A DNA stretch of 54,794 nucleotides from Anaerolineae bacterium (GTDB lineage Bacteria; Chloroflexota; Anaerolineae; DUEN01): the NCBI GenBank assembly GCA_025060615.1, contig JANXBS010000024.1, positions 1-54,794 of the forward strand, written 5' to 3'. Positions 1-54,794 of this stretch are shown here, one piece after another. The notes under the pieces were generated by a model. That model did no database searches. It worked only from the letters and a program-made list of their open reading frames with translations, and had not been told where the DNA came from. How positions within the stretch are numbered: position 1 is the first letter of the stretch; every line of letters begins with the position of its first letter. Made by a program: the position numbers and the translations under genes.

Positions 1-168
1 CCCGGCCACTCTTCAGCTGTTAAGGTGCACCCCCTCAGCGGCCCCTCATTCTACCACACCCCACCCCAACTTGTCAAAAATACCTCCACAAAGTTGGGAC
101 ACACCTTCTCCTAATCTTGCTTGGCGATATATCACCAAGCTATGTATACCGAGCCCGCTTCAGGAGGA

Positions 169-204
169 TTGGAAACCCGGCAGAGCAGGTGGTCGAGTTT
201 CCAA
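169..204. other. Inverted repeat downstream of tRNA-Asp
   Basis: TTGGAAAC at 169-176 is perfectly complementary to GTTTCCAA at 197-204, with a 20-nt loop. It lies just past the 3' end of the minus-strand tRNA-Asp. No U-run follows, so it is a possible processing or weak termination hairpin rather than a standard terminator. A second imperfect hairpin (GCTTGG/CCAAGC) lies near 118-140. The remaining bases 1-213 show no convincing gene. Confidence 0.35.
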
Positions 205-213
205 GCTTATCAG

Positions 214-286
214 CGGGAGCGACGGGATTCGAACCCGCGATCTTCGGCTTGACAGGCCGACGTGTTAACCGCTACACTACGCCCCC
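214..286 (-). tRNA. tRNA-Asp (anticodon GTC)
   Basis: Reading the minus strand from 286 gives a full cloverleaf of 73 nt. The acceptor GGGGGCG pairs with CGCTCCC (one G-T wobble). The anticodon loop is CTGTCAA inside a TCGGC/GCCGA stem, giving anticodon GTC. The T loop is TTCGAAT in a GCGGG/CCCGT stem. CCA is not encoded. The gene sits just downstream of the threonine aldolase gene and has its own promoter at 306-335. Confidence 0.95.
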
Positions 287-305
287 TTTGGCTTCTCAAT
301 TTCAC

Positions 306-335
306 AATATACCATGAGCCTTGCTTCCTCGTCAA
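306..335 (-). promoter_or_regulatory. Promoter for tRNA-Asp
   Basis: On the minus strand, -35 TTGACG (335-330), an 18-nt spacer and -10 TATATT (311-306) precede the tRNA, with a predicted start near 299. The TGA inside the -35 box is the stop codon of the upstream threonine aldolase gene, so promoter and gene end are superimposed. Confidence 0.7.
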
Positions 336-1372
336 ATCTCGCGCACCAAGGCACGTCGAAACACCCCCAAGACGTACTCAATGTCCTCCGCAGTCACATG
401 GTAATTGGTTACCGCCCGTAACTGGCGCGGCCCCGTCGGCAGCACTCGCACGCCTTCGGCCTCGAGCCGTCTCGTCAGCTCTAATGCGCTCATGCCATTG
501 GTCACGGTGAAGTAGAGGATGTTCGTCTTCACTCGATCCACTTCGATAGAGATGCCTTCCATGTCGGCCAGCCCTTCCGCCAGCCGGCGCGCGTTGGCGT
601 GATCCTCAGCCAATCGGTCCACCATTTCCATCAGCGCAACGATGCCGGCGGCCGCCAACACTCCCGCTTGACGCATTCCCCCTCCCAACACCTTGCGCGC
701 CCGTCGCGCTTCGGCAATGAATGCGCGCGTACCGCACACAACGGATCCTACCGGCGCAGCTAGTCCTTTGCTCAGGCAAAAGGTGACCGAGTCGGCGTCA
801 GCCACCAGCTCGCGCGCTTCGACTCCTAAGGCGATGGCTGCGTTGAAGAGCCGGGCACCATCCACGTGCACCCTTAGGCCATACCGGCGAGCTAGGGCAC
901 CCACTGCTCGCATGTACTCCACGCTCAAAGGGCTGCCGAAACAGCGATTGTGGGTGTTTTCCAGGGCGATAAGCCGCGTGCGCGGGAAATGGACGTTGTC
1001 TGGACGGATCGCCGCCTCGATCTGGTCCAGGTCGAGCGTACCATCGGGCTGATTAGGGAGCGGCCGCGGGTGGATGCCACCCAGCGCAGCGATCCCCCCC
1101 TGCTCGTAGTAGAACGTGTGGGCTTGATCGCCAAGGATCACCTCGTCGCCGCGGCCGCATTGTGCCAGCAGGCTAACTAGATTTCCCATCGTCCCGCTGG
1201 CGACGAACAGGCCGGCCTCTTTCCCCAACCGTTCAGCGGCTATCTCTTCTAGCCGGTTTACGGTGGGGTCTTCTCCAAAAACATCGTCACCTACCTCGGC
1301 TTCGGCCATCGCTCGGCGCATAGCGGGGGTGGGCTTTGTAATGGTATCAGATCGCAAATCCACGAGGCGCAT
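332..1372 (-). CDS. ltaE: Low-specificity L-threonine aldolase
   Basis: 346 residues, the usual length for PLP-dependent threonine aldolases of the beta-eliminating lyase family, which cleave threonine/allo-threonine to glycine and acetaldehyde in the cytoplasm. Visible signatures are the N-terminal DLRSDTITKPT, the SGTMGN loop (59-64), the PLP-stacking His in DQAHTFYYEQGG (about 85), Asp in HVDGARLFN (about 171) and the Schiff-base Lys in CLSKGLAAPVG (K202). All key residues are present, so it should be active. GAGGAG lies 8 nt before the ATG. The gene is 28 nt downstream of the Clp1-like gene and probably co-transcribed with it and the nitrilase-like gene. Identification is firm; physiological substrate preference is inferred from the family. 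Confidence 0.93.
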   Translation of the reverse strand: MRLVDLRSDTITKPTPAMRRAMAEAEVGDDVFGEDPTVNRLEEIAAERLGKEAGLFVASGTMGNLVSLLAQCGRGDEVILGDQAHTFYYEQGGIAALGGIHPRPLPNQPDGTLDLDQIEAAIRPDNVHFPRTRLIALENTHNRCFGSPLSVEYMRAVGALARRYGLRVHVDGARLFNAAIALGVEARELVADADSVTFCLSKGLAAPVGSVVCGTRAFIAEARRARKVLGGGMRQAGVLAAAGIVALMEMVDRLAEDHANARRLAEGLADMEGISIEVDRVKTNILYFTVTNGMSALELTRRLEAEGVRVLPTGPRQLRAVTNYHVTAEDIEYVLGVFRRALVREI

Positions 1373-1400
1373 AAGGTCCGCTCCTCAGAAGGAGAATTCG

Positions 1401-2486
1401 TTACAAGTCCCCTGGCCGCAGCCGTTCCAGCTCAGTGCCATCTGGCTCGAGGCGGACTCGTCCCAGCTCGAGCGTGCACACCTGAGATGGCTCGGCGCGT
1501 GGGGCCAGCACGATCGCCCGATGCTCATCCAAGTCCAGGCTCTGCAACAGTCCGACGTCTATCAGATATCCGTTTTCGTCATGCAGCCCGCATAACAGTC
1601 CCATCAGCCTTTGGACAGGGATGCACCACAAAGCCGGCGTCCCTAGCTGCTGAGCAGCCTGTGTCGCCTGAGCGTGGGGCACCCAGCCGGAGACGATCGC
1701 CGTCCACCCCTCGCTTTCCGCCTGCAGATGGAAAACCTCCTGCCCTAGGACCCGCATCAGCCGCTCTCGAGCTTCGACCGTCAGGGATTGACCCCACGCC
1801 AAGCGCGTTCCCAGCAGTTGTACCTGATTCAGGTCAAGCGCAATAGCGCGCGCGGAGCTGAAGTAGGCTCGAAATCGCCTAGCTCGTCGCGCCCTTCGCT
1901 CCATCGGCGAGCGGGGCTGGGCTGCCGATGAAGAGGGGAGCTCGATCAGGGTCAGGAAGCGCCGGCAACGCCAGACCTGGGCCAGGCTAGCGAGCTCGCT
2001 TCCGCGTTGGATGAGGACGATATAATTGGGGCGCAAAAGTTCGGCTTTGCGCAGCTTCAGCTCATGGCCAGCTGGCCCTAGCACGAGTCCACTGGTGTCC
2101 ACGATAACCGCCTGCGCGCCACGGGCGCGTAAGCGATCGCAAAGCAGACGGCAGCCTACCAAACAGGCTAGCATGTGTCCAGCGGGCGAGACATCGCCCA
2201 CGAAGTATCCCATCTGAAAGGGCACGTCGCTTAGCCGTGTCACTGGCTGGGTGACCAGGCCTGCGGCGATCGTGCCGGGGATGCCTAGGCTGGATTGACC
2301 TACATCCGCATCCACGACGCCGACGCTGCGGCCGGCCTCGCGCAAGACCTCGGCCAAGAAGGCGCAAAAGCTGCTCTTCCCTGCATCCGGCACGCCGACC
2401 ACCATCACGCGCAGAGGGTGATCATCCCGCAGGATAGTAGCAGCGGCTTGTCGCCAGCTTTCGGGGATCGTGAGCGGCTCAGGCAT
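1401..2486 (-). CDS. Clp1/Grc3-like P-loop NTPase (polynucleotide kinase-like)
   Basis: 361 residues from the ATG at 2486. An upstream GTG at 2552 would overlap the preceding gene's end (2507) by 46 nt, so the shorter start is preferred. The N-terminus has a P-loop GVPDAGKSS (about 31-39), followed by VVDADVGQSSLGIPG and the Walker B-like VIVDTSGLV, the arrangement seen in the Clp1/Grc3 P-loop domain (RNA 5'-hydroxyl kinases in eukaryotes and archaea). The C-terminal 150 residues form an uncharacterised beta-rich region, ending with a likely beta-barrel like that of Clp1 relatives. It lies between the nitrilase-like gene and ltaE on the same strand. RNA or nucleotide kinase activity is inferred from the fold; the bacterial role is unknown to me. 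Confidence 0.7.
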   Translation of the reverse strand: MPEPLTIPESWRQAAATILRDDHPLRVMVVGVPDAGKSSFCAFLAEVLREAGRSVGVVDADVGQSSLGIPGTIAAGLVTQPVTRLSDVPFQMGYFVGDVSPAGHMLACLVGCRLLCDRLRARGAQAVIVDTSGLVLGPAGHELKLRKAELLRPNYIVLIQRGSELASLAQVWRCRRFLTLIELPSSSAAQPRSPMERRARRARRFRAYFSSARAIALDLNQVQLLGTRLAWGQSLTVEARERLMRVLGQEVFHLQAESEGWTAIVSGWVPHAQATQAAQQLGTPALWCIPVQRLMGLLCGLHDENGYLIDVGLLQSLDLDEHRAIVLAPRAEPSQVCTLELGRVRLEPDGTELERLRPGDL

Positions 2487-2506
2487 AGGGGCGTCAGATG
2501 AGCGCG

Positions 2507-3319
2507 TCAGTATTTCCTCACCAGGTTGCGATATGTTTGCGGCTGACGACACTGGATGATCTGGAATTCCTCGCGGGCCGCGCGCACGTCATCTAGGTCA
2601 ATCTTGGCGATCCCGTATCCTTCAACCTTCCCATCTATGACAGTGTACAGTTCGCCGCGCGGTCCTACCAACATGCTCTCGCCTAGGAACTGATAGCTGG
2701 GCTCCTCACCTACCCGGCTGGCGGCCGCCACGTACACTGCGTTCTCACATGCCCGGCTGAAGCAATAGGCTCGCCACTCGTCGGCGCGGGTGGCCTCCCA
2801 GGCCGCGCTTACGCAGACGAGCTCAGCCCCGTCCAATACCAGGCTGCGCATGGCCTCTGGAAAGGCCAAGTCCCACCCGATGAGCAGCCCGACGCGGCCG
2901 AACACGAGGTCGAACACGGGATAGCGATAGCCAGGGCGAAAGGCCAGCCGTTCCTCTCCTTTCAGGTGGACTTTGCGGTAATCCCCTACCAGCGCTCCCC
3001 CCGGCTCCAACAGCACGACGCCGTTGTAGAGCACGCTCTCTACCCGCTCTTTGATGACCAGGCCAAAGGCGATGTGGACGTTGAACTCAGCAGCGGACTT
3101 GGACAGCCAACTCACCACATGTCCCGGCACCCGTTCTGCCAGCTCGGTGACACGCGGGCCGAGCTCGTAGCCGGTGGCGACTAACTCGGGAAACACGATG
3201 AGGTCGGTAGGCTGCTCCAGGCAGATGCGCTCGATGTACTCGGCCATACGGGCCAGGTTTGTCTCCACCTCGCCCAGGGCTGGGGCCATCTGCACGATCG
3301 CCACGGTCACTTCACGCAT
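2507..3319 (-). CDS. Carbon-nitrogen hydrolase (nitrilase) family protein lacking the catalytic Cys
   Basis: 270 residues, the standard length for a one-domain nitrilase-superfamily amidohydrolase. The catalytic Glu is in IVFPELVATG (E45) and the Lys in DYRKVHLKG (K116). The third member, normally Cys in an ICYD-type motif, falls in GLLIGWDLAFPEA: codon GGG gives Gly148 where TGC/TGT is expected. FPEA after it confirms the alignment. A true family enzyme uses this Cys as nucleophile, so the protein is probably not a conventional amidase; it may be a binding or scaffold protein. GGAGG lies about 7 nt before the ATG. It is followed directly by the Clp1-like gene. Confidence 0.85.
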   Translation of the reverse strand: MREVTVAIVQMAPALGEVETNLARMAEYIERICLEQPTDLIVFPELVATGYELGPRVTELAERVPGHVVSWLSKSAAEFNVHIAFGLVIKERVESVLYNGVVLLEPGGALVGDYRKVHLKGEERLAFRPGYRYPVFDLVFGRVGLLIGWDLAFPEAMRSLVLDGAELVCVSAAWEATRADEWRAYCFSRACENAVYVAAASRVGEEPSYQFLGESMLVGPRGELYTVIDGKVEGYGIAKIDLDDVRAAREEFQIIQCRQPQTYRNLVRKY

Positions 3320-3639
3320 GGGCTGGCCTCCATACCCACCTGCTTAGCCGCAAGTCCCCTTCTCGAGGGCCCTCAAGGGCGGGCCAGCGCTCCCGAGAGG
3401 TAGTGCAAGGGAGCATATCCCTTCGCAAAATCGTCCTTGCCTTCTCTGTCGGATGGTGAACAGGGGTGGAGCACCGCTTTGTCCCTTTGATCCACCCTTG
3501 AACTTGAAAGCGTAAGGAATTTAGGATGCATAAGCGATTGTTAACTGATTTCATGGAGGATGTATTCCTTTCGCCAGAACCAGGTTTAACGATGGAATCG
3601 AACGCATGTTCTGATTTTACTCGCAAATCGGAGAGGTTG
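3320..3639 (-). other. Gene-free 320-nt stretch, possible leader or small RNA
   Basis: No convincing coding sequence on either strand; the open frames here have implausible composition. A promoter-like site at 3614-3643 would start a minus-strand transcript near 3607, giving about 290 nt before the nitrilase-like ATG. The stretch contains a GGTGGA/TCCACC inverted pair near 3463-3497 and a GC-rich segment near 3360-3400, so a structured leader or small RNA is possible but unproven. Confidence 0.3.
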
Positions 3640-3643
3640 TCAA
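3614..3643 (-). promoter_or_regulatory. Promoter at the end of the histidine kinase gene
   Basis: Minus strand -35 TTGACA (3643-3638), 18-nt spacer, -10 TAAAAT (3619-3614). The perfect -35 hexamer contains the TGA stop codon of the histidine kinase gene. It would serve the nitrilase-like/Clp1-like/ltaE group or a small RNA. Confidence 0.55.
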
Positions 3644-5409
3644 ATCAGGGAGGATGGCGTCATAGACGCGCCCGGCTTGCCCCCAGACCGAATAGCGCTG
3701 GGCAGGGTGAAACTGAAGGTGCTTCCCCTGCCTATCTCGCTCTCCACCCCTACCTGGCCGCCGAGTTTTTCCACGATCCGCCGCACGATAGCTAGACCAA
3801 GTCCATGGCTCTTGCCATGAGCCTGGCTCGATCGGGAAAATGGCGCAAAGAGTTGGGCTTGAGCTTCCGACGAGAGACCCGAACCATTATCGCGAACCCA
3901 GAACCGGATCATACCGTCTTCTTGCTCGGTTGCTCCTAGCACCACGCGAGGTGGTCGGCCACCATATTGGATCGCGTTGCTCAGGTAGTTTGCCCAGACC
4001 TCTTCTACCCAGGGGGCGTATCCCAGCGCCACCGGCCACTTGGCGGGCGTTATAATCAAACATTCGGATTCCCGAATCGCATGTGCTAGGCGTTGTTGTG
4101 CCGCTGCGACGATAGCAGCCATATCCAAGGGCATCACCTCTATTAATTGCCTTGGAACTCGGGCTAGGAGTAGCAACTCCTCAATGATATCGTTCATCCG
4201 CCGCGCGTTCCAGTAGATATGGCCCAGGAACTCCCGCACTTGTTCGGCCGATATGGCCATGTATCCCGTGCTCAGCGCCTCGGCGAAGCCGATGACGGAG
4301 GTCAGTGGGTTTTTGAGGTCATGGGCCACTGTGTAGGCGAAGGCGTCCAGCTCCTCATTGCGCTCCCGAAGGTCCTGCACGTGCCGCTGAAGCGTTTCCT
4401 CGGCCTTCTTGCGTTCGGCCAGCTCGCGCTGTAGTTGGGAGTTGGCGTCGTGAAGGGCTATGGTGCGCTCAATCACGCGCTTCTCAAGGGTGGCATTTAA
4501 CGCGATGAGTGTAGCACTGATCCGTTTTTGCGCGGCGATGGTTGCGGCCAAGGTAAGGGAGATGATGGCACAGGTAGCTATGAAGGTCTGCAATGACACC
4601 ATACGGTCGTTTACCGACAGGCTTCCATGGTTGAAGGGGCCTGTCCCCTGAACTGTCTTCCAGATAGCGATGGCGGCGACGATCAGTGTCGCTACGGTTC
4701 CCCCGCGCTGATCGAAGCGGATGGCTGCCCAGATCAAAAAGGGAAAGACGAAGAAAGTCGATGAGTGTATTGCGATGGAGGCGCTCAGCGGCGATTCAAA
4801 CACTTGCCAGGCGGTCAACGCCAGCGTCGCCAAGCCGATGCTGGCCTCGATCAGTCGGCGAGCACGCCAGCGGGGATAGGGGGGTATCGTCCAGACCAAC
4901 AGTAAAGGCGTGACCACTAGGATCCCGATCGCGCCACCGATCCATCTGGCGCGCCAAATAGAGCCGAGGAGCTCTCTCTCCACCATCCCACTCAGGTGTA
5001 GAGTGGCCGTGCTAACGGAGGCGCCGACCAAGGTGCTGAATCCGGCGGCCAGGATCGTCAGCTCCACTACATGCCGAACACGGTTCAGCGCGCTGTGGAA
5101 GCGGGTGAAACGATGAAGCAGATAAACGCCCAATAAGGCTTCACAAGTGTTTCCCAGGCCCACCCCGCTGGCTACGGCCAAGGGCGCGCCAATCGAGGCC
5201 ATAGCCGCTAGAGCACCTAATGCGATCCCCGGCCAGACACGATATCCCCATATCAAGAGAGCTGCCAAGGCGAGGCCGGAGGATGGCCAGATCAGCATCG
5301 CGCTCCATGGCGAAGAAGCCAAGGACAGCCCAAGCCTTGCGGCGCCGTAGTAGGCGATCGCCAAGAGAGCGATCTGTACCAAGTACGACGCCGAACGGGA
5401 AGGCCTCAT
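3640..5409 (-). CDS. MASE1-domain sensor histidine kinase
   Basis: 589 residues. Residues 8-300 form about eight membrane segments with the MASE1 look (WPSSGLALAALLIWG near 41-55, GLGNTCEALLG near 84-94). A coiled coil (about 305-350) leads to a HisKA helix with phospho-acceptor H363 in AHDLKNPLTS. The ATPase domain has an N-box (WANYLSNAIQY, 472-482), G1 DNGSGL (507-512) and G2 HGLGLA (535-540). It should autophosphorylate in response to an unknown membrane signal. Its ATG is 7 nt after the stop of the sugar ABC permease, so it is the last gene of that operon. No response regulator is encoded nearby, so its partner must be elsewhere. Confidence 0.9.
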   Translation of the reverse strand: MRPSRSASYLVQIALLAIAYYGAARLGLSLASSPWSAMLIWPSSGLALAALLIWGYRVWPGIALGALAAMASIGAPLAVASGVGLGNTCEALLGVYLLHRFTRFHSALNRVRHVVELTILAAGFSTLVGASVSTATLHLSGMVERELLGSIWRARWIGGAIGILVVTPLLLVWTIPPYPRWRARRLIEASIGLATLALTAWQVFESPLSASIAIHSSTFFVFPFLIWAAIRFDQRGGTVATLIVAAIAIWKTVQGTGPFNHGSLSVNDRMVSLQTFIATCAIISLTLAATIAAQKRISATLIALNATLEKRVIERTIALHDANSQLQRELAERKKAEETLQRHVQDLRERNEELDAFAYTVAHDLKNPLTSVIGFAEALSTGYMAISAEQVREFLGHIYWNARRMNDIIEELLLLARVPRQLIEVMPLDMAAIVAAAQQRLAHAIRESECLIITPAKWPVALGYAPWVEEVWANYLSNAIQYGGRPPRVVLGATEQEDGMIRFWVRDNGSGLSSEAQAQLFAPFSRSSQAHGKSHGLGLAIVRRIVEKLGGQVGVESEIGRGSTFSFTLPSAIRSGGKPGASMTPSSLI

Positions 5410-5416
5410 CTGTTGT

Positions 5417-6430
5417 CTACCGTCGCTTGCGGAGCTGGTCCAGCATGATCGCCACGATGATCACCAACCCGATGGCGGCCGGTTGCCAGTAGGCGGGGAA
5501 ACCTAGCAACACCAGCCCGTTACGCAGCACTTGCATGATCGCCGCGCCGATCAACACGCCCAAGATCGTGCCCTCACCGCCAGAGAGGCTAGTCCCACCG
5601 ATCACCACCGCAGCGATCACGTCCAGCTCATATCCCAACGCCGCAGTAGGGGCGGCCACCCCCAGTCGGGCCGTCATTAGCAGGCCGCCGATGGCGGTGA
5701 GAAAGCCGCAGAGCGTATATACCAGCAGCTTCACACGGCCCGTGTTAATACCAGAGAGCGCAGCCGCCTGCTCGTTGCCGCCTAGCGCGTAGATGCGATA
5801 CCCCCACACAGTGCGGCTGAGGAAGAACGACATGACGACTGCAATCACCACCATCACGATCACTGGCAGGGGCACTTGCCAGCTCCCAACCGGCAGATCA
5901 TACTGGCCGAGGAAGCTGAACCCTTGAGGCAGATTGCGCACCGGCTGACCGTTGGTCAGGCCATAGCAGATGCCGCGAGCGATGCTCATCATCCCCAATG
6001 TGGCGATGAAGGGCGGCAGCCGGGATTTGCTGATCAACAGGCCGTTAATCAGGCCAATGAGCAGACCGGTGAGCAAACCAATAATGATGCCTGGCACCAC
6101 CGGGACGCCGGACGTGAGCGCAAGGGCGGAGGCAAGACCTGCTAAAGCCATGGTTGAGCCGACGGAGAGGTCAATGCCAGCCGTGATGATGACCAGGATT
6201 TCGCCAAACGCGCTGATGGCGATCCAGGAGAAAGCCCGCAGCACGTTGAACAGGTTACGGCTGGTCAGGAACGTGTCGGTGCGTAGGGAGAGGAACAGCC
6301 CCATCAAGATCAACACTAAGAAGATGCCGGTTTCCTGTCCCAGCAAAATACGGCGTAAGCGCGGTGACTGGAGAAGAACCAACTCCTTGCGAACGATCGC
6401 TTTGGACTCAGTTGAGGAGGACATAGCCAA
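5417..6430 (-). CDS. Sugar ABC transporter permease (RbsC-like)
   Basis: 337 residues, all hydrophobic helices, of the BPD_transp_2/RbsC family that forms the membrane channel of ribose/galactose-type importers. Family hallmarks are visible: [16 protein letters not shown] in the first third, [23 protein letters not shown] in the middle and [16 protein letters not shown] near the C-terminus. It follows the double-NBD ATPase gene (60-nt gap) and is the second permease in this operon, so the complete importer may use a permease heterodimer. Substrate cannot be read from the sequence. Confidence 0.9.
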
Positions 6431-6490
6431 GCTCCGTCAGGTAAAATTATCCCCACTACTTCCCCAGAGCCCTAGACTGGGTCCCAGCGG

Positions 6491-8041
6491 TCAAGCCGGG
6501 GCCTGAAACTTCTGATCAGGCTCGACATATCCGCTAGCGTACGCCATGATCCGTTCCTGGGTGGCCTCAGCCCGGTCTAAAATGGCGGCAACTCGCCCTT
6601 CGCACATGACAACGATGCGGTCGCTCATGGCCAGGATCTCTGGCATCTCCGAGGAGATCATGATGATGCCGATCCCCTGTTGGGCCAGATCGCTCATGAT
6701 CGAGTGCACTTCGGCCTTGGCACCCACGTCAATGCCACGCGTCGGCTCGTCCAGGATCAACACTTTGGGATTGGCTGCCAGCCACTTGGCCAATACGACC
6801 TTTTGTTGGTTGCCACCGGAGAGATACATCACGCGCTGGGCCAGATCAGGCGTGCGAATATCTAGCCGATCCACGTATTGCTGCGCCATCGCGCGCATCT
6901 GAGCGCGGTCGGCGACACCATTATGAGACAGCCGATCCAAGTTGGGCAGTGCGATGTTACGCTCGACGCTGTGCTTGAGCACCAGCCCTTGCTGCTGGCG
7001 GTTCTCCGGTACCAGAGCCAATCCAGCCTTGACAGCATCCTCAGGCGATCGAATATGTACCAGTTCACCATCCAGATAGATCTCGCCGGCGTCTATTGGA
7101 TCGGCCCCGAAGATGGCTCGCGCTGTCTCCGTGCGCCCCGCGCCCACTAGCCCGGCTAACCCCAGGATCTCCCCGCGCCGCAGTGAGAAGCTGACGTTTT
7201 CGATCACTCCATGCCGTGTCAGGCCGCGTACCTCCAACACTGTTTCCCCCATCCTGGCCTGGCTCTTGCGGAACACCTCGTCCAGTGTACGTCCCACCAT
7301 CATCGAGATGATGCGGTCGGGCGTGGCCTCGGCGATAGACAGGCTGCCCACGCGCCGGCCATCGCGCAGCACGACGACGCGGTCAGCGATGCGAAACACC
7401 TCCTCCAGGCGATGAGTGATGAAGATCACCGCCAGGCCCTGTTCCTTCAACGTCCGTACGATGTCGAAAAGCACAGCGACCTCTTCCTCGCCCAGAGCAG
7501 AGGTGGGCTCGTCCATGATGATAACGTCGGCCTTGATCGCCAGCGCTTTAGCGATTTCGACCATCTGTTGTTCGGCCACGGAGAGATCGCGCACCAGCAC
7601 GTCGGGCGAAAAGCGGGCCCCGACGCGGGCGAGCAGCGCAGCCGCCTCCTGGCGCATATACTCGCGATCCACGAAACGCAGCTTGCCCAGCAGCCCTCGG
7701 CGGAACGGCTCACGGCCTAGGAAGATGTTGGTGGCCACGGTCTGGTTGGGTGTCAGGTTAAATTCCTGGTAAATAATGGCGATGCCTAGCTCTTGGGCGT
7801 GATGGGGGTTTTGCGGCGTCACGCGCTGGCCACGCAGCCAGATCTCCCCTTTGTCCATTTGATAGGCGCCGGAGAGGATCTTCATCAAGGTGGATTTGCC
7901 GGCGCCATTCTCGCCTAGTAAGGCGACTACCTCGCCGGCATAGGCCTCGAAATCCACATTGTCGAGCGCCTGTACCCCAGGAAACGCTTTAGAGACGCCG
8001 CGCACTTCCAACAAAGGGGTTTTTTCTTGTGAAGCACCCAA
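6491..8041 (-). CDS. Sugar ABC transporter ATP-binding protein, two NBDs (RbsA-like)
   Basis: 516 residues from a TTG at 8041. Upstream ATG 8092 is open, but GGAGG stands 7 nt before the TTG, and the translated product then begins right before the ABC domain, so the TTG is preferred. NBD1 has Walker A GENGAGKST, signature-like LSVAEQQMVEIAKAL and Walker B IIMDEPTSAL. NBD2 has the usual degenerate Walker A GLVGAGRTE, signature LSGGNQQKV and Walker B LILDEPTRGID. This asymmetric layout is typical of RbsA/MglA/XylG ATPases that power monosaccharide import. It lies between cytidine deaminase and the second permease. Confidence 0.92.
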   Translation of the reverse strand: MGASQEKTPLLEVRGVSKAFPGVQALDNVDFEAYAGEVVALLGENGAGKSTLMKILSGAYQMDKGEIWLRGQRVTPQNPHHAQELGIAIIYQEFNLTPNQTVATNIFLGREPFRRGLLGKLRFVDREYMRQEAAALLARVGARFSPDVLVRDLSVAEQQMVEIAKALAIKADVIIMDEPTSALGEEEVAVLFDIVRTLKEQGLAVIFITHRLEEVFRIADRVVVLRDGRRVGSLSIAEATPDRIISMMVGRTLDEVFRKSQARMGETVLEVRGLTRHGVIENVSFSLRRGEILGLAGLVGAGRTETARAIFGADPIDAGEIYLDGELVHIRSPEDAVKAGLALVPENRQQQGLVLKHSVERNIALPNLDRLSHNGVADRAQMRAMAQQYVDRLDIRTPDLAQRVMYLSGGNQQKVVLAKWLAANPKVLILDEPTRGIDVGAKAEVHSIMSDLAQQGIGIIMISSEMPEILAMSDRIVVMCEGRVAAILDRAEATQERIMAYASGYVEPDQKFQAPA

Positions 8042-8146
8042 TTGAGACCTCCGCTCTTGCTGGATAGGCGTACAAGGCAGAGTACACCCCATTAACGATC
8101 TTGGAGGACTGGGCTCCTATCGGGCCAACAGGAAGCTTACGGAAAT

Positions 8147-8536
8147 TCACCCGCCTTGCCGCCAAGGGTATGGCAGCAATTCTCGGATGGTCACGACTAT
8201 GCCTTCCCCCACCATGACTTCGGCATTCAGGTTCTCATCATGAAGCTGGCTAATGAATTCACGACAACGGCCACAGGGGGGGATGATGTGCCCGTCTCGT
8301 CCAACCGCGATCATTTTCAACACACGGCTTTCGCCGGCGGTGATCATGGCGGCCGCGGCCGCGTGTTCCGCACAAAACCCCATCGAGCAGGCGGTGTCAA
8401 TACACACGCCCGTGTACACGTTCCCGCTTTCGGCGAGAATCGCAGCGCCGACGCCGCCAGCCTCGGCGCATTCGGAGAGCTTGCGGGGGTTTACTACAGA
8501 CCTCGCTTTCTGGTAAAGCTCTTCAAAAGTTAGCAA
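8147..8536 (-). CDS. cdd: Cytidine deaminase
   Basis: 129 residues, the short tetrameric form. Zinc-binding and catalytic motifs are intact: CAEHAAAAAM (Cys ligand and catalytic Glu) and PCGRCREF (two Cys ligands). It deaminates cytidine/deoxycytidine to uridine in pyrimidine salvage. The start is a TTG at 8536 with no clear Shine-Dalgarno. It is embedded between the tandem sugar-binding lipoprotein and the double-NBD ATPase, which suggests that the imported compound may be a nucleoside or that ribose and pyrimidine salvage are linked; this is inference. Confidence 0.93.
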   Translation of the reverse strand: MLTFEELYQKARSVVNPRKLSECAEAGGVGAAILAESGNVYTGVCIDTACSMGFCAEHAAAAAMITAGESRVLKMIAVGRDGHIIPPCGRCREFISQLHDENLNAEVMVGEGIVVTIRELLPYPWRQGG

Positions 8537-8609
8537 CTTAATTAATTGCGGCCGTAGTTAAAGAAGGGGCGAGGATCTCATCCCCGCCCCTCCCTAGTTG
8601 AGCCGCCGA

Positions 8610-10688
8610 TCATTCATACGGCGGCAGCGGCTTGGTGAAGTCCATCGTCTCCCAGGCCTCGATCATGGCATCCACGTTCTTGGCTGTGACGATATCCATA
8701 CCGGAGTTGGTGAACGACTCAAATTGCTTGCCGTTGACGATGTAGTCGTAGATCATCTGCACCGTGTCGTAGCCCCAACCCCAGTACTTCTGGCCGACCA
8801 AGCCGTAGATCAGCCCTTCCTTCACGTACTCCAGCTCGACGGGGAGGGTGTCAAAGGCGACCGTCTGCATGCCTTTCTTGGCAGCCTCCTCCCACAGCGG
8901 CATGGAGCCGCGCTCGGCGAAGAGCGGCCACAGCCCGACGAAGAACCAGCCGTCCAGGTCAGGATAGGCCTGCATTGTCTCCTCTACCACCTGGACGCCT
9001 AGGTTGATGTCGTCATTACAGGCGACGGTGGTCACGATCTCCAGATTGCTGCCGGCGATACCGTCCTTGAAGCCGCGAATGCGCTCCTCCAGGTTGAAGG
9101 CACCTGGCACACCGGTGAGGATCGCCACCTTGCCGCCGTTAGGCAGAGCCTTCTTCAGCAGCTCGGCTGCCGCCTTGCCACCCTCGTAGTTGTCCACGCC
9201 TAGGTAGGTGAATCGCTTGCTATTGGGCGAGTCGGAGTCCCAGGTCATGACCGGGATGCCGGCCTCCACTGCCTTGTTGATGGGGTCCTCGCAGCCGGTA
9301 GGGTCATTGCACGACACGCCAATGGCGTCCACCCCCTTAGCGATGACGTCCTCGATCACCCGCGCCTGCTCGGCCATGTCCGAGGCCACGGAGCCGGTAT
9401 AGAGGATCTCCACCGTGTACGGACCCTGCTCAGTGAGCTCCTTGGCCCGCGTCTCCGCGCCCACCTTGCCCAGCTCGAACACAGGATTGTTGAGCGCCTT
9501 GGGGATCCAGGCGATGACGATCTTGCCGTCGGCCAGGATCTTCTCCCGGTCAAAGGTCACTGCGGCCGGCGCGGCGGGCGGCTGGAACTTGAAGGCGTCC
9601 GCGGGCGGTTCCCAGCCCTCGGTAGTCCACTCATGCGGGATGCCCTTGGCATCCAATTGGGCCTCGTACTCCTTGAGGTTGGCGGCGGTGACCACATCCA
9701 CGCCGGTGTCAATCACGCCGTTCTTAGCCCCCATCTCCTTGAGCGCTGCATCCACGCCCTTCTCGGCCATCAGCTTGATGATCTGGACCGACTTGTAGCC
9801 CATGTCATACTCGCGTTGGGCCACCGTGGCATGGATAACGCCTTCCTTGATGAAGTTGATGATGTCGGTGGTGGCGTCGAAGGCGACGATCTTGATCTGG
9901 CCGGCCTTGCCCGCCTCCTTTACCGCCGTCGCCCAGGCTGGGCCATTATAGGCATATACGCCGAAGGCGCCCGCCAGGTCGGGGTTCGCCGAGAGCACCG
10001 AGTTGGCCAATTGCAATGCGGTAGCCGCGTCCTCTTTGTCATTGACCGGCTCTAGGGCTGTGATCTTGGTGCCTTCGATGGCTTTTAGGAAACCATCGGT
10101 GCGCTGCAGTGCGTTCAGCGCCGTGTCAGAGCCACGGCCGATACCCACCTTGCCGCCCTCGGGCAGCAATTGCTTCATCGCCTCGCCGGCGATCATGCCC
10201 GCAGTGTAGTTATCGGTGCCGATGTAGACCAGGGAGACGCTTCCCTCCACCGGCGGGGTGTCCAGCGTAGTAACTAGGATGCCCGCATCAGCCGCTTTCT
10301 TCATCACCGGCTCTAGCGCGTTCGGGTCGGATGGCGCGATGGCGATACCCGTCACGCCCTGGGCGATGTAGGTCTCCATGGTCTGGATCTGAGCCGCTAC
10401 GTCCTCTTTCGACGGGACGAAGAAGATGGCCTGATCTTCGGAGAGGCCCAGGTCCTTCGCGGCCGCGCGCACCCCTTTCTCAACGTTCGACCAATAGGGG
10501 TGCACCGATTTGCCGATGACGACCACTTTGAATGGCTTGGCTTCGGCAGGAGCCGGCGTGGGCGTCGGTGCAGGCTGCTCGGCAGGGGCCGGCGTGGGGG
10601 TAGGGGCCGGCGCTGCCGGCGCACATGCTGCCAACACCATGCTCACCAGTACCAGCAGCGAGAGCACGCTGAACAGATGTCGCTTCAT
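8610..10688 (-). CDS. Lipoprotein with two tandem sugar-binding (PBP1, RbsB-like) domains
   Basis: 692 residues, about twice the family norm. The ATG at 10688 is fixed by an ideal AAGGAGG 7 nt upstream. Residues 1-22 are a lipoprotein signal ending LAAC (Cys22). A Pro/Thr/Ala linker (23-50) follows. Two complete periplasmic-binding-protein domains of the Peripla_BP_4 type come next: domain A about 53-355 ([26 protein letters not shown]) and domain B about 388-690 ([30 protein letters not shown]), joined by a Pro/Ala linker (365-380). Each half resembles a full RbsB, so this looks like a gene fusion or duplication. It should sit on the outer face of the membrane and feed the two flanking permease/ATPase pairs. 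Confidence 0.9.
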
Positions 10689-10709
10689 GGGTTTACCTCC
10701 TTCGCTTGA

Positions 10710-10737
10710 ATTATCACTTATTATCAAGTGAGGACAA
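10710..10737 (-). promoter_or_regulatory. Possible internal promoter before the tandem binding protein gene
   Basis: Minus strand -35 TTGTCC (10737-10732), 16-nt spacer, -10 GATAAT (10715-10710), about 22 nt before the ATG at 10688. Repeated TTATCA steps here may also be an operator. It would allow extra expression of the binding protein. The rest of 10689-10927 holds no gene. Confidence 0.45.
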
Positions 10738-10927
10738 CAGACAGCGCAGCCATCATCGAGTACAAGTCGTGCTTTCTTATTGCCTGAGATCACCTCCCTT
10801 ACCTTAGCCTACGTCAAATCTCAGAGGGCACTGCGACTTTACAGAACTCTTTAACGGCCTCAAGAATTTGATCTAGTTCCGGGCATGTAACTACGTAATC
10901 ATCTTCTTCATGTTTGATCTATTTCAT

Positions 10928-11710
10928 TTACGCCTTTCCCTCAGCGAAATCGTCGCGCGCGCCCACCATATAGGCAACCACCCGTTCCCGGAACTCGTGG
11001 ATATTCCCTTCCACCGGCAGATCGGCGACTTTGCGCCCGTGTCGCATCACCATAACCCGGTCGCCCACCCGATAAATGTCCTCTAAGCGGTGGCTAATGA
11101 TGATGATCGAGGCGCCTTGCTCTTTGAGCTGCCGAATCAGATCGAGCACCTTGTCAATGGCCGCCACGCTCAGCGCTGCCGTGGGCTCGTCCATGATGAT
11201 CACCTTGGCGTTAAAGGCCGTCGCTCGGCCAATGGCCACTGCCTGTCGCTGGCCGCCGGACAGGGTCTCCACCCTTTGGCGCACCGAGGCGATGTCAATC
11301 CGCAGCCGCTCCATTAAGCGTTGGGCCTCTTGTGCCATACGCCGTTGATCCATGACCCGGATCGGCCCCAGATTGAAGCGGACGATCTCTCGTCCCAGGA
11401 AGATGTTCGCGGCCACGTCTAGGTTATTAGCCAGAGCGAAGTCCTGATAAACCATCTCGATCCCCAGTCGACGTGAGTCCTCTGGCTGTCGGATATGTAC
11501 TCGTTGCCCTTCGATGTAGATCTCTCCTTCATCAGGGAGGTAAGCGCCAGAGAGGATTTTCATCAACGTGGACTTGCCGGCCGCGTTATCACCCACCAGC
11601 CCTAGCACCTCGTTGTGTTGCAAGGTCAAGTCCACACCCCGCAGCGCTTGTACGGCGCCAAAGCTCTTGCGGATGCCCCTCATCTCCACGATGGGAACGC
11701 CTTGGTTCAT
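10928..11710 (-). CDS. Sugar ABC transporter ATP-binding protein, single NBD (FrcA-like)
   Basis: 260 residues with one ABC domain: Walker [11 protein letters not shown]-loop region [19 protein letters not shown], signature LSGGQRQAV, Walker [12 protein letters not shown] and the switch His in [10 protein letters not shown]. This is the single-NBD form associated with fructose/ribose-type (CUT2) importers, which works as a homodimer. The operon therefore encodes both a single-NBD and a double-NBD ATPase. It lies between the first permease (147-nt gap) and the binding protein. Confidence 0.92.
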
Positions 11711-11737
11711 CTTCGCTCTCTCAATTCAGCGCACCAG

Positions 11738-11830
11738 AGGGTAACAAAGGATGAGACACTAAAGCAACAAAGGCCAAAGCGTGATGATGGACCGTCTTGT
11801 TGCCTTATCGCCCTGTTCTGCAACGCCTGG
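11738..11830. repeat. Intergenic degenerate GGTAACA/GGTGACA-type repeat
   Basis: The gap between the permease and single-NBD genes carries a GGTAACAAAGG-type segment (about 11740) and, inverted near 11796-11820, a segment whose minus strand reads AACAGGGCGATAAGGCAAC. The latter nearly matches the plus strand at 26379-26397 (AACAGGGTGACAAGGCAAC). It looks like a remnant of a dispersed short-repeat family. Confidence 0.4.
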
Positions 11831-11857
11831 TCGTTCCATAATTAAATTAATCTATAT

Positions 11858-12850
11858 CTATCGTCGCGTCCGACGCCGCACCATGTCATAGATAACTGCG
11901 ATCGCCAACACCACGCCCAGGATGGCGTCCTGAAGGTAGGATGAGATATTGATCAGCACCATGCCATTCTGCATCACGCCCATGATGGCGGCCCCCAAGA
12001 GGGCACCCAAAACCGTCCCTTCACCGCCGAACAGGCTGGTACCGCCGATCACCGTGGCCGCAATGGCCCATAGTTCATAAGCGGTGCCGACCGTTGGCGT
12101 CCCCTGTCCCAGCCGAGATGCCAGGAGGATGCCCGTCATGGCCGCCATGAAGCCGCTAGTAGCGTAGCAGAAGATACGCACCCGGTCCACATGAACGCCC
12201 GACACGCGAGCGGCCTCCAGGTTGCCGCCCACCGCGTAGATATGGCGGCCAAGCACGGTGAAGTTCAGGATGAAGGATACGATCAACGCAACGACGATTA
12301 AGATGATAAAAGAGATAGGGACGTTCGCGAGATCGCCTTGTCCCAAGGCCAGGAAAGGATGCCCCGACGGATAGACGATTGGATAGCCGCGTGTGATGTA
12401 GCCGGCCATACCGCGGGCAATCAACCAGGTGCTCAGCGTGATGATGAACGGAGGGATTTTTAGCTTTGTCACGAACAGGCCGTGCCAAACGCCGACGAGG
12501 GTCCCTAGTGCCAGCGTGATGAGAATTGCGGGGATCATGCCCACTGGGGCGAGCCCAAACGCGCCCTTCAGCATCAACGTAGCAACAATGACGCCGGTAA
12601 GCGCTGTCAGCGAGCCCACACTGAGGTCAATGCCACCGGTGATGATGACCAGGATCTCTCCGATGGCCAACACGCCAAAGGTGGCCATGAAGCGCATGAT
12701 CACGGCTAGGTTGGCCGGCTTGATGAACGTCTCCGGCTGCCGCCAGTAGAAGTAGAGGCAGAGCAATATCAGCGCGATCAGGACGTTTAGCTCGCGGAAC
12801 TGGCCAAGGGCGATACGCTGTCCCCGCTGTGGGCGGGTGGCGACGGCCAT
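11858..12850 (-). CDS. Sugar ABC transporter permease (RbsC-like), first gene of the operon
   Basis: 330 residues of membrane helices in the BPD_transp_2 family. Hallmarks are [20 protein letters not shown] near 60-80, [23 protein letters not shown] in the middle and [16 protein letters not shown] near the C-terminus. It shares family motifs with the permease at 5417-6430 but is clearly diverged from it, so the two could form a heterodimeric channel or serve two binding domains separately. GAGGAGG lies just upstream of the ATG, and a near-consensus promoter lies 115 nt upstream. Confidence 0.9.
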
Positions 12851-12964
12851 CTCGTTCCTCCTCGAACGGTGAACGTGGGTAACAACCGTCGTTGGCGCTC
12901 AAAGATCAGACTGCTTGGGGAAAGAGTTTTGGTGTTTGGAAAGATGAGACAAAGTTTCAAACAA

Positions 12965-12993
12965 ATTATAACGCCTTTAGTGTTCTTCGTCAA
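12965..12993 (-). promoter_or_regulatory. Main promoter of the sugar ABC operon
   Basis: Minus strand -35 TTGACG (12993-12988), 17-nt spacer, -10 TATAAT (12970-12965); predicted start near 12958, leaving about 108 nt of leader. An odd palindrome GTTTGAAAC lies immediately downstream (about 12954-12962) in the position of an operator. Confidence 0.8.
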
Positions 12994-13103
12994 TTGGCTA
13001 TTCCCAAATCGCTGAGCTTCTCAATAGTTGGTTTAATAACGGGGATAGGCACCTCCAGCCCATAGTCAGCCCTCTTTTCCAAAGCATACACAGTATAAGC
13101 CTG
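12990..13103 (-). pseudogene. Possible 37-codon gene remnant after the holin-family gene
   Basis: Directly after the stop codon of the YvlD-like gene, the same frame stays open for 37 codons and then stops at 12990-12992. The translation has strikingly protein-like composition (ALEKRADYGLEVPIPVIKP, followed by TIEKLSDLGIAN), alternating strand and helix. There is no start codon or Shine-Dalgarno. It could be the 3' end of a deleted gene; I do not recognise the family. Its TGA lies inside the -35 box of the sugar operon promoter. Confidence 0.3.
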
Positions 13104-13475
13104 TTAGTTCCGTCGCTTCTCCTCGCTGATGAACAGGCTTAGAATGACGCTGACGAAGCTAATGACTAAGGCGCCCCAGAACGCGGGGAAAAAGCCCTCC
13201 ACCCGAAATTCCACGCCTAACCAGCTAGCCACCGCTGATGTCAACCAGAGCATGAACGCGTTGAGGACGAGGGTGAACAATCCTAACGTCATAATCCGCA
13301 ATGGGCATGTCAGGACTGCCAACACCGGGCGAATGAACGCGTTGACAAGTCCGAAGATGAGGGCGACCACGACCAGCGTCTCCACGCTCCGCTCGGCGTG
13401 GATCCCCTCTACCAACTGCGCGGCGACCCATAGCGCTGCAGCGTTGATCACGAGCCGGATAAGTAGGCGGTTCAC
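13104..13475 (-). CDS. Phage holin family 4 / YvlD-like membrane protein
   Basis: 123 residues with about four membrane helices. The run FGLVNAFIRPVLAVLTCPLR, followed by TLGLFTLVLNAFMLWLTS, is characteristic of the phage-holin superfamily IV (YvlD) of bacterial membrane proteins. These are not phage genes as a rule and are often linked to envelope-stress loci. It starts 9 nt after the SHOCT-like gene, in the same order as yvlB-yvlD neighbours in Bacillus, so an envelope role is inferred. Confidence 0.85.
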   Translation of the reverse strand: MNRLLIRLVINAAALWVAAQLVEGIHAERSVETLVVVALIFGLVNAFIRPVLAVLTCPLRIMTLGLFTLVLNAFMLWLTSAVASWLGVEFRVEGFFPAFWGALVISFVSVILSLFISEEKRRN

Positions 13476-13484
13476 TTGCGCCTC

Positions 13485-13862
13485 CTATTCTACAAAGATC
13501 TCGACGCGCTCGCCGCTCTCATCGTCCTCTACGTCCACTAGCTTGCCGCGCGTGCCCTCTCGGATCATCTCGATGACGCGGTCGGCATTGAAGCCTTCGA
13601 TTCCTGAAGCAAAACGAGCTCTCAGCTTCAACCCTATGCTCACCAGCTCCATCGGGATGTTGACGTTCACCTTAGCACGCCCGCTCTTAAGGTCGGTAAT
13701 GCGCACGCGAAACCAGCGTGCCTTGACCTTTGATGATGCGGGCGAGAGCTCTGCCTTGTCCCTTTCCTCCAGTGCCTCCAATAACTTCGCTGCATCCTCG
13801 GCGGAGATCTGCCCCCGTTCTACCATTTTCAAAATCCGCAGCCGCTCTTCTGCTGTAGGCAC
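13485..13862 (-). CDS. SHOCT-like / YvlB N-terminal-like protein
   Basis: 125 residues from a GTG at 13862 with GAGGTG 5 nt upstream. The first 36 residues (TAEERLRILKMVERGQISAE, then a helix with AAKLLEAL) form the short helical SHOCT-like module that opens YvlB-type proteins. The rest is a beta-rich segment (RWFRVRITDLKSGRAKVNVN and following) ending in an acidic tail. The large DUF4097 adhesin-like domain of full YvlB is missing. It is paired with the YvlD-like gene downstream. Exact role unknown; membrane-stress sensing is suggested only by association. Confidence 0.75.
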   Translation of the reverse strand: MPTAEERLRILKMVERGQISAEDAAKLLEALEERDKAELSPASSKVKARWFRVRITDLKSGRAKVNVNIPMELVSIGLKLRARFASGIEGFNADRVIEMIREGTRGKLVDVEDDESGERVEIFVE

Positions 13863-13899
13863 TTTAGCACCTCTGCTACTGCCGCGCGGCGTGTAGTTT

Positions 13900-14934
13900 C
13901 TATGCTGCCTCTGTCTCCTGGCACACCCGTCGCCGCATAGTGACCAAAGTACGGTGAATACGAAAGCCGGTTGCTTGCAGCGCTTTCACCAATAATGTGT
14001 ACTCGGTGTTCACCTGAGTTGCGATCTCATGCGCAGGGGAGCCGACGAGCAGGTTGAGCGCCTGAGCGACCAGTGGTAGCTCCCACTTTCCCCAGTGTTC
14101 CGGGTGTACCCACATCTCCAGACGATGGAATGGCTGCCAACGCACTGCTCGCACCAACACCGCGATCGCCAGCCGGTCATCGATCCGCATCCCCAGTCGC
14201 CAGACTCGCTCGCTGCCGATCAGCCGCTTCAGCCATTCACCCAGACGTTGGTCCGCCGTGATCTGAAACCGATGTCGGCGTGGGGGCTGCCACCATCGGG
14301 CCAGCGCAGGCAGGGAGGCTAGTGCCAGATCGTATACCTCTTCCCATTCGGTCGCAGACAGCGGTTCTATCGGTAGCGAGGCCGAAACAGGCAATGGGCT
14401 CTCTGGAGGCCGCTCGCGTCGCATCTCGCTAGATTCTGTGATTGCCTCGAATCCTAGTCGTTCATATAGCCGACGCGCGATCACGTTGTCAGCCCGTACC
14501 TGTAATACAGCCCAGGTGCCCTCGTGGACGCGGATGTGATCCAGCGCGGCTTCCATCAGCATGCGGCCGATGCCCCTGCCACGATACTCAGGAGCCACGG
14601 CGACGTTGGCGATCTGCCAACGTCGGGCGTGTGAATCGGCGCGCTGTACGGTCACATTGCCCACCACGCGCCCATCCTCAACCCAGACGTATCCGCCAAA
14701 CATCCCCGGCCAGCTTCCCTCTATAGCGCTGACCAGGCCCATCACCCGGCCTAGGCGCCCCATTAAACGTAGCTCGCGCAAGGCTGCCTGGCCGTTAGGA
14801 TCGAGCTCCCCTGAGAACACGCGCTCGATCAGATTGGCCACCTGTGGCAGATCCTGCCGAGGGTCCAGCGGCCGCAATCCCTGAAACCGGCGCGATGGGT
14901 TGATCACCGTGGTTGTCACTGCGTTTTCCCTCAT
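13900..14934 (-). CDS. GNAT family N-acetyltransferase
   Basis: 344 residues. The first half is a typical GNAT fold: IANVAVAPEYRGRGIGRMLM carries the acetyl-CoA pyrophosphate loop (RGRGIG), and VLQVRADNVIARRLYERLGF is the conserved beta5-alpha4 element. The second half (about 180-340) is a diverged region that may be a second, degenerate GNAT domain (LGMRIDDRLAIAVLVRAVRW, then HRLEMWVHPE). It should transfer an acetyl group from acetyl-CoA to an unknown amine. A promoter lies just upstream at 14958-14986; the SHOCT-like gene follows after 37 nt. Confidence 0.85.
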   Translation of the reverse strand: MRENAVTTTVINPSRRFQGLRPLDPRQDLPQVANLIERVFSGELDPNGQAALRELRLMGRLGRVMGLVSAIEGSWPGMFGGYVWVEDGRVVGNVTVQRADSHARRWQIANVAVAPEYRGRGIGRMLMEAALDHIRVHEGTWAVLQVRADNVIARRLYERLGFEAITESSEMRRERPPESPLPVSASLPIEPLSATEWEEVYDLALASLPALARWWQPPRRHRFQITADQRLGEWLKRLIGSERVWRLGMRIDDRLAIAVLVRAVRWQPFHRLEMWVHPEHWGKWELPLVAQALNLLVGSPAHEIATQVNTEYTLLVKALQATGFRIHRTLVTMRRRVCQETEAA

Positions 14935-14957
14935 GCAAGGTTCATAAGCTCAACCGG

Positions 14958-14986
14958 ATTATACAACCCATGCGTTAGCAGCTCAA
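14958..14986 (-). promoter_or_regulatory. Promoter for the GNAT gene
   Basis: Minus strand -35 TTGAGC (14986-14981), 17-nt spacer, perfect -10 TATAAT (14963-14958). Start predicted near 14951, 17 nt before the ATG at 14934; no strong Shine-Dalgarno follows. The rest of 14935-15234 holds only a doubtful small frame. Confidence 0.65.
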
Positions 14987-15043
14987 ACCGCCTAGCCGGC
15001 AAAGACCAGAGCGCCCCCAGCTGCTTCACAGCCCTGGGTATGT

Positions 15044-15232
15044 CTACAAGTGAATGCTGCTATTGGACAGATGTAGATATCTGGGGAAATCGGCCGGCCA
15101 TGTCAGCTTCGATGTAGTTACCGTAGTAGAGGCCACGCCTGTCTCGATCTTCGCATCAACTGTCCCATTGGAAACGATAGAGGTCCTTTCCTGCTCCAAC
15201 CGCGCTACGGTCGCTTCGATGCCGCCATTCAC
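15044..15232 (-). CDS. Doubtful small ORF, possible DUF4097/adhesin-like fragment
   Basis: A 62-codon frame begins with GTG two bases after the MFS stop codon. Its sequence (NGGIEATVARLEQERTSIVS, then NGTVDAKIETG) alternates like the repeat strands of DUF4097/adhesin-like domains, the part that the nearby SHOCT-like protein lacks. It could therefore be a leftover of a larger YvlB-type gene, but it is short, has no clear ribosome site and may be chance. Confidence 0.25.
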   Translation of the reverse strand: MNGGIEATVARLEQERTSIVSNGTVDAKIETGVASTTVTTSKLTWPADFPRYLHLSNSSIHL

Positions 15233-15234
15233 CC

Positions 15235-16539
15235 TTATGCTGTTGCAGTCTCTGCCCTCGGTGGGATCTGCGATCCGTCTAGCGCTCCATGTCTCTCACA
15301 GGCATCCTCTAAACGCGCAATCGCCGGCACAAAGAAGGAGGCGGTTCCCATCAGTATACAGAAGGCGCCTCCCATCATGAACCACGGCTGGACTCCTATC
15401 CGATCGGCCAGTGGACCGGCCACCGCCAGGCCCAACGGCGACATTGCCATACAAAGGCTACTCATCAGGGTAAAGACACGTCCCTGCATTTCCGGAGCTA
15501 CAGCTACCTGCATGACTGCGAAAATAGGCCCGTTGGTGATCGGGTTCATGAAGCCGGCAACGAAGTTAGCCACCACAGCTAGCCAGAACGCCGTTGCCGG
15601 GGCTATTCCGATGGCGAAGAAGCCAAACCCCATAAGCGAGAGCCCCATCATCGACGTATGGATGCGCTTGCGGAATCCACCCCATACGCCCAGGAACAGC
15701 CCACCCAATACCACTCCGATTCCCCAAGCCGAGTTAAGTGAAGCGAGCTGGATCGCCTCCCCGCGGAAGTGATGGGTCACTAGCAAAGGCAAGAGCGATC
15801 CTCCGGGCGTCAAGAGGAAATTGATGATCATCGCCATGGCGATCAGCCACTGCAGCCCGCGCCAGCCCCGTACATACCGCAGCCCGGCCAGTAAGTCTGC
15901 CCAAACAGATGGCCTCTTGCCAGTGGCATCACTTGGTCTGAGATGGTCAACTGGCTGCGGAACGTAGACGAAGAGCAACGGCAGGATTGCCATCATTGCT
16001 GTGCCCACATCTATCAGCATGATGTCATGAAGCGGCAACAAGCCTACCAGCAGCGCGCCTAGCGGCGGCGAGACGATGTCCATCAGGCCGTGCATCGTCT
16101 GATTAAGCCCGGCAACGCGTGTCAGATGCTCTTTGGGAACCATCAGAGAAGTTGAAGCCTGCATCGCCGGCCAATGGAAACTGCCTGCCAGCGAGCGCAC
16201 CAACATGACGATGTAGACATGCCAGACTTGCAGGCTATCAGACCAGAACAAATAGGCCAACCACAGCGCTGATAGAGCTCCTGCGCCATCGGCTGCTATC
16301 ATGACTAGACGTCTGCTCCAGCGATCCACGTACGCGCCGGCGATCGGTCCCAGTGCAATCCCTGGGACTATTGCTGCTATGGTAGCCGTCGCCAACACGG
16401 TGGCAGAGCCAGTAAACTTGGTCAACCACCACACCAGCGCGAATTGGGCCGTGCTGCTCCCGATCAGCGAGCATATCTGTCCTGCCCAGATCGCTCCAAA
16501 CGCAGCCAGTGATGGCTTGGGTGGTCTGATATGTAGCAT
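15235..16539 (-). CDS. MFS transporter (MFS_3-type exporter)
   Basis: 434 residues with about 12 membrane helices. It begins FGAIWAGQICSLIGSSTAQF and has AYVDRWSRRLVMIAADG between helices 2 and 3, the MFS signature of the enterobactin/macrolide-exporter-like MFS_3 group. The C-terminal half includes VAPEMQGRVFTLMSSLCMAM, also typical of this group. It probably exports a small molecule by proton antiport. It starts 16 nt after the DUF2089 gene, so that regulator-like protein and the exporter form a pair. Confidence 0.88.
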   Translation of the reverse strand: MLHIRPPKPSLAAFGAIWAGQICSLIGSSTAQFALVWWLTKFTGSATVLATATIAAIVPGIALGPIAGAYVDRWSRRLVMIAADGAGALSALWLAYLFWSDSLQVWHVYIVMLVRSLAGSFHWPAMQASTSLMVPKEHLTRVAGLNQTMHGLMDIVSPPLGALLVGLLPLHDIMLIDVGTAMMAILPLLFVYVPQPVDHLRPSDATGKRPSVWADLLAGLRYVRGWRGLQWLIAMAMIINFLLTPGGSLLPLLVTHHFRGEAIQLASLNSAWGIGVVLGGLFLGVWGGFRKRIHTSMMGLSLMGFGFFAIGIAPATAFWLAVVANFVAGFMNPITNGPIFAVMQVAVAPEMQGRVFTLMSSLCMAMSPLGLAVAGPLADRIGVQPWFMMGGAFCILMGTASFFVPAIARLEDACERHGALDGSQIPPRAETATA

Positions 16540-16555
16540 GTTGGGCCTCCTCGGT

Positions 16556-16942
16556 TCACAGCGCTTGCAGTTGACGCAGGGCTTCTTCTACGGTGATCTT
16601 GCCTACAAATAGGTCGTCCAAGATCGCCTGGCGTCTGGCTACGGCCCGCTGGCGTTCCTCCTGTGGTGCCTCCGAGCGTATTTCATACCCTAGCGCTCGA
16701 ATAATGTCTTTTAGACGATTCCGCACCGTGGGGTAGGAGAGCTTTAGCTCCTCGGCCAGCCAGGTGATCTTCCCTTCTAGCCGGATAAAGGCCTCCAAAA
16801 AAACTTGTTGCTCTGCAGTGAGGCGATATAGCCGCCCCAGTATGAAACGTCCCTCCAACACAGACTCGCACGTTGGACAATGTAGACGGGTGACAACCAT
16901 TTCGTTGTCGCATATGGGACATCTCCCCGGCACTGGATACAT
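16556..16942 (-). CDS. DUF2089 family protein (zinc-ribbon, HTH-like regulator)
   Basis: 128 residues from the second of two adjacent ATGs (16942), which has AGGAGG at 5 nt; longer starts have no ribosome site. The N-terminus is a four-cysteine zinc ribbon (CPICDNEMVVTRLHCPTC). Residues 35-85 read like a winged or helix-turn-helix region (FIRLEGKITWLAEELKLSYP, then TVRNRLKDII), and the C-terminus is a short helical KITVEEALRQLQ module like SHOCT. DUF2089 proteins are presumed transcription regulators often found near YvlB/YvlD-like genes. It is preceded by its own promoter and followed by the MFS gene. Confidence 0.82.
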   Translation of the reverse strand: MYPVPGRCPICDNEMVVTRLHCPTCESVLEGRFILGRLYRLTAEQQVFLEAFIRLEGKITWLAEELKLSYPTVRNRLKDIIRALGYEIRSEAPQEERQRAVARRQAILDDLFVGKITVEEALRQLQAL

Positions 16943-17021
16943 CATCTCCTCCTGAAAAACACGGTTGTCAGTGAAAGGCCAGCAATACGTGATCACCTTA
17001 CGGCTCAGACAATTCGTTCAA

Positions 17022-17050
17022 ATCATAGTATCGTTTCTTAATTTGGTCAA
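17022..17050 (-). promoter_or_regulatory. Promoter for DUF2089-MFS
   Basis: Minus strand -35 TTGACC (17050-17045), 17-nt spacer, -10 TATGAT (17027-17022); start near 17015, about 73 nt before the ATG. The surrounding DNA is notably AT-rich (17030-17090). Confidence 0.65.
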
Positions 17051-17386
17051 GTATCGTCTGAAGAAAATTAAACTTAAACGTAAAATAATTTAAGGAGGAC
17101 CAACCTAGGGGCGTTTCCAAGCAGCGAAGAACCCTGGGGGGATAGAACAGATGAAAGGCCATGCCACTTCCGGACTAAGGTATGGATTCTTTTGTATAGC
17201 CCTTATCTATCCTTCACTGGCTCGGTTGTCCTCTCCAACGGGCTAGGAAGGGCGGGTTAAAGGGCTGATCAAAAGCTTTTCGGAAAAGGCTTGCCCTATC
17301 GAGCTTCTCCGCTTCTTCAATCTTCAAGTAGGTGATGCCGCCGATTTTATCTCTTTGGTTTACGGATGAGGCCGAACGGGGTCCAC
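17051..17386. other. Gene-free stretch with an AT-rich tract and a possible coding remnant
   Basis: No complete gene. Bases 17060-17092 are AT-rich. On the minus strand from about 17349 to 17214, one frame reads a protein-like sequence (KIGGITYLKIEEAEKLDRAS, then FRKAFDQPFNPPFLARWRGQ) ending in TGA. It lacks its own start, since the frame continues into the antisense of no known domain, so it may be a relic of a deleted gene. Confidence 0.25.
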
Positions 17387-20122
17387 TCATCCCGAGGCCA
17401 AGCTGGGCTGTAGCGTCCTGGAGGTGCGTTCCGGCGTAACGCGTCGGGCTGAGTTCACGATAAACCCAGGCCCATAGCGCTCGATGACACGCGTGAAGGC
17501 CTCCACAACAGCAGGATCGAAGTGCGTACCCGCGCACTGACGCAGCTCTGCCAGGATCTCCTCCGGGGTCATGCCCCGTTTGTACGGACGATCGGACGCC
17601 AATGCCTCGACGGTATCGGCGACGGCGAGGATGCGAGCCTCCACGGGGATCTCCTCGCCGCGAAGGCGCGCAGGATAGCCGTTGCCATCCCATCGCTCAT
17701 GATGATGGCGAACACCCGGGATCAAGCCATGCAGGACATGGCTGCTCTTCAGCAGCTCTGCGCCTATGTTCACATGCTCCTTGACCACCTGGTACTCCTC
17801 ATCGGTAAGCCGGCCAGGCTTGTTGAGCACCGCGTCCGGGATACCGATCTTGCCCAAGTCATGGCACAGCGCTGCGCGCCGTAAAGTCTCGATCTGCGTG
17901 GCCGACAGGCCCATCTCACGGGCGATGGCCAGCGCATAGGTGGCTACTTGCTCGGAGTGGTTGTAAACGTAGGGGTCACGGAAGTCGATGATCCGGGCTA
18001 GCAGCCCCAGCAGCTCTTCATTCATCTGCCGCACCTCGGCGTTGGCGGCCATCAGGTCTTGGTTCAAAGCCTTTAGCGCCCGGATGTTGTCGGCTGTGCG
18101 GTCAATGTATTGCTTTTGCGCATAGCGTACGATGAAAAGCGGGACTATGAAGGCCAAGATACCGTATACCCCTAGGCTAAGATATGCTGCAGCTAGGGCT
18201 AGGGCGATGAACCCTACCGCCAGGTAATGCACCCAAAGCCATTGGTACTGCTCACGCCAGATTCGGATCGGGTTGGATCGCTCAGAGAGGGCTAGCGCAG
18301 TGGCGACCAGCCCCACATTGACCGCGTAATATGCCAATGCGGCCAGCGCCGCGGGGAGGATCAAGGCGGGCAGGGCGTCTACGCTGACACGGGCTCCCGG
18401 CCCGCGGAAGGCCACGCTGGCAGCAGCGCCGGCCAGCATATGGCCGGACAGGTTAAACGCCACCTTGTACCAGGGAGGGCGGCGACGCAACGCGTGGGTG
18501 ATCGCCTCCACTGGCGCCAACACTGCGACGCCAGCCGGTCCCAGCAAGAACACGGCCGCCAGTGATGCGACCGCGGAGGAGACGGTACTGGCCGCGTACA
18601 GGTCCAGCGCCAGCACCTCGTTGATGAGCGCCAACGCTATCAGCACACCCAGCGCAGCCAAATCCAGCGAGAAGACCCGAGGCAAATAGACTGAGTACAA
18701 CGCGGCGCCGGCAAGGACCACCGCTGCGATCAAAACGGCCAGCCACCTCTCCGTCCTCCCGGACGATATGGAGAGATCGTCAGCCCTTCTTCCCGGCCCG
18801 TTCCCGGTTTCATGGGACTCGGGATCGTCCGTGGGAGCCGTGCCCTGCTCGCCCTCGGAGGGATGAGCAGCATTTCCGGAGCCGGAAGAGTTCTTTGGAT
18901 GACTGGCATCAGCCATGCAAACCTGGTTACGGCCGCTATCCTTCCCTTGATACAAAGCCATATCCGCGTGATGCAGGAGATCTAGGGCGGTCTCTGCGTG
19001 CTCTGGAAAGGAGGCCACCCCCAACGTGATCGTGATCCGAAGGTGTGCATCGGTCCCGGGGGGCGTGATGTCCAGGTCCTCAACCCCTTTGCGCACATGT
19101 TCGGCGATGGCCAATGCCTCATGCGCGTCACAATCCGGCAAGATGGCAACAAACTCCTCACCGCCGAAGCGGGCTACGACGCCGTGAGCTCCCACCGCAG
19201 CTCGAAGGGCATCGGCGACCTGGCACAGGACGTGATCGCCGGCTAGATGCCCATAGGTGTTATTTACCCGACGCAAGCCATCTAGGTCTGCCATGAGCAC
19301 TGAAAGAGGGCGGTGAAGCTGACGTGCCCTCTGAAGTTCTGCCTCCAGCAACCCGTTGGCATATTTGGCGTTATACAGGCCAGTTTTGGGGTCCACCCGC
19401 GCTTCCTCTTCCAACGATGGAATCTGTAGCGCTCGGTAGACAAGGATCAAGGGGCCCAAGGCGAAGACGCTCAACACAGGCTCTACGTGCCACAAGATAG
19501 CTAGGCAAGCTCCCACGCACAGTAACGCGAAATCCGCCAGTATGCTCTCGATGTAGAATGTCTGGGGTTCGGGCAGCGTAAAGCCGCGCATGAATCGCAA
19601 GCCCATCATAACCAGCGTGTGGTTAGCAGCCACGTAAAGGATTGCGCCGGTCAACAGGCCTAGCCCACCGGCCACCGTCAGGAGGCTGGTGCCCCCGGCA
19701 ATGGCCTTATACATCCAATACGCTAACAGGGCTGAGAGCAAATGCGTCGCGGCGTTAAAACAGGCGATGTACCATCGCTGACGCCGTCGCCCTCCTCCGA
19801 CTACATATGAGGCGAGGATCAACAGTCCGGCGGCCTCTGGCCCTAAAAGGGCCAGTCCTGCGAAAATGAAAGCGGGCGTGATATGGTAGTAGTAATACCG
19901 CCGCGCAGAGCCTCTGAGCAACTGCGAAGCCGTCGCTCCGGCCATCAATAAGAGAAAGGCTGTTGAATTCCACCAACGCCCTGGTGAGGTATAGGCCTCC
20001 CAGACAAACCAGAAAGCGGCCAACAAGATCACCCCGCCTACGAAGAGTTGAGAAGGTGTCCGCATCTGACGAAAACGCGGTGGCGGAGCAGGCACACTGT
20101 TCAAATCCCCTTGTCCTTTCAT
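17387..20122 (-). CDS. Bifunctional membrane c-di-GMP protein: sensor-GGDEF-sensor-HD-GYP
   Basis: 911 residues. Part 1: membrane helices (about 25-235), then a GGDEF domain with an intact GGEEF active site (320-324), metal Asp in MADLDGLRRVNNTYGHLAGD (about 278) and no RxxD inhibitory site (GAHG at 311-314). A hydrophilic linker follows (405-455). Part 2: a second set of helices (about 458-668), a short coiled coil, then HD-GYP with HD at 754-755 (CHDLGKIGIPD) and HHERWDGNGYP near 807-817. The two membrane halves resemble each other (LLGP, RRR, WY, FN and H at matching places), a MASE9-like sensor. It can plausibly both make and break c-di-GMP. It follows the subtilase gene across a strong hairpin. 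Confidence 0.92.
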   Translation of the reverse strand: MKGQGDLNSVPAPPPRFRQMRTPSQLFVGGVILLAAFWFVWEAYTSPGRWWNSTAFLLLMAGATASQLLRGSARRYYYYHITPAFIFAGLALLGPEAAGLLILASYVVGGGRRRQRWYIACFNAATHLLSALLAYWMYKAIAGGTSLLTVAGGLGLLTGAILYVAANHTLVMMGLRFMRGFTLPEPQTFYIESILADFALLCVGACLAILWHVEPVLSVFALGPLILVYRALQIPSLEEEARVDPKTGLYNAKYANGLLEAELQRARQLHRPLSVLMADLDGLRRVNNTYGHLAGDHVLCQVADALRAAVGAHGVVARFGGEEFVAILPDCDAHEALAIAEHVRKGVEDLDITPPGTDAHLRITITLGVASFPEHAETALDLLHHADMALYQGKDSGRNQVCMADASHPKNSSGSGNAAHPSEGEQGTAPTDDPESHETGNGPGRRADDLSISSGRTERWLAVLIAAVVLAGAALYSVYLPRVFSLDLAALGVLIALALINEVLALDLYAASTVSSAVASLAAVFLLGPAGVAVLAPVEAITHALRRRPPWYKVAFNLSGHMLAGAAASVAFRGPGARVSVDALPALILPAALAALAYYAVNVGLVATALALSERSNPIRIWREQYQWLWVHYLAVGFIALALAAAYLSLGVYGILAFIVPLFIVRYAQKQYIDRTADNIRALKALNQDLMAANAEVRQMNEELLGLLARIIDFRDPYVYNHSEQVATYALAIAREMGLSATQIETLRRAALCHDLGKIGIPDAVLNKPGRLTDEEYQVVKEHVNIGAELLKSSHVLHGLIPGVRHHHERWDGNGYPARLRGEEIPVEARILAVADTVEALASDRPYKRGMTPEEILAELRQCAGTHFDPAVVEAFTRVIERYGPGFIVNSARRVTPERTSRTLQPSLASG

Positions 20123-20151
20123 ACTGGGCTCCTCTGCCTAGTTCATCCAAA

Positions 20152-20197
20152 CGAAAGCTGCCCATCCTCGCTCATGGGCAAGGACGGGCAGCCTTCG
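20152..20197 (-). terminator. Strong hairpin between subtilase and c-di-GMP genes
   Basis: The two 20-nt arms (20197-20178 and 20171-20152, minus strand) pair completely, with three or four G-T wobbles, around a 6-nt loop. Only a short U-run (TTTGG) follows, so it may terminate partially or protect the subtilase mRNA 3' end. The next gene starts 30 nt later. Confidence 0.65.
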
Positions 20198-20218
20198 CTG
20201 GCGCGATGAGAGAAGTCG

Positions 20219-21754
20219 CTATTCCCCGAAATTTGCCCCCCAGTTCACGCCACCCCAATTGACGCCGCCCCAGTTCACGCCACCCCAATTGACGCCACCC
20301 CAGTTCACGCCGCCCCAGTTGACGCCGCCCCAATTGACGCCACCCCAGTTTACACCATTCCAGTACACTGGGGTTTGGGGCGGGGTGAGGAATGCGCTGA
20401 TCTGCACCCCTGCGTTGGCAGACTCATTCGTGTTGGCATCCAACGCCCCTGCCACGGTCAGATATCCACGGCCGGCCCGCTCATCGTTCAGCGGCCGGGC
20501 TGACTGCCACAGGCGGGCCTTGATCTGATCAGGAGTCAGGTTCGGCTCTTCTTGCAACATTAGCGCCACGGCTCCGGAGACGACAGCCGCCGCCGCTGAA
20601 GTGCCCGAGAACTTCACATAATGGTCGGCGACGATGCTCTCCGGATAACTGATGGCGACGAGAGACCGAGGCGCCAGCGTGGTGATCAGCCGCCGGCCGG
20701 GCGCGACCAAATCAGGCTTCACCCGCCCGGCCTCGTCCGTCCCCCAAGACGACCAGTCAGGGATCACATCATCTGAGATAGTGGAGGTGCCCCTTTCATC
20801 CACGGCTCCCACCGTGATGACGAAAGGATCGTTTGCGGGCGGGTAGAGGGTGCCATTGTTGCCCGCCGCCACTACGACCACGATGCCGTTAAGCCACAGC
20901 ACCTCTGCCGCTGCAGCAAGTGGGCTGGTGTGGTAGGATTGAGGCGTCGCCGCCGTCACTGATAGGTTAACCACGCGGATCCCATAGCGATCGCGATGGT
21001 CATACACCCATTGAAGACCCGCAATCACGTCAGACTCGTAACCGGTGCCGTCGTTGCCTCCCACCTTGACGCTGACCAGGTTCACACCTGGGGCCACGCC
21101 CACATATCGCCCCTTGGAGACGGCTCCATCGCCGCCGATAATTCCAGCCACTGCTGTACCATGCCCATAGCGATCCTGGGGATCTCTGTCTACCGAGGAT
21201 GTGCTGATTCGCATCCGCAGCCGAGAACCTTTGCCCCTGCCGAAATCGCTCTTGACCGCTCCCTGGGCGGTATGCCTCTCAACGCCACTATCCACCACTG
21301 CCACTGTGATTCCATCGCCCTGGAAGCCTCTTCCCCACACGCCGAGCACCTCGGCTGAGAGGAGGTAGGTGTTCTCCGGATTAGGATCGGAAGTCGCTTG
21401 CTCCAGCACGGAATGGCTGGCCAGCGGGCCGTCTACGGAAACCCAACGCACGCCCGGATGCGTGGCCAACAGCGGGAGGGCCTGACGCGGCATTAGGGCT
21501 ACAAAGGCGTTGATCAGATGCAAATCCGCCAAGATCTCCCCGCCTAGCGAGCGGGCAAACGTCTCCGCCGCGCGGGTGGCATCAGCCCGCTGTACAATGA
21601 CGCGGACTATCTCATCAGGAATCGCTGGGGCTGTCTCAGCCTTCCACAGCGCGCTGCTAGTGACGGATAGGAGCAAGGTTATCGCCAGAATCAGTCGGCA
21701 GCTCCATGCCCAAAGCGAGGTCATCACCCATGGGCGCAAGGGAATGCACTTCAT
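20219..21754 (-). CDS. Secreted subtilisin-like serine protease (S8) with NWGGV repeat tail
   Basis: 511 residues. Signal peptide about 1-36, an inhibitor-like propeptide (about 48-118; RVIVQRADATRAAETFARSL), then the peptidase domain with catalytic Asp155 (VAVVDSGVE), His198 (RYGHGTAVAG), oxyanion Asn299 (AAGNNG) and Ser386 (FSGTSAAAA). The C-terminus is seven perfect NWGGV pentapeptides (469-503) flanked by WNGV and NWGAN. Trp/Gly-rich tails are known on some S8 proteases of related bacteria; their purpose is uncertain (surface anchoring or secretion are possible). AGGAGG stands 10 nt before the ATG. It is expected to act outside the cell. Confidence 0.93.
   Translation of the reverse strand: MKCIPLRPWVMTSLWAWSCRLILAITLLLSVTSSALWKAETAPAIPDEIVRVIVQRADATRAAETFARSLGGEILADLHLINAFVALMPRQALPLLATHPGVRWVSVDGPLASHSVLEQATSDPNPENTYLLSAEVLGVWGRGFQGDGITVAVVDSGVERHTAQGAVKSDFGRGKGSRLRMRISTSSVDRDPQDRYGHGTAVAGIIGGDGAVSKGRYVGVAPGVNLVSVKVGGNDGTGYESDVIAGLQWVYDHRDRYGIRVVNLSVTAATPQSYHTSPLAAAAEVLWLNGIVVVVAAGNNGTLYPPANDPFVITVGAVDERGTSTISDDVIPDWSSWGTDEAGRVKPDLVAPGRRLITTLAPRSLVAISYPESIVADHYVKFSGTSAAAAVVSGAVALMLQEEPNLTPDQIKARLWQSARPLNDERAGRGYLTVAGALDANTNESANAGVQISAFLTPPQTPVYWNGVNWGGVNWGGVNWGGVNWGGVNWGGVNWGGVNWGGVNWGANFGE
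20246..20350 (-). repeat. 15-bp tandem repeat encoding (NWGGV)x7
   Basis: Seven in-frame 15-bp units, with degenerate flanking units reaching about 20231-20362. Units differ mostly at synonymous third positions (for example AATTGG/AACTGG), which suggests that the peptide, not only the DNA, is under selection, while local homogenisation keeps alternate units alike. Confidence 0.92.
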
Positions 21755-21830
21755 TGCTATGAGGACCTCCTGGGAACAGCTTTCATTTGCTCAATCGGCA
21801 AACGTTTGTAAATCTCCCGTAAGCGATTCG

Positions 21831-21860
21831 ATTATAGCCCCTGTGCCGAAGCTGTGTCCA
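21831..21860 (-). promoter_or_regulatory. Promoter for the subtilase gene
   Basis: Minus strand -35 TGGACA (21860-21855), 18-nt spacer, perfect -10 TATAAT (21836-21831). It overlaps the last codons and stop of the upstream sugar kinase gene; leader about 70 nt. Confidence 0.65.
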
Positions 21861-22863
21861 TAGGTACACTGGGGGACCTTCGCAAGGAGGCTGGCATAGT
21901 TGCCCGCAGTTGCTCGTATACGGCAGGAGTGGCCTGTCCTCCCTCTGCTTCCAGCGCAATCAACCAAGCTCCCACTACTGGCTCGAACTCGGGCACCACG
22001 ATTCGGGCCAGCGGCGCGATCTTGTGCACCGTCATCGCGATCACGTCGAACAAGAGTGGCCCCTTTGCCTTGAAGATGCTGCCGCCTAGCACCACCTCCA
22101 CATCCGTCTCTGTCAAGCCCAAACGGCGGATGATTGCCCCGGCGGTGATTCCCACCTCCTCTCCCTGCATCGTCACCAGTTCCTGTGCCACAGCATCCCC
22201 TCGGTAAGCAGCCTCGAAGATTAAAGGTGGCAGCCGATAGAGCCAGGATCTCAACCGCTCTGGCTCCTGGTATAAAGCCTGCAGGAGTTCGGCCATATCG
22301 CTCATTTCGAGCGCGTTCAGGATCATCTCGGTCAGCATAGTTTGCGGGCCGCGGCCGTCCCAAGCCCGCATGACGCGACGGATCGCCTCGCGCGCTAAGT
22401 CTCCTCCGCCACCCCAGTCCCCCGAGATCCAGCCTAGGCCGGGGAACACGATCTCCGTTCCATCTGGGCCACGGCCTGCCGCATTGGTGCCCGACCCGCA
22501 GATCACCGTCACACCCCACGGCCGGCTCAGCCCCGATCGCAGCGCGGCTATGGTATCGTTCTTCACCGTGATCTTCTGTGCCAGCCCCAAGGCGCGCACG
22601 GCCGGGATCAACATGGCGTAGTCCTGGGGCAGGTCAGCGCCAGCCAGGCAAAACGCGCCGTGCGTCACCTGATCCCCGCGCAAGCCAGCTTGTGTCAGCG
22701 CTTCCTCTCCGGCCCGGCGATATTCCGCCACCACCGCCTCTAGGCCCGGCCCCTGATGGTTTCCAGGGCCGCCGCGCCCAAATCCTAAGATCCGCCCGCT
22801 CTCATCTCCGACGATGCAGAAGGTCTTTGACGCCCCCGCGTCCATCCCTAGGAAAAAGCGCAT
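21832..22863 (-). CDS. BadF/BadG-type ATPase, N-acetylglucosamine kinase-like
   Basis: 343 residues from the ATG at 22863, which has GGAGG just upstream; the longer frame has no ribosome site and overlaps the previous gene. It belongs to the ASKHA fold: phosphate-1 loop GMDAGASKTFCIVGD (6-20), phosphate-2/connect region VICGSGTNAAGRG and GDWGGGGDLAREA, and a late VVLGGSIFKAKGP adenosine motif. The BadF/BadG family includes eukaryote-like N-acetylglucosamine kinases and other amino-sugar kinases, and here a hexose or amino sugar kinase is more likely than a reductase activator (no CoA-reductase genes, no cluster cysteines). It is the last gene of the RadC-GH4-GNAT group. Confidence 0.82.
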   Translation of the reverse strand: MRFFLGMDAGASKTFCIVGDESGRILGFGRGGPGNHQGPGLEAVVAEYRRAGEEALTQAGLRGDQVTHGAFCLAGADLPQDYAMLIPAVRALGLAQKITVKNDTIAALRSGLSRPWGVTVICGSGTNAAGRGPDGTEIVFPGLGWISGDWGGGGDLAREAIRRVMRAWDGRGPQTMLTEMILNALEMSDMAELLQALYQEPERLRSWLYRLPPLIFEAAYRGDAVAQELVTMQGEEVGITAGAIIRRLGLTETDVEVVLGGSIFKAKGPLLFDVIAMTVHKIAPLARIVVPEFEPVVGAWLIALEAEGGQATPAVYEQLRATMPASLRRSPSVPMDTASAQGL

Positions 22864-22874
22864 CCCCCTCCACC

Positions 22875-23681
22875 TCACCGCGGTAGGTAGTAGCACTCTT
22901 GCGCGAACAATCGCTGAAATCCCAGCCGGACGTATACCTGTTCCGCAGGGCTGCCGGCGATAACCTGTAAACAAACGTGATCCTCATGAGCGATCGCCTC
23001 ACGCATAAGATGCCCTACCAGGGCACTGGCGATGCCTCGCCGGCGAAAGGCTGGCAACGTGCCCACCGCGTAAATCCCGGCCACCCCCGCCTCTCGAAAG
23101 AGTTGCGCGCAGCCAGCTGGCTTTCCATCCCATTCCGCCAGATAGCTGACCGTCGTTCCTTGCCTAAACCGTCGGCAGAGCGACGCCGTAAACGTCGGCG
23201 ATGCTGGCAGCTCAAAGCTGCCGACCAGGACCGAAACCCATTGTGACATCTCCGAGGCCTCAACTACATGCCAGGAGAGGTGGGGAGATGGTGGGGAAGG
23301 CTCGGGCGGAGCGTCGGCCACCATTACGATGATGTCCTCCACCCGAATCCAGCCGGCCTGGGCGAGCGCTTCCCGCAATCGCGGCGAGGCTGCCCACGGA
23401 TTCACCTGAAGCTGCGCTGAGCGCCCGCGTTGGGCGAAGAAGGCGCGCGCCTCTTGTGCAAAGGCGACCTCCTGCCCAGGAGCGACCTGTACATCTCGGA
23501 CCCCGTTAACTGGCGGGCTGGTAAGGGACTCATGGACGAAGAAGACCCCCTCAGGCCAGATGTGTACCTCGCTCAACTGAGCCCAGTAAGCCAGCTCATT
23601 AGCGATGATGTCTCGCCATAGAGCTGGAACCCAGGCGCCTGAGGGATGTACTCTGGGCAACGTGGGAAAAAGGCGGAGCAT
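22875..23681 (-). CDS. GNAT family N-acetyltransferase
   Basis: 268 residues. The C-terminal half is the GNAT catalytic fold: GIYAVGTLPAFRRRGIASAL has the acetyl-CoA loop (RRRGIA) and VIAGSPAEQVYVRLGF the following strand-helix. The N-terminal half (1-130) is a poorly conserved domain, as in two-domain GNATs. Substrate unknown. It starts 3 nt after the GH4 stop codon and ends 11 nt before the kinase start, so translational coupling with sugar-metabolism genes is likely and an amino-sugar substrate is possible (inference). Confidence 0.85.
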   Translation of the reverse strand: MLRLFPTLPRVHPSGAWVPALWRDIIANELAYWAQLSEVHIWPEGVFFVHESLTSPPVNGVRDVQVAPGQEVAFAQEARAFFAQRGRSAQLQVNPWAASPRLREALAQAGWIRVEDIIVMVADAPPEPSPPSPHLSWHVVEASEMSQWVSVLVGSFELPASPTFTASLCRRFRQGTTVSYLAEWDGKPAGCAQLFREAGVAGIYAVGTLPAFRRRGIASALVGHLMREAIAHEDHVCLQVIAGSPAEQVYVRLGFQRLFAQECYYLPR

Positions 23682-23684
23682 TTC

Positions 23685-24980
23685 TCACCCCTGTCGGAAG
23701 AACTGCGGAAGGAAGGGCCGATGGGCCTCTAACAGGGCATCGAGCAAGCCTTTGGCTGCGGAGAATGACGGCACCAGTGGATGGGCTAGCAACGCTTGCA
23801 ACGCAGCCCGCCGATCGCCTTCGGCGCCGGCTTTGGCCGCCAGCACCTCATACGCCTTGACCTGCTGGGTGAGCCCGGCGATTTGCGGTGGCATCGGCGC
23901 GGTCACCAGCGGGCGCGCCCCTCCTGCGCCGATCACGCACGGCACCTCGACCACCACGTCGGGCGGGAGATTGGGGATCGCGCCGCGGTTGAGCGTGTTG
24001 ACTACGTGCACCTCGTTCTTGTTGTTCTCGATAGCTGAGATCAGCGACACCGCCACCTTCGAGTAATATGCGCCGCCCCGCTTCTCCAGCAGCTTGGGCT
24101 TCTCTCGCAAGTTCGGATCCTGGTACATCTCCATGAGCTGGCGCTCGATCTCCATGACCTCCTCACCGCGAGTTTTTTCCGCTTTGAGCTGCTTAGCCAG
24201 CATCCGATCGTGGTTGTAATAATAGTTCAGATAGTCGCAAGGGATGCATTCCAGGGTCTCCAATAGCTCTGCCGAGAACCCCTCATCGTCCTCGGGGCGC
24301 TGACGTGCCTCTTCCATCGCCTGCTGGAATACCTGTTCCCAGATGTCCTGTCCATCTATCCAGACGCCGCGCAGCCAGTTGAGATGGTTCAGCCCCACGT
24401 GGTCAATCGCGATCCGCTTGCGATCCACTCCTAACGCCTGAGCCAGCCGCATCTCGATGCCGATGGGGAGATTGCATAGGCCAATCACCGGGACCTCTCC
24501 ATAGCGTACTAGCGCCTCGGTGATTAATCCGGCCGGGTTAGTGAAGTTCAGCAGGAATGCCCCTGGTGCTAGCTGTCGCATGTCTCGGGCGATCTCCAAC
24601 GCCACCGGGATGGTGCGCAATGCCTTCGCAAATCCGCCCGGCCCTGTGGTTTCCTGGCCGATAACGCCGAAGCGCAGTGGGATCTTTTCATCTTGGATGC
24701 GAGCGGCCATCTGACCCACACGGATCTGGTTGATGACGTAGTGCGCGCCCTCGATGGCCCGCGGGCGCTCAGTGGTCAATTCCAGTTCAACATCTACGCC
24801 TGCGGCCTCTAACATGCGCCCTGCCAGCCCGCCGACGATGGCTAGTTTATGCTCGTCAATGTCCATCATGGCGATGCGCACCACGTTCAGCTCACTGCGG
24901 GCTTCCACAAATCCCTCGATCAGCTCCGGCGTGTACGAGCTGCCGGCGCCGATTACCGCGATCTTCAGCTCTCGCCCCAT
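23685..24980 (-). CDS. GH4 family 6-phospho-beta-glucosidase-like glycosidase
   Basis: 431 residues. The N-terminal Rossmann motif IGAGSSYTPELIEG binds NAD. Family motifs IGQETTGPGG, LNFTNPAGLITEA, the metal-ligand Cys in GLCNLPIG and His in DHVGLNHLNW are all intact. GH4 enzymes cleave (usually 6-phosphorylated) glycosides by an NAD- and Mn-dependent redox-elimination route in the cytoplasm. AGGAGG lies 4-5 nt before the ATG; the gene follows radC by 16 nt. No PTS is in view; the downstream BadF-type kinase could supply a phosphorylated sugar. The exact glycoside cannot be told. Confidence 0.9.
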   Translation of the reverse strand: MGRELKIAVIGAGSSYTPELIEGFVEARSELNVVRIAMMDIDEHKLAIVGGLAGRMLEAAGVDVELELTTERPRAIEGAHYVINQIRVGQMAARIQDEKIPLRFGVIGQETTGPGGFAKALRTIPVALEIARDMRQLAPGAFLLNFTNPAGLITEALVRYGEVPVIGLCNLPIGIEMRLAQALGVDRKRIAIDHVGLNHLNWLRGVWIDGQDIWEQVFQQAMEEARQRPEDDEGFSAELLETLECIPCDYLNYYYNHDRMLAKQLKAEKTRGEEVMEIERQLMEMYQDPNLREKPKLLEKRGGAYYSKVAVSLISAIENNKNEVHVVNTLNRGAIPNLPPDVVVEVPCVIGAGGARPLVTAPMPPQIAGLTQQVKAYEVLAAKAGAEGDRRAALQALLAHPLVPSFSAAKGLLDALLEAHRPFLPQFFRQG

Positions 24981-24996
24981 ATTTCCTCCTGCTTAG

Positions 24997-25728
24997 TCAG
25001 AACCCCATTCCTCGCTCTTTCAGGCTGATCCATCGTCCCTGGCCGATGATAAGGTGATCGAGCACCTCAATCGCTAACAGCTTCCCTGCCTGTACGGCAT
25101 CCCGGGTTAGGCGCACGTCCTCAACGCTGGGAGATGGGTCACCTGAAGGGTGGTTATGCGCCAGGATGATCGCTGCAGCGTTCGCCTTAATGGCCCCCCG
25201 GAACAGCTCGGCGATGCGTACCACCGCCGAGTTCAGCGAGCCTTTGTAAATCGTCTCGATGCCGAGCACCCGATTGCGCGTGTCCAGCAGGATCACGCGC
25301 ATCTCCTCCTGCTCCAGCGCGCTCATCTCCAGAGCGATCAGATTGGCCGCGTCGCCGGGCGATTTGACCTGTGGCCGCTCCTGGGGTGAGGCCGCCAACA
25401 GCCGCCGTCCCAATTCTAAAGCTGCCTTGAGCTGCGCCGCCTTCGCCTCGCCTACGCCGTGTTCAGCGCACAGATCGGCGAAGCTGGCCCGCGCCAAGCC
25501 GGGAAGTCCACCGTAACGGGCCAATAAACGGTTCGCCACTTGGATCACGCTCTCGCCTGGCACTCCAACTCGCAAGATGATCGCGAGCAGCTCGCCCGTG
25601 GATAGCGCTCCAGCCCCGCATAATTTCAGCCGCTCTCGGGGCCGTTCCGCCATCGGTAGATCTCGGATCATCGGCTGATATTCCACACGTTCTGACGTCT
25701 CGGTGCTCAATAGATCCTCCCATGTCAC
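24997..25728 (-). CDS. radC: RadC family protein (JAB/MPN domain)
   Basis: 243 residues from a GTG at 25728 with GGAGGT 7 nt upstream. The N-terminus has the family opening [14 protein letters not shown] and a helix-hairpin-helix region (about 60-105). The C-terminal JAMM-type metal site is [14 protein letters not shown] (HxH...D). RadC proteins were once called DNA repair factors, but their biochemical role remains unsettled. It is the first gene before GH4-GNAT-kinase and divergent from the zinc-ribbon gene. Confidence 0.93.
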
Positions 25729-25796
25729 GCGCGGCCCACCTCCGCGTGATGTCTTCTACGTCCGTTCACCCTGATAGCCTGATAGGGAACCAAGGT

Positions 25797-25825
25797 TTGC
25801 TCTTGCTTTGTCGGTCGGGTATAAT
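25797..25825 (+). promoter_or_regulatory. Promoter for the zinc-ribbon membrane protein gene
   Basis: -35 TTGCTC (25797-25802), 17-nt spacer, perfect -10 TATAAT (25820-25825); start near 25832. This places the longer open frame's start (25808) upstream of the transcript and supports the ATG at 25859. Confidence 0.75.
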
Positions 25826-25858
25826 GCATCCACTCAATTGGGGAGGGATTACGTAAGC

Positions 25859-26374
25859 ATGTCACCCGAGCTGATGAACACCATCGGCGTTGTGCTTCAA
25901 GTCCTGGTAGCGTTGGCCGGAGCCTTTTTCGTCGCCTTCTGGATCAGCCTGGTGATCTGGACCTTTCGCGACATCCGAGCTCGCACCCGGGATGTGTTCG
26001 CCCAAATCTTGGCCACGTTGCTGGTTCTCTTGTTCACCCCCTTTCTAGGGGCCGGCCTGATCCTCTATCTCCTGTTGCGCCCCAAAGAAACCCTCGCCCA
26101 GGCGTACGAGCGGGCTTTGGAAGAAGAGGCGCTGCTGCGAGACATAGAGGAACAGCCTGCTTGTCCACGCTGCCAGCGCGCCGTCGAGGATGACTGGCAG
26201 GTGTGTCCATACTGCCGAGAGCCGTTGAAGACCCCCTGTCCGCATTGTGGAAAGCTGTTGGCGTTTAGTTGGGTGATCTGTCCCTACTGTGCTCATGAGC
26301 CCACTGTCCGCCCTCGCCGGTTAGAAGAGACCTTAACGATGGAAGTCATCGGGCTAGCTGAGAACAAGGGATGA
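25859..26374 (+). CDS. Zinc-ribbon membrane protein (double zinc ribbon)
   Basis: 171 residues from the ATG at 25859 (earlier in-frame starts precede the promoter's transcription start). Two membrane helices, about 10-35 and 47-71 (LATLLVLLFTPFLGAGLILY), are followed by a charged helix and a cytoplasmic double zinc ribbon: CPRCQRAVEDDWQVCPYC and CPHCGKLLAFSWVICPYC, eight cysteines in CxxC pairs. Such proteins are common and uncharacterised; the ribbon may bind proteins or nucleic acid. The 3' end overlaps the convergent methyltransferase gene by 21 bp. Confidence 0.8.
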   Translation: MSPELMNTIGVVLQVLVALAGAFFVAFWISLVIWTFRDIRARTRDVFAQILATLLVLLFTPFLGAGLILYLLLRPKETLAQAYERALEEEALLRDIEEQPACPRCQRAVEDDWQVCPYCREPLKTPCPHCGKLLAFSWVICPYCAHEPTVRPRRLEETLTMEVIGLAENKG

Positions 26375-27178
26375 GGTAACAGGGTGACAAGGCAACGAAG
26401 TTGTCCGGTTATCAGACCTCAGCTCCTCGTCGTTTCCTCTCTCGGCTCCCTTTCTGACCCGGCAGATCAGACTTAGCCCCCACGGGAAGTTGTAACGGCG
26501 TAACCACCAAGCCTCCCCGCGCAAGATCGCCTTCCCTACCCGATTGAGAGGGCGCGGCGGCACTTGGTCTCCTGCATCGGCTATCTGAGGGAAGCGCTGC
26601 CCCAGCCATCGCTGTCCAATTGCGAGGGGCAATAGCAGCGCGTTAGCATAGCTCAGCCGCTCAACGATCAACCCGGCCGCGCGCACCTGTTGGCTCAATT
26701 GGCTGCGCGTGTAGCGCCGTTGAGTGTGGAAGCGTTCATCGCGGCGAGTGTGCAGCCAGGGCAACGCCGGCACTCGCAGGATCAAGGCCCCCCCTGGCCG
26801 CAACACGCGCGCGATCTCGTGCAATACCTCCAGCTCGTCAGGCACTTCCCGATGATACAGCACGTCCAGACAGGTGACCAGATCAAAAGTGGCGTCGGCG
26901 AAGGGGAGGCGTTGTGCCCAGCTTTGTAGAACGCCGGAAGTTTGATTTGCTTGCCAGAGCTCTATCACCAGCGGAGAGCAGTCCACCCCATAAGCCTCGC
27001 CGATTTGCCGTAAGTCTGAGAGCAGCCGGCCCGTGCCGCACCCTACATCAAGAATTAGAATGCGGCCACCACTTGGCCGAGCAGCGGTCACCCATTCGAG
27101 AGCCAGGCGGCGCATCCCCACGTGCCACCAGTGTTCGTCTTCCACTGCATGCAACAGCGAGTAACAGCTTGGCTCCAT
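26354..27178 (-). CDS. Class I SAM-dependent methyltransferase
   Basis: 274 residues. Motif I ILDVGCGTGRL (about 40-50), motif II GVDCSPLVIELW, motif IV FDLVTCLDVLYH and motif VI LRPGGALILRVP mark a UbiE/type-11 methyltransferase; FHTQRRYTRSQLSQQVRAAG matches the part often seen in sugar or lipid methyltransferases. Substrate unknown. The last ~30 residues (from about GNDEELRS) look like translated intergenic repeat (CHPVTSSLVLS), so the original stop was probably lost and the frame now runs into the convergent gene's end. Confidence 0.85.
   Translation of the reverse strand: MEPSCYSLLHAVEDEHWWHVGMRRLALEWVTAARPSGGRILILDVGCGTGRLLSDLRQIGEAYGVDCSPLVIELWQANQTSGVLQSWAQRLPFADATFDLVTCLDVLYHREVPDELEVLHEIARVLRPGGALILRVPALPWLHTRRDERFHTQRRYTRSQLSQQVRAAGLIVERLSYANALLLPLAIGQRWLGQRFPQIADAGDQVPPRPLNRVGKAILRGEAWWLRRYNFPWGLSLICRVRKGAERGNDEELRSDNRTTSLPCHPVTSSLVLS
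26375..26415. repeat. Degenerate GGTAACA/GGTGACA heptamer-type repeat with hairpin
   Basis: GGTAACAGGGTGACAAGGCA (26375 onward) is followed by a GACAA/TTGTC hairpin and GGTTATC, which mirrors GGTAAC. It is shared in near-identical form with the inverted copy near 11796-11820. It may end the zinc-ribbon transcript; no U-run is seen. Confidence 0.4.
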
Positions 27179-27297
27179 ACGGATGGATCTTCCCCCAGTG
27201 AGCTGAGGTGAGCTCTTTTAAACGGTCCTTCGCCCTTTGTCCTTTCCGCCGATGATGTATTCTTGAGTCTGTCTCCCTTCTTCCTCCCTGCGTGCAT

Positions 27298-28488
27298 CTA
27301 CCATACCCGACACAACAATCCCTTAAGGTACTCAGATTCGGGGAAGCTTAGCAGGATCGGGTGGTCTGGCCCTTGTGAGAGCCGACCGATAATTTGCACA
27401 TCGCGCCTGGCATCCACCGCAGCCCCCAACACGATCTTCTGGAAGAGATCTAGCGTGACCACACCAGAGCAGGAGAAGGTTGCTAAGAGGCCGCCGGGGC
27501 GCAACAGCTGCATCGCTAGTAGGTTGATGTCCTTGTAGCCGCGTGCTGCCGATGGCACCTGTCCCTGAGTCGTGGCGAACTTAGGCGGGTCCAGCACGAC
27601 TACATCAAACTGCTCGCCTGCGGCGCGGTAATCTCGCAGGACCTTGAATACATCGCCCTGGAGCAGCTCGTAGCGATCTTCTGAGAAGCCATTCAGGGCC
27701 AAGTTGCGCTCGGCTAGCTCCAGCGCTTCACGGGAGGTGTCAATGTTGACCACAGAGACGGCGCCACCGGCGAGCGCGTAGACCGCGAAGGCACCGGTAT
27801 AGGCGAAAGCATTCAACACCCGCGCCCCTTGACAGAGCGACCCTACGATGCGTCGGTTCTCGCGCTGGTCTAAATAGAATCCTGTTTTCTGTCCATGACG
27901 CACGTCCACCAGGAAGCGGAAACCCGTCTCACATATTTCGATGACATCTGGTGGCTCTTTCCCTGCCAACACTCCTTCGGAGATGGGTAATCCCTCTCGC
28001 TGACGGGCCGTTGGGTCGGCACGTTCGTAGATACCGGCCGGCGAGGTCATCTCTTGCAGGAGCTCCACCACCGTCTCACGGACTCCCTCAATGCCTAACG
28101 TTGAAAACTGGACCGCTAACCAGTCAGCGTATCGGTCCACGATCAGGCCGGGGAGCCCATCACTTTCGCTGTGGACCAACCGATAGGCATTCGTGCCGGC
28201 ATCGGCGGCCAACAGCGAACGCCCTAAGAAGGCCCGTTCCAGCCGGCGGCACCAGAATGAGCGATTCACTGCCTCCGTCGGATCCCAGGTAAGCAAACGA
28301 ACTACGATCTGCGAACGGCGGTTGAGATGCCCTCGCGCCAGCCATTGCCCCGTGGCATCTGTTACCTCTACTACCTCGCCATCTCTAGCCGTGGCGTCTA
28401 TATTCTGGATGGCGCCGGAGAAGATCCAAGGATGTCGGTGCAATACTGGCCTCTCTTTGCCTGGTTTCAACCTCACCTGCGCGGTCAT
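27298..28488 (-). CDS. rlmI: 23S rRNA m5C methyltransferase, RlmI-like
   Basis: 396 residues from the ATG at 28488, preceded by GAGGAGAG. Architecture is RlmI-type: N-terminal PUA domain (about 1-75; KPGKERPVLHRHPWIFSGAI), a linking EEHEA-like domain, then a Rossmann methyltransferase with NAFAYTGAFAVYAL (motif I region), NIDTSREALELAERNLALNG and DVVVLDPPKFA. The late FSCSGVV carries the Cys expected of m5C enzymes. RlmI methylates a cytosine of 23S rRNA (C1962 in E. coli). Its start overlaps the tilS stop by 4 bp, so the two are co-translated. Confidence 0.88.
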   Translation of the reverse strand: MTAQVRLKPGKERPVLHRHPWIFSGAIQNIDATARDGEVVEVTDATGQWLARGHLNRRSQIVVRLLTWDPTEAVNRSFWCRRLERAFLGRSLLAADAGTNAYRLVHSESDGLPGLIVDRYADWLAVQFSTLGIEGVRETVVELLQEMTSPAGIYERADPTARQREGLPISEGVLAGKEPPDVIEICETGFRFLVDVRHGQKTGFYLDQRENRRIVGSLCQGARVLNAFAYTGAFAVYALAGGAVSVVNIDTSREALELAERNLALNGFSEDRYELLQGDVFKVLRDYRAAGEQFDVVVLDPPKFATTQGQVPSAARGYKDINLLAMQLLRPGGLLATFSCSGVVTLDLFQKIVLGAAVDARRDVQIIGRLSQGPDHPILLSFPESEYLKGLLCRVW

Positions 28489-29999
28489 CTCTCCTCTACC
28501 GCCCATCGCCGGCACCTCAGATGCACTACGCGGCGCGTTGTAGCCTGTATCTTGTACCGATCATCCAGACGATAGCCCACCACCCAAGCTATCCCTTGGG
28601 CTCCTTCGATAAGCGGCCAGGCGTCTCGCAAGGCTGCAGGGAGCTTGACGTTGATCATGAACTCGCCTAGTTTAGCGAATTTGCCTCCCATCCCTAGCGG
28701 TTGGAAGCGATCGCCGGGCTGGCGCGGGCGGACGATAGGCGCTGGGCCCAGGACGTCGGCATCCAGCCAAGCTTGCCAAGGGTCCAGGTTTTCCGACCAC
28801 TGAGCGGGAAGCTCATCTGTGGACAGCAAGCGCGCTTCGATCTCCCAGCCTTCTGTTAGGGGGGTGATCCCAGGGCAGGCTAGCGGCCGCGCAGTGAGCA
28901 CTTGGGGGCCGGCCGGCGTGGGTGTGGCATGCTCATCAGAGATCTCGATACGATCGTAGTCCACGCGTAACATAAGGCCTTGTGGCAGCGTGGCTTTCTC
29001 GCCAGTCTCACCCCGTTGTGCCACTCGCAGCGCCTGCTCAATGTGTATGAAGTTGATATCACGGAGGGTACGGCGCAGCCGATGGACGGCCTCTCGTAAC
29101 GTTGCCCGCTGCAGCCCGCGAGGAAGCGCACGCCAGGCTTTCAGATCAAAGGCGATGGCGCTGGGGGAAGCTGGCCGTTCTACCTGCGTCCAAGCGTCCA
29201 TCAAAGCCGCGCGCAACACCTCATAATCGTCGGCGATCACCACCGCTGAACGCCGCAGGATCTCACGAATGGCAGGATTATACGTCTCTAGGAACGGGAG
29301 GAGCTCATGACGCAAGCGGTTCCGGTAGAACGTGGTATCCAGGTTTGAGCGATCGAAGCGCGGAGTGAGGCCATAGGCGGCGCAGTACGCCTCCACATCG
29401 GCTCTGGGCACGTCCAGCAGGGGACGTATCAGCCAGCGGGGGCATTCCTCACCGTTTGGAGGTGAAGCGAGCATGTCGCCTAATGCCCGTTCCAGTGGCT
29501 CCAGCAAGCGATAATCGCCCCAGCGGGTCCGGTATAGCATACCGCGCAGCCCGGAGATGCCGGCTCCGCGCAGGAAATGCATGAGCACTGTTTCCGTCTG
29601 ATCATCTGCGTTATGGGCGACCGCCACGATAGGGGCATGAGCCCGCTGTGCTACCTGTCCTAGGAAGGCGTAACGGGCTCGGCGGGCGGTTTCCTCGATG
29701 GCGAGGCGATAGCGCCGGGCTAGGGCTGGCACATCTGCGTGGCCAATCTCGCAGGGCAGTCCCCAGTCGGCCGCAAGCTGACGCACGAACTCGGCATCGG
29801 CATCAGCCTCATCGCCGCGCAGCCCGTGGTGCAGGTGCGCGACGATCAAGGTCAGGGAGAGAGCTGGCGACAGGGCGCGTAGGACATGTAACAGGCACAG
29901 CGAGTCGGGGCCTCCGGACACACCGACGACCACTGTGTCACCTGGCGCCAGCAGCTTTTCGCGTTCGATCGTCTCTCGGACTTGCCGGGCCACATCCAT
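28485..29999 (-). CDS. tilS: tRNA(Ile)-lysidine synthase
   Basis: 504 residues from the ATG at 29999. The N-type ATP-pyrophosphatase P-loop VVGVSGGPDSLCLLH (about 26-40) is followed by HHGLRGDEADADAEFVRQLA and VAHNADDQTETVLMHFLRGA, and the C-terminus (IVRPRQPGDRFQPLGMGG) is the TilS C-domain that positions tRNA. It converts C34 of tRNA-Ile(CAU) to lysidine, essential for AUA decoding. Longer in-frame starts lie upstream of the -10 box at 30012-30007; the preferred ATG sits at the predicted transcription start, so the mRNA is probably leaderless. It is divergent from tRNA-Val and overlaps rlmI by 4 bp. Confidence 0.93.
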   Translation of the reverse strand: MDVARQVRETIEREKLLAPGDTVVVGVSGGPDSLCLLHVLRALSPALSLTLIVAHLHHGLRGDEADADAEFVRQLAADWGLPCEIGHADVPALARRYRLAIEETARRARYAFLGQVAQRAHAPIVAVAHNADDQTETVLMHFLRGAGISGLRGMLYRTRWGDYRLLEPLERALGDMLASPPNGEECPRWLIRPLLDVPRADVEAYCAAYGLTPRFDRSNLDTTFYRNRLRHELLPFLETYNPAIREILRRSAVVIADDYEVLRAALMDAWTQVERPASPSAIAFDLKAWRALPRGLQRATLREAVHRLRRTLRDINFIHIEQALRVAQRGETGEKATLPQGLMLRVDYDRIEISDEHATPTPAGPQVLTARPLACPGITPLTEGWEIEARLLSTDELPAQWSENLDPWQAWLDADVLGPAPIVRPRQPGDRFQPLGMGGKFAKLGEFMINVKLPAALRDAWPLIEGAQGIAWVVGYRLDDRYKIQATTRRVVHLRCRRWAVEER

Positions 30000-30006
30000 G
30001 GCGCCC

Positions 30007-30012
30007 ATTATA
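30007..30012 (-). promoter_or_regulatory. -10 box for tilS, probable leaderless transcript
   Basis: Minus strand TATAAT at 30012-30007, 7 nt before the tilS ATG at 29999. No good -35 hexamer is seen at 16-18 nt. There is no Shine-Dalgarno between box and ATG. Confidence 0.55.
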
Positions 30013-30036
30013 CCATAGCTGCCGCTTGCATCTGAC

Positions 30037-30065
30037 TTGCGTGTTCTGGTGAACGGTGCTATAAT
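30037..30065 (+). promoter_or_regulatory. Promoter for tRNA-Val
   Basis: -35 TTGCGT (30037-30042), 17-nt spacer, perfect -10 TATAAT (30060-30065). Start predicted near 30072, 3 nt before the mature tRNA 5' end, so almost no 5' leader. Confidence 0.75.
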
Positions 30066-30074
30066 TTGGTGTAC

Positions 30075-30151
30075 GGGCGAGTAGCTCAGCTGGTCAGAGC
30101 GCACGGTTCACATCCGTGAGGTCGCGGGTTCGAGTCCCTCCTCGCCCACCA
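30075..30151 (+). tRNA. tRNA-Val (anticodon CAC)
   Basis: Acceptor GGGCGAG pairs with CTCGCCC; D arm GCTCAGCTGGTCAGAGC; anticodon stem CACGG/CCGTG around loop TTCACAT, giving anticodon CAC (Val); T loop TTCGAGT. The discriminator A at 30148 is followed by encoded CCA (30149-30151), unlike tRNA-Asp in this window. One C-T mismatch lies in the T stem. Confidence 0.95.
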
Positions 30152-30174
30152 AAATTATCCATCAACCTTATCAG

Positions 30175-30220
30175 AAACCCCACGGACGGCATGATTCCAT
30201 GCCCAGTGGGGTTTTGCTTT
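30175..30220. terminator. Terminator between tRNA-Val and hemL
   Basis: AAACCCCAC (30175-30183) pairs with GTGGGGTTT (30206-30214), with an inner GGCATG/CATGCC stem, then TTTTGCTTTT. It ends the tRNA transcript on the plus strand and may act for hemL (minus strand) too, since the reverse tail GTTTCTG is moderately U-rich. Confidence 0.85.
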
Positions 30221-30297
30221 TCTACCGGGTATCTGTCGCTTGTTGATTTTCGTCTGATGCGGGGAATACGATGATTCTCAGCCCCGTCTAAGGCGAT

Positions 30298-31581
30298 TCA
30301 CACCATTGCGAAGGCGCGCTGCGCCGCCGCAATGGTGGCCTCAATCTCCTCATCGCCATGAGCCGTGGACAGGAACCCTGCTTCGAACTGCGAGGGCGCC
30401 AAGTATACCCCTTGCTCGAGCATGGCGTGGAAGAAGCGCGCGTAGCGGGCCGTGTCACTCCGCTTGGCCGATGCATAGTCGGTCACCGGACCAGCCTGGA
30501 AGAAGATGCAAAACATGCTTCCCACCCGTGTCTGGTAAATGGGCACGCCTGCAGCTTGTGCCGCCTGATCAATCCCCTGACACAGCCGACGGGTCTTGCG
30601 CTCCAACTCCTCCCATACGCTCGCCTCTCGTAACTCCTCCAGTGTGGCGATGCCGGCAGCCATCGCCAGTGGATTGCCGCTGAGGGTGCCGGCCTGATAC
30701 ATGGGGCCGGCCGGGGCCACCATCTGCATGATCTCACGCCGGCCACCGTATGCTCCCACGGGCAACCCACCACCGATCACCTTGCCCAGGCAAGTGAGGT
30801 CTGGGCTGATACCGTATAACGTCTGCGCGCCGCCAGGATGTACCCGAAAACCTGTCATCACCTCATCGAAGATCAGGAGGGCACCATAGCGTGCGCACAG
30901 GTTGCGCAGGCCGGCGAGGAATCCCCCAGTAGGCAACACCACCCCCATGTTCCCGGCCACTGGCTCGACGATGATGGCTGCGATGGCATTGGGATATTCC
31001 TCGAAGAGCTTGGTCACAGCATTGAGGTCATTGTATGGTGCCACCAGGGTGTCCTGGGTAGCACCGCTGGGTACCCCGGGCGAATCGGGCAGGCCCAGCG
31101 TAGCGACGCCGCTCCCCGCTTGCACCAGCAGCATGTCGGCGTGGCCATGGTAACATCCCTCGAACTTGATGATCTTGTCACGGCCAGTGAAGGCTCGCGC
31201 TAAGCGGAGCGCACTCATAGTCGCCTCAGTGCCGGAGTTGACAAAGCGTACCATCTCGATAGTCGGCATCCGCTCAGTGATGAGCTCAGCCAGGCGGGTC
31301 TCCAGCTCCGTGGGAGCCCCGAAGCTAGTGCCGCAGTGGGCCTGGCGGGTGATGGCTTCCACGACGCGCGGGTGGGCATGACCTAGGATGAGCGGCCCCC
31401 AGCTCAGCACGTAGTCTACATAACGGTGGCCATCGGCGTCCCAGATGTACGGTCCTTGACCGCGCTCGATAAAACGGGGGGTCCCTCCTACTCCTCGAAA
31501 GGCACGAACGGGGCTGTTGACCCCACCAGGGATCAGCCGCTGCGCAACCGCGAACAACTCGGCGGATTTACGATGAGCCAT
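30298..31581 (-). CDS. hemL: Glutamate-1-semialdehyde 2,1-aminomutase
   Basis: 427 residues, normal length. It opens with [20 protein letters not shown], has [30 protein letters not shown], the PLP Asp in [13 protein letters not shown] and the Schiff-base Lys in [19 protein letters not shown]. It isomerises glutamate-1-semialdehyde to 5-aminolevulinate in the C5 pathway to haem and other tetrapyrroles. AGGAGG lies 7 nt before the ATG. It appears to be a separate transcript from the operon upstream (109-nt gap), although no clear promoter is seen. No other haem genes are near. Confidence 0.95.
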
Positions 31582-31690
31582 GATGGGACCTCCTGTGATC
31601 CTGGCTATCCAGGGGCAGGGTGTCAGTTTTGGGGATAAGGACTACAACGAGTGATGCTAAGGGATCACGGGGACCTTGCGTTGAAGAAAG

Positions 31691-34270
31691 TCAATAAACC
31701 TTTCCAAACTTGAGCCGCAATAGATTCTCACCGAAGCGGATCTCCATCTGCTGAGCTGGCCACTCGGCCATACAGTAGGGGTTTTCATAGTGCTTAAAGC
31801 CAGTAATCGGTTGCACCTTTCCGTCTACTAACAGTGGACCTTCCCAGCTAAAGGCCAGAGACTGGCTGCGTAGGGTGGTGCAGCGCGCAGACAACCCCTC
31901 GAAGGCCACATTTAAGGCCAGCACCCTTTCTTGAAACTCGCCAAAGCCCCCGTCCTGTGCTGCCCGGCCCATGTGACACAACCAAATATTGTGGTGTCCA
32001 TGAGAGCGTAGCTCGCGATACGCGCTGGGCCCTCGTGTGACGAACTCCAGCCCCTGACTGGCGGTGAGGGCCAGGTATCCCTTGCCCTTTCGGGCGAAGG
32101 CCCAGCCATCCCGCAACACATGCTCATCAAAGGCGAAGGCAGGGAAGTAAGCGTGAGTGAACCCTAGCCAGTCATCGTCTGGCAGTCGGTAAATGGCGAT
32201 GAGCACATCCCGCCACTGGGCGACGCGGGGCAGGATAGCGTTCCCAAGCCAGAAGTTGGGATAAACGCTGTCTTTCTCGCTCATGCAGGGAGGGTGGGTG
32301 ACAAATACGATCGCATCAGGTCCCAAGGTAGCCTGCCAGATGTGCTCCTGAGAGCCCCTCTCGCCAGGATGATAATCTTGAGCTGAGCAAAGCATATAGT
32401 CCGGCGTCTTATAGGTGACCTTGTTCACCTCCCAGGAGCCGCTATCTTCATTACGCCACTCCTCCAGTTCGCCCGCGTGGCGCTCGCAATCCCACATTTC
32501 CTCCGGCAAGTCCGCGGCGATGTCAGAGATAATAGAGGGAAGTTCATACTCCTTAGCGCAGGCCAGGCTAACTGTCCCCATGAGATGATGGTTAAACGCG
32601 CCCATCCCCCACATCAGCCGGCTGATGCCGGCTGTGGCCTCGAGTCGCCCAGTTTTGATCATCGGTGTGTGGGCATGCCCATGTGTGGAGCCGAACACTC
32701 CCCGATATGAGTTGAGGGCCATGGTGAAGAAAAGCTTATCCATGACCACTGCGGCCAATTCCCATACTTGTCGGTTGCGGGCCAAGTCCATCAGGTGGGA
32801 AAGGGCTAGCACGATCCGTTCGAAGCTACAGGGAGCATCCCACTCTCGAAAGCCGCCCAATCCTCGCCGATGCAGCCAAGATATGGCCTTTTGCTCCCCT
32901 CGCTCTCGATGCCATCTTCCATTTTTGCCCGAATGGACAAATACCCGACGAGGATAAAGCTGGCCAGCCAGGAGCTCACAGGCATGAGATAGGATCTGAT
33001 GACTCTCGGACTGCTGGCGCAGGTCCTCATCCCCTGGCTCATCTATCCCATAAGGGAATTCCAAGATACACTTCTCCAGCAAATGCTGGAGTGAAGATGG
33101 GAAAGAGGGGTTCTTCCCATAGCGATACACCATGCCTAACAAGCCTAGCAGATACGCATTGCTATCGTTCTTGCGCTGATGAACCCTCTGGATAGCTTCT
33201 TCGATGGCGTCGGCTTTGACTTTAGGCCAACGCCCCAGCTCCATTTTAGCGATCTCGGTGAAGAGTCCCTCTTCTCGCCGGGCAGCATCGTCGAGCGCCT
33301 CTAGGCGACGCTCCTCATAGGTGTCCTGGGGCTGCTGGAAGAAGTGACGGTTGAGCACCCACAGGTCTATCTTCCGCTGGATGCGCATGTTTTGGTCGTA
33401 GTATTCTCGGGGCCTTGGCATCAGAACTGCCTGGTAAGGGCCCTCTGGCACCTCCCAAGGCCTGCCCAGGAAGGCGTGGTCTCCAGCCTTCCCTATCACA
33501 TGCGCTTCGGCGTAGATCCGACCTGATGGTCTTTGAAGGCGAACCATCACCTCGGCCGATATTGTCAGATCGTCAGGCCATCGGACGAAGATGTGTTCGC
33601 CCCCTGCGTAGACATCCCGGTCGAGATAAGCGGCTTCAAACACCCTCTCCAAAGTCTGGCGGCGGGCCCCTGCCCTGTCAGGGATCGGCAAAAGCACTCG
33701 AAGCGGCTCGGATCCCGTGTCAGAAGGAAAGCCGAGAATCCGCAGCGCCATCCGGTAGGGGCATGCCCGCAGCCCCACTTGCTCAAAGCGCACCAGGACC
33801 TCGTTATGGCCTTCCTGAAGTAGGGCCGGGAATGAGATGCTGTGGGGAGCCTGATCGGCGAAGCGCTCCTGCCGCAGAAGATGTCGCCCGTTCAGCCAAA
33901 GATCTGCCGGGCCATGCGTGGTCAGGACGAAGGTCACCTCCTGGGAGGCAGCGCTTGCAACCCGAGCATACGCCCAGGCTCGCAGGTAATGACAGGTGGG
34001 GTGAAAACCGGAAAGGTCTACAAAGTGATCCTCGAGGCAATGGACGGAATACCAACTTAGATCCTCGTCATCCGGCCTAAGCGCTCCTCTCTCGACGGGG
34101 AGCCAGGCAACGCCCGAATCCTCCTCATAGTAGTGACGGGCGATCTGAAGCTGGAGCTCCTGATCCCCTAAGCGGTCCGACTTGAGAATGGAAAGGGTTT
34201 GAGGGCCAGCTACCAGCCAGTGGTGGATATAACCGTCTTGCAGTTCGTAACCGATGTAATAGACAGCCAT
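31691..34270 (-). CDS. Large protein of unrecognised family, candidate alpha/alpha-toroid carbohydrate-active enzyme
   Basis: 859 residues from ATG 34270, which has GGTGAG 7 nt upstream and avoids overlap with the previous gene; 34297 is an alternative. No signal peptide, so cytoplasmic. Residues about 90-180 look like a galactose-binding jelly roll (FVLTTHGPADLWLNGRHLLR). About 200-310 is beta-rich. About 310-600 is helical with aromatic, His and Glu-rich motifs (ESHQILSHACELLAGQLYP; GLGGFREWDAPCSFERIVLA; GVFGSTHGHAHTP; MWGMGAFNHHLMG). About 640-859 is beta-rich again, with FVTHPPCMSEKD and FTHAYFPAFAFDEHV. The helical-then-beta layout recalls polysaccharide lyases and toroid glycosidases. 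It is last in the oligopeptide-type ABC operon, so it may degrade the imported oligomer. Function not established. Confidence 0.7.
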   Translation of the reverse strand: MAVYYIGYELQDGYIHHWLVAGPQTLSILKSDRLGDQELQLQIARHYYEEDSGVAWLPVERGALRPDDEDLSWYSVHCLEDHFVDLSGFHPTCHYLRAWAYARVASAASQEVTFVLTTHGPADLWLNGRHLLRQERFADQAPHSISFPALLQEGHNEVLVRFEQVGLRACPYRMALRILGFPSDTGSEPLRVLLPIPDRAGARRQTLERVFEAAYLDRDVYAGGEHIFVRWPDDLTISAEVMVRLQRPSGRIYAEAHVIGKAGDHAFLGRPWEVPEGPYQAVLMPRPREYYDQNMRIQRKIDLWVLNRHFFQQPQDTYEERRLEALDDAARREEGLFTEIAKMELGRWPKVKADAIEEAIQRVHQRKNDSNAYLLGLLGMVYRYGKNPSFPSSLQHLLEKCILEFPYGIDEPGDEDLRQQSESHQILSHACELLAGQLYPRRVFVHSGKNGRWHRERGEQKAISWLHRRGLGGFREWDAPCSFERIVLALSHLMDLARNRQVWELAAVVMDKLFFTMALNSYRGVFGSTHGHAHTPMIKTGRLEATAGISRLMWGMGAFNHHLMGTVSLACAKEYELPSIISDIAADLPEEMWDCERHAGELEEWRNEDSGSWEVNKVTYKTPDYMLCSAQDYHPGERGSQEHIWQATLGPDAIVFVTHPPCMSEKDSVYPNFWLGNAILPRVAQWRDVLIAIYRLPDDDWLGFTHAYFPAFAFDEHVLRDGWAFARKGKGYLALTASQGLEFVTRGPSAYRELRSHGHHNIWLCHMGRAAQDGGFGEFQERVLALNVAFEGLSARCTTLRSQSLAFSWEGPLLVDGKVQPITGFKHYENPYCMAEWPAQQMEIRFGENLLRLKFGKVY

Positions 34271-34278
34271 GTCTAGTC

Positions 34279-34623
34279 TCACCAGAGCATCAACCATAAA
34301 GCAAGGTTGGCCAAGATCAGGAACCCAATCTGAACGCCCGTTACCCAGGCGAATCGCCGTACTAACCGGCTCGTGCTAACGGCAGCGTCCTTTTGGTAGA
34401 GGGCCTCGCAGATATAAACTAACGCTAACCAGGCTAAGCCGAGGGCGACGAAGCCGAATTTCTCAATCGTTGGGAGGGTCCAACGATCGGCATCCAAGCG
34501 GAAGGCCACTGCGCGCAATAGCGTCCTAGCGACGAGCAGGTCTGCCACTCCCAGGGCGGTTGAGACCAGCCACAGGAGGTAAGGCCCACCCGATCGCCAT
34601 ATCCTGCGCCCTATCTGGCTCAC
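34279..34623 (-). CDS. Small membrane protein, unknown
   Basis: 114 residues from a GTG one base after the oppF-like stop (TAACGTG). Three predicted membrane helices: about 13-36, 56-76 and 90-114. Charged, Arg-rich ends and no recognisable motif. It ends 8 nt before the large enzyme-like gene, so it lies inside the transporter operon. It may be an accessory of the permease or unrelated; I do not recognise the family. Confidence 0.6.
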   Translation of the reverse strand: MSQIGRRIWRSGGPYLLWLVSTALGVADLLVARTLLRAVAFRLDADRWTLPTIEKFGFVALGLAWLALVYICEALYQKDAAVSTSRLVRRFAWVTGVQIGFLILANLALWLMLW

Positions 34624-34624
34624 G

Positions 34625-35668
34625 TTAAACTTCCACTGAAACTGTCACGGCCCCGGTCAGTGTGAGCTCCCTAGCCCGGTGACAGCGCACGTAGTGTCCC
34701 GGGCTGATCTCCTCAAGGAGGGGATCCTCCTGCCTGCAGATCTCTTGGGCATACAGGCACCGAGGATGAAAGTAACAGCCGGAAGGTGGGTTCGCCGGAT
34801 TGGCCACCTCGCCGGTGAGCAGGACGCGTTTCTCTCGCGGCCGTGGGTCGGGCCTGGGAATGGCCGACATCAGCGCTTCAGTATACGGGTGCTTCGGTGA
34901 GGCGAAAAGCTCAGCCGTGGGCGCCATTTCGACCAGCTTGCCGACATACATCACTGCCACGCGGTCGCTAATGTGGGCGACGACGCTCAGATCATGGGCA
35001 ATGAACAGGTAGGTCAGGCCCAATTGCTCTTGGAGGTCCTTGAGCAGGTTTAAGATCTGGGCCTGCACGGAAACGTCCAGCGCCGAGACCGGCTCGTCAC
35101 AGACGACGAATTTGGGATTCGGCGCCAGGGCGCGCGCGAGGGCGATACGCTGTCGCTGGCCGCCGCTGAAGGCGTGGGGATACCGCCGCATATATTCCGG
35201 CGGAAGGCCCACCAACCGCAGTAACTCGGCGACGCGCTCCTCTAGCTCTTTCCCTTTGGCGATGTTCATCGCCCGCAGAGGGGCGCCGACGATATCCAGC
35301 AGGGTCATGCGCGGGTTAAGAGAGGTATAAGGGTCCTGAAACATCATGCGCATGCTGCGGCGGACCTGTCTCAGTTGTTCTGCATCAAGTTTGCTGACAT
35401 CCACACGTCCCAGAACCGGATCTCTAAAAAGCACTTGGCCGCTAGTAGGTGGGATAGCTCGCAAGATTGAGCGTCCTACTGTGGTCTTCCCACAGCCGCT
35501 CTCGCCGACCAGGCCTAAAGTCTCCCCCTCCATGATATGAAAACTCACATCGTCCACGGCCTTCACATAGCCCACGACCCTTCGGAGAAAGCCGCGTTCG
35601 ATCGGGAAATACTTTTTCAGCCCTTTGACTTCCAGCAGGGGCTCGGCTTGATGAACTTGATCTTGCAT
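34625..35668 (-). CDS. Oligopeptide-type ABC transporter ATP-binding protein (OppF-like)
   Basis: 347 residues. Opens [16 protein letters not shown], then an [15 protein letters not shown] insertion typical of OppF/DppF. Walker [10 protein letters not shown], signature [15 protein letters not shown], Walker [15 protein letters not shown], switch His [11 protein letters not shown]. The C-terminal oligopeptide/dipeptide motif with cysteines ([19 protein letters not shown]) can bind an Fe-S cluster in relatives. It couples ATP hydrolysis to import with the OppD-like partner. AAGGA precedes the ATG by 8 nt; the gene is 88 nt after the OppD-like gene. In this family members can carry oligosaccharides as well as peptides. 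Confidence 0.93.
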
Positions 35669-35756
35669 GTTGCGGATCCTTCTGACAGTTGGGCTCTATT
35701 AGGTGGTCAGATACGGGCCGAGAATCAAGCGCCGCTCGACCCATCTAAGCCAGTAC

Positions 35757-36827
35757 TCATGGCTGCGAATACAGATGACATCGGACGAAGTGCCCAGCCT
35801 CAGCCTCGATATACTTGGGCTCCACCTGATTGCAGACTCCGGCGATGAAATCGGGACATCGAGGATGAAAAGAGCATCCTTTGAGCACGCTATAGGGGTC
35901 GGGCACCATACCTTTGATCACCTGTAAGCGCTTCTGTTTATGGTTTCGAGCGACCGCATCGTCTAATTGGGGAATCGACTTGAGGAGAGCCCGCGTATAG
36001 GGGTGCAAGGGGTTGAAGAAAAGATCGGTTACGGTAGCCTGTTCGACGACCTTGCCCAAATACATCACGGCGACTTCGTTGGCCATCTCAGCGATCACCC
36101 CTAGGTTGTGGGTGATGTACATGATGGCCATCCCCAACTCCTGTTGGAGCTCTCGCATTAGGTCCAGGATCTGCGCTTCGGTGGTGACATCCAGCGCTGT
36201 CGTGGGCTCATCGGCGATAAGCAGGCGAGGATGACAACTGAGGGCCATCGCGATGACGGCTCGCTGGCGCATACCCCCGCTCAACTGGAAAGGGTAATCG
36301 TCGATGGTCTTCTTCGGGTTAGGCATCCTGACCCGGGCCAGCATTTCAATCGCTCTCTCCCGGGCCTCGGCCTTGCTCACTTTCTGATGCAACTCGATGA
36401 CTTCCATGATCTGAGCCCCTACAGTGCGTACTGGGCTCATCGCCGTCATCGGCTCCTGAAATACCATGGAGATCTCGTTGCCCCGGATGGCTCGGATCTC
36501 CTTGCTGGTGGGGTGAAGCTTGGCCAGATCGATGACTTCAGTGGCCGTAGAGGAGTTGTCTTTGTTCACCGGCCTATAATATAGAATCTCGCCCCCCTCG
36601 ATCCGGCCAGGAGGAGGCACAATGCGCAGAATGGAATAGGCCGTCATGCTTTTGCCACAGCCACTCTCGCCGACGATTCCCAACGTTCGACCTCGCTTGA
36701 TCTTTAGATCCACGCCATTGACGGCCCGAACCGTGCCTTCAATCAAGTGAAAGTACATGTGTAGGTTTTTAATCTCGATTAGCACCTCGTTATCGGTTTC
36801 TACCAGGTTTTTGTACATCGCTGCCAT
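35757..36827 (-). CDS. Oligopeptide-type ABC transporter ATP-binding protein (OppD-like)
   Basis: 356 residues from the ATG at 36827 (the longer frame would run into the OppC gene; 36818 is another possible start). [20 protein letters not shown], Walker [10 protein letters not shown] (Met after Ser in place of Thr), signature [15 protein letters not shown], Walker [15 protein letters not shown] and the OppD/F C-terminal motif ([20 protein letters not shown]). A 20-residue insertion around the [16 protein letters not shown] region is typical. It pairs with the OppF-like ATPase. It begins 19 nt after the OppC stop. Confidence 0.92.
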
Positions 36828-36846
36828 CTCTTCAGAGGTTTTCCCT

Positions 36847-38019
36847 TTATGCAACGTACGGATCGGCGGCGTCACGTAAGCCGTCCCCCAGGAAATTGAA
36901 CATGAGCACCGCCGTGACCACAAAGGCCACCGGCCAGAGCAACCACGGCAATTGGGAGATGGTCTGCAAGTTTTGGGCGTCTTGCAACATCACTCCCCAG
37001 CTAATGGTCGGCTCACGCAGGCCGATGCCCAGGAAGCTCAGGGCTGTCTCTCCCAGGATCATCCCTGGGATGGAAATCGTCAATGAGACGATGATATAGC
37101 TGGCAAACCCAGGCAACATGTAACTGGTGATGATGCGCCACTCGCTTTCACCGTCCAGCTTGGCGGCCAAGATGTAGTCTTCCTCACGGAGGCTGAGCAT
37201 CTTGCCGCGTACGGTGCGGGCTAGCGTGGTCCAGCCTAGGACTGAGAGGATGATCGTGATATAGAAATAGACACGCAGTTGCGGCCAGTCTTGTGGTAAG
37301 GCGGCCGCCAGTGACATCCATAGAGGGATCGTCGGCAACGAAACCAGCACATCAATCACCCGCATAATGACTTCGTCCACGACGCCGCCAAAGTATCCCG
37401 CTATCCCTCCGAGGATCAGCCCCAGGAAGAAGGAAAGCCCCACGCCGATCAGCCCAACCGTCAGGCTGACGCGCGCCCCGTGAAAGATGCGCGATAGACA
37501 ATCCCGACCGAGGTTATCGGAGCCCAGGAGGAACAAGGGAGCCCTCTCGTTATCCCCAGTGCCGAGGAGGTGCAGATCGCTCTTGAACAATCCCCAAAGC
37601 TCGTACTCATTACCACGCACAAAGAGCCGGATGGGATAGATAGCTGAATAATCCTCTTTATACACAGGCCGCCGGGTGACCGGGTCACGCTCGCGCACGA
37701 TGCCGTAGATGAAAGGCCATCGTAGCCGGCCCTGCTGATCAATGATGTGGATCTTCGCTGGGGGGCTAGCGGTGAACTCTTTGTACCGATGCGAAGGGTT
37801 ATGCGGGCTGAGGAATTCAGCGAAGATGGCGATAAAATAGAAAATCCCCAAGACGATCATGGCCACTTGGGCCAGCTTATGCCGACGGAATTTCCACCAG
37901 ACCAACTGCCACTGTCCAGCCCGGTAGAATTCCTCCTCCCGTTTTTCTTCGAGAGCCCCCTCTCGACCTCTTCTCCAAAGAGAGCGGCTGCCTCTGACCA
38001 GTGAGCTCAGGCTGTTCAT
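36847..38019 (-). CDS. Oligopeptide-type ABC transporter permease (OppC-like), long form
   Basis: 390 residues, about 90 more than a standard OppC. After the first helix (about 52-70) there is a roughly 100-residue external insertion (SPHNPSHRYKEFTASPPAKI up to HLLGTGDNERAPLFLLGSDN) that would face the binding protein. The conserved permease core follows, with GRDCLSRIFHGARVSLTVGL and the EAA-like loop LDGESEWRIITSYMLPGFAS. It overlaps the OppB-like gene by 4 bp, so both are translated together. Confidence 0.92.
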   Translation of the reverse strand: MNSLSSLVRGSRSLWRRGREGALEEKREEEFYRAGQWQLVWWKFRRHKLAQVAMIVLGIFYFIAIFAEFLSPHNPSHRYKEFTASPPAKIHIIDQQGRLRWPFIYGIVRERDPVTRRPVYKEDYSAIYPIRLFVRGNEYELWGLFKSDLHLLGTGDNERAPLFLLGSDNLGRDCLSRIFHGARVSLTVGLIGVGLSFFLGLILGGIAGYFGGVVDEVIMRVIDVLVSLPTIPLWMSLAAALPQDWPQLRVYFYITIILSVLGWTTLARTVRGKMLSLREEDYILAAKLDGESEWRIITSYMLPGFASYIIVSLTISIPGMILGETALSFLGIGLREPTISWGVMLQDAQNLQTISQLPWLLWPVAFVVTAVLMFNFLGDGLRDAADPYVA

Positions 38020-39017
38020 GATGATTCCACACCTCCGAAGCGGATGCGGGGATCCACAATAGCCAACAGGATGTCAGAAATCAGGCTCCCCAACGCAGTG
38101 AGCGTGCCGATAATCAAAGTGTAAGCTCCTGCCGTATACATATCCTGTCGCATCAAGGCACGCCATAATACCGGGCCTGCTGTATTGAGATTGAGCACAA
38201 TCTCCACAACCATGCCACCTGAGAAGAACCATACCAACAGCCAGCCAAAGGTGCTGAGGATGGGGTTAATGGCAATGCGCACGGGGTACCGCATCAGCAC
38301 GTCGAACTCGGAGAGCCCCTTGGCACGGGCGACCGTAACATAGGGCTTGCGCAGCTCGTCCAGCATGGTGGCGCGTACTGTACGGATTAAGTTGGCCGTC
38401 CCGCCGATGGCAAGGACGATGACCGGCAGCCATAGATGTTTGAGCATGTCCACAAACTTGGCCCAGCTCCAGGGGAGCGGCTCGAATTCCGGTGAGAACA
38501 GCCCTCCCACCCGGATGCCAAAATGAGCATAGGCCACATACATGATTACCAGAGCCAGGAGAAATCCAGGCGTAGCCAGGCCGATAAAGCCCAGGAAAGT
38601 GAAGAAATAGTCAGCAATAGAGTACTGCCTTACTGCTACATAAATGCCCACAGGGATGGCGAAAGACCAACATACAATGAAACTGAGAAAGGCGATGAAG
38701 AAAGTAGTTCCAATTCTGGCTGTGATGACCTCACTGACGGGCTTTTGCCAATCAAACGAGTATCCGAAGTCAAACCGGGTCACAATATTGGTGATCCACT
38801 TGAGATATTGCTCATGCATAGGCCGGTCAAGGCCGTACATCTTCGTGAATCGCTCGACTTCGTATTGGTCTATAGTCACGCCAGAGGCGCGCAGACGGTT
38901 CAGATATTCTGTCAGATAATCTCCCGGCGGAAGCTGGATGATAATAAACGCTAGGACCGAGATCAAAAACACTTGCGGGATCATCCGTAGAAGGCGCTTG
39001 ACGATGTAACCCAACAT
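38016..39017 (-). CDS. Oligopeptide-type ABC transporter permease (OppB-like)
   Basis: 333 residues with six helices. MLGYIVKRLLRMIPQVFLIS is the classic OppB/DppB N-terminus; IQLPPGDYLTEYLNRLRASG begins the external loop, and VARAKGLSEFDVLMRYPVRI is the EAA motif that docks to the ATPases. It starts with ATG at 39017 behind a duplicated 18-bp segment whose second copy supplies AAGGAG. It is separated from the binding-protein gene by 112 nt containing a strong hairpin. Confidence 0.93.
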   Translation of the reverse strand: MLGYIVKRLLRMIPQVFLISVLAFIIIQLPPGDYLTEYLNRLRASGVTIDQYEVERFTKMYGLDRPMHEQYLKWITNIVTRFDFGYSFDWQKPVSEVITARIGTTFFIAFLSFIVCWSFAIPVGIYVAVRQYSIADYFFTFLGFIGLATPGFLLALVIMYVAYAHFGIRVGGLFSPEFEPLPWSWAKFVDMLKHLWLPVIVLAIGGTANLIRTVRATMLDELRKPYVTVARAKGLSEFDVLMRYPVRIAINPILSTFGWLLVWFFSGGMVVEIVLNLNTAGPVLWRALMRQDMYTAGAYTLIIGTLTALGSLISDILLAIVDPRIRFGGVESS

Positions 39018-39028
39018 CCGGATTCACT

Positions 39029-39064
39029 CCTTACGGATCATTTCATCCTTACGGATCATTTCAT
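39029..39064 (-). repeat. Perfect 18-bp tandem duplication carrying the oppB ribosome site
   Basis: CCTTACGGATCATTTCAT occurs at 39029-39046 and again at 39047-39064 (plus strand). On the mRNA each copy ends in GTAAGG, and the one nearer the gene forms AAGGAG 9 nt before the ATG, so the leader has two Shine-Dalgarno-like sites. Confidence 0.9.
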
Positions 39065-39076
39065 AGTATAGGGGAC

Positions 39077-39108
39077 TGCCGGATGCAGGCCCAGGCCTGC
39101 ATCCGGCA
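39077..39108 (-). promoter_or_regulatory. Intercistronic hairpin between binding protein and permease genes
   Basis: TGCCGGATGCAGGC (39077-39090) pairs perfectly with GCCTGCATCCGGCA (39095-39108) around a 4-nt loop. No U-run follows on the minus strand, so it is more likely an mRNA 3'-end stabiliser or attenuator, giving more binding protein than permease, as is known in other ABC operons. Confidence 0.75.
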
Positions 39109-39129
39109 AGTGGTTGTTTCGGGTGGGCA

Positions 39130-41184
39130 TCAGGCTCGCCGGCCGCCCTCATAAAAGAACGCTTCGGGGTGATAAGTGGAAAGCCCGTAGGTATCCCAAC
39201 CGATGGGAACCTTGGGCCGCGGCAGGTTGCGCAGATTCTTGTTGAAGCAGAGCGGAGCCGGGCACTCCAGGACTAGGCCGATCTGCAACGGGTTATCAGC
39301 CAGGTAGTCGAAGATCTGCTGCATCAACTGGACGCGCTCGTTCTCATCCACTGTGGCCGTCACCTGATCAAAGAGGTCGTAGAGCCTCTTGATCTCATCC
39401 GGCGGCTCGATGAGGCCTGGAGCTGTCCGATCTGCGGCTGTGTACCAAACGGCCCATGCGGAGCAGGCTGTCCCCTGCTGGGGGTCACCGGTCGGGATGA
39501 ACCACTGCGGCTGGATGTGCAGAAGCAAATCCGTACAGCGGTCCTGATGCCAGACGCCGCAATGCACCTGGTAGGCCAGCATGCGCTCGTTGTAGAGCGA
39601 CTCCTGCACATACTTGGTGGTCGCATCAATCCCTACTTCGCGCCAGTAGGTGACGACCATTGCGGTGAGCTTGTCCGTGGCCGGGCCGACGCGCTCGCCT
39701 GCATGCTCGATGTTGAACTTAAGCCGCTGGCCGTCGGGCCGCAGGCGGAAGCCCTCGCTATCGCGCTTATCCAAGCCCATCTCATCCAGCAGCTTGTTGG
39801 CCAACTCGGGGTCGTACTGCGCCCAGGCCGTGCCGTACTTTTCCTTATAGTACTTAGAGTTGGGCATTGGGCTGGCCTGGCCCATGCGAGCCATGCCGTA
39901 GAACAGGCTCTCATTGATCTCGTCACGGTCAATTGCCACCGAAAGCGCCTTGACAAAGTTGGGGTGGTTGACGATCTGGGTCAAGACCGGGTCATCAGCG
40001 ATGTAGTGCTGCGGGAAAAGAATATATCGATCGGACATGCAGGAGAGATAGTCGCCGACGATGTAGTTGCCCCTGGCTTCGTTCTCCTTGTAGAACGGGT
40101 AATCGGCGATGGTGACATCGTGCTGCCCGAGGATATCTAGCTCGCCCTGGACCAGCTTGAGCTTGACCGCTTCGACGTTGGTCACATAGTCATAGCGTAG
40201 TCGGTCGATGTAGGGCAATTGATTGCCGGCCATATCTACTTTCCAGTAGTATGGGTTGCGCTCCCATAGGAACAAACCCTCCTGCGGACGTTCCACGATG
40301 ATCCAAGGCGAGAGGGTGGGGAAGCCGATGATCCAGTCGGGGCCTTGCCAGACGCCCAATCCCCATTGCGCGCGCTGGCTGAATAACGCCGCCCAATTCT
40401 CCAGCCCCTGCTCCTTAGCCATCGCGTCCAGCTTGGCCTGATCGGTGTACTTGGGATGAAACTGCTTATAGTAATGCGATGGAGCGATAATGCTGGGGGA
40501 GACGTTAGAGGGCTCCCAACGGGTTAAATGGGCGGCGAAGTTGCCAAATGGGGCGGCGAAAGTGATCTTAAAGGTGAAGTCGTCCACGATCTCCACCTTC
40601 ATAGGTTCGCCACCGAAGCGCATCTGCCAAGGAAGCGAGGCGACGAGCTCTTTGTTGAGATAGAAATCCTCCCACCAGAAGCGGACGTCTTCTGTGGTCA
40701 CTGGCTGACCATCTGACCACTTCATGCCTTGGCGCAGGTGTAGGGTGTAGCTCTTGCCATCCGGAGTGACCTCCCAGCTCTCCAGGATGTTCGGCACAAT
40801 TGTTCGCAGGTCAATGTCCGAGTAGTGGAGCATGCGCTCGGCGTTCAGGTCATAGTTGCTGACGAACCATACGGGGTCAAAGTGGATCATGCGCACTTCG
40901 CCACCGTATTCTCCGATGGCCTCGCGGCCACCCACGACTAGAGGGTTCACCGGCAACCGTTCCTCCACCGGTGGAAGTTGTCCAGCCGCCACTCGCTCGG
41001 CCAGCATGGGAGCTTCACGGTACTTCGCGGCCGGCTTCTCGACAATGACCTCCTTCTCGACGACGACGGTCTCTTTAATGACCTGGGGAGTAGGGGTGGG
41101 GCCCATACAGCCGGTCAGCATTCCAGCTGCAGCCGCCGCCGATACGCGCAGAAAGTCACGCCGGGTTACTTTGCGCTTTGCCAT
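39130..41184 (-). CDS. Oligopeptide-type ABC transporter substrate-binding lipoprotein (SBP family 5), Tat signal
   Basis: 684 residues, larger than the usual ~550. The N-terminus has a twin-arginine motif (VTRRDFLRVSAAAAAGML) and a lipobox TGC, so it is exported folded by Tat and lipid-anchored (about C26). The SBP_5 signature region is at about 140-180 (VTPDGKSYTLHLRQGMKWSD), and FVKALSVAIDRDEINESLFY, typical of the family, lies in the middle. This family binds peptides or, in several thermophiles, oligosaccharides. AAGGAGG stands just upstream of the ATG. It is the first gene of the seven-gene operon. Confidence 0.93.
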   Translation of the reverse strand: MAKRKVTRRDFLRVSAAAAAGMLTGCMGPTPTPQVIKETVVVEKEVIVEKPAAKYREAPMLAERVAAGQLPPVEERLPVNPLVVGGREAIGEYGGEVRMIHFDPVWFVSNYDLNAERMLHYSDIDLRTIVPNILESWEVTPDGKSYTLHLRQGMKWSDGQPVTTEDVRFWWEDFYLNKELVASLPWQMRFGGEPMKVEIVDDFTFKITFAAPFGNFAAHLTRWEPSNVSPSIIAPSHYYKQFHPKYTDQAKLDAMAKEQGLENWAALFSQRAQWGLGVWQGPDWIIGFPTLSPWIIVERPQEGLFLWERNPYYWKVDMAGNQLPYIDRLRYDYVTNVEAVKLKLVQGELDILGQHDVTIADYPFYKENEARGNYIVGDYLSCMSDRYILFPQHYIADDPVLTQIVNHPNFVKALSVAIDRDEINESLFYGMARMGQASPMPNSKYYKEKYGTAWAQYDPELANKLLDEMGLDKRDSEGFRLRPDGQRLKFNIEHAGERVGPATDKLTAMVVTYWREVGIDATTKYVQESLYNERMLAYQVHCGVWHQDRCTDLLLHIQPQWFIPTGDPQQGTACSAWAVWYTAADRTAPGLIEPPDEIKRLYDLFDQVTATVDENERVQLMQQIFDYLADNPLQIGLVLECPAPLCFNKNLRNLPRPKVPIGWDTYGLSTYHPEAFFYEGGRRA

Positions 41185-41432
41185 AATTCTCCCTCCTTAC
41201 AGGAAATAGGTGCTCAGTACCTCCTCAGGCTAGCCCTAGAGGTAACGGCCTATCCGACAAGGCCGATGTTTGAACGGCATGACGATTGAGATTGAGATCG
41301 TAAGCTTGCTGGCCGATGGGACAAAAGCTATCAAGCTGTAAGGACATAGTGAGAGGTCCTTAGGCGAGATGGGAACTTGCCCTTACCCGTACCGACTACC
41401 TGTTTAAGCGTCCGCGTTGGGTTACTACGGAA
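41185..41432 (-). other. Long 5' leader of the transporter operon, with a possible upstream ORF
   Basis: From the predicted start near 41426 to the ATG at 41184 is about 240 nt. It contains an AAGGAC/GTCCTT hairpin (about 41341-41362), a GGCC...GGCC stem near 41247-41264, and an open frame from ATG 41347 to TGA 41225 (40 residues, MSLQLDSFCPIGQQAYDLNL and on). I recognise no known riboswitch. Confidence 0.35.
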
Positions 41433-41461
41433 AATATACAACAACCTTGATTTCCTGTCAA
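41433..41461 (-). promoter_or_regulatory. Promoter of the oligopeptide-type transporter operon
   Basis: Minus strand perfect -35 TTGACA (41461-41456), 17-nt spacer, -10 TATATT (41438-41433). Start predicted near 41426. Confidence 0.8.
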
Positions 41462-41595
41462 TAAGGTGGTCAGTTCACTCAATCCCTCCTCTTCAGTCTC
41501 CTTCCCTTTGTAGCAAAGATGGTCAGGGCGTACCTGCCACATAGGACGCGCGAGTATCAAAAGAGGAGATGAAGAGCATAATATATGTCCCATAT

Positions 41596-41628
41596 ATGGT
41601 CCATGTGAACCATTTTTGTATGGTCCAT
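41596..41628. promoter_or_regulatory. Paired operator-like repeats ATGGTCCAT
   Basis: ATGGTCCAT occurs at 41596-41604 and 41620-41628, exactly 24 bp apart, each nearly palindromic (ATGG-T-CCAT); a related CCATATATGG precedes the first at 41590-41599. They lie between the divergent transporter operon and the glutamate-synthase-like gene. No regulator gene is in the window near them. Confidence 0.5.
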
Positions 41629-41707
41629 ATGGAGGACGACTAGCGCATGCGGCCCAATTATATTGTACTAAAATTCACAATATGAGCTCTTATTATGGAG
41701 GCAAGCG

Positions 41708-43297
41708 ATGAACTTAAGAAGGCCCAATGCGAACGAGGCGACAGATACTTTTAACCGTTCCAAGAATGTTGTCCCTATGTCCGGGCTCTGCACTACATGT
41801 TGGGATGGATGCAAGGGCAGTTGTGAGATCTGGCTATCCTCTTTCAGAGGACGTGAAGTGCTCTATCCGGGACCTTTTGGGGAGGTTACTGCGGGAGCGG
41901 ACAAGAATTACCCCGTGGATTATTCGCACTTGAACATTCAGGGCTATGCGATCGGAGCGGATGGCTTGCCGGAAGGCGTAGAGGTTGGACCTGACACCAC
42001 GATCTTCCATAATGTCGATACGGAGACGGAGTACGGTTGGACTAGGAAAGTAAAAATGAAGCTCCCGATCTTCACAGGCGCGCTAGGCTCTACGGACATC
42101 GCTCGTAAGAACTGGGAGCATCTCGCAGTAGGAGCCGCCATCTCCGGGGTGACCATTGTCTGCGGTGAGAATGTGTGCGGTGTAGACCCCGGCCTTGAGT
42201 TGGATCGTCATGGTAAGATCAAAAGGTCGCCGGAGATGGATCGGCGAGTCGAGATTTATAGGCGTTTCCATGACGGCTACGGGGAACTCCTAGTCCAAAT
42301 GAACGTAGAGGATGCCCGATTAGGGGTGGCTGAATACGTCCTATCAAAGCATCGCCTGGATACAATCGAGCTGAAGTGGGGACAGGGGGCGAAATGCATC
42401 GGAGGTGAGATCAAAGTCCCCTCGCTGGAGCAAGCACTTGAGTTGAAACAAAGAGGGTATTTCGTCTTCCCAGACCCTGCCGAGCCTACTGTACAGAAGG
42501 CATATGCAGAGGGAAGCATCCGGGGATTCGAGAGGCATTCTCGCCTAGGGTTTGTGAGCCGTGAAGCATTCTTGCAGGAGATCGAGCGTTTACGCAGCCT
42601 TGGGTTTCGGCGAATCACGCTCAAAACGGGAGCGTACTCCGCCATTGAATTGGCGATGGCATTACGCTATGGTGCTGAAGCGCAACTGGATTTGATCACG
42701 ATAGACGGTGCTCCTGGTGGTACAGGAATGAGCCCATGGCCCATGATGAATGAGTGGGGAATCCCCACCTTCTATCTCGAATCCTTGGCCTATCAATTCT
42801 GCGAAAAGCTCTCTCGGAGGGGATTCCGGGTCCCGGACATCGCCATCGCCGGAGGCTTTTCTACTGAAGATGGTGTGTTCAAAGCGATTGCTATGGGAAG
42901 CCCTTATGTGAAGGCGGTGTGCATGGGCCGGGCCTTGATGATCCCTGGTATGGTCGGCAAGAACATCGGCAAATGGTTAGAAGAGGGCAATCTCCCCAGA
43001 ACGGTCTCCAGGTATGGGGCCACTGTGGAAGCGATCTTCGTCTGTTATGAAGAACTGGCTGGGAAGTTCGGCCAAGAGATCAAAAATATACCTTTAGGGG
43101 CGATTGCGTTCTACACGTTCTGCCAGAAATTCAAAACAGGCCTACAGCAATTGATGGCTGGAAGCAGGAATTTCAGAATCTCAACGATTTCTCGCAAAGA
43201 CCTCATGGCTTTGACGGAGGAAGCTGCAAAGATCTCCGGCATCCCATATGTGATGGACGCTTACCGGGAGGAGGCGGAGCAGATCTTGGAAGCATGA
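41708..43297 (+). CDS. FMN-binding glutamate synthase family protein (GltB-type synthase domain)
   Basis: 529 residues with GGAGG 6 nt before the ATG. The body is the FMN/TIM-barrel synthase domain: IFTGALGSTDIARKNWEHLA, LLVQMNVEDARLG, IELKWGQGAKCIGGEIKVPS, IDGAPGGTGMSPWPMMNEWG and IAIAGGFSTEDGVFKAIAMG. There is no glutaminase domain. The N-terminus has four closely spaced cysteines (C28, C31, C35, C39), which could hold an Fe-S cluster. Homologues are annotated as glutamate synthase, but related stand-alone proteins have other or unknown reactions. It is divergent from the transporter operon, with operator-like repeats between, and ends at a clear terminator. Confidence 0.88.
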   Translation: MNLRRPNANEATDTFNRSKNVVPMSGLCTTCWDGCKGSCEIWLSSFRGREVLYPGPFGEVTAGADKNYPVDYSHLNIQGYAIGADGLPEGVEVGPDTTIFHNVDTETEYGWTRKVKMKLPIFTGALGSTDIARKNWEHLAVGAAISGVTIVCGENVCGVDPGLELDRHGKIKRSPEMDRRVEIYRRFHDGYGELLVQMNVEDARLGVAEYVLSKHRLDTIELKWGQGAKCIGGEIKVPSLEQALELKQRGYFVFPDPAEPTVQKAYAEGSIRGFERHSRLGFVSREAFLQEIERLRSLGFRRITLKTGAYSAIELAMALRYGAEAQLDLITIDGAPGGTGMSPWPMMNEWGIPTFYLESLAYQFCEKLSRRGFRVPDIAIAGGFSTEDGVFKAIAMGSPYVKAVCMGRALMIPGMVGKNIGKWLEEGNLPRTVSRYGATVEAIFVCYEELAGKFGQEIKNIPLGAIAFYTFCQKFKTGLQQLMAGSRNFRISTISRKDLMALTEEAAKISGIPYVMDAYREEAEQILEA

Positions 43298-43330
43298 CCG
43301 ACTGCAGATAAGCATAACGATCATCCCCTA

Positions 43331-43383
43331 AGGGAGGTGGGCTTCTCACGCTTTGGGCTTTGAAGCTCACCTCCCTATATTTT
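43331..43383 (+). terminator. Terminator after the glutamate-synthase-like gene
   Basis: AGGGAGGTGGGCTTC (43331-43345) pairs with GAAGCTCACCTCCCT (43362-43376), one G-T, loop 16 nt, followed by ATATTTT. Confidence 0.85.
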
Positions 43384-43424
43384 AGCATCATGAAGGGTAG
43401 AAAGATTTGTCTTCGATCACATCC

Positions 43425-43453
43425 TTGACAAGGCCGAACATACGATATAGAAT
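43425..43453 (+). promoter_or_regulatory. Promoter for ridA
   Basis: Perfect -35 TTGACA (43425-43430), 17-nt spacer, -10 TAGAAT (43448-43453). Start near 43460; ATG at 43489 with AAGGAG in the leader. Confidence 0.8.
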
Positions 43454-43488
43454 AGTGACAGAGGTACTCGCAAGGAGAGTTTCACCCC

Positions 43489-43896
43489 ATGGTTCGCGAA
43501 GTGATTGTTACCTCTCGTGCTCCTGCGGCGGTAGGACCTTATGCTCAGGCGATTCGAGTAGGTGACTTCGTTTTCACAGCTGGACAGATCGGCCTAGATC
43601 CCGTCACTGGTAAGTTGTGTGAGGGTTTGGCGGCGCAAACGCGCCAGGCCCTGGATAACCTGCAGGCGATCCTAGAGGCGGCTGGCAGCAGCCTGCAGGA
43701 CGTGGTCAAGACCACGATTTTCCTGACGGATATCACCCACTTTCCCACCGTAAACGCCATATACGGTGGTGTCTTCTCTAACCATCCTCCCGCCCGATCC
43801 ACTGTACAGGTTGCTGCATTACCCCTGGGCGCGTTGATCGAGATCGAAGCGATCGCCCTGGTGCGAGGCGAAGCGGAGCAACCTATTGCCCGCTGA
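43489..43896 (+). CDS. ridA: RidA family reactive-intermediate (imine) deaminase
   Basis: 135 residues, standard trimeric RidA length. [30 protein letters not shown], and the active-site Arg in [15 protein letters not shown] followed by IEIEAIALV match the family. RidA hydrolyses 2-aminoacrylate and similar imines formed by PLP enzymes. It has its own promoter. It ends 4 nt before the rpsA promoter region and may be partly read through into rpsA. Confidence 0.93.
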
Positions 43897-43900
43897 TCGT

Positions 43901-43929
43901 TTGCATCCCGCACGAAAACGGGGTATAAT
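43901..43929 (+). promoter_or_regulatory. Promoter for rpsA
   Basis: -35 TTGCAT (43901-43906), 17-nt spacer, perfect -10 TATAAT (43924-43929). Start near 43936. This excludes earlier in-frame starts of the S1 frame and supports the ATG at 43964 with AGGAGG in the leader. Confidence 0.8.
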
Positions 43930-43963
43930 GTTGCATACATCCCAGGAGGAGAAGCAGACACGC

Positions 43964-45304
43964 ATGGAAAATGAGGAGAACGCCCGGCCTCTCAGCCCCG
44001 AGAGAGCCCAGGCAGATAGTACCCAACCTTCTGCAGCGCAGCCAGCGCAAGCGGAGGAAGTTCACCCGATGGCTGAGCTGCTTGACGCAGAAGACTTCAG
44101 CGATTTTCAGCCCAAAGCGGGTGAAATCCGTGATGGCATCATCGTCAGCGTTAGCCCTAACGAGATCCTGATCGACATCGGTGCTAAGTCCGAAGGGGTG
44201 GTCTCTGGGCGTGAGTTAGAGCGCCTTGGCTCTGAGATTGAGCGCCTGAAGCCAGGAGATGCCGTAGTTGCCTATGTGGTTAAGCCGGAGGACAAGAACG
44301 GCAATGTTGTCCTCTCTTTGACCAAGGCTCAACAAGAACAAGATTGGCGTCGCGTGGAGAAGCTCTGGCAATCTCAGGAGATCTTCGAAGGGGTTGTCAG
44401 CGGCTACAACCGCGGAGGCGTTATTGTGAAGTTGGGCAAAGTGCGTGGGTTTGTCCCAAGCTCTCAGCTTATCAGTGCCCATCATGTCGCCCAGAAGCAA
44501 TCTGGGGAGACCGGTGAGCAATGGTGGGCCAGCCTGGTGGGCAGCAAGCTTCGGCTGAAGGTAGTAGAGCTGGACCGTAAGCGCAATCGGCTAATCCTGT
44601 CTGAACGACAGGCTATGCGTGACTGGCGCAAGATCCAAAAGCAACAATTACTGGATACCCTGAAGAAGGGTGATCGTGTGCGCGGTCGGGTGAGCAGCTT
44701 AGCTGATTTCGGCGCGTTTGTGGACCTAGGAGGGGCTGATGGCCTCATCCATTTGTCAGAGCTCTCCTGGGGTCGGGTGAGCCATCCCAGCGAAGTCCTG
44801 CGAGTAGGGCAGGAAGTCGAAGTGGAGGTCATCAATATTGATCGTGAACGCAAGCGCATCGGGTTGAGCTTGCGTCGCCTCCAGCCTGAGCCTTGGAGCG
44901 TGGTTCATGAAAAGTACGCCATCGGCCAGCTCGTAGAGGGCACTATCACCAAGCTGACCGATTTCGGAGCCTTCGCTCGCCTTGATAATGAGATCGAGGG
45001 CCTAATTCACATCTCTGAGCTTTCCGATCAGCGGATTAGCCATCCGCGAGAGGTGGTCAAGGAGGGCGAGACTTACACGCTCCGTATTATCCGCATCGAG
45101 CCCCAGCGCCGACGCATTGGCCTTAGCCTAAAGCGAGTGGCTGACGAGCGCTATGCCGAGATAGATTGGCGAGAGGTGGAGGAGGATGAAGAGGAGTGGG
45201 CGGCTTCCGAGGCAACGGCCCTAGGAGAGGCTGGGCTAGAGCCTGAGGGAGAACCGGACGAGGCATACGAAGACCAGTTCCAGGAAGAAGGAAAGCAAGT
45301 TTGA
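43964..45304 (+). CDS. rpsA: 30S ribosomal protein S1 (four S1 domains)
   Basis: 446 residues from the ATG at 43964, the first in-frame start after the promoter. AGGAGG lies 14 nt upstream, rather far. Four S1 RNA-binding repeats: about 45-115 ([20 protein letters not shown]), 130-205 ([20 protein letters not shown]), 225-300 ([20 protein letters not shown]) and 315-385 ([20 protein letters not shown]), with an acidic tail. Repeats 3 and 4 are the most alike. S1 holds mRNA on the small ribosomal subunit; Chloroflexota and Gram-positive forms have four repeats, whereas E. coli has six. Confidence 0.93.
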
Positions 45305-45611
45305 TTGTCACGGGGTTTGATGGTTCTTGACCTCCGGTCGGCCTCCCAGACAGCCTTCTTTCCGTTGCTCGTCAGATATTCAATTGTCATTTGCGGGTCT
45401 GGTCTAACGCCTGATATGGTCATACATTCAGCAAGGGGGCAATGGCCGGAAGGCACCATGCCCCTTTGTGGTTTAAAAAGGATTGGCTCAGGGGAGCCAT
45501 TCCAGGGGAATTTGAATGGAACTAGGCTTACCACGATCGCAGAGGAGCGGCGATATACTGTAAGTGGCCCTGGTTAGCACAGCTCCTTTGGACCTTTAAG
45601 GATGGGATGCC
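45305..45611 (+). other. Gap before clpC, with hairpin and possible -10 box
   Basis: No gene. A bulged stem GGGGC-ATGG/CCAT-GCCCC (45436-45464) followed by TTTGTGGTTT may end the rpsA transcript. TATACT at 45554-45559 could be the clpC -10, but no good -35 is at 16-18 nt. A weak CtsR-like direct repeat lies at 45316-45332; no CIRCE element is present. Confidence 0.4.
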
Positions 45612-48128
45612 ATGTCAGACAAACTGGATCGCTTCACCAAACGGGCACGTCGTGTGCTTCAACTGGCGCAGGATGAGGCGCAGCGTTTGAATCACAGCTA
45701 TATCGGGACGGAACACCTCCTGCTGGGGCTTGTGAAGGAAGAGAATGGCGTGGCCGTTAAGGTCCTGCGCGAGTTGGGGGTAGATCCGGTACAGGTGATC
45801 CGCGCAGTCGAGCGCACGGTTGGACGGGGAGATCGAGCGCCTTTCACCAGACCCGTCCTATCCCCGCGTACCAAGCGTGTGATCGAGCTAGCCATTGAAG
45901 AAGCGCGCCTGATGGGGCATCATTACATCGGCACTGAACACTTGCTTCTGGGCTTGGTCCGTGAAGGGGAAGGGGTAGCCGTAAGCGTCCTCAAGCAGTT
46001 GGGCGTGAGCTTAGAACGCGTGCGCACCCAGACGGCGCGCAGCATTCTGCAATCGCAGGTGCAACAGACGAAGGAGAAGCGCAAGGGTGAGTCCAAGACG
46101 CCATTAATGGACCAGCTTGGGATAGACTTGACAAGCCTGGCCGAGGAAGGAAAACTGGATCCTATCATTGGGCGTACCAAAGAGATCGAGCGGGTCATTC
46201 AGATCCTCAGCCGGCGTACTAAAAACAACCCGGCGCTGATCGGTGAGCCCGGGGTGGGCAAGACTGCCATCGTGGAGGGATTAGCCCAACGTATCGTCGC
46301 CGGCGATGCGCCAGAGCCGCTGCTTAACAAGCGGGTGCTGATGCTTGATGTCGGCTCCCTAGTAGCTGGCACAATGTATCGAGGCCAGTTCGAGGAGCGG
46401 CTGAAGAAGGTCATTGAGGAGATCAAGAACTCTGAAAGCATCCTCTTTATTGATGAGGTGCACATGCTGGTGGGCGCTGGTGCAGCTGGCAGCAGTGTGG
46501 ATGCCGCTAACATCCTCAAACCCGCCCTAGCTCGCGGCGAGTTGCAGTGTATTGGCGCCACCACCTTAGATGAATATCGCAAGTATATCGAGAGCGATGC
46601 TGCCTTGGAGCGCCGCTTCCAACCCGTTTTGGTAGAAGAGCCCACTCTTGAGGAGACTATCGAGATCCTGCGGGGCATTCGCTCCCGCTACGAGGAGCAC
46701 CATAAGCTCGAGATCACTGATGAGGCGATCGAGGCGGCTGTGCGTTTGAGCGCCCGTTATGTGCCCGATCGTTTTCTGCCTGACAAGGCGATTGATTTGA
46801 TTGACGAGGCGGCCAGCCGCGTACGCATATACAAAACTCCTTACGCCGACTCGCTCCGGGAAACGTATGTCAGCCTTAAGGCGCTCCAAAAAGAGAAGGA
46901 GGAGGCTTTAGAGACACAACGTTATGACGACGCGATTGATCTGCGCTACCGCGAAGTGGAACTCCAACAGAAACTCGAGAGCCTTCGCCGCGGCTGGGAG
47001 TCGCTGGCTAACCGCCCGAAGGTGACGGCGGATGACATCGCTGAAGTGGTGTCGATGTGGACGGGCATCCCTGTGCACCGCATAGCTGGAGAGGAGTCCG
47101 AGCGGCTATTGGAGATGGAAAAGGCGCTCCATGAGCGCGTGGTTGGCCAGGACGAGGCCATCGAAACCATCTCGAAAGCGGTGCGAAGAGCCCGCACCGG
47201 GCTGAAAGACCCCAAACGCCCCATCGGCACGTTTATCTTCCTGGGCCCCACCGGCGTCGGCAAAACGCATCTGGCTAAGGTTCTGGCCGAATTCCTCTTC
47301 GGCTCCGAAGAAGCCCTCATTAAACTGGACATGAGCGAGTTCATGGAACGGCACAACGTTAGCCGTCTGGTAGGCGCTCCCCCCGGTTATATCGGTTACG
47401 AGGAGGGCGGCCAACTGACGGAAGCGGTGCGTCGTCGTCCATATAGCGTGATCCTGCTGGATGAGATTGAGAAGGCTCACCCCGAGGTCTTTAATATCCT
47501 CCTGCAGATTATGGAGGACGGACATCTGACCGATGCCAAAGGCCGGCGTGTGGACTTCCGCAACACCATTATCATTATGACCTCGAATGTGGGGGCCAAG
47601 CTGATTAACCGGGCCGGCCCGCTCGGGTTCGCGATCAGTAAGGATGAGGCGAAGACGCAGGAGGAGCGATATAAAGAGCTCCGAGAGCGGGTCATGGAGG
47701 CGCTGAAGAACACCTTCCGCCCGGAGTTCTTGAATCGCTTGGACGGGGTGATCGTGTTCCGGCCGCTCTCGCGTGATCAGATCAAGCAGATTGTAGACCT
47801 GGAGCTGAAGCGGGTTCGCATGCTCTTGAGTGAGCACGAAATGGAACTGGAGATCACTGAGGCGGCCAAGGACAAGCTCGCCCAGGAGGGGTATGACCCC
47901 GACTTTGGCGCTCGCCCGCTGCGACGCGTGATCCAGCGAGAGATCGAGGATGCCCTCTCGGAGGGGATCCTGGCAGGACGGTTTAAAGCCGGCGATCGGA
48001 TTCTGGTGGATTTGAACCCAGAAGGCAAGCTAGAGCTAAAGGTCATGGAAGCGCGCAGATCCGATGCGGATGGCGGCTCTGACCTTGATGACAGCACGTC
48101 CCATATGCTTGAGGCGATCCTGCGCTGA
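45612..48128 (+). CDS. clpC: ATP-dependent Clp protease ATP-binding subunit ClpC
   Basis: 838 residues. Two Clp N-repeats (about 5-70 and 80-145; each with [13 protein letters not shown] or [13 protein letters not shown]), AAA1 with Walker A GEPGVGKT (211-218) and [10 protein letters not shown], a UVR-containing middle domain (about 420-460), AAA2 with Walker A GPTGVGKT (about 545) and the RPEFLNRLD region near 715. It unfolds substrates for ClpP and acts in heat and misfolding stress. No mcsA/mcsB or ctsR genes are adjacent, unlike in Firmicutes, so its control differs. A textbook terminator follows. Confidence 0.96.
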
Positions 48129-48151
48129 TTGATGAGCGGAGAAAGAGCAAG

Positions 48152-48190
48152 CAGGAGGCAAGACGGATATCTTGCCTCCTGTTTGTTTGT
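48152..48190. terminator. Terminator after clpC (bidirectional)
   Basis: CAGGAGGCAAG (48152-48162) pairs perfectly with CTTGCCTCCTG (48171-48181) around an 8-nt loop, then TTTGTTTGT. The convergent sugar dehydrogenase gene ends 33 nt away and meets the same hairpin, with TTGCTCTTTC on its far side. Confidence 0.92.
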
Positions 48191-48221
48191 GAAGCCTTCT
48201 CTAGCGAGTAGGTAGGTCGAA

Positions 48222-49526
48222 CTATTGAGCTACAAGATGATAGATCTTTCCATCGCTGTAGCCCACGACGTAAATCTCCCCTGCTGCATCTTCGCCAAAG
48301 GAGCTGATCTGCACTGAGGACTTCAACAACAGCTCCATCCTCCACTGGCCCGAAGGCTCACGACGCAGTCCCCAGATACGGCCTGAGCAGTAGTCTCCGA
48401 AGAAATAGATGCCGACTAGTGACGGGTAGCGCGTGCCGCGGTAGACATACCCGCCGGTGATGGAACATCCCTGCGAGTGATCATACTCAGCGATAGGGAG
48501 CACTAGCCCGCTGGGATCGCAGCCAGTAGCCGGCTCGAAGCAGTGACTACCTTCCATCCGATCCCAGCCGTAGTTCTCGCCGCCGAGGCTCTCCGCCGGT
48601 TGGAAGTTTACCTCTTCATACTTGTTTTGCCCTACATCTGCGATGAAAAGGTCGCCTGTGGCTCGATCGAACGAGAAGCGCCAGGGATTACGCAGCCCTA
48701 ACGCCCAGATCTCAGGGCGCGCCTCGGGCTGGCCGATAAAGGGATTATCAGGCGGGATCGCGTAAGCCTCCGGTGCGCTTACGTCGATACGCAACAGTTT
48801 CCCCAGCAACACGTTCAAGTTCTGCGCGTTGCCCCAGGGGTCTCCAGCGCGGCCGCCATCGCCCATGCCGATGTAAAGATAGCCGTCGGGGCCGAACTGG
48901 AGCTGGCCGCCGTTGTGGTTCTCCGCGGGCTGATCAATCTGCAGCAGGATCTGCTCACTCGTGGGATCGCCCTGGTTAGGGTCATCAGCCAACACCCGGT
49001 AGCGAACGATGACCGTGTCACCACGTCGGTCAGTATAATTCACGTAGAAGACGCCGCTAACGGCGAAATCAGGCGGGAAGGCGACGCTCAGGAGCCCTTG
49101 CTCGCTGCCCGTTGAGCCAACTCGATCGGTGATGTCAAGGAATGGTTGGGACTGAGTCTGTCCGCGCTTGATTAGTTGGATGCGGCCTACCCTTTCTACC
49201 ACGAACAGCCGATTGGCATCTCCAGCATGGGCTACGTACACTGGCTGCTGGAACCCGGAGAACGCCAACTCCAGAGCAATCGTGGGAGGGAACGGAGCCG
49301 CGATAGGCGTGGGAGGAGTTACCTGGATCAAGGGCAGCAATTGCCTGTGGGTAAGCGTCGTCGAAAATGAAGACTGCAAGGGAGTAAGGGGAGCGGCCGC
49401 GGTGGACAAAGCCGTGGGCGTAGGGGCTGATAGGATGGGCTGCGAGGTCTCTGCGGGCAGTGCACAAGCAGCGATCATCAGCCATAAGCTGGCCAATAGA
49501 AGACCATAGTCGTATTTCGAGGTCAT
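48222..49526 (-). CDS. PQQ-dependent sugar dehydrogenase-like lipoprotein (GSDH/sorbosone family)
   Basis: 434 residues. Lipoprotein-type signal (LWLMIAAC, Cys about 22) and a low-complexity Thr/Pro linker. The six-bladed propeller of the glucose/sorbosone dehydrogenase family follows: FSGFQQPVYVAHAGDANRLF, HNGGQLQFGPDGYLYIGMGD, LRNPWRFSFDRATGDLFIAD and ENYGWDRMEG, ending SSFGEDAAGEIYVVGYSDG. Family members oxidise aldoses with PQQ or are hydrolase-like relatives of unknown substrate. It follows the LCP gene by 16 nt with GAGG before the ATG, so it is part of that transcript. Confidence 0.88.
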   Translation of the reverse strand: MTSKYDYGLLLASLWLMIAACALPAETSQPILSAPTPTALSTAAAPLTPLQSSFSTTLTHRQLLPLIQVTPPTPIAAPFPPTIALELAFSGFQQPVYVAHAGDANRLFVVERVGRIQLIKRGQTQSQPFLDITDRVGSTGSEQGLLSVAFPPDFAVSGVFYVNYTDRRGDTVIVRYRVLADDPNQGDPTSEQILLQIDQPAENHNGGQLQFGPDGYLYIGMGDGGRAGDPWGNAQNLNVLLGKLLRIDVSAPEAYAIPPDNPFIGQPEARPEIWALGLRNPWRFSFDRATGDLFIADVGQNKYEEVNFQPAESLGGENYGWDRMEGSHCFEPATGCDPSGLVLPIAEYDHSQGCSITGGYVYRGTRYPSLVGIYFFGDYCSGRIWGLRREPSGQWRMELLLKSSVQISSFGEDAAGEIYVVGYSDGKIYHLVAQ

Positions 49527-49542
49527 CCGGTCGCTCCTCAGC

Positions 49543-51036
49543 TTATTGTTGGGGAGTGTTTTCGGCTAGGCTGAAATCTCTGCCGATAACGATTTCCATA
49601 TCGCGCGAAGGCGTAGCGATTGTGCCGCTCATGTCCTGAACCTCTACCTGGCCGAGTAGGGTCTGAAGCCGGGTAAGGGTGTGCGGTTTACGTACGAAAA
49701 CCCGTATGAGTGCATGGGAATAGGTAGATCGCTCCGCTTTGCCCACTTCTACGATCTGGAAGCCCTGGAATTTCAGCCAATCGGCGACGCGTTGGGCCAT
49801 TAGGGGATTATCCGCACCGTCCAACACGGCGATGCGCGCCTGTTCGATAGCTAGCTCGTTTTGCACCTGAGACGTGGAGGTCTCGGTCAGGTGGGCGGTC
49901 TCCTCGCTCACCTCGGTCAAAGGCAGATCGCCAAACATCTCATCCATCAACGGACGGATGGCATCCCGATTGGGGATCAGCACATAGCCGATATCGGGGT
50001 CATTGCGTTCCTCGCCTAGGGTGCGGTCAATCACGAGTTGCTCAATGTGATCCAGGTCGAGATGGCGCGCCAAATTGGCTAGGGTCACCATTCTATCTAA
50101 AGGAATATCTGTCTCCACGTTGTCAGCGAACGTCTGCATGAGTTGAGGCAATCGCAGAATAAGCGAGGGGAGCATGTCCGCTCGCATGATCTGCTCTTTA
50201 GTAGCCAGCAGCACCTGTTGCTGGCGGCGCGCCCGGCCATAGTCATCGTCTCCATGGCGCGTGCGCGCGTATTTTAGCGCTAAGTCCCCGTTCATGTGAT
50301 GCTGGCCAGCCGGGATGAAAAGCGGGTCGTAACCATAGTTATCGTCAGGGAAGGTGGGGTCATTGATATCGCGCGGCACGTAGATATCTATCCCGCCGAT
50401 GAGGTCGATCAGCCGCCGAAAGCCGTCAAAGTTGACCTTGACATAGTAGTGCACAGGGTAGCCGATCAGCTCGCTAACCGTCTGTTTGGCTAATGCGGCG
50501 CCTCCCCCTGGATAACCGTGCTGCTCTCCCACGACATAGGCTGTGTTGATCTTGCCGAACATCTCGTATCCAGGGATGCGCACCCAAAGGTCGCGTGGGA
50601 TAGAAAGCATGCCCACCCGTCCGGTTGCTGGGTTGATGGTCACCACGATCAGTGTGTCGGTACGCGAGGGACCGCGCTCGCCGGGGCGTTGATCCACGCC
50701 CATCAGCAGGATATTCACCCGTTCCTTACGCCCCGGCTCCCAGGCGGGGATGGTAGGGATGGCGCCAGGGGCCGGTGGCGGAGTTAACATCGCTCCGGAG
50801 GCGCCTGGTAGGACTCCGCCAGCGATGGCCGTAGTGGTTGAGGACATCGCACTGGGGGCACTAGCGATGGTCGCGCGAGCCCATTGGTAGAGCAGATAGC
50901 TGGAATACGAGAACGCTAGGAGAAACGAGGCCAGCAAAAAGCCAAGCAACAAGCCTGGCCAGATCGGAGTGGGCTCTTGTAGCGGCCAGGGCGATGGCTC
51001 AGTATCCAGTTCCTGAAGATGAGGCCTGTCGTTCAT
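49543..51036 (-). CDS. LytR-CpsA-Psr (LCP) family cell-wall ligase with LytR_C domain
   Basis: 497 residues. Short cytoplasmic tail, one membrane helix (about 30-52), a Pro/Gly-rich spacer, then the LCP catalytic domain about 105-320: ILLMGVDQRPGERGPSRTDT (Arg/Asp cluster), MLSIPRDLWVRIPG, INTAYVVGE and GGIDIYVPRDI. A LytR_C domain (about 390-470; IAVLDGADNPLMAQRVADWL) completes it. LCP enzymes attach polyprenyl-linked glycopolymers to the wall outside the cell. A TATAAT box 9 nt before the ATG and the absence of a Shine-Dalgarno suggest a leaderless mRNA. Confidence 0.92.
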   Translation of the reverse strand: MNDRPHLQELDTEPSPWPLQEPTPIWPGLLLGFLLASFLLAFSYSSYLLYQWARATIASAPSAMSSTTTAIAGGVLPGASGAMLTPPPAPGAIPTIPAWEPGRKERVNILLMGVDQRPGERGPSRTDTLIVVTINPATGRVGMLSIPRDLWVRIPGYEMFGKINTAYVVGEQHGYPGGGAALAKQTVSELIGYPVHYYVKVNFDGFRRLIDLIGGIDIYVPRDINDPTFPDDNYGYDPLFIPAGQHHMNGDLALKYARTRHGDDDYGRARRQQQVLLATKEQIMRADMLPSLILRLPQLMQTFADNVETDIPLDRMVTLANLARHLDLDHIEQLVIDRTLGEERNDPDIGYVLIPNRDAIRPLMDEMFGDLPLTEVSEETAHLTETSTSQVQNELAIEQARIAVLDGADNPLMAQRVADWLKFQGFQIVEVGKAERSTYSHALIRVFVRKPHTLTRLQTLLGQVEVQDMSGTIATPSRDMEIVIGRDFSLAENTPQQ

Positions 51037-51045
51037 ACAGTGGCG

Positions 51046-51075
51046 ATTATATCACAACGGTTTAGGGGAGGCCAA
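51046..51075 (-). promoter_or_regulatory. Promoter for the LCP gene, near-leaderless
   Basis: Minus strand -35 TTGGCC (51075-51070), 18-nt spacer, -10 TATAAT (51051-51046), 9 nt before the ATG at 51036, so the leader would be only 2-3 nt. Confidence 0.65.
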
Positions 51076-51101
51076 AGTGTGCCTGGGCCGGTGATCAGAG
51101 G

Positions 51102-53306
51102 CTATGGGCTCTCTTCGGGGGGAAGTTGTGCCTTATAGAGTCCTTTGCCAGTCAAGATGTATACCGCCTTTTCCACTTCGTCCATGAAGAGGCTGCGCAG
51201 ATCCTGCAACAGTTTCGGATCTGACGGCCTCATTTGGCGTAGGAATCGGCCATTCTTATCGAACTCGATAATGCGTCCATCTTCCGCGTCGCCGATGTAG
51301 AGGCGCCCTGTGAATGAGCCCTCGTTGAGGCCGGCCACGATCGCAGCCGGCGCGCGCAGGCGACCGGGGAATCCAGTTAATTCGAAGGGCTGTGGCTTGC
51401 CCTGGAAGAATTTAAGCACGCGCCCATTCGCGAAGAGGATCCAGATGTTACCATTGATGCTGAAATCCATCGCTCCCTTTAAATCCACGTTCCCAGCGAT
51501 CTCAGGGGCGAAATACGGCTCAGGTGGGCTGGAATAGCCATCATCGGTAGGAGTATAACGCAGGATGGTATTAGCCTGGGTATCCATTAGGTATAACCGA
51601 CCAAAGTAAGTGCTCACCTTTTGCGGATAGCGCCAGGTCTCAGCTGCGGCGATAGGGACCGCACTAAGGCCGAGGTTTTCCAGCCATTGCCAGAGGTTGC
51701 CGCTGGCATCTAAGATCAAGAGCGCGCTGGCCTTCCGGCCATTACCGGCCGGCACCCATGCCATATCTATCAGCTCACCCACAGTCTGGCCGCCTAGCAC
51801 CTGCCCTTTGCGCAATAGTGGCTCTTGGCCCACTTCCGTAACGGAGTCCCCCAATTCGCTTAGCCGATAATGATCCACTTGATCGAGCCCGCGATCTAAC
51901 ACGAACACGTTATCGCCGCTCACAATCACGCGTCCCGGATCGCGATCGCTAGCGCCAAACTCTTTGAGGGTGAACACCAAATACAACGGCTGTACTTGGT
52001 CAATGGAATCCAGATGCTCCTGGATGCGTAGACGCAGTTGTTGGACTTCTGGAGAACCCGGGCGTAGCCGCTCTGCCTCATCCAGCAAGGCGTTCCCTTG
52101 ATTCAACAGGTCACGGGCGGTAGCTGGATCGTTACGGCTAGCAGCAGCGGTGGCCTGGACCTGTGCCTGGTCTATAAGCGCGCGAAACTGTTGCGCGCGA
52201 GCTACGCCTTGTTGCCAGTAGATCACCCCCACTAGGCCGGCGGTCAGCAGGGGAATCCACAGCGCTAGGATAAAGGCCAGATATGACCGAGCACGTCGCG
52301 GTTGGGAGCTCGGTGCTTTCTCTCGTGTGGGCTGGCGGCCCTTCTTCAGTGGAGCATAAGAACGTTCTCCAGAAGGCCTAGGGGGCCTTTCGGCTTTGGT
52401 CACCTTCGAGACATCTTGGATCGGCTTCGGACGGCGCGGCCAGAGGCTGGGCAGCCGAAAGGAACGCCACGATCTCACAGTGTGCTGCCCCTCTGCTACA
52501 GACTGGTGAGGTAATGACTCTGGCTCGGGCATCTCTGCTTGAAGAGGTACCGTCTCCGTAAGGGCCGGCCGAGGCTCTACGTCATCCTTGACTTCTTCAA
52601 CGGGTTCCTCCGGCTTAGCCTGGCGTGTTGTTGAGTCGGGCGCGGTCTGAATAGCGATAACTAAGGCGGCTAATCCTGTTTCCTGAGCCACCTCCCGTAA
52701 GTAGCCCACACCGAGCTCCAAATCCGGAGCGGCGATGATGGCTGCCAAGGTCGTAGCCGGGATATGATCCAGCCAGTCGGCATTGGCTAGAAGCAGTGTG
52801 GTATCGCCGCGCAGCGAGGTCTGGAAGAACTGGATCTCGGGTAGTTCATCATTGCCCAGGTACGTGCCATTCTGAGCGACCTCGGCTGGGAACTGGTCCA
52901 CTTTATCGGGATGGGCGATGAAGGAGAGCCCAGGGCCGGCGTGCATTAGGAAGAGATCGCTTTCGCGCACCACTAGGCACGTTAGGCTACCTCGCCACAC
53001 GGCCTGGGGAGTGACAGCATTAGCCCTCCGGATCACGCCGTGAGCAGCCAGGATAGCCTGGTTCAGGCTGCTGGTAACCGAGCCAGCCATCTGCTCATAG
53101 TATACCGCTTGCACTGTATTAAGAACTTGGCGATACAGGCGAGCTTGGCCAACGCCAGTACCGCTGAGGTTCAGGAAAAGATATAGATTGCCGCGCACCT
53201 TCGCCTGTGGCGTGCTAGCATCGGGCTCAACAGACCGAGAGCGAAGGGCGTGACGGTCTTGCTCCGCACTGATCTCGATGACCGTGATATGAGTGGGCAG
53301 AGCCAT
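51102..53306 (-). CDS. Membrane protein: PP2C-like pseudophosphatase domain plus extracellular propeller-like region
   Basis: 734 residues. Residues 1-222 resemble the beta-sandwich of a PP2C phosphatase (ARLYRQVLNTVQAVYYEQ, VWRGSLTCLVVRESDLFLMH, GDTTLLLANADWLDHI), but the metal-binding Asp-Gly pairs are absent, so it is probably inactive. A hydrophilic linker (225-340) leads to one membrane helix (342-364). The exterior part has a helical hairpin (about 368-440; TPR-like) and then repeats such as NVFVLDRGLDQVDHYRL and GNIWILFANGRVLKFFQG that suggest a beta-propeller. Kinase or wall-sensing partners are unknown. It follows the SbcD-like gene by 27 nt and precedes LCP. Function is inferred only from layout. 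Confidence 0.65.
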   Translation of the reverse strand: MALPTHITVIEISAEQDRHALRSRSVEPDASTPQAKVRGNLYLFLNLSGTGVGQARLYRQVLNTVQAVYYEQMAGSVTSSLNQAILAAHGVIRRANAVTPQAVWRGSLTCLVVRESDLFLMHAGPGLSFIAHPDKVDQFPAEVAQNGTYLGNDELPEIQFFQTSLRGDTTLLLANADWLDHIPATTLAAIIAAPDLELGVGYLREVAQETGLAALVIAIQTAPDSTTRQAKPEEPVEEVKDDVEPRPALTETVPLQAEMPEPESLPHQSVAEGQHTVRSWRSFRLPSLWPRRPKPIQDVSKVTKAERPPRPSGERSYAPLKKGRQPTREKAPSSQPRRARSYLAFILALWIPLLTAGLVGVIYWQQGVARAQQFRALIDQAQVQATAAASRNDPATARDLLNQGNALLDEAERLRPGSPEVQQLRLRIQEHLDSIDQVQPLYLVFTLKEFGASDRDPGRVIVSGDNVFVLDRGLDQVDHYRLSELGDSVTEVGQEPLLRKGQVLGGQTVGELIDMAWVPAGNGRKASALLILDASGNLWQWLENLGLSAVPIAAAETWRYPQKVSTYFGRLYLMDTQANTILRYTPTDDGYSSPPEPYFAPEIAGNVDLKGAMDFSINGNIWILFANGRVLKFFQGKPQPFELTGFPGRLRAPAAIVAGLNEGSFTGRLYIGDAEDGRIIEFDKNGRFLRQMRPSDPKLLQDLRSLFMDEVEKAVYILTGKGLYKAQLPPEESP

Positions 53307-53333
53307 AACAGACCACTCCCAGTGCTGGAAAAG

Positions 53334-54557
53334 TTACTCCTCAGCAGCCATCAATTGTCGAGCATAGCGGAGAAGTACTGCGATGCGTTCGGGCGCCATC
53401 TGCCGTGTGATCAGATACCGTTCGAGCAGCTGGAGCGGCGTCAGCGCTTCGATAGATTCTTGGCTGCCCAGCCGGAGCCGTGTCGGCCGTTCCACTTCAC
53501 GCGTGATAGCGGCGATATGAAAGGCCGGCGCCAGCGCTCGTCGAATGGCCGCGTCGTCTAGTTTGGCATTGGCCTGAGGCGTCGTCTGGATCGTCAGGCG
53601 CACTACTGCGTCTTGGATCGGATGCGCGGTGATAGCCTCTAACACTTGTTGGGTGGGATTTTCCCCATCCACCCGTACGTGGATAGTAATGAATTGGCGG
53701 GCGTTCACGGGGACGAAGCGCCAACGGGCCCTCCCCTTGTCCAGCTCTACGAGGACAAACCCTTTGTTCTCCTCCGCCTCACCGAAGTCGATGCGCTCCA
53801 AGCTGCCACAGTAAACGATGGGTGGGTCTTCTGCGAGGCACTGGTGCTTGTGGATATGTCCAAGCGCCACATAGTCGAAGGCAGGATGACGCATCAGGCT
53901 CAAAGGTAGCACTAGATCGCGGCCGAGCATAATGTTGCGTTCACTACCATACACTGCGCCCTGCACTGTGCCGTGGGCCACTAGAATGGTCGGCAGGGCT
54001 GGATCGAGCTCGCTAACCAGGCCTGCCGGCCCCTGGATAAGGTTTTCCAGCTTGTTAAGCATGAGCTGATGAATCTCTTCCAGGCTGAGATTTTTGAACT
54101 CCTCGCGGGCTAGCAGGGCACTGCGTGTGATCCAGGGCAGGGCAACGATCTGGGCGATACCGTGGCGAGTGTCGATGCGATAGATCCCTGGACGGCGTGC
54201 CACCCAGACGTTCTCCACGTTTAATGTCTGGAAGATCTCAATGGCGTGGGCGTGCCCAGCGATATTGGGCAGGTCATGGTTACCGACTAGCAAGAATGTC
54301 GGGATATGCAGAACATGGGCCAAATGGTGGATACGACGGGCGAATTCGCGTTGATGGGTAGGCGAGGGGTCCCGAGTTTTAAAGGCATCGCCAGCAAAGA
54401 TGACTAGGTCAACGGCTTCTTTAGCAGCGAAATCAACCAGGGAATCGAAGGCTCGCAGGAAATCCACCAAGCGGGTGGATAGGCCAGTCTGCGGATCTAG
54501 CCGGCCATAATTCTCGATCCCCAGATGCAGATCGGCGAAGTGCAATACCCTGATCAT
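53334..54557 (-). CDS. sbcD: SbcD-like metallophosphoesterase (DNA repair exonuclease subunit D)
   Basis: 407 residues from the ATG at 54557; the ATG at 54566 overlaps the -10 box, and homologues begin near MIRVLHFADLHLG. Metal motifs are complete: FADLHLG, VIFAGDAFK, LVGNHDLP, VAHGTV and VALGHIHKHQ. SbcD/Mre11 enzymes cut DNA ends and hairpins together with the ATPase SbcC/Rad50; no such gene is next to it here (the neighbour is the PP2C-like membrane protein), so the partner is elsewhere or the protein acts differently. The -10 box 7 nt upstream implies a leaderless mRNA. Confidence 0.88.
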   Translation of the reverse strand: MIRVLHFADLHLGIENYGRLDPQTGLSTRLVDFLRAFDSLVDFAAKEAVDLVIFAGDAFKTRDPSPTHQREFARRIHHLAHVLHIPTFLLVGNHDLPNIAGHAHAIEIFQTLNVENVWVARRPGIYRIDTRHGIAQIVALPWITRSALLAREEFKNLSLEEIHQLMLNKLENLIQGPAGLVSELDPALPTILVAHGTVQGAVYGSERNIMLGRDLVLPLSLMRHPAFDYVALGHIHKHQCLAEDPPIVYCGSLERIDFGEAEENKGFVLVELDKGRARWRFVPVNARQFITIHVRVDGENPTQQVLEAITAHPIQDAVVRLTIQTTPQANAKLDDAAIRRALAPAFHIAAITREVERPTRLRLGSQESIEALTPLQLLERYLITRQMAPERIAVLLRYARQLMAAEE

Positions 54558-54564
54558 ATACTCC

Positions 54565-54592
54565 ATTGTACCTCATGCCATGTCACAGTCAA
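54565..54592 (-). promoter_or_regulatory. Promoter for the SbcD-like gene, leaderless
   Basis: Minus strand -35 TTGACT (54592-54587), 16-nt spacer, -10 TACAAT (54570-54565), 7 nt before the ATG at 54557. GGAG lies in this gap but upstream of the predicted start. Confidence 0.65.
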
Positions 54593-54629
54593 GGGTAAGG
54601 ATGGGCTCTAAGCCACGTGCGAAAGGATT

Positions 54630-54658
54630 TTGCTGAATGACGAAGGAAAGGGTATACT
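54630..54658 (+). promoter_or_regulatory. Promoter for the right-edge gene
   Basis: -35 TTGCTG (54630-54635), 17-nt spacer, -10 TATACT (54653-54658). Start near 54665; GAGGT lies in the leader before ATG 54696. Confidence 0.6.
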
Positions 54659-54695
54659 CGAGACAGCGAAAAAGCTTGTCGAGGTAAAGTCATCA

Positions 54696-54794
54696 ATGCC
54701 CTTTATGGTGACGGATTTTCATGACCTGGTACGGCTGCTCCACGAGCATCCCGAATGGCGGGCCGAGGTGCGCCGGCTAGTGCTCACAGACGAG
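54696..54794 (+). CDS. Partial CDS, probable DUF3782-type N-terminus (truncated by window end)
   Basis: The first 33 codons only, open to the window edge. MPFMVTDFHDLVRLLHEHPE continues WRAEVRRLVLTDE. The HEHPEWRAEVRRLVLTDE helix is the opening I associate with a common family of coiled-coil plus PD-(D/E)XK-like nuclease proteins (DUF3782) in Chloroflexota and other thermophiles. ATG at 54705 is an alternative start. Divergent from the SbcD-like gene. Confidence 0.6.
   Translation, partial: MPFMVTDFHDLVRLLHEHPEWRAEVRRLVLTDE

Follow-up and report, generated by a model that had tools for sequence, protein, structure and literature searches.

The gene at positions 31691–34270 (minus strand) of the window, by which we mean the whole 54,794-nt stretch of DNA that was analysed, encodes an 859-aa protein of a lyase-like family (hereafter ENZ) whose predicted active site is degenerate. 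We think it rather probable that this protein is a lyase-derived pseudoenzyme that acts as a non-catalytic cytoplasmic partner to an ABC importer of saccharides. The family, its fold class, the operon, the residue losses, their recurrence, the association with one clade of solute-binding proteins (SBPs) and purifying selection on other lineages with the loss were all computed.

The gene and its transporter operon

The ENZ frame runs on the minus strand from an ATG at 34270 to its stop side at 31691; with the in-frame ATG at 34297 as the start, the product would have 868 aa. The plus strand of the same interval is stop-rich. Homologues were found in 73 of 396 genomes of the same class, most with 30–62% identity and many full-length, and the stretch is therefore more than a chance ORF: it is a real gene. 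The N-terminus (MAVYYIGYELQ...) shows no evident signal peptide, as the preliminary description had stated, and the motifs quoted there were located at residues 123 (DLWLNGRHLLR), 472 (GGFREWDAP), 527 (GSTHGHAHTP) and 557 (GAFNHHLMG).

ENZ comes last in a minus-strand series that begins with an SBP_bac_5 solute-binding lipoprotein carrying a Tat-like signal (39130–41184). This is followed by ABC permease 1 (38016–39017), ABC permease 2 (36847–38019) and ABC ATPase 1 (35757–36923, the longest ORF, with the true start probably downstream), all three assigned by homology, then by ABC ATPase 2 (34625–35668; ABC_tran and oligo_HPY) and a small membrane protein of 114 aa (34279–34623), after which ENZ starts at a distance of 8 nt. 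The SBP, the two permeases, the two ATPases and ENZ had been recognised as an operon before, but the 114-aa ORF had been overlooked. It is kept between transporter and ENZ in ~19 of the loci surveyed, whether their ENZ copy is intact or lost (defined below), and may serve the transporter as an accessory. Between the SBP and permease 1 genes, at 39077–39108, lies a perfect 14-bp stem-loop, TGCCGGATGCAGGC-CCAG-GCCTGCATCCGGCA. Stem-loops after the SBP gene are common where the SBP is outproduced relative to the permeases.

The SBP matches SBP_bac_5 with an E-value of 1.6e-57, and its Tat motif scores 21.9 bits, just below the Pfam cut-off of 22.7. It aligns over its full length, at 31% identity (E 5e-85), with the pectin-binding SBP SPH1118 from Sphingomonas sp. 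A1 (PDB 7VER and others), and both are annotated as oligopeptide-type. SPH1118, annotated as oligopeptide-binding, binds unsaturated trigalacturonate and hardly any peptides (PMC9314435). Judged by its sequence, the window SBP would be a family 5 (oligopeptide-type) SBP with full-length similarity to a saccharide-binding member. The earlier proposal of an oligopeptide-type transporter importing an oligosaccharide is supported by this resemblance as far as a saccharide rather than a peptide is concerned.

Elsewhere in the window, a GH4 glycosidase gene with both Pfam GH4 domains is found at 23685–24980 (minus strand), near a BadF/N-acetylglucosamine-kinase-like ORF at 21832–22974. We rejected the GH4 gene as a partner of ENZ: it lies ~7 kb away and not in the ENZ operon, and GH4 is as frequent near intact as near lost ENZ loci.

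Fold, relatives and predicted active site of the family

For the helical and C-terminal parts, neither ENZ nor any of 45 relatives had a match among the Pfam and NCBIfam models, and no PDB sequence was similar to ENZ with either a single sequence or a profile as query. Heparinase II/III (PF07940) was listed for none of the 45 family members at E-values up to 1; the window genome's own PF07940 match lies elsewhere (C26). Scattered weak Pfam and NCBIfam matches (ClpS adapter, RSC4 and others) were set aside as chance. These results agree with the earlier description of the protein as unrecognised. Among polysaccharide lyases (PLs), the comparison covered families with a solved structure, and the ENZ family may already stand under a CAZy number.

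AlphaFold2 models, built on an alignment of 8 sequences, were weak (mean pLDDT 59.7 for the full length and 63.9 for residues 308–859), and residues 514–624 were poorly modelled. They give the domain order jelly roll, Ig-like, helical, beta-sandwich. Residues 1–315 (33326–34270, minus strand) would form a GH2-like jelly roll (about 98–196) and an Ig-like beta domain, residues 316–592 (32495–33325) a helical (alpha/alpha) toroid, and residues 593–859 (31691–32494) an antiparallel beta-sandwich. VIA and Foldseek searches with the N-terminal part returned GH2 N-terminal domains and CBM35, and eight of the 45 relatives weakly match the GH2 galactose-binding-like domain PF22666 at their N-terminus (best E 6e-4), in line with the jelly roll read from the sequence at the outset. 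The Foldseek list of the full-length model was filled by these GH2 N-terminal domains and uninformative on the toroid, so the catalytic part was folded separately. Its Foldseek ranks 1–13 are all toroid PLs (PL12, 15, 17, 33, 8 and PL35-like), including heparinase III, Atu3025 PL15, Alg17c PL17, PL33, chondroitinase and PL8. Structural alignment with VIA gave Z values of 9–11 across about 390–440 residues to PL35, PL21, PL17, PL8 and dermatan sulfate epimerase (chondroitinase 11.3, GAGase VII 10.9, dermatan sulfate epimerase 10.4, heparinase II 10.1, PL17 9.7–10); these values are moderate, yet the match list is almost uniform and both domains are spanned. As modelled, ENZ would belong to the toroid PL fold class (PL8/12/15/17/21/33/35/39 type), at fold-class level only, and the fold search bears out the toroid plus beta-sandwich lyase layout suggested earlier. 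GH88, GH105 and GH127, named as candidate folds in the same suggestion, were not listed; for GH88 and GH127 there was also no Pfam match in the family, while absence from the fold-match lists does not exclude them.

Apart from the class survey, homologues were detected in 5 of 400 sampled phylum genomes (the window's own included), on six named Anaerolineae/Chloroflexi MAG contigs and in 199 plasmid records, with ~24–30% identity among the plasmid matches listed; none was found on viral contigs. The carriers among these listed matches are Rhizobium, Sinorhizobium, Pseudosulfitobacter, Shinella, Thioclava, Gemmobacter, Haladaptatus and Subdoligranulum, and annotated homologues are labelled hypothetical protein. 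On the Haladaptatus plasmid (L090:1–1042 and 8851–10836) a shorter homologue, of 661 aa and with intact motifs, has a heparinase II/III protein and an acetylxylan esterase in its vicinity. A second, divergent paralogue (~25% identical) often shares the locus with the main copy (L002:14456–17044, L040:14418–17105, L037:4897–7455, L052:4363–6921 and others). These paralogues all carry intact motifs and EWHSNxY, and they usually stand beside a B12-binding radical SAM protein. At L001:3029–5047 (plus strand) a 672-aa ORF directly follows an intact ENZ; it is weakly related to the family (HMM E 1.5e-4), has no Pfam match and is perhaps a further branch.

GH88/GH105 and KduI process the unsaturated uronates that lyases release. 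All nine annotated alphaproteobacterial plasmid loci that we read have GH88/GH105 within a few genes of the ENZ homologue, together with sugar ABC or TRAP transporters. KduI is present in five of the loci, KduD in four, and GH28 in those of Rhizobium. For the family, these uronate-pathway neighbours fit the uronic oligosaccharides named earlier as substrates to try; the pathway to DHU has been described (PMC12838403). Because of the toroid PL fold matches and the GH88/GH105 neighbours, we consider the family very probably a new, undescribed family of intracellular lyases. In the Chloroflexota, ENZ adjoins SBP_bac_5 operons and B12-radical SAM proteins. GH67 alpha-glucuronidase lies within 20 kb of an intact ENZ in five of 12 strong GH67 cases, where ~0.16 were expected (Poisson 8e-7). 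Large hybrid sensors (histidine kinase, receiver, AraC-type output) stand beside the transporter operon at L006:5677–9387, L002:1–1962 and L004:1–2736 and may be its regulators; the one in L006 has a LacI-like sensor domain, as judged from sequence.

We assembled 105 homologues and labelled them intact or lost by three residues, other pocket losses being scored separately. Asn423-His424 and Tyr482 are carried by 74 of the 105. These 74 intact members span phyla and reach down to 22% identity, yet N423, H424, Y482, R532 and Y534 are invariant among them, and His643 is found in 68; their family motifs are DCSDF, EWxSNxY and THGRxY. An unguided profile alignment lined up the N-H and Y of ENZ with those of heparinase II/III proteins, at a profile–profile score that is not significant by itself. 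The spacings are 59 (N–Y) and 161 (Y–H, to His643), and most families of solved PLs have Asn–Tyr spacings of 53–63 and Tyr–His spacings of 130–166 (PMC12088678). In Alg17c, Asn201, His202 and Tyr258 are the neutraliser and acid residues (PMC4765187). The family as a whole (74 of 105 members) thus appears to have the catalytic N-H ... Y ... H, and we infer that in intact members Asn423/His424 is the neutraliser, Tyr482 the acid and His643 the base.

Loss of the predicted active site and its recurrence

The window ENZ has Ser at codon 423 (AGT, 33002–33004), the predicted carboxylate neutraliser, and Ser again at codon 482 (AGC, 32825–32827), the predicted general acid; these are Asn and Tyr in 74 of 74 intact relatives. 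Codons 532 and 534 (32669–32677) are both His where all 74 have Arg and Tyr, and at codons 368–372 (33155–33169) NDxNA replaces the invariant DCxDF, all on the minus strand. W408G, F428S and R670Y are further changes, and GGFREWDAPCSF and GSTHGHAHT are degenerate forms of the family motifs EWxSNxY and THGRxY. H424, E476 and H643 are retained. Neither the Asn (or His) neutraliser nor the Tyr acid of toroid PLs appears to be present, S423 and S482 standing in their place.

The losses are concentrated in the pocket. Of 61 columns conserved in at least 93% of intact members, 17 are pocket-type (lost by other lost members) and 44 structural (kept). The window ENZ differs at 11 of the 17 and at 2 of the 44 (Fisher 1.8e-6), and in its closest intact relatives 0 or 1 column is changed. 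A relative from the same family, L096, has seven losses, all in the pocket set (4e-5). With Asn423, Tyr482 and the surrounding pocket residues lost, the window ENZ should not perform beta-elimination. The window genome has a single ENZ copy and KduI, and neither GH88 nor GH67 was found in it; as KduI is present despite the lost site, we discarded it as a marker of lyase activity. The preliminary description, which had the imported oligomer cleaved in the cytoplasm by this protein, is probably wrong about this copy. It would hold if the window ENZ were an active lyase of a new family that cleaves an imported oligo-uronide through His424, His532, His534, His643 and Glu476 as alternative residues. 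The lyase-like fold and family context, the three retained residues and the two extra His fit such an enzyme, but Asn423 and Tyr482 are both Ser, lost copies have no new conserved polar set in place of the missing residues, and the genome lacks GH88 and GH67; we regard it as quite unlikely.

Active-site loss is seen in 30 of the 105 members, about a quarter of the sample. In a tree built without the active-site columns the window ENZ is nested in a clade with 25 intact members and 2 lost ones, and well-supported branches force at least six state changes. The intact sites of distant homologues from other phyla and of the heparinase superfamily mark loss as derived. B12-radical SAM neighbours occur at 25 of 74 intact loci vs 1 of 30 lost ones.

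The missing catalytic residues, together with the absence of the downstream enzymes GH88 and GH67, could mean that an unneeded lyase gene is decaying. However, the frame is full-length with 42 of the 44 structural invariants kept, other lost lineages evolve with dN/dS well below 1, and the loss is recurrently associated with one SBP clade, which makes decay very improbable. In the pairs of lost copies that we compared, dN/dS is about 0.1–0.47 for every domain, and we conclude that these other lineages are under purifying selection. For the window lineage, whose dS to its closest relatives approaches saturation, the retained structural invariants suggest selection. In the toroid, dN/dS is mostly 0.1–0.25 in lost pairs vs 0.055–0.13 in intact pairs, and the best-kept domain is the sandwich in most lost pairs and the toroid in most intact ones. 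Near-invariant toroid columns number 26 in lost copies vs 110 in intact ones. The dN/dS values and the column pattern fit a relaxed constraint on the pocket of proteins that are still needed.

Lost ENZ copies tend to have related SBPs as neighbours. Mapped onto the 42 rows of the SBP tree, the ENZ state needs 2 changes, vs 13.7 in shuffles. The window SBP belongs to a clade of 13 rows whose ENZ neighbours are all lost copies (13 of 19 lost vs 0 of 25 intact; Fisher 5e-7, with kinship ignored and only three independent ENZ–SBP pairs). All 24 SBPs that adjoin an intact ENZ have Arg at position 466, where the seven members of the window SBP's clade have Glu or Ile. Arg57 and Arg466 are among the carboxylate-binding residues of SPH1118 (PDB 7VER and others); in a mapping that rests on a 31% identity alignment, the window SBP keeps Trp594 and Arg438 and has neither of these two Arg, so its ligand probably differs from that of SPH1118.

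Alternatively, the pocket may have been rebuilt for hydrolysis, isomerisation or other chemistry on a different imported sugar. The change from Arg466 to Glu or Ile along with the ENZ state fits a repurposed enzyme, as do S423, A533 and D667, which many lost copies have in common. We nevertheless find repurposing unlikely: the lost copies have no new invariant polar set, acid, base or nucleophile, their conserved toroid columns are far fewer, and the SBP residues are mapped at low identity.

Proposed role and comparison with known systems

Taken together, these results favour a pseudoenzyme whose inactivity, binding or sensing role and ligand we infer as follows. Once uronic-acid oligosaccharides have been imported, intact members would cut them in the cytoplasm through beta-elimination. 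Asn423/His424 would neutralise the carboxylate, Tyr482 would serve as the acid and His643 as the base, and the products would feed the GH88/GH105–KduI–KduD route. In the window, the importer would bring in a saccharide that ENZ binds in the cytoplasm without cutting it, and ENZ may buffer, sense or hand over this ligand. More generally, and here our confidence falls somewhat short of even, intracellular lyases may have turned several times (at least six tree changes) into non-catalytic partners of ABC importers by losing N423, Y482, R532, Y534 and DCSDF, often together with a separate SBP clade whose ligand residues have changed, moving from digestion to the sensing or handling of imported glycans.

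The use of uronic glycans would gain a cytoplasmic step from this unannotated lyase-like family, whose carriers include Rhizobium symbionts, marine Rhodobacterales, Clostridia, haloarchaea and many Chloroflexota. Its repeated disarming beside one type of transporter would offer a natural series on how enzymes become binding or regulatory proteins. It also calls for caution, since annotation by fold or operon alone would miscall the window ENZ as a lyase.

With the alginate lyases of PL17, PL15 and PL39 and the glycosaminoglycan lyases of PL12, PL21, PL33 and PL35, ENZ shares the predicted (alpha/alpha) toroid and antiparallel beta-sandwich, and its intact members have the N-H ... Y ... H order and spacing of heparinase II/III-like toroid lyases. 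It differs from the solved PLs in having no sequence-level match to any of them or to the Pfam heparinase models, and from toroid PLs in its added GH2-like N-terminal domains and its own motifs DCSDF, EWxSNxY and THGRxY; the window copy further differs in lacking the catalytic Asn and Tyr. A precedent for the layout is Sphingomonas A1, where alginate is imported whole by an ABC transporter and cut by cytoplasmic lyases (PMC9314435). Our literature search found no paper on PL pseudoenzymes tied to ABC transporters. In beetle pectin digestion, inactive relatives of plant cell wall-degrading enzymes are kept beside active ones (PMC6549527); those pseudoenzymes are eukaryotic, secreted and of another enzyme class, whereas ENZ is bacterial, intracellular and tied to a transporter.
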